This document shows, one piece after another, positions 1 to 64,000 of a stretch of DNA of 64,000 nt. Position numbers and translations under genes: made by a program. The stretch spans positions 9,375,832-9,439,831 of the forward strand of contig OZ038458.1 in NCBI GenBank assembly GCA_964036195.1, given 5' to 3'. This stretch comes from Sphaerolaimus hirsutus (taxonomy: Eukaryota > Nematoda > Chromadorea > Monhysterida > Sphaerolaimidae). The first letter of the stretch is position 1, and each line of letters begins with the position of its first letter. The notes under the pieces were generated by a model that did no database searches, was not told where the DNA came from, and saw only the letters and a list, made by a program, of their open reading frames with translations.

Positions 1-96
1 TTAACATCATTCTTCCACGAGTTAAAATTGCGTTCGCACACATATTTATCTAGATGGATCCATCATTTAGATTACAAAAGGGCACCCGCCGGTCAC

Positions 97-506
97 CTTA
101 TATCCCAGTGCTCATCAAACGAGGCCCTGAGCATCTCGTGGTGCAGCGCGCGGATGACAAAACTGCACTGCGACACGGGTATCGTCTTGGCGGCGGTTTG
201 AATGTGCGCCGGGTCGTTGACGATCATCGTGAACTGGTTGAAGTAGCGCATGGCGACTTCCGGGTGCGCCCGGTCGCCGAGCAAGTGGAACAGCATGGTG
301 CCGATGGCGCGGTAGCCGCCGCGGATGCGCGTCAACAGCGGGTACTCGTCGCGGCTGTCGAGCGTGGCCGCGTCGCCCACCGTGGACACGACTGGCACGC
401 CGCCGCCCCACAGCGACGAGTAACGGGCGATGGGCGCCAGCGCGTAGATGTTCGCGTAGCCCAGCACCAGGTCCACCACGCCGCACCAGTACGCGTCGAT
501 TGTCAC
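97..506 (-). CDS. Exon 2 of the natriuretic-peptide-receptor-like gene (ANF-receptor domain continued)
   Basis: About 136 residues continue the ectodomain: DLVLGYANIYALAPIARYSSLWG, then PVVSTVGDAA, YPLLTRIRGGYRAIGTML, and SQCSFVIRALHHEML. These align in order with the DLILGP.C.YA.APVAR, LTRVAP.Y...G and C.FT regions of natriuretic peptide receptors. I prefer the acceptor ACGCAG at 512-507, which joins GPM to VTIDAYW without an insertion. An alternative acceptor, TGTGCAG ending at 537, would add ten codons beginning MAPGCANETQ. The proposed donor is AAG/GTGACC at 97/96, so this exon would end in phase 2; this donor is weaker than that of exon 1. The conserved Cys of the GP.C motif is Asn here, matching the loss in exon 1. 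Later exons lie outside the window. Confidence 0.72.
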
Positions 507-651
507 CTGCGTTTCGTTGGCACATCCTGGTGCCATCTGCACACTGCCCACAACTGCTAACGGTTTATTCCCAACATGAGCACAGCAAGCACCATTCCTC
601 ATAGCACGTCAACTTTAAAAAAACATCTCTCAACGTCTATTTGATATGTTA

Positions 652-1014
652 CTCATTTATTCTTATATAGAAGAGCGCCGTTCTATTTGTCGTCAACTTT
701 TTACCTGACCTATTGGAAGTGGCGTTCTATCGGAGGCTGCCATTTTAGTTTTTCATAAATTTCTCATTTGAATGAACATAGCCTTACTTTTTGATGAAAC
801 TCAAGCAATATTTTAAAATCAGAGCATCAATTTCGAATTTTATATCTATTTGAATATTTATAATGTTCTCGCCATCCATTTTTATCAATTTTTGTCTTAT
901 GGAACACTCCCAACATAATTTCTAATTTTCTGAGCGCAGATGCCAAAACCTGCCGTTCTATTGGAGGTGTCCTCCTTTTTATATAAATATGCCGTTGTAT
1001 TAGAATAAATACGG
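652..1014. mobile_element. TA-flanked MITE inside intron 1 of the receptor gene
   Basis: This non-coding element fills most of the 577-nt intron (507-1083). The left end reads CTCATTTATTC and, inverted, the right end reads CCGTATTTATTC. Both continue into a GCCGTTCTAT-type motif. TA dinucleotides flank both ends (650-651, 1015-1016), as expected for Tc1/mariner-type insertion. A shorter relative lies near 2307. Confidence 0.55.
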
Positions 1015-1083
1015 TACCTCAACTGTGCGTCAGTACATCGGTAGCTTAACAAACACAGATATCCAAAACACAAGCGCACTCAC

Positions 1084-1401
1084 CATGGGGCCGATGCGAT
1101 CCGAATTATTCGTGTCCTTGTATCTAACAGTGAGCGCGCCGGGCGCCAGAATCTGCCTGGCGTACACGTCGGCCACGGCCACGTGCACGACCGGCTTGAC
1201 CACGGCGATGGTCAAGTTGAACGGGTTGAACATGGAGTCGGGGAAGCGCAAGTTGAGGCTGCGCGGCAACGGCACCAGCACGTTGATGGGCAACTGGGCG
1301 CCGCTGGACGGCCGCGCGGCGCAGTCGAACTGCTGCACGCAGGCGCAGTGCCGCGCTGCCGCTAGCAGCAGCGCCAAGTGCAGCCACGGCTGCGACGTCA
1401 T
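1084..1401 (-). CDS. Exon 1 of a natriuretic-peptide-receptor-like gene (signal peptide and start of ANF-receptor domain)
   Basis: The exon starts at the ATG at 1401 and encodes 106 residues. A hydrophobic signal peptide (WLHLALLLAAA core) is followed by the start of a periplasmic-binding-type ectodomain (INVLVPLP, then LAPGALTVRYKDTNNSD). This matches the order found in natriuretic peptide receptors and receptor guanylyl cyclases (VLLP strand, then LPPG..V.Y.D). The frame stays open upstream to a GTG at 1440, but the ATG at 1401 directly precedes the signal peptide and has G at -3, so I chose it. The exon ends in phase 0 at a clean donor, GTGAGT (1083-1078). The protein is expected at the cell surface as a peptide-hormone receptor. 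Whether a kinase/cyclase or a short NPR-C-type tail follows cannot be seen. The Cys usual after the Y.D motif is replaced by Asn. Confidence 0.75.
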
Positions 1402-2304
1402 GACGCCGGTGCGCTTGTGGCGGCTGCCACGATAGTTCACGTCGGTTCACTTCGAAACATTTGCCTATCAATTTTTTTTTATCAAGTTGATAATCCAGGA
1501 TTGGTCGCGCCGCGTGTTAGATTGGTTGACTGTAAAAGTTTGTTTGTTAAGTTAGCGTGCACAAAATTAGGGACGCATAGGTAAAACTGTAATGCGCGGG
1601 CTCCAGCGACCAGACAGAACCCGGTGTAGCCTAGTTTTCAAATTACATGAACATTGGGGTAGATAACTGCGGATAAGTAAAGGAAAAAGTTTAGGTCTAT
1701 AAATAAGTTCAGTTCAGATGAAAAATGGGATCAGAAAAACCATAAAATTACAAAAAAACACCAAAAAGCAATGAAAATGTGTGCGTCCGAATTGAAAACT
1801 GCCATTTACTTTATCTGGCATTTTTATTATCTCAATTTATGGCGAAAAAATCGTCATTTTTACAGCGTCTCCTTTTTAGAATCGCAACAAGCGGCATGCG
1901 TACCCAAAGCTAGCCAAACCAAGTATGCAAGTAAAAAAGTTACCGCTTAAAACAATATCCAGGTTCAGGTGGGGGGGGGGGGCTGTCATAACGAACATAG
2001 CTTGGTGTCAAATCACTTGAGTGTTTTGCTCCCTGTTAGCCTGTTCGGTGTTTTGTTTCCACGCACCATGCGGACTAAACTCGAAGCCGGAATTCGAAGC
2101 GATGCACACATTCATGTGTCAACTAAATTTGGTGATACATGAGTGCTCCATCACACCTGATGGACGAAATTTTGATGGGTGGTCCAAATTAGTTAATAAC
2201 TTTAGAATGGCTGGGACTCGTACTTACACACTCATTTGAAAAAGGCTATGTATGTATATTGAGGTTCCACGGTGCATCCGCCCCACCCAATTATAAATGT
2301 TTGT
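1402..2304. other. Upstream region of the receptor gene, no further gene seen
   Basis: This is the 5' side of the minus-strand receptor gene and should hold its 5' UTR and promoter, but I see no clear TATA box or initiator. It contains a poly-T tract (1471-1480), A-rich stretches around 1740-1770 and a G run (about 1971-1982). No open frame has recognisable protein content. Confidence 0.4.
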
Positions 2305-2306
2305 TA

Positions 2307-2421
2307 TCGTATTTCTTCTAATAGAACGGCATACCTCCGAAAGAAGGATACCTCCAAAGAAAGGCAGGTACACAAAGTGACGAAAAAAACAGAACGGCGC
2401 TCTTCTATTAGAAGAAATACT
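2307..2421. mobile_element. Short palindromic MITE (TIR CGTATTTCTTCTAATAGAAC)
   Basis: Terminal inverted repeats of about 25 bp (CGTATTTCTTCTAATAGAAC and its complement near 2398-2421) enclose a short purine-rich centre. TA flanks are present on the left and probable on the right. It is related to the intron-1 MITE by the GAACGGC motif. Confidence 0.55.
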
Positions 2422-2847
2422 GTATGCAGGTTCTTTTCAAATGTTGGGAGTCTGTCTGAATAGCGATCACATGAATGGACACTCGTCAAGTATTCATTTT
2501 TACATCTGTAAATATCAAAAGATAACCGCGAACGGCGAAATTTCGCTGCCGCATAACATAAATTTAGTTCCCGGTGGAGTGAAAAAAGATACTTCCACTC
2601 CCTACGAGCGCACATACATTACGATTGATGTATTTATACATCAGACAAAAACACACACACACACTCAACTAGTTTCAGTCTAACCAATGGGCAACTAATG
2701 TACAAATTTGACACCCGGAATATGCCATATTTTATCTCCGCGCGGCAGAAAGTTAGCCCGGCGGCGGCAACATCCATAACCGGGCGTTTCTCACAAATGT
2801 TGGGGAACCTAGCGTTCGTTCATATTTTCAGAGAACGCTAGAAAGCT

Positions 2848-3360
2848 ATTCAGGGGTCTTGTAGATCTGGGACCCCGCGTGGCTTCAGCAAATACATTTT
2901 AGAAAATCAAGGGAAAAATATCTGAAAAAGTTTCCAGGGGGTGGAGGGTCAGCTCGCGGGGGTTCAATAGGCTTTTTCAAGGTCAAGAAGGCAGAAAATG
3001 GAGAAAAATCGCTAAAAATAGGTACCCATATATCCACCTAAATTGTACAGTGAGAGAATAGGGACTATAGAAAATGGATAACACAGAAGCGATATAAAGC
3101 CAACAACAGTGGGCCTTTATATCCATATAATCGATGTTCATAAGTGTCCGTGAAAGAAAAAAAACGAAAGGGCACGCTTGCTTTGTTTTCGCAGTCGTTT
3201 TGACGTTTTGCATAGGTAGGCAATTTTTACGATGAAAGTGTAGCATCCTGCTAAATAGAAAGTACGTTAATAGCCAAAAATATCGGAAAAGCCAATGAAC
3301 CACATAAATAAATGAGAGATTGATTTGTGAAGGTTCCAACCGGGCCAAAATCGCTCAAAA
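2848..3360. mobile_element. Degraded copy of the CAGGGGTTT hAT-like family
   Basis: It begins CAGGGGTCTTGTAGATCTGG and contains the diagnostic internal phrases of this family: GGGGGTTCAATAGGC, AGAAAAATCGCTAAAAAT and CAAAATCGCTCAAAA. It is more diverged than other copies. The right end is eroded where the ATATCG element begins. Confidence 0.5.
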
Positions 3361-3382
3361 TTTGTTAATAGTCTCTGACATG

Positions 3383-4316
3383 TAGGGTTCAAACGATATA
3401 TCGTATCGAATATCGAATATCGGATATCGACCATTTTTTAATATCGAATATCGAATATCGATATCGAAAATTTTGAAAAAATATCGAATATCGAATATCG
3501 ATATCGAAAATTTTGAAAAAATATCGAATATCAAATATCGATATCGAAAATTTTGAAAAAATATCGAATATCGATATCGAATATCGACCATATTTTCGAT
3601 ATATCGAACCTGTATAATGTCCTTAATTGAGTTATTATTTTTGTTTTGAGATATTTGTGATTAATTTGATTTGCTTATAGTATCTAAGTTGATGAGTAAA
3701 AGTAAAGTATTTAATGTTATCTTTGTTGGAGTGCTTACTCCACATTTCTTGTATTTGGTTTGGCCACATACCTACTGAACTACCTACCTCATATTTGAAG
3801 CCAGAAAATGCTGATATGCTGCTTTTTTGGAACATGCCCTTAAACAATTGGGTTATAAGTATGAATTGTTGTATCTACCAATTTTTGTTTGTCTGATACA
3901 ATTTGATTCGTCATGTTTTTTCTTCGATTTTTTCATTCTGACCATTGTAAACCTTGTTAAAATCAATTGTACTTTTCAGTAAAGAGATAATCAACCATGT
4001 TTGCAACCATATGAAAATACAACATGCTGCTTGAAATATGCCTTGCTATACCAAAAGCTAAATATCGAATATCAAAAATATCGAAATATCGATATCGAAT
4101 ATCGACCATTTTTTAGTATCGAATATCGAATATCGATATCGAGGGTCCATATCGTATCGAATATCGATATCGAAAATTTTGAAAAACTATCGAATATCGA
4201 ATATCGATATCGAAAATTTTGAAAAAATATCGAATATCGAATATCGATATCGAAAATTTTGAAAAAATATCGAATATCGAATATCGATATCGAAAAGTGA
4301 TATCGTTTGAACCCTA
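3383..4316. mobile_element. hAT-like element with ATATCG arrays, 8-bp TSD CTGACATG
   Basis: The ends TAGGGTTCAAACGATAT and ATATCGTTTGAACCCTA are inverted repeats. The 8-bp direct repeat CTGACATG flanks it exactly (3375-3382 and 4317-4324), a hallmark of hAT insertion. Two arrays of degenerate ATATCG units (about 3395-3606 and 4062-4300) surround roughly 450 bp of ordinary AT-rich sequence with no transposase. The arrays repeat the motif found next to the TIR. Confidence 0.85.
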
Positions 4317-4391
4317 CTGACATGTTTTAATGTGAATAAGCAGTCTCTGACAATTGCAGGGAGTTACGCACACTCACAAGCACCTCCAAAT

Positions 4392-4863
4392 CAGGGGTTT
4401 AGTAGGGGGAGGGGGTGGGGGGTTACCCCCTCCCAAATCGGCCATCTATCTATTCCATAGGCAATTTTTTTGGCAATCTATCCCTCAAATCGGCCAGCTG
4501 TCTACCTAGCTGGAGCGATTTTTGAGAAATTTTGCCCCAATTTTCGCTCAAAATTGCTAATTTTCATACCTTTTTATAGTTTTTCACCTTCAAAAACGCT
4601 ATTTCATGTGTTTCATTGCCTACTTTCAACTATTTGTGTACTTATATATATGCTTTTATACCCATTTTTCACCTACTTATGGCCATTTTTTTCTTTTTTC
4701 CATTTCTATACCTTGGAAAAGCCTATATATTGAACCCCCGCGAACCTCCCTCAAAAAAATATATTTTTCAGCTAAATCTAATTTCAGCTAAGCTTTATCT
4801 ATCCCTCCGTTGAGGCGATTTACTATCTATATGAATCCCCGCGGGGGTCCAAATCTACAAAAC
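4392..4863. mobile_element. CAGGGGTTT-family hAT-like element
   Basis: It starts CAGGGGTTTAGTAGGGGG, runs through a G-rich then C-rich tract, and contains the family phrases GGCCAGCTGTCTACCTAGC, TTCGCTCAAAATTGC and GCCTATATATTGAACCCCCG. It ends near TCCAAATCTACAAAACTG. The right terminus is mutated and I did not find a clean TSD. Confidence 0.6.
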
Positions 4864-5995
4864 TGCTCAAAACACTGCGGGAAGGCAACATTTTTCTGCC
4901 GGTGCCCTGCACAGTGCACACGCGTAAGTGTGAATGAGCAGACTAGCTGCGCGTTGCTTTGAAGTAAGTAACCAGCTGGTCAGCTCAGCTAGAGCCGGTG
5001 TTAAAGACGGCAGGCTTTTGTCGGGATCCGCATTCCGATCGTTCGGAAACGCATTATTTCTGTCGGAATTGGTAGAGGAATTAGGGCTTTCCGCCTGTAT
5101 TATTCACAGTGTATTTCCGTCCTAGAATGCAGGCCTACAGATACACTCAAATTGCCACATTGGTTACACAAAGAAATAAAAAAATTTGCTTGAATTTAGA
5201 AATTTCTTCCCATTTCCATACCCAGATCCCATACAATAAACGGAAAAATACTTGATTTTATGCTTCCATGACGAGAAAATTATTTTACGCAATTTACCCA
5301 GGTACTGGGTCAAAAGAAAGTACCTTACCTGGGTATTTTATGGGCATGTGTAAAAATGAAAGTATTTACCCGTACCCATACTTTTGAAAAAGTTCGGTAC
5401 TCATTAGGGTGTCAACTTTCCGTTTTCCGTTTTCCGTTTCCGCTTTCCGCAGGCAAATTTTTTTCCGTTTCCGTTTCCGTTTTCCGCCAAAAAGTTTTTG
5501 TTGACACAGTATTACTCAAACAAACATGCTTTTGGTTCGGGATTGAATTCGACAACCCGAGTCTCCGCTAGTCGCCCCTTAACATCCTAGTTGAAACTGC
5601 ACCCTAAACCGGTTTTGTAAGCTGAGACATACAGATAACGACCTAAATTCCGCACCTGCCTGGCGGCATTGAACCTAAACTCGCACGTCAAACGGATATG
5701 AAAAGCGAGACGTAAATAGGACAGTCCTATGTTCTAGTAGAACATGAATGAAAGAGTTTCTGTGGCAGCGCGATTTTGACATCAAGCTAATGAAAGGAAT
5801 ACACCTGCTCTGATGTAGCATCATTAAATACGATGGCTATGAAAAATATACATTAAAAGCACAATTTATGGATATGCTAATGCTAGGTCATAAATATTCA
5901 AAACTAACAAATTAGGTTTTTTAATACAAGTATGCGCATGTATCTATGAAAAATTACGCACAAAATTGAAAATTTCATAAGGGTCATCACAGGGG
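4864..5995. other. Gene-free stretch with a fragment of a TTTCCG element
   Basis: A left end, TAGGGTGTCAACTTTCCG, occurs at 5406 and is followed by about 90 bp of TTTCCG/TTTCCGC repeats with no matching right end, so it is truncated. Around 5285-5395 there are paired GTACC/GGTAC-type repeats like those at 47.3 and 55.1 kb. No gene is recognisable. Confidence 0.4.
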
Positions 5996-5997
5996 TA

Positions 5998-6623
5998 AAG
6001 TCGGCGGACATTTCACCCTACAAAATCGGAGAGTTAGAATTCGCTCGTGAATAGAGCGAACAACGAAACTTGTGTCCCACGCGGACGCTAGAAATTGAAA
6101 AAGAAAATCATATTTAAAGAAAAATGGACGTTTCGCTGCGTCTGTACGTGCCACGCCCTAGTTATCTACATTTTCAACGTTGCTCGTAAAGAATTTTACC
6201 GTTCAAACTACCGTTTTACCGTTCAAACTACCGTTTTTGTTTTTATTTTAATTTTATTTTTCATTCGTTGGCTCCGTTTCAACAGAAGAGAACTTGGCAG
6301 CCGGCCAAAATTTCGAAATCCGCTTTTAATATGAATAAAATAGGCTCACAATAGCTACATAACCATGTATATAAACAAAAATTTCGATTATGAAGGTGGA
6401 AATTGGCAAAGCGAAGCAAATTTTAACGATTTTTATCTAACTTTCAGTTTTCACTCTCATTTGTATAATACGCAACTGGTAACTGGGATAAGGGCCAAGT
6501 TTTCATACGTGACCCAATGTATTCCAATCGTTAAAACATTGCGTCACAATTCCTAATGCCGTCATGCACTCTCCACTGGAGAGACTGACGCAAATGTTTG
6601 TAGGGCGATACGTCTGCTGACTT
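5998..6623. mobile_element. TA-flanked element, TIR AAGTCGGCGGACATTTC (copy 1)
   Basis: The left end AAGTCGGCGGACATTTCACC and the inverted right end AAGTCAGCAGACGTATCGCC form about 25 bp of imperfect TIR. TA lies on both sides (5996-5997, 6624-6625). A near-identical copy in opposite orientation is at 53,019-53,645. A 79-codon frame at 6095-6334 is preserved in both copies but resembles no transposase I know. Confidence 0.7.
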
Positions 6624-6625
6624 TA

Positions 6626-7130
6626 TCTTGAATTTCGACCCTCTGAGTGGTTGGATAGATAGCTAATCGCTCCTCCGGAGGGATAGATAGCTGAAAATTT
6701 TTGTGGGGGGTTGGGGGGGGAATTGTGGTGGTTCGATATATAGGTTTAGGCTTTTTCAGGGCATATAAGGAAGAAAAGGGAGAAAAATCGCTAAAAGTAG
6801 GTGTAAAATACCTCAAAATGAGTATACAAGAGCATATAGTACTAAAAAATAGCTGAAAATAGGCAAATAGGAACCAGAACTATCATTTTGGAAGTGAAAA
6901 TCTATAAAAAGGTATGAAAAATAGCGATTTTGAGCGAAAATTAGGGTATAGTTTCTCAAAAATCGCTCCAGATAGGTAGATAGCTGGGCGATTGGGGGGG
7001 GGGGGGTTTAGGGGGGAGTAGCCCAAAATTTTGCTCCGGGATAGATAGATAGCTGAGCGGCCTCCGGGATAGATGGGCGGGCGGTTTGGGGGGGGGGGGT
7101 AACCCCCCCACATCCGAGACCCCTGGGTCA
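6626..7130. mobile_element. CAGGGG-family element, reverse subfamily
   Basis: It opens with CTTGAATTTCGACCCTC and carries GGATAGATAGCTAATCGCTC, AAGAAAAGGGAGAAAAATCG and GCTCCAGATAGGTAGATAGC. It ends CCGAGACCCCTG. The usual CAGGGGTAT left terminus is missing and the element abuts the right TA of its neighbour. G-runs lie at 6711-6720 and 6995-7005. Confidence 0.55.
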
Positions 7131-7349
7131 TCATCACGCCAACAGAATGTTTTATCCAGGCAAATTAAATATACAGAGCTGTCTGTGTTTTATCGGCCGC
7201 CGAGCTTACTGAGAAACAATGGGAGGGGTTGAATGAAATAAATGATTACCGTATTTCCTAGAAATACCCCTCTCAAAATGGCCACTATGAATAAATAACC
7301 CCCCTCGAAATGCCCCCCGTCTGGAATCGTGTATATCATGTAAATTATC

Positions 7350-8683
7350 AATGTAAACTGCCTTCGGATCAGGTCCGGCAGTCAGTTTCTGACCTGAGTG
7401 CTGGCGCCATAACTCCCGCTATGGGGGGAATTAAGAGATGAAATTCGGGTGGGACGTAGCCGACATTCCCCCCCCTACTATACTCCAATGCGGGGGCGAC
7501 GGCGACCCCTCTAAGTGTGGGTCGCCGAATACGCGAAAAAAATTGAAAGAATTTCGCTGTCCGCGTCAAGTCCGGCACCCAGTGGATTACGACCACTTTG
7601 GCTGCCTTAACTCCAGAAACGCGGACACCAGACAGCTGAAATTTTGAGGGGTTATCGCCAATATACTGTGGCATCATCGACCCACCAAAAGTGTCGCTCA
7701 CTGCATATACCGCGTGGTTTCTTTACAGATGCAGTGTACGCATCAGGATCAGCACCCACTTGCGTTTAACCCAGCAAAATTCAATTTAAATATATTTTTC
7801 TTTAGACACTTCAAAAGTTGGTTTAGGATGCCCTCTAGGGGAGGGTTTAAGGTATAAAATTGCATAAAAGACCTTACCCCAAAAATGCCCCACTAAGGAA
7901 TCTTGATGGGGGTGAATGTTCTGACATCACCTATGACATCATTACAGTACAAATTTGTATGGTGATGATGTCATAAGTGACTTCATTACATTAACCCCCA
8001 TGAAAATTCATAAGTGGAGCATTTTTTGGGTAAGGTCTTTTACGCAACTTTTTACCTTGAACCCACCCCAAGTGGGCATCCTAAACCAAGTTTTGATGTG
8101 TCTAACAAAAAATTGATTTAAAGTGAATTTTAAGGATGCAACTGTAGGGGCATTGCAAAGTTCCTGTTAAACATCGCTTAACAGGTTATTTCACTGCATT
8201 GTACAGTATGGTATGGGTCTGTAGAATTGTTAATCTGCATTACATGACTGCATAGAGCCCATTCAGCATTTTTGAAAAAAAATTATCAGGCGCCGGACCG
8301 GATGTGGACTGCACATCCATTAAAAGACGCATTGTACCCGCGAGCAACACTTTTGGTGGGTCGCTGGCACCCGCCATTTAGTATACAGTAAGGGGGGGTG
8401 TCGGATTTGTCCTGTCCGTTTCTGGAGTGACGGCACCCGAAGTGGTAAAAACCACTGGGTGCCGGACTTGACGCGGACAGCGAAAACAGCTAAAAAATTG
8501 TTTCGTGTTACGGCGACCCACACTTAGGGGAGTCGCCGTCGCCCCCGCTTTGGAGTATAGTAGGGGGGAATGTCGGCTACGTCCCACCCGAATTTCATGT
8601 CTTAATTCCCCCCATAGCGGGAGTTCTGGCGTCAGCACTCAGGTCAGAAACTGACTGCCGGACCTGATCCGAACGCAGTTTAC
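7350..8683. repeat. Large inverted repeat nested in the CCGTATTTCC element
   Basis: The left arm (about 7350-7650) includes TTCGGATCAGGTCCGGCAG, TGACCTGAGTGCTGG and CCGCGTCAAGTCCGGCACCC. The right arm (about 8395-8683) carries the same text inverted in the same order. Arm identity is high but not perfect. Open frames along the arms (for example 7369-7701 and 8378-8638, minus) are mirror translations of the repeat, not genes. Confidence 0.7.
7772..8140. repeat. Fold-back element with arms of about 180 bp
   Basis: The left arm has AAGTTGGTTTAGGATGCCC and AAAGACCTTACCCCAAAAAT. The right arm has the inverse: ATTTTTTGGGTAAGGTCTTT, then GGGCATCCTAAACCAAG. The centre is rich in TGATGTCAT-type repeats. 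It lies within the loop of the 7350-8683 inverted repeat. Confidence 0.7.
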
Positions 8684-8966
8684 ATGATGTATTTATTTAT
8701 TGCTGCCAGTTTGTATCGCATCTACACACATTTATACCTAAATACTATGTGTAGCGACAAATACATCATACTTGGACACATTTATTACAGGTAATGGACA
8801 CTTAGAAAGCATATTAATTACCATGAATTTCAGGAAATCTTCTGTCGGAATAATAACACTCCCTCGAAATACCCCCCCCCTATTGTAGTAGTTGATTGAC
8901 TCACTACAATATTTGGAAATATCCTATAAAAAATTTACCCCTGGAGGGTATTTCGAGAACATACGG

Positions 8967-9420
8967 TATTTGTGAATGCCTTTCATAACGAACCCTGCCC
9001 AGACAAACATATAACTCAAGATAATGGAGCGTATTTGCATGTTTTGCAATTATTGTAGACCAGCATCAACACGTGGCATGTGTTGCAAAATCCATTTGTT
9101 GTGACTGGACTAAATTTTTACGACGAAACAATGTCAGAGAATATTTTGCCTCAATTATCACTAACATTTTGTCTCAGTTGACATCACTGAATGCAATTAT
9201 CACTTTTTCTGACCATACCGCTGACACTGTCAACACAAAAAGACTTGGTTCCCCAGGGGGTGGATCAAGGGTTTTCTGCGATAACAGTCAAATTAACTAT
9301 TTATTGAAGGAACTGTCCTGTCGGTCGGTGGAGAAGCTAAATATGCAAATACTTACATATATAAAAAGTTCACAAGGTAGTGGCCGAGTAGGTAGTCGGG
9401 AGGGAGGTGGGGCTTGAAAC
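8967..9420. other. No gene recognised
   Basis: The 114-codon frame at 9073-9417 (plus) has no motif I recognise. Nothing else here suggests a gene or repeat. Confidence 0.35.
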
Positions 9421-10052
9421 TGAGGCGTCTAATTCTAAAAGTCGACAGGTCCAAAAAATACGATTTTGAGTAAATCGCATTTTAAGTTTAATTTCCAATT
9501 CCAGGTCCGTGGTGCGTGTCCAATGGCGTGTCCACATGCTCAACATGAAGTTCCAAATGTTAACAAAAAAGTGACAAATTTTCAGCCCCTGCTTTCAACG
9601 TATATGTGAAAAATTGGGTGTCTATAAAATTCCTACTCGGACAGAACAAAACTGTTTTGGGAAGGGAAATGGACTTGTTGACTTCTTGTATGCGACAACA
9701 TTTTTGTTCCCGCCCGCGTTGCCCCTGCCTTATGGAAATTTATGGACTTGTCGACCTATAGAAATCGGTGTCCATGATGGACTTATCACAATTGTTGCGT
9801 TTTTCCCATAAAAAAGGCAGCAGAAGATGGGATTGTCGACTGTTACCCCAAAACTAATTGGACTTGTCGACTTCTTGCCCAAATTTTTTGTATTTTTCCC
9901 GAAAATGTCAAATTTGGTTGGCACTTTGCCGTATGGGCATGAGGTAAAAAAATTTATGAAAAATGTGCGGGACTGGCCCCAGATGACGTTTCCGGGCCTG
10001 ACTCAAAATTTTCATATTTTGGACTTGTTGACTTTTAGAATTGGACGCCTCA
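9421..10052. mobile_element. Short copy of the TGAGGCG element (632 bp)
   Basis: The ends TGAGGCGTCTAATTCTAAAA and the inverted TTTTAGAATTGGACGCCTCA are followed inward by GTCGACAGGTCC / GGACTTGTTGAC. The body contains repeats of GGACTTGTCGACTTCTTG. The dinucleotide AC flanks both ends (9419-9420, 10053-10054), compatible with a 2-bp TSD but possibly chance. The 11.7-kb element at 24,471 has the same ends and the same subterminal 200 bp. No transposase is encoded. Confidence 0.75.
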
Positions 10053-10406
10053 ACTCAATTTTTTCAAACTCGAGTTCGTGTCACAGCTCCTAAGTTTTTC
10101 CGTTCGAGTCGTCGAGTCGTGCTGGTCGAGTCAGTGGAAATCGAGTCTAGAGTTTGGCAAAAATCTAGAGTGTCGGGTCGGGTTGTGTGAATTACCATTT
10201 CGTATTATGCCCAGCAGAAATTTTAGATACTGGTTTTACCAATGTTTTCACACACACTTAATGAAGTATAAATGGATTCATTTGCATCTGCTGGGCCTAC
10301 CCCTTTCCTAATTAAATCTGTATTGATACTGATACTAATAGTAAGATCATTATGGAAATTGATCATTATTTGGATTAATTTACATTTGCAGAGCCTGTCA
10401 TGAGGT

Positions 10407-10557
10407 TAGTGCTGGAAAAGCGCCATGGCGCTGGCACCTAGCGCTAGCGCCAAAGGGAAGAACGCCATGGCGCTTTCGGTGCTTGACGCTACTTTACTGT
10501 GGCGCCATTGGCGTTTTGGCACTTGGCGCCAAAGTCCTGCCACTTTTTCAATCACTA
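10407..10557. mobile_element. GGCGCC hAT-like MITE, 8-bp TSD CATGAGGT
   Basis: This 151-bp element begins TAGTGCTGGAAAAGCGCC and ends TTTTTCAATCACTA. It is flanked by perfect CATGAGGT repeats (10,399-10,406 and 10,558-10,565). The interior is almost entirely GGCGCC/CATGGCGC/TTGGCGC motifs. Confidence 0.85.
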
Positions 10558-10880
10558 CATGAGGTAACAAGCAGTCTATCGTATCCCCAGTTCCAGTTAG
10601 GGATACTGAATACTTAAGAAACACACATATATTTACTTAAAAGAAGATAGTTTGTCACATGGATACATCATGCAACGGGTTCCCCATTGCCAACCAACAC
10701 TCGACCACATGGGACTCGAGCAGTTTTATTTATTTATTTTGCTACCGCGTTGCGATAACGTTGTCTTCATTAAAATCTACACGGAGTGAATGCGGCCAGA
10801 CGGAAAACCTATTACGTTGAATTGGATTCTATATTTTTGCAAAAGACCGATTCACGAGTTCTATGATAGTTTTACAAATA

Positions 10881-11119
10881 CCGTATTTCCTCGAAATACC
10901 CCCCTCAAAATGGGCACTATGAATTTGTGGTCCGGGAAATGCAAAACAGACGTTCAAAACACTTACTGTGTTACGTTAGAACATCGTTTATACCATCTAC
11001 ATCCTTATATAAGGCTGTAAAAACTTATAAATGGTGGTTATTGTTGTATTTTTCACGTTTTTTTTCAAAGTTTCACTCTGAAAAAATAACCCCCTTGGGG
11101 GTATTTCGAGGAAATACGG
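10881..11119. mobile_element. CCGTATTTCC-type TA MITE
   Basis: The ends CCGTATTTCCTCGAAATACC and their complement lie at the right, with TA on both sides (10,879-10,880 and 11,120-11,121). Inside are CCCCTCAAAATGGGC at the left and CCCCTTGGGGGTATTTCGAG at the right. The centre is AT-rich. Confidence 0.8.
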
Positions 11120-12243
11120 TAAGATATAAAAGTACCAGAAAATTGTCTTCGTCTCGCGTTTTGAATTTTCGATTTTAACTATTCGATTCTTCGAATTATC
11201 CCAGAGTTTTCAAACAGTGTAAATGTTGAGGGGGAAATCGAGGGATGGGTTATCTCGATGGGGGGGGGGGGTATTTCGAGGAAATACGGTGAGTATCAAC
11301 TGCGATAAATGTTTGTTAGAAGGGCGATGAACAAAAAGCAAACTATTTAGTTGAAAAATGTTTGAAAACCACCTGCCAGCACCAGTAAATATTTATGCAT
11401 TTTAATAATGCCATACATACGTCAATTACAATATTTACGTAGTTACCTACATAGGTTTGTAAAGCACACAAACACAAGTACAACCGCATTTTACCGAATA
11501 CGGAAAGCGTTTTCGCTCACACAACGGCTGCAACAACAGCAACCCATAGGGGATATCATGATTGATGTGAGAATTGGTTGTTCCCGTTGTTTTCAAACGC
11601 AATCAATTTCAACGCAATCATTTTCGCAGCGTTTTTTCCTATTCTGCTTTATTGAATTACCAAAAACCCCCGGAGTAATTCAATAAAAAAGGCTTAGACT
11701 AGATAAGGCTTAGACTGAGTCAACTACTATTTGCGATCAGACATGCTGTGAAGGGAAGAAGGCGTTTCACTGAATTTTGTATTGTTACAAAATAAATATA
11801 GAATAGAAAAAAAAACTTTGCACCTCAAGAGAACGGAATTATTAAGCACAGAATGTGCCTTTGAAAATAGCCCAATATCCTCTCGCTTTATTTAATATCT
11901 AAAAGACTGCGAGCAGTTACCTAAATATTTTTATAACTAAGCCAAGATATAACATAGCATGGCAATCAAATACCGCATATCGGGTTTACAGAGAACAGAG
12001 CCCACCTATTTGTGTACATAAACACAACAACATCTCTTCAAAGTGACTTGAAAAGGTAATGCTTTTCGACTCCCAATGCATGTTTTAGTAAAAAACGTGG
12101 TGTCGGGAACACAAAAGCTCAACTCTGAACTCAAACCGACAGCGCATGCAGTCGATACTAATTCGATGTGACCGCAATGTCAAATAGTTCCTACCACTGT
12201 ATATTAGCATGCAGCTCCAAAACCACCCCAACCCACATAATTA
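11120..12243. other. Gene-free stretch with one solo MITE end
   Basis: A single right terminus of the CCGTATTTCC family (G-run, then GTATTTCGAGGAAATACGG) is at 11,262-11,290 without a partner. The rest is AT-rich with no convincing open frame. Confidence 0.45.
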
Positions 12244-12570
12244 CCGTATTTACTCGAATAATTCCCCCAGGGATGTTTTTTCTCGTCAGTCTTTTTTGAG
12301 GGTAGGGGGCTATTCGAGGGGGAAATTATTATCTGGTGAAAAAGTTCAAGCATGTTTCATTCAACAAGCATTCAACAACATAACATGCAATTTGAGTTCA
12401 GATTACCTATACAAAATAACATTATTATATTCTTAAAGGGGGGAATTATTCGAGGGAGATTATTTCCCCTCCTCATAAAGTCATAACCCTCCCCTTAAGG
12501 GAATTGTTCCAAGGGTGGAATTGTTCAAGGGGGGATTATACAAGAGGGGGGATTATACAAGTAAATATGG
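12244..12570. mobile_element. CCGTATTTACTCGAATAATT-type TA MITE
   Basis: The left end CCGTATTTACTCGAATAATT and the degenerate inverted right end (AAGTAAATATGG) have TA at both sides (12,242-12,243 and 12,571-12,572). Subterminal blocks of GGGGGAATTATTCGAGGG repeat in inverted orientation. It is a sister subfamily of the CCGTATTTCCTCG elements. Confidence 0.7.
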
Positions 12571-13079
12571 TATATACGCTAACAAGCATGAACACTGAAC
12601 TTCTGTTCTTGTATTCCTCAACCAAAACATGGAGCTTATCTGGTTTAAGTTATGGTGAAATTTCAGTCCAATCCACCAGAAAAAAACACGGCGCACGCTG
12701 GAACTAAATGCATTTTAACTAAGGAACACAAAACCACAATTTAAAACAGTCTGCGTCATATTACTTGCAGGACAATTTTTCACCTCTTTTTTATTATTTG
12801 GGAGTAGTTTAAGGGGGAGTAATTTTCATTGGAATGCTTACCTAGAGGGGTCTCCAATGTGAGTGGCTTCGCGGGGGGGGGGGGGGGGGTGTCCCCTTAC
12901 AAATTGGCAAAGAAAATCGTAATTCCTTATGCCTTCAACATCTCACCCCGGGAGGAGGCGGCCAGACCCCCACCCCTTGGATACACCCTTGGCCAACTCC
13001 AAATCGCTAAGCCATCTACTTACCTAAATACATAAAATATGTATTTATACAGCTACGTTGATGCGTTTTTATGTAAATG
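12571..13079. other. No gene; partial MITE blocks and G-run
   Basis: There is a fragment resembling the GGGGAGTAATT blocks near 12,800 and a G-run at 12,872-12,889. No coding sequence is recognised. Confidence 0.35.
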
Positions 13080-13406
13080 CCGTATTTGCTTGAATTATCA
13101 CTGGGGAATTATGATTTCGTCAGTCTTCTTTAAGGGGGAACTATTCGAGCGGGGAGTATTCAAAGGGATGAATTATTATTTCGTCAAAATTCTCAAGAAT
13201 ATTTATATCAACTCATTAAAAGAAATATGCTTTATTTACACAAAAACGTGTAATTTTGGTAAAAATTAGTCACAACAGAATTATCAAATCAATTAAGGAG
13301 GGAAGTATTCAAGGGAGGGATTATTATTTTTTCACACTCGTCTTATAGGTGGAAATTATTCGAGAGTGGGAATTATTCAAGGCGGAAACTATTCAAGCCA
13401 ATACGG
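13080..13406. mobile_element. CCGTATTTGCTTGAATTATC-type TA MITE
   Basis: The left end CCGTATTTGCTTG and the inverted right end CAAGCCAATACGG are present, with TA at the right flank and TG (probably mutated TA) at the left. Internal blocks of GGGGGAACTATTCGAG and GGGAATTATTCAAG are arranged as imperfect inverted repeats. Confidence 0.65.
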
Positions 13407-13620
13407 TACATTTTTTAGCGATTTTTTCGAAAAATTCAATTACGACCGATGCGCTAGGAGACATTTACCGCATTGGTATTTATAATCCATTCCACTCAGC
13501 ATGGCGACAACGCCGTGTCCTGATGTTAGAAAAATGAATGTGAATCAACGCGAAGATATAGGTAGCTCACTATGGGTATGGAACTACAGATTTAGCTGGC
13601 ATTTTCAGAAAGATTTGTAG

Positions 13621-14040
13621 TAGGGTTCAAACAAGATTCTGATACGAATAACGAAAATTATCGGGATTTTGCGGTCCCGATCCCCCCGGTCCCGAAAATT
13701 TTAGAATCCCAATCCCGATCCCGAAAAAATTAAGTAATCACGATCCCGGAAAAATCTGCCAACTTAATCAAATGGCATTCTTGCACTGATAAATGTGAAC
13801 GGAAACCTCAAGATTCCACTTAATGCTAATATTCTGGGATTCAGATGTGTTTTAGTCCATTTTTATGCAAAATTAAAGAATAACCTTGAAAATCAGAACT
13901 TTTTCCAAAATCCCGATCCTGGAAAAATGCCAATCCCAGTCCCGATCCCGAGACGCCAATCCCGGTCCCTATCCCGATCCCGGTCCTGACAACTCAAAAA
14001 CCCATCCCGATCCTGAAAAGTCGATCCCGTTTGAACCGTG
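13621..14040. mobile_element. hAT-like element with GATCCC arrays (older copy)
   Basis: It begins TAGGGTTCAAACAAGATTC and ends GATCCCGTTTGAACCGTG. The interior carries repeated CCCGATCCCG/CCCGGTCCC. The flanking 8-mers ATTTGTAG and ATCTGTAC match at 6 of 8 positions, so the TSD is partly eroded. Confidence 0.7.
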
Positions 14041-14284
14041 ATCTGTACGCGCTGCGCTAACAATAGTCAATCAGAATACCAAGCGCTAGAATACCAAACA
14101 CGAAACCAAAGAAAATGCAAACAGAAGAACCCCGCCCATCCGACGAATCCAATAGCGCTCAAAGACTAGGTAGGTACCTGGCCTCCACTAAAAATCAAGA
14201 CGTAAATACTTAAATACAATAATGTTCCAGAAGTCAACACAAATAATGTAAACATAACCTCTAAAAAAATCCAATCTATTTCAT

Positions 14285-14470
14285 ATGTACTACGAGCTCG
14301 CGAAATGTCAATTTACTTGCGCATGGACAGACAAGCGGCACAAACAAGGCGCAGCGGGTAACGGGCGGCGCTTTTCGGCTCGCTGCAGCGGCGCGGCGCA
14401 CTCACTCGTGACTCACGCGCGACTATACACGCAGTGCGCTGTCCGACTGCGAATACAGCCCTAAATGATA
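14285..14470. promoter_or_regulatory. CpG-rich island
   Basis: A GC- and CpG-rich stretch (GCGGGTAACGGGCGGCGC, CTGCAGCGGCGCGGCGCAC) stands out from AT-rich, transposon-derived surroundings. It could be a promoter or untranslated exon, but I see no TATA box, splice site or coding frame that settles its role. Confidence 0.25.
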
Positions 14471-14646
14471 TTTCCGCACTGTTGTGTGTATGCTATTTAT
14501 GGTATTTATGTTTACCGTGCTCGGTAAGTCTTTTGACTATAAAATGTGATGTAATGTCGTGGGGGGGGGGGGGGAGTCTGCTGATATTAATGCTGGTATT
14601 CATTTGTAGTAGTTGATTGACAAACTTGTAGTAAATAAATCAACTA

Positions 14647-14802
14647 TAGTGATGGAATGGCGCCATGGCGCTGGCGCCCTATAATGACGCCAAAGGGCGC
14701 CATTGGCGCTTGGCGCCATTTTCTGTGGCGCCATCTGGCGCCTGGCACCATTATTTCGAATAGCGCCATGGCGCCATTTTTCCTGGCGCTTTTCCATCAT
14801 TA
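14647..14802. mobile_element. GGCGCC hAT-like MITE, 8-bp TSD ATCAACTA
   Basis: This 156-bp element begins TAGTGATGGAATGGCGCC and ends GCGCTTTTCCATCATTA. It has perfect ATCAACTA repeats at 14,639-14,646 and 14,803-14,810. The interior is built of GGCGCCATGG/TTGGCGC motifs. Confidence 0.87.
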
Positions 14803-14891
14803 ATCAACTACTACACATTGGAAAATTCCATCTCAATAGGGAAGGAGGTAGTATTTTATTTTTTATAAAGGGTCGTTTTCACGTCTTCATG

Positions 14892-15270
14892 TGCCGAAGA
14901 AAAAATTAATTGAGAAAGTTCCATATCTACAATAAAATGCAGTGAAGTATACTCACTAGTTAAGAGTACACACCTGCAAATTTGCAGATTATTTGAGCCT
15001 GTCGTTCAACACTTTTGGGCATTTGGAAACAAATGTTAGTTATCAGTTCGTAAAATATTTGATAGCTGAAGTGACAACTGAAATTCGTTGTCAAATGCCT
15101 ATAACTCTTGAAAGACAGGCTCGTGCCGCTCATGTGTCGAATTATCTGAAATTATCTGGAAATAGACATGTGTGTAAACCTAAATAGTGAGCACACTTCA
15201 ACCCTTTTCTTGCAGATATGGAACTTCGTTCCGGAATTATGGAACTTTTTCACTTAATTCTGTGTCAGCA
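14892..15270. mobile_element. Inverted-repeat element, AAGTTCCATATCT motif (copy 1)
   Basis: The left side has TGCCGAAGAAAAAATTAATT, then AAGTTCCATATCTAC, AGTGAAGTATACTCACTAG and CACACCTGCAAATTTGC. The right side has the same features inverted (GTGAGCACACTTCAACC, TTGCAGATATGGAACTT). A second copy is at 19,863-20,136. The TSD was not determined. Confidence 0.55.
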
Positions 15271-15520
15271 CACGAGACCGTGTAATCGCTACTTAAGTAA
15301 AACACCAAAAAATATATTGCATCAGAGCGAAGTTGCAGTTTCTTTTGAAAAAAACATTTCACCGATTCTTTCCTGAATTACTACACACAAGTAAATTAAA
15401 CACAACTTTCAAGAATTACTTACGCGACTAGGAAAATATATCCATCGGACAACTGTGAGAGGAATCTTCACACATGCACGAGTACATGTTACATCGCTTA
15501 CGACGTCATTGCTTCATCAC

Positions 15521-16144
15521 TAGGGTTGGCCGATGTTTCAAAAAAAACACTTTTTTTTTAAAAACATGACGTCCGAAATGTTTCAAAAAAACAAAAAACA
15601 TCGGCCGAAATTTTTAGTACTAAGCAATAGCTATTTTGCAAAATTTTGGCGCGCAAGCGCGCAATTTCACACACAAATTGACATTGGTGGTTGTTTTCAT
15701 TGGTTTTGTGGCATTTTGAGTATCAAAGTATCCATTTCTATGTGCTTCCATGGGCTAATAAGCCATCATATGTTGCTGTAGTATATAATATTGAGGTAAT
15801 GTGCTTCCATGTACCTCCACAGTGTGTAACTTCACTCCCAAAGTAACAACCTCCTTTTATAACCTTGTTTCATCACTATTCCGTCCCAAATTTTACCTGA
15901 AGTCACAAACATTCCACTATAAGGCGATATACGAACAATATGTCGACGAAAAATGGATATTTTTGACACAAATCACCACTTATAGTGCTATCCCATGGCT
16001 CCACAGACATTATATGGTCATATATAACATCACAGAGTATTGCCACTGTCTGATATACCTATATATGTTGACACAAGGTCATATCTGGGAGCTTAAAAAA
16101 CAAAAAACATCGAGTTAAAAAAAAACCGTTTTTTCCCAACCCTA
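15521..16144. mobile_element. hAT-like TAGGGTTGG element, 8-bp TSD TTCATCAC
   Basis: It starts TAGGGTTGGCCGATGTTTC and ends TTTTTTCCCAACCCTA. Perfect TTCATCAC flanks occur at 15,513-15,520 and 16,145-16,152. Subterminal runs of AAACATCG/AACGTTTTTT enclose a conserved body (AATTTCACACACAAATTGAC, CATGTACCTCCACAGTGTG) shared with copies at 21,733, 27,319, 30,838, 50,463 and 63,530. No transposase frame is present. Confidence 0.85.
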
Positions 16145-16152
16145 TTCATCAC

Positions 16153-17509
16153 TCCTCGTGGGCTCCATGCCAACTGAAACAAAAACACAGGGTAGTGAAG
16201 TATCCAATCATCTGATTCCCGGAATACTACTCCGCTGAATAGTGAATACAGAGTTGTCAAAATACTCGTAATTTTGGAAAACGGAATCTAAATGGTAAAT
16301 ACCTTTTCCAAATTCTGAGTATTTATACATAGTAAACGTTAAAATACTTTTAAAATACCCAGGAACGCGTAAAAACTTCAACGCGTACAAAATTCAACAG
16401 TGTCCCATATGAGCAGAGCTTCTGAAAAGATCATTGTTTTGAAAATTTCAGCGAGGGCTCAATGATTTCCATTCACATTTGTCACTTTAAACTAAAAAAA
16501 CTATCCCCGATAACGTGAATAGGTACATTTTCACAACTCTGCTGAATAGACCCAATCGCAGTATAAAACAGATCCAGATTTGCTATTAAGTTTCATGTGC
16601 TAAACCAAAAGCTGTAAACACACTAATTTTCAACCGTAATTTCGAAAACTCTGTTCTGTACACATTTGAACTTACTGAAATTGATGGGGATTAAAAACTA
16701 ATACTACAGTTGGATGGGAGATTAAAAAGATGGGAGATTAAAAAGAACCAAAACAAAAATTCCAGTAAACTTAAATGCGTTAAATGCTGATTAATGAGTT
16801 TTCAAAGTTTCAATTGAAAACTAATGTGTATGTGTAGACAAAAGTGCTTTACTTACTGTAAGGACCAACGGCTTCCAGAATGTTAACACAGGCGGAGGCT
16901 CACACATAAAGCGAAAAGTTACTCCGGAGGGATAGATGGCTGAAAAATTTGTTTGATTTTTAGGGGGGGCTGGGGGGTTTGGACGCTTCGTACGCTTTGG
17001 ACGCTATAGAAAGCAAAAGGAATCAATCAGTATATGAATCAGTGACTTTAAATGGTAAAAAAAGTTCTAAAAATAGCGACTGTGTGAAAATTTGGGTAAA
17101 ATCCATCAAAATTTGCTCCAGATAGCCTGGCTCCAGGGCCTCAAAGGATAGTAGCTCAACATTTTGCCTTGGGATAGATATATAGTTAAACCAATGTCCA
17201 GGGGCCAGTTCCGCAAGTAGACAAGTTAAGAGTTAAAAGTCAAGAGTTGAGTAAAATGACAAATGGCAAGTTAAGAGTAAAGTTAAAGTTTAAGAGTAAA
17301 GTTAAAGTTTAAGAGAAAAGTTAAAGTTTAAAAGTTGAGTCAAAAGTTGAGTTAAATGTTAAGAGTTGAGTTAAAGGTTAAACGGTGACTTAAAAGTTGA
17401 TTTAAAAGACAAATGGGTCATCCGTTGCAGAAGCGCGATACGCTGATCTTCGATCATATTTTGTCCGCGCACGGCCATTTTGAAACAACGTTCCGCGATT
17501 TTTTCTTTT
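16153..17509. other. Repeat fragments, no gene
   Basis: The stretch contains paired ATACTC/GAGTAT-type repeats at 16,240-16,390, a CAGGGG-family remnant at about 16,915-17,195 (GGAGGGATAGATGGCTGAAA) and a solo left end CAGGGGCCAGTTCCGCAAG at 17,199. That left end is followed by about 200 bp of degenerate AAGTTAAGAGTTAAAGT repeats. Confidence 0.45.
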
Positions 17510-18014
17510 TTTAGCGATAATTTCAGCGGCCGGAAAACGGAAAAAGGGGTCGGAAAAACGGAAACTGAAAAATGAAATTTGAAAGGAAACAAAAAAAATT
17601 GCTGAAATTTTGCTGGAAAATGGAAAAAAATTGCTGAAATTTTGCCGCAAGTGGAAAAAAATTGCTGAAATTTTGCTAGAAACAGAAAAAATTCACATAA
17701 TTGACAATCTGCATGAATGTTTACCAGTTTGGCTGTAACAGAAAACAGAAAGTTGAGCCAGAAAAAAGTAAAATGAGGCGGAAAAACAGAAAATTGAGGC
17801 AGAAAATGGAAAAAAGGTGGAAAAACTGGAAATTGTGCCAGAAAACGGAAAAAAGGCGGAAAAACTCAAATTTCGTCTGGAAAATGGAAAATGAGCCGGA
17901 AAAACGGAAACGGTAAATTTAGTGGCCGGAAAACGGAAAAAAATTCCAGCAGCCGGAAAACAGAAAAAATTGTCAGCAGAAAACGGAAACGGAAAACGGA
18001 AATTTGACACCCTA
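17510..18014. mobile_element. hAT-like GGAAAACGG array element, left end unresolved
   Basis: Around 500 bp of GGAAAACGGAAA-type repeats lead to a right terminus, GGAAATTTGACACCCTA, at 18,014. A matching left end TAGGGTGTCAAATTTCC was not found nearby, so the element is truncated or rearranged. Frames along it are repeat translations. Confidence 0.6.
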
Positions 18015-18535
18015 CATTCAGCTTATGTCGAGGGAGTAAAAAATACATATTCAATGTTACCGCGCAGAAGTAAAGTCAGAAAATTGATCAGCTCTGATCT
18101 GAACGTACTTGAGTTTACCAGAATCAGTTATTTAAAATCCCCATAAACTGTCGTTGACAGACACCAGATTCTGGTAACTAAAAATGCGTTCAATTCCGAT
18201 TTTTCAGTTGACCAAAATCCGAATTTATGTCGGTGCACTAGTGTCGCACCGCGAAACTTCTCGCCTGAGAGGCATTCACATAACTAAAATAAAAACGATC
18301 GTCGATGATATCGTCCGGGTCCAGCCACCGGGCCGGTTAGCTAATCCACGGAAAAGCTTAGGGATTGCGTGCCGCCGGTCACCCGTTAGCTTACATAGCC
18401 ACGGGGGGGGGGTGTCGCTTTAGAACCGGCCTAGCCTTTCCAATTTGACAAAATGAGATGTGTAGAATCCGATGCGGTCGTTACGGAGGTGTCACACAAC
18501 TTATGGCACACTTTGCGCGTTGCAATGGTCCCGGG

Positions 18536-19545
18536 CATACTAGTTGACATCGAAGTTGTCAACTGTCCGTGTCCACTAAATTTTCGTCAAGTAAATATGT
18601 GATTTCAACTTTGCTATTTGATAGAGCATAGTTTATTTTCATTTCTGTAAGTGTGATGATTTTCAATTTTTTTAACGTTATTTAGTTGACACTTGAGATT
18701 CAGTTGACACGAATTGCGATATCAACTAGTGTGTGTGGGCCTAATCTTTTCCCTCTTTCGGAAAGGAAATCGGGTCACCTGTTGCTACCTGCTCGCTTTC
18801 AAAGTAATAATCTAAGTGACATCTAAGAGCTGTCGTCGCACTAAGTTCAGCCAGCGCACACTGCTTTGGTTATTTTTATCGATGCAACGTGGGTGGGGCG
18901 ATTATTTATGACATCACAGACAATCCAGCACGCACAATGGCGCCACACACACTGGATGTCAACTGGTTTCAGTGTCAACTCGATTTTCGTTCAATTTAGG
19001 GCCCAGGACAATTTTCTAGTGCACATGCGGCAAATGTCGAAACGAAAACAATGTTGCTATACTCGGCAGACATGATACTCTGCCCTCGCACTGATTTATG
19101 TCTAGTGTTGGAAGCGTGCCAATGATTGTTAAATCATGCGATTTCCATAAAAAGATGTAAAAATTTATCGATGTGAATATGTTAATGAATAACATTATAA
19201 CAACAATCAATTTTGTGATCTTTTTATGAAACTTGCACGCGTTAACTATCCTTGGCACACTTCCAACGGGAACCACGCGTGCAAGGTGTAAAGTAACCGG
19301 AGTATATGTGGTTTCGCGACCCATCAACCAAAATCTTCATGAAAACAAGTCGGCCCATTTGTCATCGGGTGACACCCGCAGACTGGTTTTCAAACATTTT
19401 AGTTGATTGTTTGCAAAACAATATTCAAATGCACGTGGAAATATTCATTCCTCTTCGACATTGCCGCATATGCACTTAAAAAATGTCCCGAATCCTAAAT
19501 TGAACCGAAATCAAGTTGACACCGAAACCAGTTGACATTCAGGTT
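18536..19545. repeat. Region with dispersed AGTTGACA/TGTCAACT motifs
   Basis: AGTTGACA or its complement recurs near 18,540, 18,557, 18,688, 18,705, 18,957, 18,972, 19,503 and 19,521, always as TAGTTGACAC-like phrases. This resembles the subterminal motif arrays of the other elements, but the element ends are not defined. A similar phrase is at 46,558. Confidence 0.35.
19107..19267. mobile_element. Small fold-back MITE (TIR GTTGGAAGCGTGCCAA)
   Basis: GTTGGAAGCGTGCCAATGAT at the left pairs with ATCCTTGGCACACTTCCAAC at the right. The arms continue with AAATCATG / GTTTCAT-type complementarity around an AT-rich loop. No TSD was resolved. Confidence 0.55.
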
Positions 19546-19862
19546 GCATAGAGCCAAACGCACGATGGAAAATGAAACCTCGCAGCGGTCTGTCACAGAA
19601 ACAGTCCAATCCTAACAAAATAGCATCCATACGAAGAGATGATCCAGCGGCATGTGCATTCTGCGCGGCGTCAAAGCCGCCGCCGCACTGGCACAGTGCG
19701 CTGCAGCGGGAGGCTCCAAATCAACGGATTCACTTGGCCGCGGATCCGCCGCTTTCACGAACGCGCCGGTTTTTCATTTCCATCCAGTTAGCGCTATCGC
19801 ATGGTGCATGGAGCGACTAGGAAGGGTCAGTGTCGCATGTGTCCGGCTTATCATAGCGACGT

Positions 19863-20136
19863 TGCCGACAAAAAAAGGAGTGAAAAAGTTCCATAATTCC
19901 GGAATAAAGTTCCATGTCTGCAACAAAAAGCAGTGATGTATACTCGTTTTGAAACCCGTTTGAAACCGAACCGAGAACTGAAATTCATTATCAAATTTCA
20001 ACGACAATCACTAATTATCTGCAAATTGGCATGTGTGTATACTCAACTAGTGAGCATACTTCACTGAATTTTCTTGCAGATGTGAAACTTTATACCGGGA
20101 TTATGGAACTTTCTAACTCAATTTTTTTTGTCAGCA
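19863..20136. mobile_element. Inverted-repeat element, AAGTTCCAT motif (copy 2)
   Basis: It has the same organisation as the copy at 14,892: TGCCGACAAAAAAAG, AAAAGTTCCATAATTCCGG and GTATACTCG on one side, and CTCAACTAGTGAGCATACTT, TTGCAGATGTGAAACTT and TGTCAGCA on the other. Confidence 0.55.
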
Positions 20137-21660
20137 CAGGGAACCGTGTCAACGACCCTTAAACGTTTGCGACAGCGTCTGCAACTAGAAACTTCGACCA
20201 CGTGGAAATTACGTCAGAAAATTTGACGAGAGTTAGGTAACTGCACTGTCTGTGAAGAACGGCGCCGCTGTAAGTTGACGTCGGTAAACTTTATGAAACG
20301 TTTCTGTCGGCCAGCGGGAACTGAACTAAGAATGTCAGATAAGTAAATATTGGTCTGTCGGGAAAGTTCGTGCCGTTTCAGGATCGTCGCCAATTGGATC
20401 GTCCTGGACGATCAGTGGGCATTCAGCCGGCGTATTTAAGCTGGAATTTATCCAAGCATAAATTTTTACCACCAAATTGATTACGTAAAAGTCGATGCAG
20501 TGCTGATTTATCTCTCAATAATGTTCAAAACTCAACGTGCACGATCCAGCGTTTCCGTGGTTTTCGATTTTTCGATGAAATTTCAATGTAAAATCGGCTG
20601 GAAACATAAAGTAGGAGATATGTATTATCATCCACTTTTATGTAATCCATTTCGTGGTAAACTTTTATTGTTGAATTTTACGTTGAGCGGTAATCCCAGC
20701 TTATATACACCGACTCAAAACTCACAATCCCCGACCATCCAAGGGAAGACGGAACGAACTTACCCGACAGCCCAATAGGTAGATGGATAGTGGTTTATGG
20801 CTATTAGGAGAGAAGAAACATTATGAAAAATCAGCACTTTGGTTGGGAGGGGGGGGGGGGGTAAAACAACACTTGATTGAAAATGAAAACGCAAACCCAT
20901 GATTATCTGAAGGGTTTTATTAAAAATTGAAATCTGAAGCTGTTCTGTCGGTATAATAAAGCACCAATAATAGAATAAAACAACACGTGCACATCGATAC
21001 GGAGTATGTAAATACGCGAGCACTAAATATGAATATGATAGATTAACTCAAAGAGAGTAGAGTGTAGGAAATATCACATCGAAAGTGGAGCTCATAGCTT
21101 CAAGATGCAAATCCGCATTCAAGCAAAGCCGTGCAATGCATCTTTAGCTTGACTAATAATGAAGGCAATAAAGTAATAGGGCAAGGTGCAAGCTTGTTCG
21201 GTCCGAATGATACACATGGTTGAGGTAATACTTATTGCATGGTAAGTTGAAATAGTGATCAGTTTTGTTAGAGCTTTAGACGTCAAAGAAACTTTGTTTA
21301 TCCATAAAAACGTTTCAAAAACATGGCGTCAGAATGAGGAATTTTGATGAGATTGATGTCATGTATAATCTGTCACCTGAAAAAGTTTTCTTGTGTCCAT
21401 GATCAGAAGTAGCATCCAGACCGATTTTTTATAAAACAGTAGCAATTTTTTTTAGTGTTGCTCACAAGGTATTGTGGTATTTTTTTGCATGCAAACGCGC
21501 AATATCACACACAAATTGACATACCTAGGAGAGTTGTTTTTATCTTGCAGTTTTGGATTTTTTCTTGTTTTTAGTAAAAAATCCTCCATTTCTGTTTACT
21601 ACTACATAACGATAAGCCATGATAAATAAGTCTAAATAATGTACATAGTATATGAAGCTG
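20137..21660. other. No gene recognised
   Basis: A 92-codon frame at 20,500-20,778 (plus) shows no motif I can name. Other features are a G-run near 20,850-20,860 and, at 21,500-21,560, a fragment similar to the body of the TAGGGTTGG family (AATATCACACACAAATTGAC). Confidence 0.35.
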
Positions 21661-22677
21661 CAGGGGTTTTGTAGATTTGGACCCTCGCGGGGGTTCATTT
21701 AGATAGCAAATCGCTCCTCCGGAGGGATAGATTAGGGTTGGCCGATGTTTTTTTTTAAGCGTTTTTTTTTAAACATGATGTACGAAATGTTTTTTTTTTA
21801 AATGATGTACAAAATGTTTTGAAATTTTTAGTACTAAGCACTAGGTATTTTGCAAAATTTTTGCGCGCAAGCGCGCAATTTCACACACGAATTGACATTG
21901 GTGGTTGTTTTCATTGGTTTTGTGGCATTTTTAGTATCAAAGTATCCATTTCTATGTGCCACCATGGGTTAATAAGCTGTCATATGTTGCTGTAGTATAT
22001 AATACTGAGGTATTGTGCTTCCATGTACCTCCACAGTGTGTAACTTCACTCCCAAAGTAACAACTTCCTTTTATAACCTTTACCTGAAGTCACGAACATT
22101 CGACTATAAGGCAATATATGAACGATATGTCGACAAAAAATGGATATTTTTGACACAAACATAAAAAACGTTGTTTTTTTTAAAAAAACATCGACTCAAA
22201 AAAAAACGTTTTTTTTCCAACCCTAGGATAGATAGCTGAAAAAAATTTTTTTTTTTGGGGGGGGGGGGTTGGGGGGAGTTTGGGGGGGGGGGGGGGTTCG
22301 CGGGGGTTCAAAATATTGGCATAGAAGGGAGGAAAAGGAGAAAAATCGCTAAGAGTAGGTGAAAAATAGCCAAAAATGGGAATACAATGACATATTTATA
22401 GTACTAAAAATAGCTGAAAATAGGCAGTTAGACGCATGAACTAGGTATTTTGGAGGTGAAAATCTATATAAAGGTATGAAAAATCACGATTTTGAGCGAA
22501 AATTGGGGTATAGTTTCTCAAAAATCGCTCCAGATAGGTAGATAGCTGGCCGATTTGGGGGGGGGGGGGGTTACGGGATAGTAGCCTAAAATTTTGCCTC
22601 GGGATAGCTAGCTGAGCGGGCCTGCGGGATAGATAGCTGGCGGATTTGGGGGGTAAACCCCCCCTACTAAACCCCTG
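21661..22677. mobile_element. CAGGGGTTT hAT-like element, TSD TGAAGCTG, interrupted
   Basis: It begins CAGGGGTTTTGTAGATTTGG and ends CCCCCTACTAAACCCCTG, with perfect TGAAGCTG repeats at 21,653-21,660 and 22,678-22,685. A TAGGGTTGG element is inserted at 21,733. This copy shows that the family has 8-bp TSDs. Long G-runs are present (22,257-22,296). Confidence 0.85.
21733..22225. mobile_element. TAGGGTTGG hAT-like element nested in the CAGGGGTTT element
   Basis: The ends are TAGGGTTGGCCGATGTTT and TTTTTCCAACCCTA. The 8-bp TSD GGATAGAT lies at 21,725-21,732 and 22,226-22,233. Removing it restores the host phrase GGAGGGATAGATAGCTGAAA. It is a shortened copy of the family at 15,521. Confidence 0.87.
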
Positions 22678-22685
22678 TGAAGCTG

Positions 22686-23709
22686 AAAACCATGCCCAAA
22701 GAAAACATAGAAAACCTTTTTTAACCTTAAACACATAGGTAAAGTTTGAAACCTTAAAAGAAAAACTTTCGAACCGCGTCGAACCACGCTCGTGATCAGT
22801 GTGCATCCACAGCAATAAAGTATTAGCTTCATTTAGCCGAGAAATATACGGCGTATATATACGAAGTATAGCTATACGGACGTCAAGCGCGAGGCGGCGT
22901 CGCGTCAGCATGAAAAATATGATATCCTGAAAGCGTAAGATGAAAATCACAGGAACACGCGAGAGGCATGCAAATTGTGTCACCTAAATACGGCAGGAGG
23001 TAGTCAAGGGATAAGCTTTTAGTTAGCAAAATGNNNNNNNNNNNNNNNNNNNNNNNNNNNNNNNNNNNNNNNNNNNNNNNNNNNNNNNNNNNNNNNNNNN
23101 NNNNNNNNNNNNNNNNNNNNNNNNNNNNNNNNNNNNNNNNNNNNNNNNNNNNNNNNNNNNNNNNNNNNNNNNNNNNNNNNNNNNNNNNNNNNNNNNNNNN
23201 NNNNNNNNNNNNNNNNNNNNNNNNNNNNNNNNNAATGTCTCATTATTTGTATGCATGTCCGCATACAATCCTAACATACTGGAGAAGTTTGCTATTAAAA
23301 GCACTAAATACAGAGTGTTGTGGGAACAAATGTTGCTTAAAAGTAGTTAACGCTGCACCCATAGATAGGTGTAGAATACTTTTGGAACTTGAATGCTCGA
23401 AATCTCAGACATTATTTTCCACCCACTTAACCACCCTGTGACTCAAAGTGACAATGCTTGCTGTAGTAACTCTAACTAGTATTCATTCCTGTTTCATAAA
23501 CAAAACATGACTATGTAATCTGGTTAGATATTAAGAAGTGAGGACTAGCACCAATAATTATACATATTATATCTGAAGTGCTAGTTAAATAGTTATTGAC
23601 CGGGTAATTGCATACCAGTCATGTGTTACAAAATGCACATAAAAATGTGACCATGGTTAATACATGATCGGTGCATTAACTACACACCTCATACTTGTAA
23701 AAGGCTATA
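22686..23709. other. Gene-free sequence around an assembly gap
   Basis: Ordinary AT-rich sequence. Predicted frames running through the N block are artefacts. No exon, RNA gene or transposon terminus is recognised on either side of the gap. Confidence 0.4.
23034..23233. other. Assembly gap of 200 N
   Basis: There are exactly 200 undetermined bases, likely a placeholder length and not a measured one. The true missing sequence may be larger or smaller. Confidence 0.99.
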
Positions 23710-24105
23710 CCGTATTACCTCAAATTATCCTCCCCCCTTGAATTAACCCCCCCCCCCCTCGAATTAACCCCCCCTCAAAATGGGCTGGGGAAAGAATAAA
23801 CCCCCCCTCGAAATACCCCCCCCCCCCGGAATGATGTACGTCATGTACATAATAAATATGTCATGTATGCAATGTACATGATGTATATTACTGTTAATTT
23901 GCATTGCAGCTACACATAGACTAGTTTGACATTTATAACCTGTTTTGGGTATGAAAATGCCTACTATTTACTACGATCCTTACGAAAATTTCTGACGAAA
24001 TAATAAAAAAACCCTCGAATAAACCCCCCCCCCTCGAATTAACCCCCTCTCAAATTTTGCTGGCGAAATAATAAATCCCCATGGGGGTATTTCGAGGTAA
24101 TACGG
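23710..24105. mobile_element. CCGTATTACC-type TA MITE (396 bp)
   Basis: The ends CCGTATTACCTCAAATTATC and the inverted GTATTTCGAGGTAATACGG have TA on both sides (23,708-23,709 and 24,106-24,107). C-rich subterminal blocks (CCCCTCGAATTAACCCC) occur on both sides of an AT-rich core rich in GTACATGATGTA. Confidence 0.8.
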
Positions 24106-24729
24106 TAATCTGGTCAAGAACAAGAACATATTTATAAAATATCCAGACTAAAAGCTCAAAAGAACATAATAAATGTTCCTATTGAGTGTTAGCGCAGAAA
24201 TACTGGGATGGTTATAAAAATATAACACTCCAACGGATCCGGATCCGCCGGTAGAGGCCAACGGTAGGCAGGTATGTGTGTACACATGCCTATACTATAA
24301 CATGTTCTGACCAGTATTATATAAATATTTGCTTGTTGACCCTATCGCTTATTATACAATCAAAAATCTCACTTATTGTTAAATAAAAATCTCATTTGCA
24401 ATTACTGCTAGATCTGTTACATTTTAGTAGTTAAATTCCAAGGCCTTAGTATCGTTATCAATATTATAATTGAGGCGTCTAATTCTAAAAGTCGACAAGT
24501 CCACAAAATGCGATTTTGAGTAAATCGCATTTTAAGCTTCAGATCCAATTTGTGGTCTGTGCAGCGTGTCCAATCTGGCTCTCTCATGCTTTACATTAAG
24601 TTCCATATGTTGACAATAAAGTGTCAAATTTTCAACCCCTGCTCTCAACGTTTATGTGAAAAATGGGGTGTCCATAAAATGCCATTTGGATATTTGCAAG
24701 AAATCAGCAGCAAAATCCAGTGAACAAAG

Positions 24730-24830
24730 GTGGACTTGTCGACTTCTTGCTGCAAACACCTTCGGACTTGTCGACTTCTTGCTTTAAACCATGTGGACTT
24801 GTCGACTTTTTGCACTTGCAAACATTTGAT
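24730..24830. repeat. Left GGACTTGTCGACTT subterminal repeats
   Basis: At least three spaced copies of GGACTTGTCGACTTCTTGC-like units lie between the left terminus and the 59-bp array. They repeat the motif next to the TIR (GTCGACAAGTCC inverted). Confidence 0.8.
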
Positions 24831-24851
24831 TTAAAAGCACCTGGAAGTTGC

Positions 24852-26775
24852 GCCATTTTTATGGAGTCACGCTATCGACTCCAAAGTAGCGCCATTTCCA
24901 TGGCATTGGCGCCATTTTTATGGAGTGGCGCTATCAACTCCAAAATAGCGCCATTTCCATGGCGTTGGCGCCATTTTTATGGAGTGGCACTATCAACTCC
25001 AAAATAGTGCCATTTCCATGGTGTTGGCGCCATTTTTATGGAGTGGCACTATCAACTCTAAAATAACGCCATTTCCATGGCGTTGGCGCCATTTTTATGG
25101 AGTGGCACTATCGACTCCAAAGTAGCGCCAATTCCATGGCATTGGCGCCGTTTTTATGGAGTGGTGCTGTCGACTCTAAAATAACGCCATTTCCATGGCG
25201 TTGGCGCCATTTTTATGGAGTGGCACTATCGACTCCAAAGTAGCGCTATTTCCATGGCATTGGCGCCATTTTTATGGAGTCACGCTATCGACTCCAAAGT
25301 AGCGCCATTTCCATGGCATTGGCGCCATTTTTATGGAGTGGCGCTATCAACTCCAAAATAACGCCATTTCCATGGCGTTGGCGCCATTTTTATGGAGTGG
25401 CACTATCAACTCCAAAATAGCGCCATTTCCATGGCGTTGGCGCCATTTTTATGGAGTGGCGCTATCAACTCCAAAATAACGCCATTTCCATGGCGTTGGC
25501 GCCATTTTTATGGAGTGGCACTATCAACTCCAAAATAGCGCCATTTCCATGGCGTTGGCGCCATTTTTATGGAGTGTTGCTGTTGACTCCAAAGTAGCGC
25601 CATTTCCATGGCGTTGGCGCCATTTTTATGGAGTGGCACTATCGACTCCAAAGTAGCGCTATTTCCATGGCATTGGCGCCATTTTTATGGAGTCACGCTA
25701 TCGACTCCAAAGTAGCGCCATTTCCATGGCATTGGCGCCATTTTTATGGAGTGGCGCTATCAACTCCAAAATAACGCCATTTCCATGGCGTTGGCGCCAT
25801 TTTTATGGAGTGGCACTATCAACTCCAAAATAGCGCCATTTCCATGGCGTTGGCGCCATTTTTATGGAGTGGCGCTATCAACTCCAAAATAGCGCCATTT
25901 CCATGGCGTTGGCGCCATTTTTATGGAGTGGCACTATCAACTCCAAAATAGTGCCATTTCCATGGTGTTGGCGCCATTTTTATGGAGTGGCACTATCAAC
26001 TCTAAAATAACGCCATTTCCATGGCGTTGGCGCCATTTTTATGGAGTGGCACTATCGACTCCAAAGTAGCGCCAATTCCATGGCATTGGCGCCGTTTTTA
26101 TGGAGTGGTGCTGTCGACTCTAAAATAACGCCATTTCCATGGCGTTGGCGCCATTTTTATGGAGTGGCACTATCGACTCCAAAGTAGCGCTATTTCCATG
26201 GCATTGGCGCCATTTTTATGGAGTCACGCTATCGACTCCAAAGTAGCGCCATTTCCATGGCATTGGCGCCATTTTTATGGAGTGGCGCTATCAACTCCAA
26301 AATAACGCCATTTCCATGGCGTTGGCGCCATTTTTATGGAGTGGCACTATCAACTCCAAAATAGCGCCATTTCCATGGCGTTGGCGCCATTTTTATGGAG
26401 TGGCGCTATCAACTCCAAAATAACGCCATTTCCATGGCGTTGGCGCCATTTTTATGGAGTGGCACTATCAACTCCAAAATAGCGCCATTTCCATGGCGTT
26501 GGCACCATTTTTATGGAGTGTTGCTGTTGACTCCAAAGTAGCGCCATTTCCATGGCGTTGGCGCCATTTTTATGGAGTGGCACTATCAACTCCAAAATAG
26601 TGCCATTTCCATGGTGTTGGCGCCATTTTTATGGAGTGGCACTATCAACTCTAAAATAACGCCATTTCCATGGCGTTGGCGCCATTTTTATGGAGTGGCA
26701 CTATCGACTCCAAAGTAGCGCCAATTCCATGGCATTGGCGCCGTTTTTATGGAGTGGTGCTGTCGACTCCAAAAT
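24852..26775 (+). repeat. 59-bp tandem satellite, about 32 copies
   Basis: The unit reads GGCGCCATTTTTATGGAGTG, then a GGCACTATCAACTCC variant, then AAAATAGCGCCATTTCCATG and GCGTT. The period is 59 bp. Variants (CACGCTATCGACTCC, TTGCTGTTGACTCC, GTGCTGTCGACTC) recur at multiples of 7-9 units, indicating higher-order blocks copied as groups. GGAGT...ACTCC and GGCGCC within the unit can form hairpins. The same unit occurs inverted at 33,318. Confidence 0.93.
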
Positions 26776-26830
26776 TTTCAAAAAAAAAATTTCAAATTTT
26801 TTTAATAATTTTTTTTTATATTTTTCTTTA
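26776..26830. repeat. A/T-only low-complexity block
   Basis: A short AT-rich block ends the satellite. Its counterpart resumes after the Harbinger-like element at 32,272, so the two were probably contiguous before that insertion. Confidence 0.6.
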
Positions 26831-27318
26831 GGCAGCGTTTACACGGATTTTTGGGTGATGACAAAAAACAAAAATGACACTTTAAAAAGTTTCATAAGTC
26901 GATTGTTAAGTTCCATATTTTCGAGAAAAGGTGGTTGAGTATATGTAGTACTGAGGGGTATATGCATGTGAAATTTCATTCATATTGTCTTGGTCGTTAA
27001 AGAGTGATAGACCACTGCATTTTTTTGTTGTCGCCGGAAGTTGTTTTTGATTCCGACAAAATTCCGACAAATCGAGAACATTTGATTTTGAGTGTGACGA
27101 ACAGCAAATTCATCGCTGTGATCGTCACGCACATATCGTAGTGACACAGAAAAATGGCTAAAAGTCGTCACGAGCTGTGAACGTGTTTTTTCAGTGATGA
27201 CAATGTGTCTTTTATCTGAAACATCACAGCAAAATATTTTGTGAGTGTGTGATAGGTGGAATGTGAATTTTTCACTAGTTTATATAGATATATACCATAA
27301 ATACTCAATTATTATGAC

Positions 27319-28597
27319 AAGGGTTGGCTGACGTTTTTTTAAAACGTTTTTTATTTAAAAAAAACATTGTTTTCAAAAAAAACATGATGTCCAAAATGTT
27401 TTAAACATTGGCCAACATTTTTAGTACTAAGCACTAGGTATTTTGCATTACTTTTCTGTGTGCAAGCACGCAATTTCACACACAAATTGACATTGGTAGC
27501 TGTTTTCATTGGTTTTGTGGCATTTTTTGTATCAAAGCATCCATTTCTATATGCTACCATTAGGGTGTCAAAAAATTTTTTTTACGGAAAACGGAAACGG
27601 AAATGGAAAAAAATTTTCAGCGGCCAGGAAAACGGAACGGAAAACGGAAAAAAATTTGCACTTGGCGGAAAACAGAAACGGAAACGGAAAAAAAATTTCA
27701 GCGGCCGGAAAACAGAAAAAGGGGCCAGAAAAACGGAAACGGAAAAATCTAATTTGCACGGAAATGGAAAAACTTGCTGAAATTTTGCCAGAAAACGGAT
27801 CAAATTAGCTGAAATTTTGATGGAAGTGGAAAACATTTGCAGTCATTTTGCTGGAAATGGAAAAAAATTTACATCATTGACAATCTGCATGAATTTTTAC
27901 CAGTTTGGCTGATCAGAAAACAGAAAGTTAAGCCACAAAAAGTAAAATGAGGCGGAAAAATGGAAAATTGAGGCGGAAAATGGAAAAAAGGCGGAAAAAC
28001 TGAAATTTGAGGCGGAAAACGGAAAAAAGGCAGAAAAACTGAAAATTTAGCCGGAAAACGGAAAATTAGCCGGCAAAACGGGAAAAAAAGTTGCCGGAAA
28101 ACGGAACGGAAAACGGGAAAAAAATTCAGCAGCCGGAAAACGGAACGGAAAACGGAAAAAATTTGCCTGCGGAAAACGGAAACGGAAAACAGAAATTTAA
28201 CACCCTAGCTACCATGGGTTAATAAGCCGTCATGTTGCTGTAATATATAATATTCAGGTAGAGTGCTTACATGTACCTCCACAGTGTGTAAGATCACTAA
28301 AGTAACAACTTTCTTTTATAACCTTGTTTGATCACTATTCCATGCCAAACTTCACCTGAAGTCACAAACATTCAACTATAAGGCAATACAAATATGAACA
28401 TGTAGACAAAAAAAGGATATTTTTGACACAAAGCACCACTATAACGCTCTCCTATGGCTCCACAGCCATTATATGGTCATATTTAACATCACAAAGTACT
28501 GCCAGTTGTCTAAAGTACCTATATATGCGGACCCATAACCATATCTGGGAGCTTTTAAAAAACAAGGAGTTAAAAAACACGTTTTTTTCCAACCCTA
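27319..28597. mobile_element. TAGGGTTGG-family hAT-like element, TSD ATTATGAC
   Basis: It starts AAGGGTTGGCTGACGTTTTT and ends TTTTTTTCCAACCCTA, with ATTATGAC at 27,311-27,318 and 28,598-28,605. The body matches the family (AATTTCACACACAAATTGAC, GTACCTCCACAGTGTGTAA). It is interrupted by a TTTCCG element at 27,561. Confidence 0.87.
27561..28207. mobile_element. hAT-like GGAAAACGG element nested in the TAGGGTTGG element, TSD GCTACCAT
   Basis: It begins TAGGGTGTCAAAAAATTTTT and ends AACAGAAATTTAACACCCTA. Perfect GCTACCAT repeats lie at 27,553-27,560 and 28,208-28,215. Nearly the whole 647 bp is GGAAAACGGAAACGGAAA-type repeat in one orientation. AAACGG, the hexamer bound by maize Ac transposase, occurs many times. 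Confidence 0.87.
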
Positions 28598-28605
28598 ATT
28601 ATGAC

Positions 28606-29076
28606 CCCCCTCCAATAAGCGATCCAACCAATGGTGAGACCCCTTTGTACATGTAGTGTGAGTTTAATGCGACCCTCTGTAATAGTGTGACCCCCAGAGA
28701 AAAACATAAGGCAGCGTTTACACGTTTTTTTTGGGTGACGACAAAATAACAAAAATTACACTTCAAAAAGTTTCATAAGTCGAGTGTAAAGTTCCATATT
28801 TTTGAGAAAAATTGGTCACATATATATAGTACATAGGATGTATCCACAGTGGATCGGGGCCTCTTTCCTCGAATCTCAACACATTCTCAGCACACAGTGC
28901 CCCACCCCAAATACAGGTTGGCCCAAATGCGTGTCAACGGTTCTGTTGCTTACGTTGGCATGTTTTGTTTTGCTTTTTGGGTTTTCTGAAATGGCCATTC
29001 GTATACATGGTGGCCCATACTTTTGTATTCAAAACAATTTTGTCGAATTCTAATTCGAAGTCAATCTAGTTGTTAT
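28606..29076. other. Solo Harbinger-like end and unassigned sequence
   Basis: GGCAGCGTTTACACGTTTTT at 28,711 and about 95 following bases match the left end at 26,831 (AGTTTCATAAGTCGA, GTTCCATATTTT). No partner right end was found before the next element. No gene is recognised. Confidence 0.45.
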
Positions 29077-29615
29077 TAGGGTTCAAACGGGTCCAGTTTT
29101 TCGGGCCGGGACCGCGACTGGGACCAGAAATTTTTCTTATCGGGACCGGGACTGGCAGATCGTACCACAACCGGGACCGGGAGTGGCATTTATTTTTTAT
29201 CGGGACCGGGACTGGGGTGTCGGGCTGGGACCGGGACCAGTACCGCCTCAGTCCCAGAATTTTGCAGAACCATCTACTGGGACCGGGACTGGGGTAGCGG
29301 GACCAGAAAAATAGGCCCTTGAAGTGATAAAATAGGCCTTCGAAATCATAATAGAGCCCCTGAAATGATGATTTTATGAAAAAATGTTGTTTATTCAGTG
29401 TAAAACAACGTTTTTTTATCCCTTATCGGGACCACTACAAAATTCAAGGGACCGGGACCGGGACTGGCGGATCGTACCGGGACTGGGACCGGGACTGACA
29501 TTTATTTTTTCGGAACCGGGACTGGGGGACCGGGACTGGGACTGGAACTGGGACTGGGACCGGTACCGCCTCAGTCCTGGAATTCTACCGGGACCGCAGT
29601 CCCGTTTGAACCCTA
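29077..29615. mobile_element. hAT-like element with GGGACC/GGGACTG arrays
   Basis: The ends are TAGGGTTCAAACGGGTCC and GTCCCGTTTGAACCCTA. The interior has two blocks of GGGACCGGGACTGG repeats separated by about 120 bp of AT-rich sequence. Flanking GTTGT is shared, but the full 8-bp TSD is not intact because another element starts five bases beyond the right end. Confidence 0.75.
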
Positions 29616-29619
29616 GTTG

Positions 29620-30472
29620 TAGGGTGTCAAATTTCCGTTTCCGTTTTCCATTTCTGCCTTTCTGCAGGAAAATTTTTTACCTTTCCATTTTCCGGCAGCT
29701 GAAATTTTATTACCTTTCCGTTTTCCAGCAGCCAAAAAAATTTTACCTTTCTGTTTTCCGGCAGCTGAAATTTTTTTACCTTTCCGTTTCCATTTTTCCG
29801 GCCCATTTTTCCATTTTCCGGTTGAAAAATTTTTACCTTTCCGTTTCCATTTTTCCCGGCCATTTTTCCATTTCTGGCTCGATTTTCAGTTTTCTGGCAT
29901 TTTTCCATTATTTTTCCAATCTGTATTGATCGTTTTCCACTATGGTGTTTTTTTCTACCAGGTTCTTGTGTCGTTCATAATTTTTATCTGTATCCAAATC
30001 TGTAAAAAAACACAAAGTAATGTTGGACACATACTTTGCAGTCCGCTGAGTATACTTTTTACTGTTCAGTTACATCAAAGTTCACTTTTGCTCAATTCTT
30101 ATTGTTGTTGTAGTGTGTTTTTGCTACCTTTTGATGATTTTTTGTTGGTTCAGTAAAGCTTGAACTACAAGTGAAGTTACTGGCATGATCCATAGTTGCA
30201 GAATGTACAGCTACCACAATCAAAGCCAAACAGGCAAACCTGCATGCAAATTTGTCCATTTCTGTGCAAATTTCACTTTATTTTTTTCTGTTTCCGTTAA
30301 AATTTCGCTTTCCGTTTTCTGGCATTTCATTTATCCGTTTTCCGTTTTCCGACCAATAAATTTTTCTACCTTTCCGTTTTCCGCTGAGTGAAATTTTTTT
30401 ACCTTTCCGTTTTCCGTAAAGTGAAAAAATTTTACCTTTCCGTTTTCCATAAAAATTTTTTTTGACACCCTA
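29620..30472. mobile_element. TTTCCG hAT-like element
   Basis: It begins TAGGGTGTCAAATTTCCG and ends TTTTTTTGACACCCTA. TTTCCGTTTTCC arrays at 29,625-29,925 and 30,285-30,455 flank about 350 bp of unrelated sequence. I found no matching 8-bp flanks, so it may be two half elements. Confidence 0.6.
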
Positions 30473-30947
30473 GTCAGGCTGAACAAAACAGCTGCCTGGT
30501 TTGATTCAGTGCAAATTTAGCACATCTGCTGTGTGAAGATGCAATGGATGTGTAATATCAATGGAAACAGAGCATACATGTGTATGTAGTATGATAGAAA
30601 TGTGTTTGCAAATTTTAATGGAATAATAATTCCCCCCGTGAACTACTCAAGTAAATCCGGTAGAATGGTGCCATTCTATTAGAATAAATAAAACAGTCAA
30701 AAATGGGTACTGTATTGGCTTGTTTTGAACCCAGGGCTGTATTTTGTTACAATGCTCTTACAGTGGGACTCAATTTGAACATGATACACAATTCAAGCAT
30801 GATATTGTACTATTTCATAAGGTATCCTAAATTATAAAATAAGCACTAGGTATTTTGCAAACTTTTTGTGCGCAAGTGTGCAATTTCACACACAAATTGA
30901 CATTGGTGGTTGTTTTTATTGATTTTGTGGCATATTTAGTATTAAAG

Positions 30948-31414
30948 CAGGGGTTTAGTAGGGGGGTTGGGGGGGGGTTACCCCCCCCCCCAAATTCGCC
31001 AGCTATCTACCTTTCCCAGAGGCCTGCTCAGCTACCTATCTATCCCAGAGGGAAAATTTTCAGCTATCTATCCCCAAATCATCAAAATTTTGCCCCAATT
31101 TTTGCTCAAAATCGATAATTTTCATACCATTTTATAGTTTTTTACCTTCAAAATTCTAATTCATGTTCCTTATTGCTCATTTTCAGCTATTTTTTGTACT
31201 ATATGTACTTATATACCTATTTTAGCTGTTTTTCACCTACTTTCAGCATTTTTTCCCCTTTTCTTCCTTCTATACCTTGGAAAAGCCTATACCTATATTG
31301 AACCCCCACGAACTCCCTCCCCCAGAAAATTTTTTTTCAGCTATCTAGCCCTCTGTAGGAGCGATTTGCTATCTATATGAACCCCTGCAGGGGTCCAAAT
31401 CTGCACAACCCCTG
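30948..31414. mobile_element. CAGGGGTTT hAT-like element nested in the TAGGGTTGG remnant
   Basis: It begins CAGGGGTTTAGTAGGGGGG and ends TCTGCACAACCCCTG. The flanking 8-mers TATTAAAG and TATCAAAT match at 6 of 8 positions. This 467-bp copy without secondary insertions shows the family's basic layout. Confidence 0.8.
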
Positions 31415-31609
31415 TATCAAATCATACATTTCTATGTGCTACCATCGGCAATGTACTTCCACATTCAAGTAATGTGCTTCCATGTACCTTCACAGTGTTT
31501 AAAATTTTAACATCACTCCCAAAGTAACAACCTCCTTTTATAACCTTGTTTGATCACTATTCCATGCCTAACTTCACTTGAAGTCACGAACATTTGACTA
31601 TAATGGGAT

Positions 31610-31829
31610 TAGTGATGGAAAAGCGCCAGGAAAAATGGTGCCATGGTGCCATCTGAAAAAAATGGCGCCAGGCGCCAAAAAGCGCCAGATAAAACGGCGC
31701 CGGGTACCAATGGCGCCATGGCGCCATCTAAAACAATGGCACCAGGCGCCAAAGGGCGCCAGAAACAATGGCGCCAAAATCGCGCCATTGGCGCCTGGCA
31801 CCATTTTTCCTGGCGCTATTCCATCACTA
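31610..31829. mobile_element. GGCGCC hAT-like MITE (TIR TAGTGATGGAA)
   Basis: It starts TAGTGATGGAAAAGCGCC and ends GGCGCTATTCCATCACTA. The interior is GGCGCCATGG/AGGCGCCA repeats. The flanks do not match, because the host element carries a deletion at this site. Confidence 0.75.
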
Positions 31830-32271
31830 GTTGACACAAGGCCATATCTGTGAGCTTTTAAAAAAACTGTTTAAAAACGTGTAAAATTTAAAAAAAAACG
31901 TTTTTTTTATATAAAATACATGGTGTTAGCGTTCCGACAAATTAGCCTCGGTAGCGAGGCGTTCCGACAACTTTTTAAAAAATTTCCATTTTATTAACAG
32001 ATGCATTCCAAATGTGTTGTCACAAGCTGTGAACGAGCTATGCTTGTGACGACATTCTATAAGTGACGTCACCTATTTACATGTAAAATGTTTACAAAAT
32101 TTGCATTATTGTACATCAAAATTTATCGAGGCTGATTTTACATGTGTGACGACCAAATTTATCGAGGCCGATTGGTCGTCACACATGTAAAATTACCAAT
32201 TTTTATCAAAAAATGTCTGTGACGACACAAAATTTTTGTCGTCACCAAAAATCCGTGTAAACAGGGCCTTA

Positions 32272-33317
32272 AAAAAATTATTTTTTTTCAAATTTTTTTT
32301 CTTCAAATTTTATCTTCTTTGAAAAAAATTTTTTTGCAAATTTTTTTTTGAAATTTTTTTATACATTTTTTTTTAAATTTAAAAAAAAATTTTTTTATTA
32401 TTTTTTCTTTTTTTCAAAACAATTTTTCTTCTTTTTTTATAACTTAAATTTTCTTTTTTTCTTCTTTCATAAATTTTTTTTCAAAATTTTCAAAAAAAAT
32501 TTTAAAAATTTTTGTATCAATTTTTTTCTTCTTTTTTTTTCAAAATTTTTTAAATATTTTTTTTTTCTTTTTTATTGTTTTTAAATTTTTTAAATAAAGT
32601 TTTAAGTTTTTAAATTGCTTTTATTCTTCAGTGGAAGAAGTTGGCCCTATTATGTGAATCTTTTTCAGATTTAATTTGAGTTAGCATGCTGCCATGATTT
32701 GTTATGGACATCATTGTTCAGGGCTGTATCAGAAACTAGACTAGTTTTACTAGGATGTACTTTCCATCCCTAGATGTTACTGAGATGACACTGTTGTTCA
32801 TTGTTTAATTTTGTGTGATTCTGAAAAAATATTGTTTTGTTAAAATAATTGATATGCAAAATCGATAAAACTCAATAAATAAGATTTTGTATAAGTTGGC
32901 AGACATATCACCCTACAAACATTTGCGTCAATCTCTCCAGTGGAATGTGAAAATGTGAAAAAAAATTTAAAAAAATTTTATATAAAAAAATTTGAAAAAA
33001 TTTTTTTTTTTTAATTTAAGAAAAAATGTTTGAAAAAAATTTGAAAAAAAATTATAACAAAAATTTAAGAAAAAATATTAAAAAAATGAAAAAATTGAAG
33101 AAAAAAATTAAAACAAAAAAAAGAAAAAAAATTTTAAGAAAATAATAAAAAAATAAAAAAAATAAAAAAAAAATTATAAATTTTTTTTAGAAAAAATTGA
33201 AAAAAAAATGTGAAAAAAATTTTGAAAAAAAATAAAAAAAAATCTTGAAAAAAAAATTTAAAAAAAATGTTGAAAAAAGATATTTAAAAAAAATATTTAA
33301 ATTTTTTTTGAAAAAAA
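32272..33317. repeat. A/T-only low-complexity tracts, T-rich then A-rich
   Basis: About 330 bp of T-rich sequence (32,275-32,600) and about 370 bp of A-rich sequence (32,950-33,317) flank 350 bp of more complex DNA. The complex part carries an isolated AAGTCGGC-type end (TTGGCAGACATATCACCC, 32,896) followed by ATTTGCGTCAATCTCTCCAG. Phe- and Lys-rich frames here are repeat translations. Confidence 0.75.
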
Positions 33318-35612
33318 GTGTAGTGCCACTCCAGAAAAATGGCGCCAACGCCATGGAAATGGCGCTATTTTGGAGTTGATAGCACCACTCCATAAAAATG
33401 GTGCTAACGCCATGGAAATGGCGCTACTTTGGAGTCAACAGCAACACTCCATAAAAATGGCGCCAACGCCATGGAAATGGCGCTATTTTGGAGTCAATAG
33501 TGCCACTCCATAAAAATGGCACCAATGCCATGGAAATGGCGCTGTTTTGGAGTTGATAGCGCCACTCCATAAAAATGGCGCTAACGCCATGGAAATGGCG
33601 CTACTTTGGAGTCAACAGCAACACTCCATAAAAATGGCGCCAACGCCATGGAAATGGCGCTATTTTGCGAGTTGATAGTGCCACTCCATAAAAATGGCGC
33701 CAACGCCATAAAAATGGCGCTACTTTGGAGTCAATAGTGCCACTCCATAAAAATGGCGCCAACGCCATGGAAATGGCGCTACTTTGGAGTCAATAGTGCC
33801 ACTCCATAAAAATGGCGCCAACGCCATGGAAATGGCGCTATTTTGGAGTTGATAGCGCCACTCCATAAAAATGGCGCTAACGCCATGGAAATGGCGCTAC
33901 TTTGGAGTCAACAGCAACACTCCATAAAAATGGTGCCAACGCCATGGAAATGGCGCTACTTTGGAGTCAATAGTGCCACTCCATAAAAATGGTGCCAACA
34001 CCATGGAAATGGCGCTACTTTGGAGTCAATAGTGCCACTCCATAAAAATGGCACCAACGCCATGGAAATGGCGCTATTTTGGAGTTGATAGCGCCACTCC
34101 ATAAAAATGGCGCTAACGCCATGGAAATGGCGCTACTTTGGAGTCAACAGCAACACTCCATAAAAATGGCGCCAACGCCATGGAAATGGCGCTATTTTGC
34201 GAGTTGATAGTGCCACTCCATAAAAATGGCGCCAACGCCATAAAAATGGCGCTACTTTGGAGTCAATAGTGCCACTCCATAAAAATGGCGCCAACGCCAT
34301 GGAAATGGCGCTACTTTGGAGTCAACAGCAACACTCCATAAAAATGGCGCCAACGCCATGGAAATGGCGCTATTTTGCGAGTTGATAGTGCCACGCCATA
34401 AAAATGGCGCCAACGCCATAAAAATGGCGCTACTTTGGAGTCAATAGTGCCACTCCATAAAAATGGCGCCAACGCCATGGAAATGGCGCTACTTTGGAGT
34501 CAATAGTGCCACTCCATAAAAATGGCGCCAACGCCATGGAAATGGCGCTATTTTGGAGTTGATAGCGCCACTCCATAAAAATGGCGCTAACGCCATGGAA
34601 ATGGCGCTACTTTGGAGTCAACAGCAACACTCCATAAAAATGGTGCCAACGCCATGGAAATGGCGCTACTTTGGAGTCAATAGTGCCACTCCATAAAAAT
34701 GGTGCCAACACCATGGAAATGGCGCTACTTTGGAGTCAATAGTGCCACTCCATAAAAATGGCACCAACGCCATGGAAATGGCGCTATTTTGGAGTTGATA
34801 GCGCCACTCCATAAAAATGGCGCTAACGCCATGGAAATGGCGCTACTTTGGAGTCAACAGCAACACTCCATAAAAATGGTGCCAACGCCATGGAAATGGC
34901 GCTACTTTGGAGTCAATAGTGCCACTCCATAAAAATGGCGCCAACGCCATGGAAATGGCGCTACTTTGGAGTCAATAGTGCCACTCCATAAAAATGGCGC
35001 CAACGCCATGGAAATGGCGCTATTTTGGAGTTGATAGCGCCACTCCATAAAAATGGCGCTAACGCCATGGAAATGGCGCTACTTTGGAGTCAACAGCAAC
35101 ACTCCATAAAAATGGTGCCAACGCCATGGAAATGGCGCTATTTTGCGAGTTGATAGTGCCACTCCATAAAAATGGCGCCAACGCCATAAAAATGGCGCTA
35201 CTTTGGAGTCAATAGTGCCACTCCATAAAAATGGCGCCAACGCCATGGAAATGGCGCTACTTTGGAGTCAATAGTGCCACTCCATAAAAATGGCGCCAAC
35301 GCCATGGAAATGGCGCTATTTTGGAGTTGATAGCGCCACTCCATAAAAATGGCGCTAACGCCATGGAAATGGCGCTACTTTGGAGTCAACAGCAACACTC
35401 CATAAAAATGGTGCCAACGCCATGGAAATGGCGCTACTTTGGAGTCAATAGTGCCACTCCATAAAAATGGTGCCAACACCATGGAAATGGCGCTACTTTG
35501 GAGTCAATAGTGCCACTCCATAAAAATGGCACCAACGCCATGGAAATGGCGCTACTTTGGAGTCAATAGTGCCACTCCATAAAAATGGCGCCAACGCCAT
35601 GGAAATGGCACT
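33318..35612 (-). repeat. 59-bp tandem satellite, inverted array, about 39 copies
   Basis: This is the same unit as at 24,852 on the opposite strand: CACTCCATAAAAATGGCGCC, then AACGCCATGGAAATGGCGCT, then the ACTTTGGAGTCAATAGTG variants. Marker variants (GCAACACTCC, TTTTGCGAGTTGATAG, AACGCCATAAAAATGG) recur in blocks, so higher-order amplification occurred within this array after the arms separated. Confidence 0.93.
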
Positions 35613-35639
35613 ACTTTTACAAACGATGTTCAGTAAACA

Positions 35640-35965
35640 AAAGTGGACTTGTCGACTTCTTGCGTTAATGAAATGGACTTGTCGACTTTTAGCTCTAATC
35701 ACGCATGGACTTGTCGACTTCTTGCCCAAAAAAATTTTATGGGCAGGGGAGTGGACTTGTCAACTTCTTGCACTTGCAAACATTTTTGTTCCCAGCTTGA
35801 AAAAATTTGCCTTATGGGCTATTTTTGTACTTGTCGACTTTTAGAAATCACTGCCCATAGCGGACTTAACACATTTCTTGCTTTTTTTGTCCCAACAAAA
35901 AAGGCTGCACAAGGTGGACTTGTCGACTTTTTGCCCAAAAACTAGGCGTACTTGTCGACTTCTTG
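35640..35965. repeat. Right GGACTTGTCGACTT subterminal repeats
   Basis: At least six spaced copies of GGACTTGTCGACTTCTTGC or a one-base variant lie here, with a further copy next to the terminus at 36,117. They have the same text as in the left subterminal region and in the 632-bp copy. Confidence 0.8.
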
Positions 35966-36148
35966 CCCAAATTTTCTCCATTTTCCCCCAAAATGGTCAA
36001 ATTTGGCATGGTCGTATAGGGGAATGTGAGGTAGGAAAACTTATGGAAAATTTTGAAAAATGAGAGGGACCATCCCCAGATCATTTTCACGGGGTTAACT
36101 CAAATTTTCCAAATTTGGACTTGTCGACTTTTAGAATTAGACGCCTCA

Positions 36149-36280
36149 ATTATTGTATGCCGTGCCTTTGATAACTTGAAATCGCTTTTGTAACTGTCTA
36201 ATATAATGTTTGTAAACTGTACCTGTCGTATGTTCAGAAAATAGAAACTTTTTCTTTTGTATATTGGATATCCATGACTC
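36149..36280. other. Short spacer between the giant element and the retrotransposon
   Basis: About 130 bp with no feature recognised. Confidence 0.5.
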
Positions 36281-36284
36281 GCGT

Positions 36285-36730
36285 TGTTATGGCCGCTTAA
36301 TTGCGGTCATAAATATTTGAATTGTAGTTTGATTTTTTATAGGATGCCAAGGCCAACGTGGATCTAACCGGCGCTTTATTTAGTGATTTCGGTTGACAGA
36401 TTATAAGTTGGGGGCGAAATTAAATTAGGTAGAATTTAGGAAAAAATAGCGAGTCAAAAATCATGTAAACATTGACTGCCAGCCGATGGAAAAATCGGCT
36501 GGTGAACGATCGAAAAAAGGGGAGGCATAAAAAAGCCTAAAAAAGCGCACACAACAATAAGAGATGCCCTTGTGCGCGGGCACTTATTTAGGTAACACGC
36601 AATGTCGCAATACTACAGCGGCGCGTGTAAACGATAGGCTAGGGGGCATGGAAACAGGTATTTTAAACCTACCATAGGAAAATGAATGTAAGTATACCTA
36701 TATTAAATGGCGCCTACAGCGGGCATAACA
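36285..36730 (-). repeat. 3' LTR of the gag-pro retrotransposon
   Basis: 446 bp, ending with the same TGTTATG / CATAACA termini as its partner. It contains a sense-strand AATAAA polyadenylation signal (36,375-36,380) and a 9-bp-stem hairpin, CCAGCCGAT...ATCGGCTGG (36,479-36,502). It differs from the 5' LTR at two positions (GTGATTTC versus GCGATTTC, and GGGCGAAAT versus GGGCAAAAT). Confidence 0.95.
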
Positions 36731-36739
36731 GCCCCTCCC
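36731..36739 (-). promoter_or_regulatory. Polypurine tract
   Basis: Sense-strand GGGAGGGGC immediately precedes the 3' LTR, the expected place for plus-strand DNA priming. Confidence 0.75.
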
Positions 36740-37003
36740 ATGACAACAGTTACACTACTTAAAAAACACTAGTGGAACTGGAAGTCAAACAAAAGCTTAC
36801 ACAAAGAAGCTACAAAAAATTTCAGCCACATAAAATTGCATGGAATTTTCAAGTTACCCAAATGGAACATGATCAGTAACTGAAAAAACATCCAGAATCA
36901 CAAATGGATCAGATTGAGATATAGTTGTTGAGAGAAAAAGACAATTTAGAAAGTTCATTTTCAAAATGGACACATGCACACCCTACAATCATGGCGGCAC
37001 TCT
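36740..37003 (-). other. 3' untranslated part of the retrotransposon
   Basis: It spans from the Gag-Pro stop to the polypurine tract, 264 bp, too short for a polymerase. No motif of reverse transcriptase or integrase is present in any frame. Confidence 0.8.
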
Positions 37004-39604
37004 TTAGCCTGGATTCCACTGGGTGCTGGAGCTAAGCCTCGCCTTGTGCTTGCAGCGCATGCAGGGCTCGCCCCGAGGGTTGGTCACCAGTTGACCATCG
37101 GATTTTCCAGGGTTCACCAACATGAACTCGGCATGTGGTGAAACGCATTTGGCAGAATTGCGAAAACATTTGGTGGCAGACTTTTTGCGCGGGGGCCTGC
37201 CGTAGACCTTGCTGCCCTTGGTGCGTGGCAGTGTAGCGGGCTTCGACGAGTGCGATTTCCGAATGCCAGTAATTGGCGCCAATTCATGTGGTATTTTAGT
37301 GACCACCGATTGCGAAGGAATTGCCCCTTTAGTCAGGGACTGGCGGATACAAGTCGATTCACCCATGGCTTTGGGCACGAAATTGGCCTCGAGTCGCTGG
37401 AGCTCGGAGATAGCCGTGCGATTCATTTTGAGTGTGCCGTAGAGTGCCTCATGGCCGAATAATAGGGGGCTCGATGTGCGTGGGAAGTGTGGTTTCCGTT
37501 TAACCACAGCCCAGATGTCTGCCAATTGCTGTTGTCCACCGGGTGTGGTATGCAGCAAATGCATTTTGTAGAGCGCCAGGTGATGCCCTGGAATCGGCTT
37601 GCCGGCAGTCCCCAAAGCTGAATCAGGGTATGACCGGTACTTTGCCTTCTCCATGCTGGCATTGCACTGTGCGCGTTTCCAAACATCCTCGAGCAGGTGC
37701 TCCTCAATGATGATCCCCTCCTCACAGCCACTATCAAGTGTGCCTGTGAGCATGCAGCCCATGAAATCCACTTGAGCCAGCGGACGATCACAATGGGGGT
37801 GTCGCACGCTTGCTGGGCTCATGGGGCAACCCATCTGCTTGTGAGCTGCATAGCCGCTAGGGAACCACGTTTCAAAATCATCGGGCTCAGGCTCGGAATC
37901 AGATGGCGGATTAGAAACATTTTTAGTCATTTTAGTAGATGGATTACCACTAGGTTCGGTGTCAGATTCAGGGGCACTATAGATGTGCTCATCCACTTTC
38001 AGATTGAGTTTGCCACACTCAATGCGCATATTTTTCTGAGCATCATGCTCAGTCTTGCCGGCCTTACGCAGGAAGTCTCGGGCTCGTTCCGCCCGATCCA
38101 GTCGATAGGCAGGAGAATCAGGATTCAAATAGCATTTTGCCGGCTCATGCAGCATGGGTGCACGATGCATGAAATAGGTGCACCATGGACCCTGATGTGT
38201 CGTCGGGTCAAATTTTGACTGCCTATCCCAGCCATCGTTTCGACTGCCAGATTGACCCGAGGCATTCATGGATGCAGCCACAGCTGGTGGGTCATTGGAC
38301 CATCCAGCGTTTCCACCGTTCGACGGATTCGGTGCACGATTAGCATTACGCTGCTCATTTCGTTCGGCCCGATAATGCAGATTTTCCTCACGCGTGATGT
38401 CGAGGCGTCCAACGACATCCGCCAGTTCGATCTGACCATCTTGCCATTTCTCGCGCCACGGATACCAAAGAGACATTGGCAGCATTCCTCCAATCTCGAG
38501 GAACAATTTATCGCCAATCATTTTCTCGCGCTGTGAGTCGTCAATCTGCTCACTAATATAGTGGAATGTGCTGCACAATCTGCTGTACAGGGTGGCCACA
38601 GAATCAGTAGGTTTAGCCGAAATTCGATACCACTCAGCGACGGAATGCGCCTTGCGGTCCACTCGAAAAACACGAGCCAATTTGTCGAGAACATAAAGCA
38701 CGGTATTGCGCTTATCCAGGCGAATAGAAATATAGTGCGCCTGTGCGCTTCCCTTCAAGCATTGCTGGAAAACATTGGTCCAGAACAAATGTTGATATGG
38801 TGGGGGAACGTTCAGAGCCTGTAGCGCCACATTGTGAAGCCAAAATTTAAAGGGCCCCGACGGCGCGCTCGAATCCCCGTTGAATGGTGTCTGCTTGCTG
38901 GCGACAGTGGCTACATGGCCGCCACTCATGCGATCACTGGAGGAAATTTGTGCCAGCGCATCCACAAGCGACGGAAAGCCATCGGCTGGGACCATGACGT
39001 ATTGGTCGACGTAGGCGGCAATTTGACCAATCAAACCGCCAGGTGATGATGACACAGCCTGCAACCTAGCTTCGGTTGAATCAAGTGGCTGGTTAGTAGG
39101 TGTAGTAGAGGGGGTCCTCAATGGACAATGATTGTTTGTGCCAGGTGCCGGTATCGATTGCGAACCCGCGGGCGCATTTTGGACCGGTGCCATATGTGCC
39201 GGCACCGCTTGTGAAGCCAACTGTTGGGCAATTGCAGCAGGGAGTTGTTGGATAGCCGATAAAAGATCGACCATTGTCAGTGCTGCAGTCGGCTGGGCAG
39301 CGGCGACACCTTGAAGCAGCATGGGGTTGTCCCCAATGCCTCTGGGTGGTACTTGATCATCCAGGTCAAGCACCAATTCTAATACGGTGTTTGCATCTGT
39401 GAAATATAGATCCATGCACCGCCACACATGCCGAATCAATGGCTCAGTTCCAAGGCAGGGTGGATCACTAATCGTAGGCCACTCATCGTCATCAACTCGA
39501 AACTGCAAAAGCACACTTAGCAAACGCAGCAATTTCTGCCGCTCTGTGCGCTCGACCCACGACTCGACGATCGGTTCCAGTTCCACTCGCGTATATTGCG
39601 ACAT
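37004..39604 (-). CDS. gag: Gag-protease polyprotein of the LTR retrotransposon, 866 aa
   Basis: A single frame starts at ATG 39,604 (A at -3). Residues 1-90 are helical and Leu-rich. Residues 100-240 are an Ala/Pro/Gln-rich linker. Residues 245-410 resemble a retrotransposon capsid domain (FWLHNVALQAL, CLKGSAQAHY, VLDKLARVF, VAEWYRIS). A Zn-knuckle-like C475-X4-H480-X5-H486-X4-C491 follows. Residues 612-720 look like a retropepsin: LDSG at 623-626 with D624 catalytic, and the later LLFGHEAL (714-721) at the usual hydrophobic-Gly flap partner. The basic tail (785-866) has C813, C820, C848 and C851 and may bind nucleic acid. No RT follows. Expected roles are particle assembly, RNA binding and self-cleavage. 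DSG in place of DTG is known in some retroelement proteases. Confidence 0.9.
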   Translation of the reverse strand: MSQYTRVELEPIVESWVERTERQKLLRLLSVLLQFRVDDDEWPTISDPPCLGTEPLIRHVWRCMDLYFTDANTVLELVLDLDDQVPPRGIGDNPMLLQGVAAAQPTAALTMVDLLSAIQQLPAAIAQQLASQAVPAHMAPVQNAPAGSQSIPAPGTNNHCPLRTPSTTPTNQPLDSTEARLQAVSSSPGGLIGQIAAYVDQYVMVPADGFPSLVDALAQISSSDRMSGGHVATVASKQTPFNGDSSAPSGPFKFWLHNVALQALNVPPPYQHLFWTNVFQQCLKGSAQAHYISIRLDKRNTVLYVLDKLARVFRVDRKAHSVAEWYRISAKPTDSVATLYSRLCSTFHYISEQIDDSQREKMIGDKLFLEIGGMLPMSLWYPWREKWQDGQIELADVVGRLDITREENLHYRAERNEQRNANRAPNPSNGGNAGWSNDPPAVAASMNASGQSGSRNDGWDRQSKFDPTTHQGPWCTYFMHRAPMLHEPAKCYLNPDSPAYRLDRAERARDFLRKAGKTEHDAQKNMRIECGKLNLKVDEHIYSAPESDTEPSGNPSTKMTKNVSNPPSDSEPEPDDFETWFPSGYAAHKQMGCPMSPASVRHPHCDRPLAQVDFMGCMLTGTLDSGCEEGIIIEEHLLEDVWKRAQCNASMEKAKYRSYPDSALGTAGKPIPGHHLALYKMHLLHTTPGGQQQLADIWAVVKRKPHFPRTSSPLLFGHEALYGTLKMNRTAISELQRLEANFVPKAMGESTCIRQSLTKGAIPSQSVVTKIPHELAPITGIRKSHSSKPATLPRTKGSKVYGRPPRKKSATKCFRNSAKCVSPHAEFMLVNPGKSDGQLVTNPRGEPCMRCKHKARLSSSTQWNPG

Positions 39605-40574
39605 GTTAGAAAATGTGGGGTCACTAAATCTGCACTAGCACAATTTGGTGCAAATATGGTGCAGGAGTGGCCACACACAACTGGAGCAGTCGAGCATTTG
39701 AGTGGCAAAGTACACTCAAAATTGATGCAACAATTGGCGCGTCCGGTGGCGCACTGCGGCCAGCAAGTGGGCGTGCAATTCCGTCACGCTGACGCAGCAA
39801 AAGCGTTTGGCGCCAATGGCCAACAAATTGGAACAGGGCCAAGCGCCTACGAAATTTGAAACTGGCCCCAGTGGCCAGTTAACGGGATGGCACCCAGCGC
39901 AGTGGCAAAATGTCGCTGGCCCCAGTGGCTCAGCGACAGGGAAAACCGAAAATTTCCGATCAACCCCAGTGGCTGATCGGGATCGGAAAATGTGCGGCAA
40001 AACGTGCCGCGAAAACCGGGCAGAAATCGATCAGGGGGCCCGTCGAGTTGCGTGTCGCTGGCCCCAGTGGCTCAGCAACAAAAACAAAATTTTCCGGCCA
40101 GCCCCAGCGGCTGATCGGAATAATGGTGCAGCACCTCGCTGGTCATTCGCTGGCCCCAGTGGCACAGCGAAAACCGTTGGGTTCGATCAGCCCCAGTGGC
40201 TGATCGAGTTGATAAAGCGGCGCGAAGCTGCGCCGCAATGTCACTAGCCCCAGTGGCAAAGCGACACGGAAAAACGATTTCGATCAGCCCCAGTGGCTGA
40301 TCGAGTTGATAAAGCGGCGCGAAGCTGCGCCGCAATGTCGCTAGCCCCAGTGGCAAAGCGACACGGAAAAACGATTTCGATCAGCCCCAGTGGCTGATCG
40401 AAGGAAGTGGTCGGCCGGCCGCGCAGCCCCAGTGGCTGATAAGCAGTCGGCGGCAGGCGGCGACGAATGCCGTGGTGTTGCCGAAATTTGGCAGCACAAA
40501 ACGCGGCGAAATTTGCCGCTAGGCCGGGCGGAACAGGAGGCCCGGGGTCGATTATTTGGGAGCGAAATTAATCG
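39605..40574 (-). ncRNA. Structured 5' leader with about twelve ACUGG-loop hairpins
   Basis: The sense strand contains a repeated hairpin core, GCC-ACUGG-GGC, at 39,860, 39,911, 39,958, 40,053, 40,094, 40,146, 40,183, 40,239, 40,280, 40,336, 40,377 and 40,424. Outer stems differ: AACUG/CAGUU; GAUCA/UGAUC; UGUCGCUG/CAGCGACA with a bulged A; UUCGCUG/CAGCGAA with a bulged U. Pairing is kept in most. The hairpin at 40,094 has a GCUGG loop and one mismatch. The arrangement is consistent with a packaging or translation-control signal read by Gag, but this is inference. Antisense frames over this region are incidental. Confidence 0.8.
40183..40401 (-). repeat. 97-bp tandem duplication in the leader
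   Basis: Hairpins at 40,183, 40,280 and 40,377, and those at 40,239 and 40,336, are spaced exactly 97 bp apart. Each unit holds one GAUCA-stem hairpin, one GUCGCU-stem hairpin and a GC hairpin, GCGGCGC...GCGCCGC (first copy 40,217-40,236). The hairpin array therefore grows partly by tandem duplication. Confidence 0.9.
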
Positions 40575-40592
40575 CTCCCAGTACAGTCACCA
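40575..40592 (-). promoter_or_regulatory. Primer-binding site
   Basis: The sense-strand sequence TGGTGACTGTACTGGGAG abuts the 5' LTR with no spacer. TGG matches the CCA 3' end of a tRNA. I cannot name the tRNA species with confidence. Confidence 0.75.
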
Positions 40593-41038
40593 TGTTATGG
40601 CCGCTTAATTGCGGTCATAAATATTTGAATTGTAGTTTGATTTTTTATAGGATGCCAAGGCCAACGTGGATCTAACCGGCGCTTTATTTAGCGATTTCGG
40701 TTGACAGATTATAAGTTGGGGGCAAAATTAAATTAGGTAGAATTTAGGAAAAAATAGCGAGTCAAAAATCATGTAAACATTGACTGCCAGCCGATGGAAA
40801 AATCGGCTGGTGAACGATCGAAAAAAGGGGAGGCATAAAAAAGCCTAAAAAAGCGCACACAACAATAAGAGATGCCCTTGTGCGCGGGCACTTATTTAGG
40901 TAACACGCAATGTCGCAATACTACAGCGGCGCGTGTAAACGATAGGCTAGGGGGCATGGAAACAGGTATTTTAAACCTACCATAGGAAAATGAATGTAAG
41001 TATACCTATATTAAATGGCGCCTACAGCGGGCATAACA
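40593..41038 (-). repeat. 5' LTR of the gag-pro retrotransposon
   Basis: 446 bp, promoter-side copy in the element's orientation. Its outer flank is GCGT at 41,039-41,042, matching the other end. It carries the same AATAAA and hairpin as the 3' LTR. I did not find a standard TATA box at a confident position. Confidence 0.95.
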
Positions 41039-41157
41039 GCGTAGCCACCAGTGATATTGTTGATGAAATGAAAATGAAAAAAATGGCACAAGATTGAGTC
41101 CTGAAAATAAATTTTTATTCTAAGTCTCAATCATATTTTTATCTTCGTGGTGTCAAT

Positions 41158-41318
41158 TAGGGTTCAATCGAATATCGGATATCGACCATTTTTTAATATC
41201 GAATATCGATATCCAAAATTTTGAAAAAATATCGAGTATGGAATATCGATATCGAAAATTTTGAAAAAATATCGAATATCGAATATCGATATCGAAAAGT
41301 CATATCGTTTGAACCCTA
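41158..41318. mobile_element. Short ATATCG hAT-like MITE, TSD GTGTCAAT
   Basis: This 161-bp element begins TAGGGTTCAATCGAATATCG and ends TATCGTTTGAACCCTA. It has perfect GTGTCAAT at 41,150-41,157 and 41,319-41,326. It is an internally deleted relative of the 934-bp element at 3383. Confidence 0.9.
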
Positions 41319-41326
41319 GTGTCAAT

Positions 41327-41764
41327 GCAAGTAGATGTTGTTATATAGTTTTTCTTTAACTCAGTTGCATCTTTTCGCTCATTTTTCTCTTTCCAACATT
41401 TTCTAAACATTATTTTTTCTTTAATTTGTACTTTGTGTGTTACTCTTGTTTGCGTAATTGTCCACACTGTTTGGTCATTATTTTTAGCAGAAGCATTTGG
41501 CATTCAGCAGAAGACCTTGGTTCACCGTGGAATAATTTTAATGCTTTTTTTCAACTAATGCTTTTTTAATGTGACTACCACTGCTGTAATGTCAATTGTT
41601 TCAATAAATGACTGAACTGACTGAATATGCTGGCGGTAAGTATTTCATTTCTATGACACTTGAAAAAAGTGCCCCCCCACCTTTGTTTTATAAGTCAAAC
41701 AGTCCTTTCTGTTGACACCACTATCCTGTATTCTGAACCTCGCAGTGGTCATTTTTCTAATGTG
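41327..41764. other. No gene recognised
   Basis: AT-rich sequence with no repeat terminus or coding motif recognised. Confidence 0.4.
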
Positions 41765-41772
41765 TTCATGAG

Positions 41773-42727
41773 CAGGGTTGGTTTTATAAAAATTCATTAG
41801 TAAAATTGTATAAAAATTGTATAAAAATTTTATTTTATTTTAATTTTATTCTTGTTTCATTTTATTTTATTTTATTTTATTCCCAAAAGTCATTAGTAAA
41901 ATAAAATGACACCATTTTACAAAAATTTTACAAAAACTTGGAATCATGCATGCAAGGCCACAAAAATGTTATAATTAGACCTTTACATGAAAAACCTGTG
42001 ACAAATTTTTCCCTTACTTTTCAAAAGTTGCATGCTGTAGGTATTGTTAGCTAGCTGCAAGTGTAAAGTTGCAATAATTGATAAGAATTGTTTGCATTTT
42101 CAGTAGAAGGACTACTGGAGTGTGCTGGGCACATTTGTAAAATGGCATGCAGAGTGACAATTGCCATGACAAATGCAAAGTAAAGTGTCAATTGTCATGC
42201 AAAATGTCAAGTGTCATGTAAAATTTCAAGCAAAGTGGCAATTGTCATGACAAATGTCATGCAAAGTGTTAATTGTGTAAATAAATCTTGTGTTTTTGTA
42301 TATATAGGATTTATTGTATCCAAATCTATTGTTTTTGTACCCAAATGTTCACATGAAGTTTGGATTCAACAACAATGTAATTTGAATACAAAACATAAGA
42401 TTCAGAAATAAAACATAAGATGTGGATACAATTTGCTTGACATTTTACATGACATTTTACACTTTACAAAACTTGGAACTGTCCCCCAGATCCATGAATA
42501 AACAGGTAGACACTCAAGCAATGAGAAATAATTTTACAAAAAAGATAAATTTTTATACAATTTTACAAAAACACGAATTTTTATACAATTTTACAAAATT
42601 TTTACAAAAATTCGAATTTTTATACAATTTTTATTTTTATTCTTAAATTTTCCATTTTATTTTATTTTATTTTATTCTTAAATTTACCATTTTATTTTTA
42701 TTTTTTTCTGAGATTTTGCCAACCCTG
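41773..42727. mobile_element. hAT-like element with TTTTATTTTA arrays, TSD TTCATGAG
   Basis: The ends are CAGGGTTGGTTTTATAAAAA and TTTTGCCAACCCTG, with perfect TTCATGAG at 41,765-41,772 and 42,728-42,735. CAGGG...CCCTG ends plus an 8-bp TSD are typical of hAT. Near both ends are ATTTTATTTTA and ATTTTTATACAATTTTAC arrays. The middle (42,130-42,260) has GTGTCAATTGTCATGCAAA repeats shared with 47.0 and 60.2 kb. No transposase is present. Confidence 0.87.
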
Positions 42728-42735
42728 TTCATGAG

Positions 42736-43109
42736 TGCTGTTTTGTGAAAAACTGCTAGTCATGTTTTTTTCTCAAGTCTATGCACCAGACAAGTAATTA
42801 TGTTAATACCCTGGGACGAAGGGGGAGAGGGCCTTTCCCCGTACTTTCCTGTCTGGCATATAAAATTTATTGGAGATATTCATTATCTGTAGTGATTTAG
42901 TATTTTTGCGGCATTTTGCCCAACATTATTTTCCTTTGGAAATTGATCCTTTCCCGACCATCGCATCAAATGCAGTGTAGAGGTAAACGCAATGATGTAC
43001 CCGACGATATTGTTGGGTATTTCAATATTTTTGCGCTGGGGTACCGGCACAGGGTTCCGGAAAATGTGCAGCTATCAGGTTGGGTTCTGGTTCCCAACCC
43101 TACGCGATA
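42736..43109. other. No gene recognised
   Basis: It includes a possible solo GGTACC/GGTTCC-type repeat fragment near 43,040-43,110 leading into the next fold-back. No coding motif is seen. Confidence 0.35.
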
Positions 43110-43304
43110 TCTGGTGCCAGTTCCGCAAATTGAGAAGTGAGAAGTAAACTGGCAAATGCGAAGTAAAATGGCAAAAGCGAAGTGTAATGGGAAGTAAAAA
43201 AGAAAAAGAAAGTAATTTCTTTTCGCTTTTGCCATTTTACCTCTCAATTCACTTCGCTTTTGCCATTTTACTTCTCACTTCTCAAGTTGCGGAACTGGCC
43301 CCTG
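43110..43304. mobile_element. Fold-back element with CCAGTTCCGCAA ends
   Basis: The left end has GCCAGTTCCGCAAATTGAG and the right end CTCAAGTTGCGGAACTGGCC. Arms consist of GAGAAGTGAGAAGTAAA and AATGGCAAAAGCGAAGT repeats and their inverses, nearly the whole length. A solo left end of the same family is at 17,199 (CAGGGGCCAGTTCCGC). Confidence 0.65.
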
Positions 43305-43843
43305 GACACTGACATAAATACCTACAAATATTTACTGCAGCAATTTGTATGAACCAATGCCAATGACGTCATTGTGCAGCGCCTACGAACGGCGCCAGGA
43401 CCGCGGCACCGTTCCGTGACTGAAAGGAAAAATTGTAGTGTGGTGGTGGCGCCACTAAATTCTGCCCCCTACTGTTAAAAAAATTATGGATGGTCCCTGC
43501 TGCCATGGGCTTTTAGCAAAATTGCGTCGACTGTATAATTTTTGTGATTTATTTATCTTGTTTTGTTTTATGGCGATTTTCACTTTTCACGCTCCATTTT
43601 GACTACTGTATTACTTCGAAATACCCCCAGGGGCTTTATTATTTCGCCAGCAAATTTTCAGAGGGGGTACTTCGAGGGGGGGGGGGGGGGCGATTATTCC
43701 GCCGAAATTTTTGTGAAATTCCACATATCAGACATAAAAAAATCTAACAATTACATAGATGTATATGCGTTTATAGACGTTTATAACTGTATACACGCAT
43801 AAACCCTGCCCTAACGTCACTCAGTGATTGGTAACGGGGGTGC

Positions 43844-44074
43844 ACTGATACGCACATCTGCCCGTTACGCACATTTGCCCGTTTTTTTTTCACTTAACAT
43901 GTTTTCAAGTGATTTTCAGATATGAGTAAAGTGAAAAAAAGTTGCGCAATGACATTAGTGAACTTTTTTCACTTCACTCATATCTGAAAATCACTTGAAA
44001 ATGTGTCAAGTGAAAAACAGTGAAAAATGGCTATTTTTCACTGTTTTTTTGTGTCAGATGTGCGTATCAGGCCT
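43844..44074. repeat. Fold-back element with CTGATACGCACATCTG ends
   Basis: CTGATACGCACATCTG at the left is inverted as CAGATGTGCGTATCAG at the right. Inner arms GTTTTCAAGTGATTTTCAGA and TCTGAAAATCACTTGAAAA, plus AGTGAAAAAA / TTTTTTCACT, make a near-continuous hairpin. Confidence 0.7.
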
Positions 44075-44468
44075 GCCCATTGGTAAATAACAACGTGTGT
44101 CTGCATCAGACAGATCACGAACCGCGGTATTTGTCGTGTACATTACACTCTTGTACACTCTTTACACTCACTTTGGGTGGGGGCAGGGGTATCTTGAATT
44201 TTGACCCTTCGAGTGGTTGGATAGATAGCAAATCGCTCCTCCGGAGGGATAGATAGCTGAAAAATTTTAGGGGGGGGGGTTTGGGGGGTTGTGGTGGTTC
44301 GATATATAGGCTTCTTCAGGGCATAGAAGGAAGAAAAGGGAAAAAATCGCTAAAAGTAGGTGTAAAATAGCTCAAAATGGGTATACAAGAGCATATAGTA
44401 CTTATAATAGCTGAAAATAGGCAGTCAGACGTGATGAACCAGTGATTTTGGAGGTGAAAATCTATATA

Positions 44469-44564
44469 CCGTATTTCCTCGAAATACCCCCCAGGGGGTG
44501 ATTGTTTCATAGTGGTCTCGAGAGGGGGGGGTCAAACGAGGGGGGGTATTTCGAGGAAATACGG
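44469..44564. mobile_element. 96-bp CCGTATTTCC TA MITE
   Basis: The ends CCGTATTTCCTCGAAATACC and their complement have TA at 44,467-44,468 and 44,565-44,566. It is among the shortest copies, nearly all TIR plus C/G-rich subterminal blocks. Confidence 0.87.
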
Positions 44565-44734
44565 TATAGGTAAGAAAAATAACGATTTTGGTCGAAAATT
44601 GGGGTATAATTTCTGAAAAATCGCTCCAGATAGGTAGATAGCTGGGCGATTTGGGGGGGGGGGGTTTAGGGGGTAGTAGCCCAAAATTTTGCCTCTGGGA
44701 TAGATAGATAGCTGAGCAGCCTCCGGGATAGATA

Positions 44735-45048
44735 AACACCTTCCCGGTCAAGTAAGCCACCCATTTTTTTCTTTCACTTCGGAAGCTATATCTCGGGCTA
44801 TGGTGGGGTTATAGAGCTGAAACTTTGTCAATATATACTTGTAACATCCCTCTACTCTGCATCAATGGGGGGAGGCATGGCGACCCACCCTGTAGTTGGT
44901 CGCCAGGCCTCCCCCCATTGATGCAGAGTAGAGAGATGTTACAAGTATATATTCACAAAGTTTCAGCTCTATAACCCCACCATAGCCCGAGATATAGCTT
45001 CCGAAATGAAATAAAAAAATGGGTGGCTTACTTGACCGGGAAGGTGTT
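44735..45048. mobile_element. 314-bp near-perfect palindrome, TA TSD
   Basis: AACACCTTCCCGGTCAAGTA at the left is exactly inverted at the right, and the two roughly 150-bp arms match with only a few differences around a small centre (CCACCCTGTAGTTGGTCG). TA at 44,733-44,734 and 45,049-45,050 is the TSD: removing the element and one TA restores the host phrase GGGATAGATAGATAGCTGGG. No gene is carried. Confidence 0.92.
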
Positions 45049-45519
45049 TAGATAGCTGGGCGGTTTGGGGGGGGGAACCCCCCCCCCCCAACCCCCCCCC
45101 ATTCGAGACCCCTGGGTGGGGGTATTTCGAGGGTGGTTGTTATTTCCTCAGCAAAATTTTAGCGGGCTGTTTCGAGGGGGAGCGGGTTAATTCAAAGTAA
45201 TACGGTATCCAAAATGAGGCACTTAGATGAAAACTGTTAGGAATGATAAGTGGAGTGGAGCACTATTTTCAGGGTTGGCAATTGTTGTGTTTATTATGGG
45301 TGTAACTACGGATGGAAAAATCGTTGATGGAAGAAACGTTCACTGACCCGGTTTGAAGAAAAGTGTTTCTCAAAAGCTCCCAAATACAGTTATGACTGTG
45401 AGTACATATCTAGCTCCCAAACATACAGCAGATATATCAGACAGATGGCAATACTTTGTGATACCTTGAAGGTGAAGGGTAATACCTTGAGAGATGTTTC
45501 CCATTGTACTGGCATGTGA

Positions 45520-46385
45520 AAGCCCGGGGTCTTCAAGATTTTACCCCTTGCGGGGGCTGGATAGATAGCAAATCGATCCTTCGGAGGGATAGATAGCTGG
45601 AAATTTTTTCCTGGGGGGGCTCGCGGGGGCAAAATATGTAAGCTTTTTCAGGGGTTTTGTAGATTTGGACTCGCGGGATAGAAAAAAATAGGCTAAAAAT
45701 GGCTAAAAATAGGTACCGTAAATCCTCGAATAAGTCCCCCCTCGAATAACTCCCCCCTCGAATAACTCCCCCCTGTAAACTGACTGAGGAAAAAATAACT
45801 CCCCCCTCGAATAACTCCCCCCTCTTTTATGGGTGGGAACAAAGTCCACATATAAAAAACGTATGTACGTATATGATCATTAAAAGCATTCATTATTTTG
45901 CAGTTTATGCACACTAGCATTGATTTTATTGCATGAATTACGGGATTTCTATTCTGGCTCACACGTTTATGCAGCCTACTTAACCCCATTCAGATGATAT
46001 ACTGATCAAGTATTTTACTCAATATTCCGACGAAGAAATAACTCCCCCCTCGAATAACTCCCCCCCTCGAATAAGTCCCCCCTCAAAAAATTCTGAGGAA
46101 AAAATAACTCCCCCGGGGACTTATTCGAGGATTTACGGTATATAAACGTGCATTTAAGCGAAAACTGCGACTTTGATCATGAAAAACTATGAAATGATAT
46201 GAAAATTAACGATTTTGAACGAAAATTGAGGCAAAATTTCTCAAAAATCGCTCAACATAAATAGGTAGGTATCTGAGAGATTTGGGGGAGGGGGTGGCTC
46301 AGTGGGTAGTAGCCAAAAAATTTGCCTCGGGATAGATAGATAGCTAGTGGATTTGGGGGGCAGTCCCCCCCCCCCTAGGAGACCC
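45520..46385. mobile_element. CAGGGG-family copy or copies interrupted by a TA MITE
   Basis: Family phrases are present on both sides of the insertion: GGATAGATAGCAAATCGATC and GGGGTTTTGTAGATTTGGAC at the left, and TTTCTCAAAAATCGCTCAAC and CTCGGGATAGATAGATAGCT at the right. The ends are degraded (CCCGGGGTCTTCAAG; CCCCTAGGAGACCCTAGG). It is possibly two overlapping copies. Confidence 0.6.
45716..46138. mobile_element. CCGTAAATCCTCGAATAAGT-type TA MITE
   Basis: The perfect terminal repeats CCGTAAATCCTCGAATAAGT and ACTTATTCGAGGATTTACGG are flanked by TA (45,714-45,715 and 46,139-46,140). Subterminal CCCCCTCGAATAACTCC units are repeated on both sides of a 150-bp AT-rich core. Confidence 0.88.
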
Positions 46386-48317
46386 TAGGAGTACACTAAC
46401 AATGTATATTTTATACTACACGCTGTTTCGCCTGTATAAAAAATATGGTACGAACTAAGGACGCCCTGTGCTTTTCCAAAAACAATTTCTAATAAAAGAC
46501 TAATGCCAACATTTATAGTACTTATCCACCAGCTATTTTGCAATTACTTTTGCGCCTCAGTTGACATCGGGTTGACAATAAACTTGCAAAATCCTGGTGT
46601 CAACTACTGTGTGTTGTGCCATTATCCCGCTTTTTTGAGCGCATCATTCAATTTCACGCGTTCTCGCCGGTTGAGTTTACGTGGTGTGGACGGTCTATAC
46701 TCTTTTAGGTACCCAACCACTGTACCAAATCCAGCATTTTTTCAAATTGCATGCTGCATGCGCTGTAAGACGGTTTCTAATGGTCAGTCGCGCTTCAACG
46801 ACCCGCCGCCATAGCTGCAGCTGCCGCAATCACACGGGGGAAGCGGACAACCGCAATTTGTGCTTGTGTCGCTTGTTTTGATTTCAATAATTGTGCCGTG
46901 TGTTGATAGGACAGCTAGAGCATGAAATATCGTTGTTCATGGCTGGGTTTGGTTATAAATGCGAATGATAGATGCGTTGGGTTTCATGGACACTGTTTTG
47001 AAGTTATTTCTTCAATCTGGAGGAATTTCAGACACTGCACATGCCTTGTAAAGTATAAAATTCATGTAAAATGTCATGAACAGTGCTTTTGATCAGTAAA
47101 AAGTTGAAGAAAATTTTACATTTACATGTCTTTTTACACTTTGCATGATATTTCAAATTGTAAATGACATGTTACAACGTCTGTGAGTGTTATCTGATGT
47201 GTTTATTGTTGACAGCTTGTACCTAATCAGCTAACAAGTTACCTTCGTTGAAATAGACCCAGGGATGTTATTATTTCGTCACATTTCTGTTTACTATGGT
47301 GCAACGTGAGCGGCAGAGTTGTTATAAGTAAATACCTAAATTTTTCAAAAGTACGCGTACTGGTAAATGCTTTGACTTTTACCGATGCTCATAAGGTACC
47401 CAGGTAAAATACTAAACACGCAGTACCTGGGTAAAATTGCGAAGTATTGTTTTTTCATGGAAGTGTAAAATCTAATATTTTCCGGGTATTTTGCTGGATC
47501 TAGGTACAAAATTGGATAGACATTTCAAAGTTCCAACAAAGAATTAATTCTCTCAGTGTACAATGGAAAAAAGTTGTCACAACTTTAGTTCATGCATGTA
47601 TGTCATTTCTGAATGTTATTTTCACCAAACTATCAAGGGATAGTAGCGTAAAAATTTATCCAGATAGATAGCTTAGCGTTGCCTGGGATAGATAGATAGC
47701 TGGAGCGTTTGTAGGAGGGAAAAACTCCACCCAATTTCTCAATTTTTTACTCCCGAATACCTACACTTTCATTCGCTCACACATTCCCATCTGATTGATA
47801 ATTCGGCCATTCACCAATTAAGTCAGTCGCAGCTTCATTCTTTGCCGTTTCCAGATGGTACAAAAATATATTGTTCCATGCAAAAAGTTCAACTCTGGGG
47901 GGGGGCGTTATTATAGTCTGTTATTCTTTCATGACACCTTTTTTTACGCGCAATTTTGGGGCGCAATTCGAGTGTGGGGCAATTCGATGACATTTTTACA
48001 ATGTGTGCTCTGGATGCAACGAGTAAAAAAACGCTCGTAAATAATGACAAAAGCAATGTATTTTAATGAAATATTTTTTTCAAACTGATAAATGTTCTGT
48101 ATTCACGCTGTAACAGCAAATAGTGCGTATTGTCGTTAAATGAAACAGCTTTGTTGAGCTGTGGACGTTGCTTGACAGATCATGTATAATGCAAAATCCA
48201 TTAATGTCTGATGACATGGTATTTTTGGGAAACTATTTATGATGGAATTGACATGTGAATGGCAGTTGTACAAAAAATTCTGCTTGTTGTCTGTTGTAAC
48301 CGTGTGGGGTGGTGAAA
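46386..48317. other. Gene-free stretch with scattered repeat fragments
   Basis: Items seen: a GTTGACA motif pair (46,558-46,575); a moderately GC-rich segment at 46,640-46,870 without a recognisable frame; a TCATGTAAAATGTCATG repeat patch at 47,040-47,170; an AGAGTTGTTATAAGTAAATA-type fragment with GTACGCGTACTGG at 47,310-47,480; a CAGGGG remnant at 47,640-47,715. Confidence 0.4.
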
Positions 48318-48325
48318 TATACAGA

Positions 48326-49378
48326 TAGGGTGGCAGACGGTACGGGCTTGCGGTAAACCGTACGGTACGGTAAATTTTCTCTTTTGCGGTAAACGGTACG
48401 GTACGGTAAATCCTCAATTTTGCGGTAAACGGTACGGTACGGTAAATCTGAAAAGTGCGGTTCGCGGTACGGTACGGTATGGTACGGTAAATTTTTGCTC
48501 ATCAGAAATGTACCAATGCCAGACTACAGACAACTTTTACTTCATGAATTGACACTAAATTGAATTATGCAAAGTGTTAATGGACTTTAGAACACAATAA
48601 CAGTGTGATAACATAGAATTGCATTAACCACAATGCAGTGGTTCAATATATAGGCTTTTTCAAGGTTCAGAAGAAAGAAATGGAGAAAAATTGCTAAAAG
48701 TGGGTGAAAAATTGCTAAAAGTGGCTGAAAATGGTAAAAAAGTATATGAGTGCATATGGCAATGAGCCATGAATTCAATTTGGGTACACACTTCAACCCC
48801 CATTGGAGACCCCTGCTGTGTAGCCATAAGATAGCAACTGATTTCAATTCAACAGCAAAGTTGCTATTTCATTAAAACATTAATTTTTCTTTTGATTACT
48901 TTTTGTATACTACCGTACATCAAAAATATGTACCTACAACAAATAAGCTCAAAACATTGAGGGTGATGTAAAACACCTACAGTGCGATTTGAAGCACATG
49001 GCTTGATTTTAAAAACACATTATACTAATGTAAATGAAGAGTTGCAGCCATATTGCATGGGGAAATGGAAGAGCTTCAAATCAGTCAAAACAATGTTGTC
49101 AAATTTGTGCGCTTGCGTGCAAAAAATTTGCAGAACACCACATTTTAAAGTGAATTTTAAGGTGCATTTTTAAGGTCAATCTGAGTAAAATTTACCGCAT
49201 TTTCTGCGGTAAATGAGTGCGGTACGCGGTACGGTATGGTAAATTTTGGAAAATGGGGTGCGCGGTACGGTAAATTTCTAAAAGTGCGGTAAACGGTACG
49301 GTACTGTAATTTTTCCAAAAATGCGGTACGGTATGGTATGGTACGGTATGGTACGGTACGGTAAATTCTGCCACCCTA
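48326..49378. mobile_element. hAT-like element with GGTACGGTA arrays, TSD TATACAGA
   Basis: It begins TAGGGTGGCAGACGGTACGG and ends AAATTCTGCCACCCTA, with perfect TATACAGA at 48,318-48,325 and 49,379-49,386. CGGTACGGTAAA arrays occur at 48,333-48,492 and 49,195-49,365. Between them is about 700 bp that includes a CAGGGG-family remnant (48,645-48,815) and a TAGGGTTGG-like phrase (GCGCTTGCGTGC). No transposase. Confidence 0.88.
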
Positions 49379-49386
49379 TATACAGA

Positions 49387-49879
49387 TTCAAACCTAAGTT
49401 GAATATGTACCTACCTTGCTAAATTCATGTAAATACATATTGGGAAGAAGTGTAACTTCTACCCACCACACCCAAAGTTCAAACAAATGTGCTTACTAAA
49501 TTTTTAGTACGCAATTGAATGCGGTGCGCTAGGTGTCAACTAAAATGCAAGCCACCATAATCTGCCGTATATTGCAAAGTACATGAAGCTGTTATGGTGC
49601 GAACAGGTTCAAATGTATCGAGCATGTTTCATTGCATATTGCGCGTGTTTGTGGTCTGTCTGTGTGTCTAATTGTAACGTGTCTACGGTGTCTGGAAGTC
49701 TCTAATTATTTTTGTTGCAAAACGTCAAAAAAATAAAAAATTTCATGTTAAATTCACTACTTAGAGCGAAACTAAGTTTGGCAAAGACAAAGGTTTTGGT
49801 TCAACGAAAGGATGCGTATAGTAAACCTAATAGTGTAGTAACAAAAAGTACCACAAGTATCCGAAATACCCGGGTATTT
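49387..49879. other. No gene recognised
   Basis: AT-rich. Frames here show no known motif. Confidence 0.35.
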
Positions 49880-50150
49880 ACACATAAAAATCCACGCACA
49901 TGCGAACTGTGCCGCGCGGGCCGGTCCGCGAACGCATGCGCCGCGCGCCGCTGATTTCATCACTGCCGCGCTTCAGGCTTTAGCTCGGCTCGGAAGTGCG
50001 CGTTTATTGTCGCCGCTGAGCCGACTTCCAGCTCGTGTTATATTAGTTCGATCTGCGTGGTTACACGGCGCTGCAGCATGAGAGGCTACTTTTTACGGCG
50101 TGGGTAGGTTGGTGAAAGTCGCGAGTAATGTGGTTTTTATTCTGTCGTCG
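49880..50150. promoter_or_regulatory. CpG-rich island
   Basis: A dense GC/CpG block (GCCGCGCGGGCCGGTCCGCG, GCATGCGCCGCGCGCCGC) lies in AT-rich DNA. It could be a promoter and first exon, or a GC-rich repeat. I see no start codon and frame pair with recognisable protein, so the assignment stays open. Confidence 0.25.
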
Positions 50151-50462
50151 AATGCACGAGTTTGCGCAATGTAGCGAAAAAGTTTTTTTACACATTCTTT
50201 TTGTGGTGTAAGACTATATGTTTTTTTCATACAGTATTTGCATTTTGCAATGTGTGTCGACAGCTAATACCTATGTTATGTTGTAAAAATAGTAATAATC
50301 ATTGTAAAATCCAATCTATTGCGAATGGATGCGCAATTCACGATCTAACGGTTAGTGATGCAAAGAGCGCCAGAACTGGGGCTTCAGAAAAGTGAACGGC
50401 CGGAAAACGGAAGCGGATATTTTTTGGTACTGCCAGAAAATTGAAAAATGAAATGCTGGAAA

Positions 50463-51716
50463 TAGGGATGGCCAAAAAATGTTTTTAACGACCCTGTTTT
50501 TAAATTTTAAAAACAACATTTTTTTAAACGTTTTATTTATAAATAAAACGTTTTTTTTAAAGCTCCCAAATATGGTTATGGTTCAACATATACAGGTATA
50601 ACAGACAATTACCAGTACTTTGTGATGTTATATATAGCCACAGAATGGCTGTGGAGCCATGGGATAGCATTACAAGTAGGGTTCAAACGGGATCCCGATC
50701 CCGATCCCGGATCCCGTGAAATTCCGGGATTTACCAGTCCCGATCCCGATCCCGAAACCCCAATCCCGATCCCGAAATCCAAAAATACCAATCCCGATCC
50801 CGATCCCGAAAATTTACAAATCCCGATCCCGATCCCGAGAAACTCCCAAGTCCGGGATCCCGATCCCGGAAAAATGAGTGGAAATTATAAAAAGTGAAAT
50901 AATGACGTTTTTGCATGCAAAAAAGTGGATGCAAACCCCCAGTGTCAATTTTATGCCACTTTTCTGGCATCCAACAGTGTTTTGAGACCTTTATGAACAA
51001 CTGTGAATGCCAGAAAAATGGCCAAAATCTGTATCCCTAGAACCCAATCCCGATCCCGGAAAAATGCCAATCCCAATCCCAATCCCGATCCCGTGACCCC
51101 AATCCCGGCCAATCCCAATCCCAATCCCGATCCCGAAATCTCAAAAAACCAATCCCGATCCCGAAACCCCAATCCTGATCCCGATCCCGAAATCTCAAAA
51201 AGTGAATCCCGATCCCGATCCCGAAAAGTCAATCCCGTTTGAACCCTAATTACAAGTGGTGATTTCTGTCTAAAATATCAATTTTTTGTCAACTTCTTAT
51301 GTATATCGCCTTTTGTCAAATGTCCGTGACTTCAAGTCAAGTTTTGCATGGAATTGTGCTTAAATCAGGTTATAAGAGAAGGCTGATCCATTGACAGTGA
51401 TGTTTCACACTGTAGATGTATGTGCGAGCACATTGACTGGATAGTATATGCTACACTAACATATCACAATGTATTATTACACAATAGCATGAACAAATGG
51501 TAGCTTTCACACTAAAAATGCCTCAAACCAATGAAAACAACCACCAATGGTTATGTGTATGTGAAATTGCGCACTTGCGCGCACAAAAATTGCAGAATAC
51601 CTAGTGCATAGTACAAAAATTTAGGCTGATGTTTTTTAAATAAAATACAGTTTCGATGCCTGTTTTTTATTAAAAAACATTTTTTAAAGGACAGTTAAAA
51701 AACGCCGCCATCCCTA
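50463..51716. mobile_element. TAGGGATGG hAT-like element (TAGGGTTGG relatives), TSD GCTGGAAA/GCTGTAAA
   Basis: It begins TAGGGATGGCCAAAAAATG and ends AACGCCGCCATCCCTA. The flanks GCTGGAAA and GCTGTAAA match at 7 of 8. The body is the TAGGGTTGG family in reverse orientation (AGCTCCCAAATATGGTTATG, ACACATACACATAACC-like end). A GATCCC element is inserted at 50,677. Confidence 0.8.
50677..51248. mobile_element. hAT-like GATCCC element, TSD ATTACAAG
   Basis: The ends are TAGGGTTCAAACGGGATCCC and AATCCCGTTTGAACCCTA. Perfect ATTACAAG lies at 50,669-50,676 and 51,249-51,256. Two arrays of CCCGATCCCGAT units (50,690-50,880 and 51,040-51,236) are in the same orientation, separated by about 160 bp. This is the innermost of three nested insertions. 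Confidence 0.9.
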
Positions 51717-51800
51717 GCTGTAAAGCAGGAAAACGGAAGTGAAATTTGCCAATTTGCAATAGAATTTGCAAAGAATTTCCGATAAAAAGTTTCAGAAATT

Positions 51801-53016
51801 TTGTTGGATATGGAAAAATTCACATAATTGGATAGTGATCTGCATATAGGTTTGCCATTTGGCTTTATTGTGGTAATTTGTAATTTATGTACCTGAATCA
51901 ACTACACAATATTATGCCAAATTATGAAAACAGCAACAATATCCTGGATATAGCAAAATGCTTACTCAAAACAAATCTGTATGCATATTTGATTTCTGGC
52001 AGGAACTGGTGGAAGATGATCAGTTACTGCATTCAAAATTCAAAATTTCTACAATATTAATTGTAATGACTAGCCCCAGGAATGAGACGTCATTTATTCA
52101 TTTAGCTCAATTTGAGATAAGAGGGCAATTTGCAATGTCAAATGTTTTTCCAGTTTTTGACAGGAAAAAACACCCACTCAAAAATAGAATGAAAATGAGA
52201 GCATAATCAAACTATGATGAGAGGGAAAAGACAGATAAAAAGATGAAAATATGTTAACCTTCAATCAACTGAACTAAATGGAGCATTAGCACAGTCAATA
52301 TTTATCTGCAACAGGCAAACAGCAGTTTTTTTATTATTTTTCGTCCTAGTTTCATTAAATTTGAATACATCATAGGATACAAGATAAAAGATACAATTAC
52401 CACACAAAAACAAATAGAACTATGAAATATGAGACTTACCTAATAGTGCTGTTTTGAGTGAAGTGAAACAAAAATACAAATGTAAAAAAGCTAAAATACA
52501 GTTCGAGGTTGTTGGAAAAAGTGTTGGAAAATGGAAAGTTAAGCTGGAAAAAAGAACCAGAAAATAGAAGATTGAGCCAGAAAATGCAAATGGAAAAACT
52601 TTATGGCTGTAAGTGGAAATATCAAATGAAGTCACATAAACGTGACACCACACACCAAAACTACTATGGCGCCTTTTTAGCACTAGCGCCAGATACCAGG
52701 GCCATGGAATGGTGCTTTACCATCGATTCTTCTAAAATATATATTCTGCATCCACATGGTTCCGTATAAGCCATTTTTCCTACAGTGCAAGGTGGTACTT
52801 AACAGTCATCATGGGCTAATTTCCTTGCTGTGAATTAGCCATTAAAGATCTGCTCACAAGGCACTATAACCCGTATAAGCCGCAGCGTTGCCGCGATATT
52901 CTTTGTGAATCTCGTTTAGATACGTTTGATTCGCTGAAAGATGTCCTTTGACATGGATAATATTCCCACTGACAATAGGTTCGATTTTTTTCAGTCTAAG
53001 CTGTTCCTTTCCCACG
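51801..53016. other. Gene-free stretch
   Basis: It contains a degraded GGAAAATGGAAAG array near 52,510-52,600 and a partial GGCGCC-like phrase at 52,668-52,720 (GGCGCCTTTTTAGCACTAGC). Frames such as 51,958-52,206 have no recognisable motif. Confidence 0.4.
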
Positions 53017-53018
53017 TA

Positions 53019-53645
53019 AAGTCGGCAGACGTATCGCCCTACAAACATTTGCGTCAATCTCTCCAGTGGAGAGTGCATGACGGCATTAGGTATTGTGAGT
53101 TGTGACGCAATATCTTAATGATTGGAATAGATTGGGTCACGTATGAAAACTTGGCCCTTATCCCAGTTACCAGTTGCGTATTATACAAATGAGAGTGAAA
53201 ACTGAAGGTTAGCTAAAAATCGTTAAAATTTGCTTTGCTTTGCCAATTTCCACCTTCATAAGCGCTATTTTTGTTTATATACATGGTTATATAGCTATTG
53301 TGAGCCTATTTTATTCATATTAATAGCGGATTTCGAAATTTTGGCCGGCTGCCAAGTTCTCTTCTGTTGGAACGGAGCCAACGAATGAAAAATAAAATAA
53401 AAACAAAAACGGTAGCTTGAACGGTAAAACGGTAGTTTGAACGGCCAAATTCTTTACGAGCAACGTTGAAAATGTAGATAACTAGGGCGTGGCACGCACG
53501 GACGCAGCGAAACGTCCATTTTTCTTTTAATACGAATTTCTTTTTCAATTTCTAGCGTCCGCTTGGGACACAAGTTTCGTTGTTCGCTCTATTCACGAGC
53601 AAATTCTAACTCTCCGATTTTGTAGGGTGAAATGTCCGCCGACTT
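53019..53645. mobile_element. TA-flanked element, TIR AAGTCGGCAGACGTATC (copy 2, inverted)
   Basis: Nearly identical to 5998-6623 on the opposite strand, with ends AAGTCGGCAGACGTATCGCC and GGTGAAATGTCCGCCGACTT and TA on both sides (53,017-53,018 and 53,646-53,647). A 77-codon frame (53,315-53,548, minus) corresponds to the 79-codon frame in copy 1. Confidence 0.75.
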
Positions 53646-53647
53646 TA

Positions 53648-55025
53648 CTGCCTGCATTGAAGGTAGTTCAACCGCATGGATTGCACTAGCCCGTGAGCTT
53701 TTTGAAGTGCGAAAATTGTTTTGTTTAGTACACATGTTTCGCTTTGCAGACATTGCAGTCCGGTGAACGCAACTGTGCGCTGATGAGGCCACTGTATTTC
53801 GGCGAAAAATTACCCTGCAAAAATTCAACATTGGGTAATCCAATGGCGCCGCGCAAACTACCTACTACTAGTGTAGTTTACTGCCACTAAACTCGGATTT
53901 GGTAAATCTATAAATCGACTTTGAATGCAGAATTTACGAGTTTTTTAGTTTACGAGAATGATATGTCTGTCAACTACAGTTGATGGGGTTTTAAAAACTT
54001 TCTGATAAACACAATTACATTCAAAGCTGATTTATGAGCACACAGAGTTTAAGTTCTTCTTTCAGTAAACTACAAAGGTGTGCAGCAGGATTGATCCAAT
54101 CAATAATAAAAGTAATTGATTTGTTGTAGGTAAATATATGCCATGTGAATCACAATTCATCGACCATTTTCAATTTTTTTTGGCTTAATAACATGTTACC
54201 GCGGATGACACCGCTAAATCCATTAGAAAGTGCATATGCATAAATGTTTGATATGAAAACACAATAGTATAACAATGCATACTTCCCATGCATATTTCCC
54301 CCAATGATTAACAGCGTACCACACATTATTAAAAGCGTATAGAAATGGATGTTGCACCACCAAATTTGATGCAAAAGCCATGAAAACAAGGAAACCACTT
54401 ACCGAAATTGCATGTTAGCACGCCATATTTTTGCATTTACTTTTTGCATAAGAAAATTTCCAGCAAGTGAAAAAATGAATTTTTTAGACAATAATGTTTT
54501 AAAAATTGTTTAAGAAATTGCTGTTTCAACCCTACTTGGGTACAGAATGGCCACCTTATTTATAGCTACCTTATTTAGCTGCCTTATTTATCATTTTGTA
54601 CCAAACGTAATTTTCTTTTGTATCACTTTGTTTCTTTCACTTGTCTTACATACTTGTATAAATCTGTCGACTCAACCATCTTTGGGAACTTCTGCAAAAA
54701 CGTTGTTTTTAGCACAGTTTCGTTGAAGAAAATGTATTTTCTTCTCTAGTAAGGGCAGGTGGATAGGTACATTTTTTGCAAGAGCATTGTTTTTGTGTCA
54801 ACTGGGTGATGGTAGACAGTTTTGTCATAAAAAGAGCATACGAGAAAAATGTAAATATGCAGCCACCCACAATGCCGCCATCTGTGCATCATTAGACCAA
54901 AATGAAAGTTTGCTTGAAGGCAAACTGAGAAAGCCAGGGGGAAATTACGGCGACATTTAACACTACTAGCGTGGATTTCATTAGCTTTGAAGGTTTCATC
55001 GAATTCTATGAACATGCTTTCTATG
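53648..55025. other. No gene recognised
   Basis: AT-rich single-copy-looking DNA. No exon, RNA gene or transposon end identified. Confidence 0.35.
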
Positions 55026-55026
55026 C

Positions 55027-55491
55027 ACAGTTGTTAATGCGTATTTACGTTTACTCAAAGAGTACGCATACTCGAGTACCGAGTAAATACGCATATGCAT
55101 ACTTTGAAAAAAGTATATGTACTTGCCTCTATGCTTACGTTTTGAGAGTACTTGAGTACAGTAGAGTAATTTTGGTGACTACAGAAAGAGTATTTTTGCC
55201 ATTTGAGACCCCTGCTTTCCATAAAGAATACTTATTAAATGAAAGAAAACACCTTTTTGTAATCTAGGGTATAGATAATGATTTCTCCAGAAAGAAATGG
55301 TACGCTTTTACGCTTTCCTGAGAAAAAATATTCTTATTTATGCTTTCTGGGAAAATACGTATTTTACTCTCATCTGCTCGCGAGTAAAAGTAAATAAATT
55401 TTACTTTACGCTTTCTGTACCCAGGGGGTGAGAAAAACAAAATACCTACTTTATGCATACAGATACTTTGTAAAAAGTGCTGTACTCTTAA
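55027..55491. mobile_element. Candidate element with AGAGTTGTTAA ends and GTACTC motifs
   Basis: The left end CACAGTTGTTAATGCG and the inverted right end CAGAGTTGTTAAGAGTAC enclose repeats of AAGAGTACGC, GTACTTGAGTAC and GCGTAAAAGCGTA type. The motif GAGTAC next to the TIR recurs inside, as in the other elements. Related fragments lie at 5285, 16,244 and 47,312. No TSD resolved. Confidence 0.45.
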
Positions 55492-55780
55492 CAACTCTGG
55501 CTCCCTGTCTGCTTCATGTGCGCACTTTTATCTGTATCTGATTAAAAGAAAAGGCTTCTCTAGCAGCTTCAGTTTGAATGCGTGCTTGTTTAGGATTGAA
55601 GCAGAATAAACGCGTCAGCCGTAACCGAGGAAAATTCCTAGATTGTAATTTGGCTTATCCTGTGCAAATAAGTTCAATTCAGGAAAGGTTGGTCACCTTG
55701 ATTATTTATCTTTGTGTATGGAAATGTTAAGCCGTAATTAATGGTTCGATGATATTTTCAGGCGTCACCGACGTATAGAG

Positions 55781-56705
55781 CAGGGGTTTAGAAGGGGGGG
55801 TTGGGGGGGGTTACCCCCCCTCCCCCAAATCCGCCAGCTATCTATATATCCCGGAGGCCCGTCAGCTATCTATCTATCCCGGAGGCAAATTTTTTGGCTA
55901 CTATCCCCTAACCCCCCCCCCCCCCCCCCAAATCGTCCAGCTATGTATCTATCTATCTGGAGCGATTTTGAAAAATTTTCACCACTTTTCGCTCAAAATC
56001 GATGATTTTTCGTACCTTTTTATAGTTTTTCGCCTCCAAAATCGCTAGTTCATGTTCATTATCGCCTATTTTGGCTATATATGTGCTTATATACATATTT
56101 TTAGTCATTTTCACATACTTTGAGCGATTTTTTCCCGTTTTCTTCCTTCTATTCCTCGGAAAACCCTATATATTGAACCCACGCGAACCCCCCCCCCCCC
56201 CCCACCAAATCCCCCCAACCCACCCCCCCAAAAAATTTTTTTTCAGCTATCTATCCCTCCGGAGGAGCGATTTGCTATCTATTTACCGTATTTGCTTGAA
56301 TAGTTCCCCCTTGAATAGTTCCCCCCTCGAATAATCCCCCCCTGTAAGATGAGTGAGGAAATAAAAATTCCCCCCCCCTCGAATAATCCCCCCCTGTAAG
56401 ATGAGTGAGGAAATAAAAATTCCCCCCCTCGAATAATCCCCCCTTTAAAGATTTGATTCATTTGTTCCACCTAATTTTAACAAAAATGGCACGTTATTGT
56501 GTTTATAAGGCATGTTTCGAGAAATGAGTTGACAGAAACATGCTTGAAAATTTTTACGAAATAATAATTCCCCCCTTGAATAATTCCCCCCCTCGAATAG
56601 TTCCCCCCTCAAAAATGTCTGACGAAATAATAATTCCCCAGGGGGATTATTCAAGCAAATACGGTATATGAACCCCCGCGGAGGTCCAAATCTACAAAAC
56701 CCTTG
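55781..56705. mobile_element. CAGGGGTTT hAT-like element, TSD GTATAGAG, with nested MITE
   Basis: It begins CAGGGGTTTAGAAGGGGGG and ends AAATCTACAAAACCCTTG, with perfect GTATAGAG at 55,773-55,780 and 56,706-56,713. The body matches the 467-bp copy at 30,948. A CCGTATTTGC MITE is inserted at 56,286. Confidence 0.88.
56286..56664. mobile_element. CCGTATTTGCTTGAATAGTT-type TA MITE
   Basis: The terminal repeats CCGTATTTGCTTGAATAGTT and ATTATTCAAGCAAATACGG have TA on both sides (56,284-56,285 and 56,665-56,666). CCCCCCTCGAATAATCCCC blocks are duplicated internally. Confidence 0.85.
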
Positions 56706-56713
56706 GTATAGAG

Positions 56714-58225
56714 CTGTATTACTATCGCAGCGTTTTTCGTAATATCACTTCATCGTGCTACCTAGTATGAAAACCATCATATTATCTACATCATCCACAA
56801 CTGAATGCTGGATATCCTTGAAAAAGTCTCTGGGTTTTCTTCATAAATTCTCACGAGGGAGCTATTCAAGCGTAATCACTTCAGCGATTCTTCAGCGTAT
56901 TCACTTCAGTGTTTCGGTGATTCTTTCTGTGGGGACTTTTTCATCGGGAACATTTTAACACGATGGAACTTCATCATCATTTGAACATCATTGTGCTTCA
57001 TCTAACATAAACATTATTCATTTAACCATTATACTTATTTGAGTTACGTGATGATCAATTTCATGACTTCAACGTGGGTGCACGTTGATTTTTGTCTGGT
57101 TGGGGTACATTGTGTATTGCTTTGATGGCTTAATGGATACCCATTCCATTCTCACCATGACAGATGAGGGAGGTATTATTTGTTAGCTCCCATTTGGAAG
57201 AAAGCCATTTTTTATAATCGGCCGACCGCAAAGTATGCGCCCAAAATTACTTATGTCTTAGTCGATCACGCGCCAGCGAGATACTTATGTTTATGCACTT
57301 TCACAAAAGAAATATTTTAAACAGAAAAAGGCGGAGTCGAGTAGAACCAACAAATGTTTCACCCCTAAAATCATTTTTCTCATTTTCTGAACAATTTTAA
57401 TTATTTTTAATGAAGTCATGATGGAGTGTTTCCTTCAGAAGATTGCATAGCATGCGGTCCACGGAGTATAGCTCCCAAACCTTCGCAAATTTGATCTTCC
57501 ATATATATTTACCTATATTTCGTTGGGAATGCTCCAGTTAGCTGCAACTATTTATGTATGAGGCCCAAAATCTGCTGAAGGCCTCTTTTTCTTAAATATG
57601 TGAAATAGCACTGCAATTCCCACGTGTAAATATTTGCGCTTTTTTACGTTGGCCTCTTGTAGATGCTGCCAGCATGATCGTTTTATACTCAATGTAATTA
57701 CATGCATTTCCAAAATACATTTATATTCACATACATATAGATATATACATATATATTCTTTGGGGGTGCTGCACCCCCCCCCCCCTTAAAAAGATGCTCC
57801 AGCGATCCATCTATCCCAGAGCATGATCCGGCTTTTTATGTATCTCAAAGCAAAATGTCGGGCTATTCACCATCCCCCGAGCGCCCCAAATTGCCCAGAT
57901 ATTTACCTAGGTATCTGGACAAAATTTTGAGTGATTTTGTCCTAAGTTTCATCCAAAATCACCAAAAAAATTGTTTCCTTCCTGCTTCCCTTCCCCTGTC
58001 GCTGTACCAGTAGTATAAATAATACGCTTGTCTAAGAAATTTCGCCACAAATTTACTCACATACAAATATGAGTATGTACGTGTATTTTCGTCGAGCTTG
58101 ACTTAATATGATAATTGAATGTATGGCGAGAATTCTATGAGACCCTGTTATCGAATGGGCGCTGACATTTGAATGCAGGCTTCAAGCTTGATTTATCTCC
58201 AGTAGTAAGTGAGCAGTAGTTTTAT
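56714..58225. other. No gene; one CAGGGG-family remnant
   Basis: A C-run and GATCCATCTATCCCAGAGC / GGCTATTCACCATCCCCCGA at 57,770-57,960 mark a degraded CAGGGG-family copy. The rest is AT-rich with no recognisable coding sequence. Confidence 0.4.
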
Positions 58226-58955
58226 TTAGTAGTAACTTGAACGTGGGACACTGGGAAGCATCAAGGTGCAAGGTTCCTCTAGGCAGGCTTCCCATGAAAA
58301 GCACCATGACGCTTTTGGCGCTTCGCGCTATTTTTGCCCTGGCGCCATTGACGTTTGGCGCTGATCTTCGTCGAACCCTGGGCTTCATTTGGCGCCAAAC
58401 TCAGGAGGTCCCTCCCCCCAAACCGCCCAGCTATCTATCTATCCCGGAAGCCGCTCAGCTATTTATCTATTTCGGAGGCAAAATTTTGGGCTGCTATCCC
58501 CTAACCCCCCCCCCCAATCGGCCAGCTATATATCTATCCCGGAGGCCGGACAGCTATTTATCTATTTCGGAGGCAAAATTTTGTGCTGCTATCCCCTAAC
58601 CCCCCCCCCCCCCCCAATCGGCCATCTATCTACCTATCTGGAGCGATTTTTGAGAAACACGACCCCAATTTTCGCTCAAAATCGCTATTTTCCATACATT
58701 TTTATTGATTTTCACCTCCAAAATCACTAGTTATTGTTCCTCCTATTTTCAGCTATTTTTAGAAGTATATGTGCTTATATACCCATTTTTAGCCATTTTT
58801 CACCTGGTTTTACCGGTTTTTCTCCCTTTTCTTCCCTTTTCTTCTATGCCAAGATATTGAACCCCCGCAAACCTCTCCCCCCCCCCCCGCCCCCGTCGAA
58901 ATCTAGAATACCCCTGGCCGAACTCGTGGCGCTTTTTCAATCACTACTCAAAATC
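58226..58955. mobile_element. GGCGCC element interrupted by a CAGGGG-family element
   Basis: GCGC-rich sequence (TTTTGGCGCTTCGCGC, CTGGCGCCATTGACG) at 58,300-58,400 resumes at 58,920 (CGTGGCGCTTTTTCAATCAC, TACT). Between them, about 58,402-58,915, is a CAGGGG-family copy with long C-runs and duplicated GCTATTTATCTATTTCGGAG phrases, ending TACCCCTG. Confidence 0.55.
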
Positions 58956-59413
58956 GCCTGCAAAATCGCGAAAAAAGGTGCCATGTCTCTTATGTCTGAC
59001 CCTGGAAGGGGGTGGGGAGGGCGGCTGGATACGCTCTTGCGCTCTTTTCATGCCCACTTTTTATAGAGAGACATCAATCCTGACTGCACGCCCAAATTTC
59101 ATTGCTCGCGCGCGCCTGGATCATCTATTCATCTGCGTGCAGCCCGCCTTCGTTTGTGCTGTGCTTGCAACGTTGGCTAACATAAATTTGAATTTTGGAA
59201 AGATTTTTTTTCGAATTTTGGCAAAATTTGGTTAGGATAATAAATGTCAAAAGGATTTTCTGGGGAAATTTGTTATTCCGAACTTAATTTGAGTTTTTTC
59301 AAGATCGAAACCGAGGTTTCATTCAGAAGGATTCCGACTGGAAAAGCCATCAAAGCACAGTGATGCATGATTATTAAAACTGTTTAGTTTTGAAATTAAT
59401 ATTTTTTTATCTA
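58956..59413. other. No gene recognised
   Basis: A segment around 59,080-59,180 is moderately GC-rich (GCTCGCGCGCGCCTGG) but shows no protein motif. Confidence 0.35.
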
Positions 59414-59509
59414 CCGTATTTCCTCTAAATACCCCCAGGGGGTTTATTTTTTCAGAGTGATAATTTTGAGGGGGGGGGGGTTCGAGGGGGGTAATTCGAG
59501 GAAATACGG
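59414..59509. mobile_element. 96-bp CCGTATTTCC TA MITE
   Basis: The ends CCGTATTTCCTCTAAATACC and the inverted AATTCGAGGAAATACGG have TA at 59,412-59,413 and 59,510-59,511. It is the same size as the copy at 44,469, which suggests a discrete subfamily. Confidence 0.87.
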
Positions 59510-59599
59510 TATTTTTTTAAAGAATTAATTTTTTCACCATTTTAAAAACTCATCTCAAACAACAAATAAAAAAAAAGACATTTTTACAAATTCAACTTA

Positions 59600-59960
59600 T
59601 TTTTTTTCTTTCCATCTCCAGCCGCGGCGGCCGGCTACGTCCGTCGGTCTGCATTAGCCCCCCGACGTACTAAATCCACCTGTCACACTGTTTCTATCCA
59701 TTACTTCTCGGTCGCGCGTCCATTTACTGCGTTAGGTTAGGGCGGCTCGGCGGCGCTTTTGCATTTCGCGACGCACCGCGGCGGCGGCATTTTCACGCGT
59801 AACCGAGTTTCTCGCCTCGCTGCCTCATTGGTCGATGGGATGGGCGCCGCTGCCCCGCCCGGACGCAGTTTGATTGGGAACGCCGGCTGATCATTGTGTT
59901 CGAAGGATATTCGAAGGGTGTTCCGAGCATTTTTTCGGTTGAGTAAGTTAGAAGGAGTGG
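59600..59960. promoter_or_regulatory. CpG-rich island with inverted CCAAT and GC boxes
   Basis: GC-rich DNA (CCGCGGCGGCCGGCTACGTC, GACGCACCGCGGCGGCGGC) with two ATTGG motifs (near 59,828 and 59,874) and a CCCGCCC box (59,855) looks like a promoter region or first exon. A 141-codon minus frame (59,737-60,162) crosses it but has no recognisable domain and runs into a transposon fragment. Confidence 0.3.
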
Positions 59961-60027
59961 GATCTTTTGATGTAGCAGGAAAGTGGTGTGCAGTAAAGCT
60001 GCGAGTAAATATGTAAGTGCTGCGTTT

Positions 60028-60180
60028 CATGGCGCTGGCGCCAACGCCAAAGGCGCCATCGCCCTGGCGCCATCCCGTCAATTTATAGGTCAAAATATAG
60101 GGGGGGCTGAGCACCCCCCCCCCGTTCGCCGGGTTCCGTAAACAAGCAGCCCCCCCGCTCAAAAATCCTGCTTCAAAAAC
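60028..60180. mobile_element. GGCGCC and GACGTAGC element fragments
   Basis: GGCGCTGGCGCCAACGCC / GGCGCCATCCCGTCA at 60,030-60,080 is a GGCGCC MITE remnant. GGGGGGGCTGAGCACCCCCC to CCGCTCAAAAATCCTGC (60,100-60,170) is a fragment of the element at 61,126. Confidence 0.5.
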
Positions 60181-60231
60181 ATCCCTGCTTATATACCCCT
60201 TATTCCAGACCCTGTGAAATATTAAATGTTG

Positions 60232-60515
60232 TGCAAAGTGTCAAAAATCATGTAAAATGCCATGTACAATGATCTGTAAAATGTAAAATGTCATGCAAAG
60301 TGTCAAAAGTCATGTAAAATTACCTGTCAAATGTCAAATGTCATGTGAAGTGTCAAAAGTTATGTGAAATGTCATGCAAAGTGTCAAAAGTCATGTAAAA
60401 TGACCTGTAAAATGTTTAATGTTATGCAAAGTGTCAAAGGTCATGTAAAATGACCTGTAAAATGTAAAATGTCATGCAAAGTGTCAAAAGTAATATGACC
60501 TGTAAAGTGGCAAAC
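60232..60515. repeat. Degenerate tandem repeat, CATGTAAAATG / GCAAAGTGTCAAAAGT units
   Basis: About eight to ten degenerate units of GCAAAGTGTCAAAAGTCATG plus TAAAATGACCTGTAAAATG. Related patches occur inside the hAT-like element at 41,773 and at 47,040-47,170, so it is probably a transposon core. Confidence 0.75.
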
Positions 60516-61117
60516 GAAGATCTCGATGTTTTCGGTAAAAGTTCATGTTCCCTGTTACATTTTCCTTATTTTTGTATTTTCAACTTTTGTGAACCGCGGC
60601 AGCTGACGTGCAGCAAATGACGTAAAATCGCAGTAAAAATATTTACATAAATAAGTACATACATACATAGATTTATTTTTTATTTTTTTATTTATACATA
60701 TCCATGCATATGTGCCCACAAAGAACACTATATATTTAAAGGCTATCCGGTAAATACGAAAAATGGTGGAACGCTCGTATAATAATGGCTTTCGTACGTT
60801 ACAAGATGATATAGTGCACTGTGTGTTTTCAATTACGGCCGGCAAAAGCCGCATATCATCGCACGTGGGTGGAAGACACCGGGCGCCGCCGATATTGAGT
60901 CATCTTTGGCAATGAGTTTTCCATTGTCACTCGCACAGCCGTCTAGACGCATCTATTTACCTAGTTTGTTTGTGCCGCGACGCGTCCTTAATTGGCCAAT
61001 GTGTTGAAGTGAGAAAAACATTTAACGCGGAAAATTTGAGCCGCACGTGATTGCCGCATCAGTTTCCGCATGGATTCACTCTGATTGTATCCTCACCCAT
61101 TTTTTCACTTCGCTATG
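60516..61117. other. No gene recognised; mildly GC-rich part at 60,835-61,080
   Basis: The later half has CCAAT-like TTGGCCAATG (60,992) and CGCGACGCGTCC, which may be regulatory, but no transcript feature is visible. Confidence 0.3.
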
Positions 61118-61125
61118 GTTTTGAA

Positions 61126-62602
61126 CAAGGACGTAGCAGGGACGTATCCAGGATTTTTGAGCGGGGGGGGGGGGGGGCTGCTTGTTTACGTAGGCCGGCG
61201 AGGGGGGGGCTCAGCTCCCCCCTAAAATTTTAGCTACATAGTGACGGAATGGCGCCATGGCGCTTGCGCCATTAGTAGGCGCCACGCCATGGCGCCATTG
61301 GCGTTGGCGTCAGCGCCATGGAATGCTGTATATGTATGTAAATATACATACAAAACGGCAAAAAACACAACATTGAGTGTATTTATAACGATTTGTGGCC
61401 ACATGGAGCAAATCCGATGATAATACCTTATGTCTGGTGAAAAATGCGCGCATGCGCGCAAAATTTGAAATTAGGATATATTATGGTTTCAGGTCGGGGC
61501 TGACTCAGATTTCGACGAAATTTTTCTACGAGCCCCCAGACCGAAGATAGGCTGGGTCTAGAAAAAGACGGTCATTTGCGATTTTTTGGGTGTCGCCCAG
61601 AACATGCTAAATTTGCACATCTATAACTTGACTATTTGTGAACCGATTTTAGTCATTAAAATTTTATAAATGATCAGAAATGTTTGAAGAGTTTATTGCT
61701 GAGGTCAAATCGGTGATACACAATTGTGTATATATCGATTTGGCCTGATTTCGAAAGGCAAAATTTACAGAAAATTTCTCTTTTTGAACATGCTACCTTA
61801 TACTCCTGATCGACAGAAATACCATACCGAAAGAATGAGATATCTCTCTCCGATCAAAAGTTATAGCACTTCAAACTTTCGCCTCCCATCCACGTAAATA
61901 ATCGCATGAACGTCAATGTGTTCAAATTCAAAACTCCATATCTTGACCATTTCTGGACCGATTTGTACCAATGAACACTTTAAATGATCAGAATAACCTG
62001 AAGATTCCATTTGTATGTTCATATTGTCAATATGATTCATAATGATAATTCATACTATTGATTGATAATTGATTGATAATTCATATGATCTATTAAAATT
62101 TTAATGACTAAAATCGGCTCGGAAATAGCAAAGTTATTGATGTGCAAAGTTAGCATGTTCTGGGCGACACCCCAAAAATTCGCAAATGACCACGTTTTTA
62201 TAGACCCACCCTAACTCCGGTCTGGGGGCTCGTAGAAAAATTTCGTCGAAATCTGAGTCAGCCCCAAAAGCGGTTCCCGAGTTATTAACACGTGAAAAGG
62301 TGAGACCCCCCCCCAAAAAAAAAAATGCTCACCCCAAAATCCCCTATGGGGGGTGGGGCGCTGTCTCCCCTCCCACCGTTCACCGGGATCTGTATAGAAC
62401 CCGCCCCCCCCCCTGCACCAAAATCCTTACACGTCCCAGGCGGCAACACCAACGCCAATAACGCCATAGCACTACATATGGCATCGACGCCATATATCCA
62501 TCCCCATATTATAGGGGACAAATTTTAGGGAGGGGCGCCGCCCCCCCCCTATTCCGGTTCCGTATACAATCCCCCCGCTCAAAAATCCTGGCTACGTCCC
62601 TG
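61126..62602. mobile_element. hAT-like GACGTAGC element with long inverted repeats, TSD GTTTTGAA
   Basis: It begins CAAGGACGTAGCAGGGACGT and ends CTGGCTACGTCCCTG, with perfect GTTTTGAA at 61,118-61,125 and 62,603-62,610. Both termini continue into CCAGGATTTTTGAGCGGGGG. Inside, about 61,495-61,680 and 62,095-62,275 are inverted copies (GGGCTGACTCAGATTTCGAC; TGGGCGACACCC). No transposase was seen. Confidence 0.85.
61240..61330. mobile_element. GGCGCC MITE remnant inside the GACGTAGC element
   Basis: TAGTGACGGAATGGCGCC and GGCGCCATTGGCGTTGG repeats, ending CAGCGCCATGGAATGC. The right TIR is degraded, so the TSD cannot be read. Confidence 0.55.
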
Positions 62603-62834
62603 GTTTTGAATGATTGGGTTTGGCCTTTTCTAGTTACTACATCAACATTAATAAATGTATGTGTAGTACATACGTATTTATTTAAATGAATATTTGTATT
62701 GAATACCTATATTTTTTACATGATTTTTCGCCGTTCTGCGTGTTTGTGCCCACAGTTTTCTTATAGCCACGGTTCAGCAGGGTTTATGTAGGGCTGGCCC
62801 TCTCAGCACCAGCTATTTTATCTAAATGCATGTA

Positions 62835-63091
62835 CCGTGTATACTCGAATAATCCTCCTGGGGAATTTTTTTTTCATCAGACTTTTTTGAGGGGGGAATT
62901 ATTCAAGGGGGGAATTATTATTTCGTTAAAATTTTTAAGCATGTTTCTATTAACTGATGTCATATGGGGGAATTTTTTTTTCCTCACTCGTCCAAGAGGG
63001 GGGATTAAACGAAATGATCACTACCGTATAGACTCAATCAAAATTTGCCGGCAAAATAATAAACCCCTGGGGGTATTTTGAGGAAATACGG
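62835..63091. mobile_element. CCGTGTATACTCGAATAAT-type TA MITE, composite
   Basis: The left end CCGTGTATACTCGAATAATC and the right end GTATTTTGAGGAAATACGG have TA on both sides. An additional internal TACCGTATAGACTC at 63,022 suggests two overlapping copies. Confidence 0.6.
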
Positions 63092-63093
63092 TA

Positions 63094-63455
63094 GATGAAT
63101 GACCGACGCTGTATTTTTGGTAAAATATTTATTTGCTTGGTGCATAACTCGTATTTCAAAAGCTATTATTGTTGGCCGTCTAGCCCCCCTCCTACTTAGC
63201 GCTCTACAAAAAATAATTGGCAATTCACAAACTATTTATTACATTTCACATATGCTGATCGGACCACATGGGCTTACAGAGGATTTATGTTTGGGAAAAT
63301 ACAATTTTCGCTAGTTTCGACCCATGCTGCTAGACTAGCGCCATAGCTGAGCTGGGCCACATCACTAGCAAATTTACTACTAAGTTAACAAACTAATTTA
63401 AAAACTTTTCGACAGCGGATATGAACCAGCCCTTTGAAACGAGCTAGGCTCTTGC
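63094..63455. other. No gene recognised
   Basis: Short frames only. No motif or repeat terminus. Confidence 0.35.
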
Positions 63456-63529
63456 AGGGGTATCCTAGATTGGATAGTTATCAAATCGCTCCTCCGGAAA
63501 ATTCTGGCGATTTGGGGGTAACCCCCTCC
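63456..63529. mobile_element. CAGGGGTAT-family fragment
   Basis: CAGGGGTATCCTAGATTGG then TATCAAATCGCTCCTCCGG and a short GGGGGTAACCCCC. It is cut off by the TAGGGTTGG element that follows. Confidence 0.6.
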
Positions 63530-64000
63530 TAGGGTTGGAAAAAAACGTTTTTTTTAACTCGATGTTTTTTTTATATAAAAAACGTTGTTTTTTTAAAAAC
63601 AACGTTTTTTTATAATGAAAAACGTTTTTTTTTAAAGCTCCCAGATATGATCTTGTGTCAACATATATAGGTATATCAGACAGTGGCAATACTCTGTGAT
63701 GTTTTATATGACCATATAATGTCCGTGGAGCCATGGGATAGCATTATAAGTGGTGATTTGTGTCAAAAATATCCATTTTTCGTCGACATATCATTCTTAT
63801 ATAGCCTTATAGTCGAATGTTCGTGACTTCACGTAAAGTTTGGCATGGAATAGTGATCAACAAGGTTATAAAAGAGGTTGTTACTTTGGGAGTTAAGTTA
63901 CACACTGTGGAGGTACATGGGAGCACATTACGTCAATATTATATACTACAGCAACATATTACGGCTTATTAACCCATGGTAGCATATAGAAATAGATACT
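63530..64000. mobile_element. TAGGGTTGG hAT-like element, runs off the window
   Basis: It begins TAGGGTTGGAAAAAAACG with AACGTTTTTTTT runs. The body is the family in reverse orientation (GGAGCCATGGGATAGCATTA, GTTACACACTGTGGAGGTAC). The other end lies beyond position 64,000. Confidence 0.8.

Follow-up and report, generated by a model that had tools for sequence, protein, structure and literature searches.

What might read a hairpin that is repeated many times over, with nearly the same five-base loop, in the leader of a retroelement? The question is raised by a locus of the nematode Sphaerolaimus hirsutus, within a 64,000-nucleotide stretch of DNA (here called the window), in which an initial annotation recognized twelve such hairpins and suggested the element's own Gag as a possible reader. 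How the Gags of LTR retrotransposons pick out their own RNA is, to our knowledge, poorly known. We analysed the copy in the window and searched the genome (348 Mb, 762 contigs) for its relatives.

The retroelement and its hairpin array

The hairpins lie in an LTR retroelement with the following parts, given in window coordinates.

36281-36284, no strand: target-site duplication GCGT, left copy
36285-41038, minus strand: whole LTR retroelement, with LTRs, target-site duplication, primer binding site (PBS), polypurine tract and one 866-amino acid frame
36285-36730, minus strand: 3′ LTR (TGTTATG...CATAACA), part of a 448-bp direct repeat with 40593-41040 (2 mismatches)
36731-36739, minus strand: polypurine tract GGGAGGGGC before the 3′ LTR
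37004-39604, minus strand: Gag-type open frame of 866 amino acids, with a knuckle (C-x4-H-x5-H-x4-C; PWCTYFMH..H....C) and a protease-like DSG motif
39605-40592, minus strand: leader of 988 nt, with 2 upstream AUGs where about 15 are expected
39860-40438, minus strand: twelve-hairpin array (core GCC-RYUGG-GGC, outer stems variable)
40182-40375, minus strand: recent tandem duplication of 97 bp within the array (two units, each with two hairpins)
40557-40580, minus strand: hairpin overlapping the PBS end (UGGGAGCGA/UCGCUCCCA), with arms that differ in a paired way between families
40575-40592, minus strand: PBS TGGTGACTGTACTGGGAG, an 18-nt complement of the CCA-bearing 3′ end of a host tRNA-Arg(ACG)
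40593-41038, minus strand: 5′ LTR, from the same 448-bp direct-repeat alignment
41039-41042, no strand: target-site duplication GCGT, right copy

The TG...CA ends, the target-site duplication, the PBS adjoining the 5′ LTR and the polypurine tract are those of a Ty3/gypsy-type LTR element. The Ty3/gypsy order, with RNase H before integrase, is also seen within the family, where a piece of an array-bearing relative (L181) carries RT_RNaseH (E 1e-30) followed by rve (E 1.5e-16). The 866-amino acid frame has no match in Pfam, and sequence searches of Pfam and PDB returned no convincing Gag match among some weak, chance-like hits. We take its two motifs to be a zinc knuckle and a DSG like that of retropepsin; the knuckle spacing recurs in the Gag of a sister family (read in L165) and in a distant Gag (L167). 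Only 273 nt separate the gag stop from the 3′ LTR, and thus the window copy lacks pol.

Other repeats are present in the window. Two large arrays of a 59-bp unit (24850-26775 and 33321-35617) lie in opposite orientation and flank a stretch of roughly 6.5 kb; they look like satellites that bound, in inverted orientation, a larger mobile unit, and related 30-32-bp repeats occur outside them. A 40-bp satellite (TATCGAATATCGATATCG...) is found at three places (3404-3587, 4155-4296 and 41195-41298).

The annotated cores recur twelve times between 39865 and 40436, all in the sense orientation of the element, with ten exact and two carrying one change. When up to two mismatches are allowed, the core pattern has 26 matches in the window compared with 9.4 expected, a number reached in none of 100 shuffles. 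Folded alone with 18 flanking bases per side, 11 of the 12 form the described hairpin on the minus (sense) strand, and the twelfth (core at 40247) prefers another pairing in its folded stretch. Every outer stem named in the initial annotation was found, as were the GCUGG loop and the mismatch of the hairpin that it placed at 40,094 (core at 40101). Hairpins in the window array fall mainly into two classes. In the first the stem is straight (CGAUCA/UGAUCG); in the second it is interrupted by a one-base bulge or a small internal loop (UGUCGCUG/CAGCGACA). The segments 40182-40278 and 40279-40375 are 99% identical, which makes two of the twelve hairpins recent copies; the close relatives L083 and L085 have 10 cores each. 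Rfam gave no matches in the window at gathering score.

Distribution of the array among relatives

A leader search of the genome yielded at least 74 matches (40 of 111 candidates scored). Forty loci hold 432 cores, none of which lies on the opposite strand, and gag follows downstream in 39 of them; the stretch of the fortieth (L100) shows none. To avoid selecting loci by their hairpins, we also sampled leaders by Gag similarity alone, and all 20 of these (20 of 52 Gag matches) carry 5-12 cores. Sampling by PBS found 100 places, compared with 4 for a reversed control; among 38 such places not previously read, 19 have at least five cores, one has two, one has one and 17 have none, the last including tRNA-Arg genes and other families. 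Exact cores paired at 20-50 nt occur at 581 places genome-wide, compared with 0 for the reversed pattern. Across 88 loci there are 5-20 hairpins per locus (median 11) at a median spacing of 42 nt. The assignment of the array to a retroelement leader is borne out, and conservation of the array is well supported; a leader structure conserved within the family is also what is expected of a packaging signal. Beyond this genome, IMG/VR gave no relatives by Gag, a 15-base pattern gave at least 80 stretches there with a single match each and no arrays among the matches listed, and a phage collection gave nothing above chance.

Gag itself is kept in the family, as judged by a dN/dS of 0.15-0.22 over the first 290 amino acids of 32 copies (one copy with a stop was left out). 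Of 52 scored Gag matches (from 954 candidates), 45 are free of stops and 50 align along nearly the full length of gag. All three of the other copies read beyond gag are gag-only: sequence matching the LTR starts at position 356 (L168 and L170) or 679 (L169), counted along stretches that begin in the last gag codons; as it follows the end of gag by no more than about 700 nt, there is no room for pol. With a gag frame retained and no pol ahead of the 3′ LTR, such copies are of the gag-only, non-autonomous kind. Longer members also exist. When the genome was searched with the sister-family capsid region (146 of 775 candidates scored), the matches listed included 13 members of the window clade, 53-57% identical to that region, with frames of more than 2,400 amino acids, whose gag-pol status is taken from frame length. 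The array is present in all 12 that have a surviving 5′ end, with 5-10 cores in 11 leaders and 2 in one (L157); the thirteenth is cut 5′ of gag. The piece with RNase H and integrase described above comes from one of these long members. Thus, the array is common to gag-pol-length and gag-only copies. A further copy, L204, was considered as a gag-pol copy lacking the array and was rejected, as its leader is broken off about 65 bases before gag.

The initial annotation held that the discovery of Gag relatives devoid of the hairpins would count against its proposal. Relatives at 33-41% identity do lack this array, but one of these families has a different array. In that sister family (loci L150, L151, L152, L155, L161, L175 and L176), Gag is 38% identical over 746 amino acids (read in L165), the PBS is the same, the leader is long and the window-type core is absent. 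Its leaders have repeated hairpins of their own (five leaders contain 19), in which the CGCUAGUG/CACUAGCG stem is largely constant, a UU bulge is present and the apex changes (GGGC/GCCC, GAGC/GCUC). ACUGG on a GGC/GCC stem occurs in six non-array matches, at least four of which belong to this family.

Other relatives have short leaders without an array, namely L162 (Gag 35% identical over 293 amino acids; leader about 285 nt) and L146 (41% over 75 amino acids). No core was found in twelve leaders of families 46-51% identical to the sister capsid region, where leader ends are unmapped. Because these twelve leaders and the relative at 35% Gag identity are without the array, a Gag of this kind does not depend on it. 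The array marks one clade among the sampled families, not all Gags of this kind. Two candidate carriers, L190 and L197, were rejected, their repeated hairpin-like strings having the look of plain tandem repeats.

Several observations concern the PBS region. The hairpin that overlaps the PBS (GGGAG...CUCCC; loci L081-L140 and L145-L188) occurs in several families with a tRNA-Arg PBS, with arms that are paired family by family (GCGA/UCGC, GCUA/UAGC, AGCC/GGCU and GCACC/GGUGC). A second PBS version, TGGTGATCGTACTGGGAG, possibly matching another tRNA-Arg, is found in array-bearing copies (L085, which has one further change, L088, L089, L097, L100, L102, L111, L115, L118-L120, L128, L203 and L205-L208). 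In L179, the LTR end and PBS are followed, at sense offsets 66-1000, by a run of GGCGCTTGGCGCC-type palindromes with a Y-U-G-G centre.

Constraint on loop, stems and strand

When sites are placed by their flanking sequence, without regard to the core, the exact core is present in 445 of 499, one change in 50 and more changes in 4. Distinct variants per column amount to 0.055 in the core, 0.185 in the stem and 0.417 in the spacer (28 flank-anchored groups), making cores roughly 7-fold and stems roughly 2-fold less variable than spacers. A value of 0.039 for cores picked by pattern is partly built in, because 8 of the 11 letters are fixed in the search pattern; the same holds for the lack of change at core positions on hairpin trees. 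In pattern-picked groups, the stems show 68 distinct variants compared with about 215 predicted from the spacer rate.

These values bear on the alternative that the array arose by neutral tandem duplication of a palindromic unit and has no function. The recent duplication in the window copy and the variation in hairpin number from 5 to 20 would suit such a history, but the low variability of cores and stems relative to spacers and the presence of the array in 20 of 20 Gag-sampled leaders would not, and we judge it extremely improbable.

The two arms of a hairpin also vary together. In a set of 600 copies (392 distinct) that came from 60 loci and form 63 groups, with hairpins too near a locus end or with N left out, arms from the same hairpin pair at 0.785 compared with 0.619 when the 3′ arms are re-dealt, and none of 2,000 re-dealings reaches the observed value. 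Re-dealing within each of three hairpin classes reaches the observed pairing in 0, 2 and 0 of 2,000 trials; both forms of this test leave relatedness in. Among single stem changes, 32 of 66 keep a standard pair, compared with 30% expected (p 0.002), and since the other 34 break one, pairing is not strict. Double changes that keep pairing number 7 and 3 on tree branches, a modest excess over slid controls (1-4 and 0-1). The single-change counts omit group members less than 23/28 identical to the group majority, and hairpins with a tied class are omitted from both the single-change and the tree analyses. Together, the variation in cores and stems and the pairing tests uphold the view that the hairpins are conserved and structurally constrained over many copies.

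The loop is found on clearly different stems as well. In 85 leaders, RYUGG caps stems at least two changes away from GCC/GGC in 8 of 188 contexts, compared with 0.73 expected (p 1e-6), and stems at least three changes away in 5 of 159, compared with 0.62 (p 4e-4). For these counts similar contexts were merged, equal base use was assumed for the expectation and loci with fewer than five cores were left out; a looser count (15 of 236 compared with 0.92 expected, p 6e-14) took in one-change derivatives of the core and similar contexts. The stems capped in this way include AGGGC/GCCCU, CAGCCGA/UCGGCUG and UCAACC/GGUUGA. On the opposite strand the loop occurs on other stems in 5 of 165 contexts (at least two changes) and 1 of 135 (at least three), the first of these being an excess that is expected when stems are fully Watson-Crick. 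Constrained stems, kept pairing and the occurrence of RYUGG on different stems point to a hairpin read at its loop, rather than to a DNA site or a neutral duplication.

Another reading is a role at the DNA level, with the array serving as a set of sites for a host DNA-binding protein that acts on chromatin or transcription, as in the gypsy insulator. The number, size and position of the repeats are similar to those of that insulator, all sites share one orientation and the stems change without strand preference. However, a double-stranded site predicts neither arms that vary yet tend to stay complementary nor the same asymmetric loop on different stems, and the scarcity of upstream AUGs described below points to constraint on an mRNA. 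We consider this reading decidedly unlikely.

The commonest changes within the loop are A to G and C to T, and both would keep wobble pairing with the primer tRNA if the loops served to capture or anneal it, given the complementarity of ACUGGG to CCCAGU in the tRNA-Arg matched by the PBS. The tRNA-Arg gene and its 18-nt match to the PBS lend this idea some substance. Yet the six-base match is weak and post hoc, families with the same PBS are without the array, and the tRNA segment concerned is base-paired within the folded tRNA. A part in primer capture is thus highly improbable.

The initial annotation had seen selection on RNA structure in three hairpins with a change in one arm, each giving a G.U pair on the sense strand and an A.C mismatch on the other. 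The G.U pairs are present (cores at 39963, 40061 and 40247), but the argument fails when extended to the family. Single departures from Watson-Crick pairing in the outer stems comprise 25 G.U and 18 A.C (p 0.36; p 0.76 against the spacer spectrum), core stems show 11 G.U and 6 A.C contexts (p 0.33), settled stem states are evenly divided (23 and 23), and stems anchored on the loop show no significant difference in six tests. In the inner four pairs of the core hairpins, A.C even exceeds G.U (122 compared with 11 copies, 7 compared with 4 contexts). Moreover, all three changes are C-to-T on the sense strand, which is the commonest spacer change too, and the one at 40239 falls within the 97-bp duplication.

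Folding energy is also uninformative on the strand, because both leader strands fold strongly, and better than shuffled sequences (z of -10.0 for sense and -14.2 for antisense). Under local folding at span 60, closing pairs have mean probabilities of 0.76-0.94 in five leaders; at span 150 these fall to 0.53-0.69, because the hairpins can pair elsewhere. All 33 leaders examined have 0-3 upstream AUGs, compared with about 8-20 expected from shuffles, and CAT is less reduced (33 of the 60 loci L081-L140 were used; the 27 without an exact PBS or a found gag start were left out). This scarcity suggests that the leader is part of an mRNA that is scanned. RNA would then be the working form, to judge from the position in the leader, the loop and the scarcity of upstream AUGs.

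The equal numbers of G.U and A.C in settled stem states would also agree with hairpins that act in single-stranded DNA, for example in pausing or strand transfer during reverse transcription, and not in RNA. Such a role does not readily explain why the leader should hold about ten copies or why the loop should stay constant, and we regard it as very unlikely.

Candidate readers and known systems

We favour, at roughly even probability, a model in which the array in the 5′ leader of this Ty3/gypsy-type family acts as a multivalent RNA recognition tag, read by the family's own Gag for packaging. That Gag is the reader and packaging the outcome we infer. The part that is read would be the five-base loop, RYUGG, which in most units is ACUGG on a GCC/GGC stem, and the outer stem, free to change in sequence, would mainly need to pair so as to present the loop. 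On some ten hairpins, spaced about 42 nt apart between the PBS and gag, the family's own Gag (zinc knuckle and capsid) would gather and so select these RNAs for packaging; gag-only copies with the same array may be packaged together with gag-pol RNA and borrow its Pol. A Gag reader fits the restriction of the array to one clade, its sharing by gag-only copies and a reader tolerant of change in the stem.

The sister family invites a broader, more tentative proposal. Gag lineages in this genome may possibly carry multi-copy leader hairpin codes of their own, with ACUGG-loop arrays in one clade and the CGCUAGUG/CACUAGCG stem in its sister family. Each would be an address particular to its lineage, determining the RNAs that a Gag packages, and gag-only copies would keep it in order to be carried along.

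The main competitor to a Gag reader is a host RNA-binding protein that reads the hairpins and controls translation, stability or localization, for example a SAM-domain protein of the Smaug/Vts1 kind. Smaug recognition elements often occur several to an mRNA, and, like them, the array presents a hairpin loop that contains C-N-G-G: the C-U-G-G of the commonest loop, with YUGG resembling CNGG. An array in a leader that seems to be scanned would suit such control, as would the ACUGG loop on some hairpins of the sister family despite a Gag only 38% identical. According to the available part of one source, however, a Smaug element has to begin its loop with CNGG, and the base just before must be paired (PMC4053848), whereas the loop here is R-Y-U-G-G and opens with an unpaired purine. 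The loop C also becomes U in some copies, and the absence of the array from the other sampled families suggests a reader specific to the element. We judge a host reader unlikely, and return to Gag for comparison with known systems.

Murine leukaemia virus has paired packaging hairpins (Psi) in its leader, and the hairpins of the window family likewise occupy the stretch from PBS to gag and accompany a Gag that has a zinc knuckle. Retroviral Psi consists of one or a few different hairpins, unlike the roughly ten copies with one loop and changing stems described here, and Gag recognition is in our case a proposal drawn from sequence. According to the available part of the source (PMC6281560), the packaging signals dispersed in RNA viruses such as MS2 comprise many stem-loops with a common loop motif and variable stems. 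As described there, such signals are spread genome-wide and vary around a motif, unlike the compact, near-identical array in the non-coding leader of an LTR element.

The gypsy insulator lies in an untranslated region. It has 12 Su(Hw) sites in 460 bp within an LTR element, as given in the available part of its source (PMC9576066). Those are constant double-stranded DNA sites whose arms need no pairing, unlike the present array, in which complementary arms co-vary and one loop caps different stems.

Ty1 is a Copia-type element. Its leader RNA structure, a pseudoknot unlike the hairpin array here, guides the preference of Gag, for which high affinity and low specificity were found, so far as the available part of the source goes (PMC8396678).

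The window copy also resembles TR-GAG elements in having LTRs and a gag frame and lacking pol. These are by definition gag-only, non-autonomous LTR elements, and the papers found that use the term concern plants and, in the parts available, make no mention of leader hairpin arrays, unlike the family described here. Packaging hairpins and gag-only elements are both familiar. In the titles and abstract openings of the open-licence literature, we did not meet an LTR-element leader with some ten hairpins that share one loop. A natural hairpin repeat whose single loop is set on many stems, shared by gag-pol-length and gag-only copies, provides a recognition element that is compact and open to direct test, and the different array of the sister family would permit a test of its specificity.
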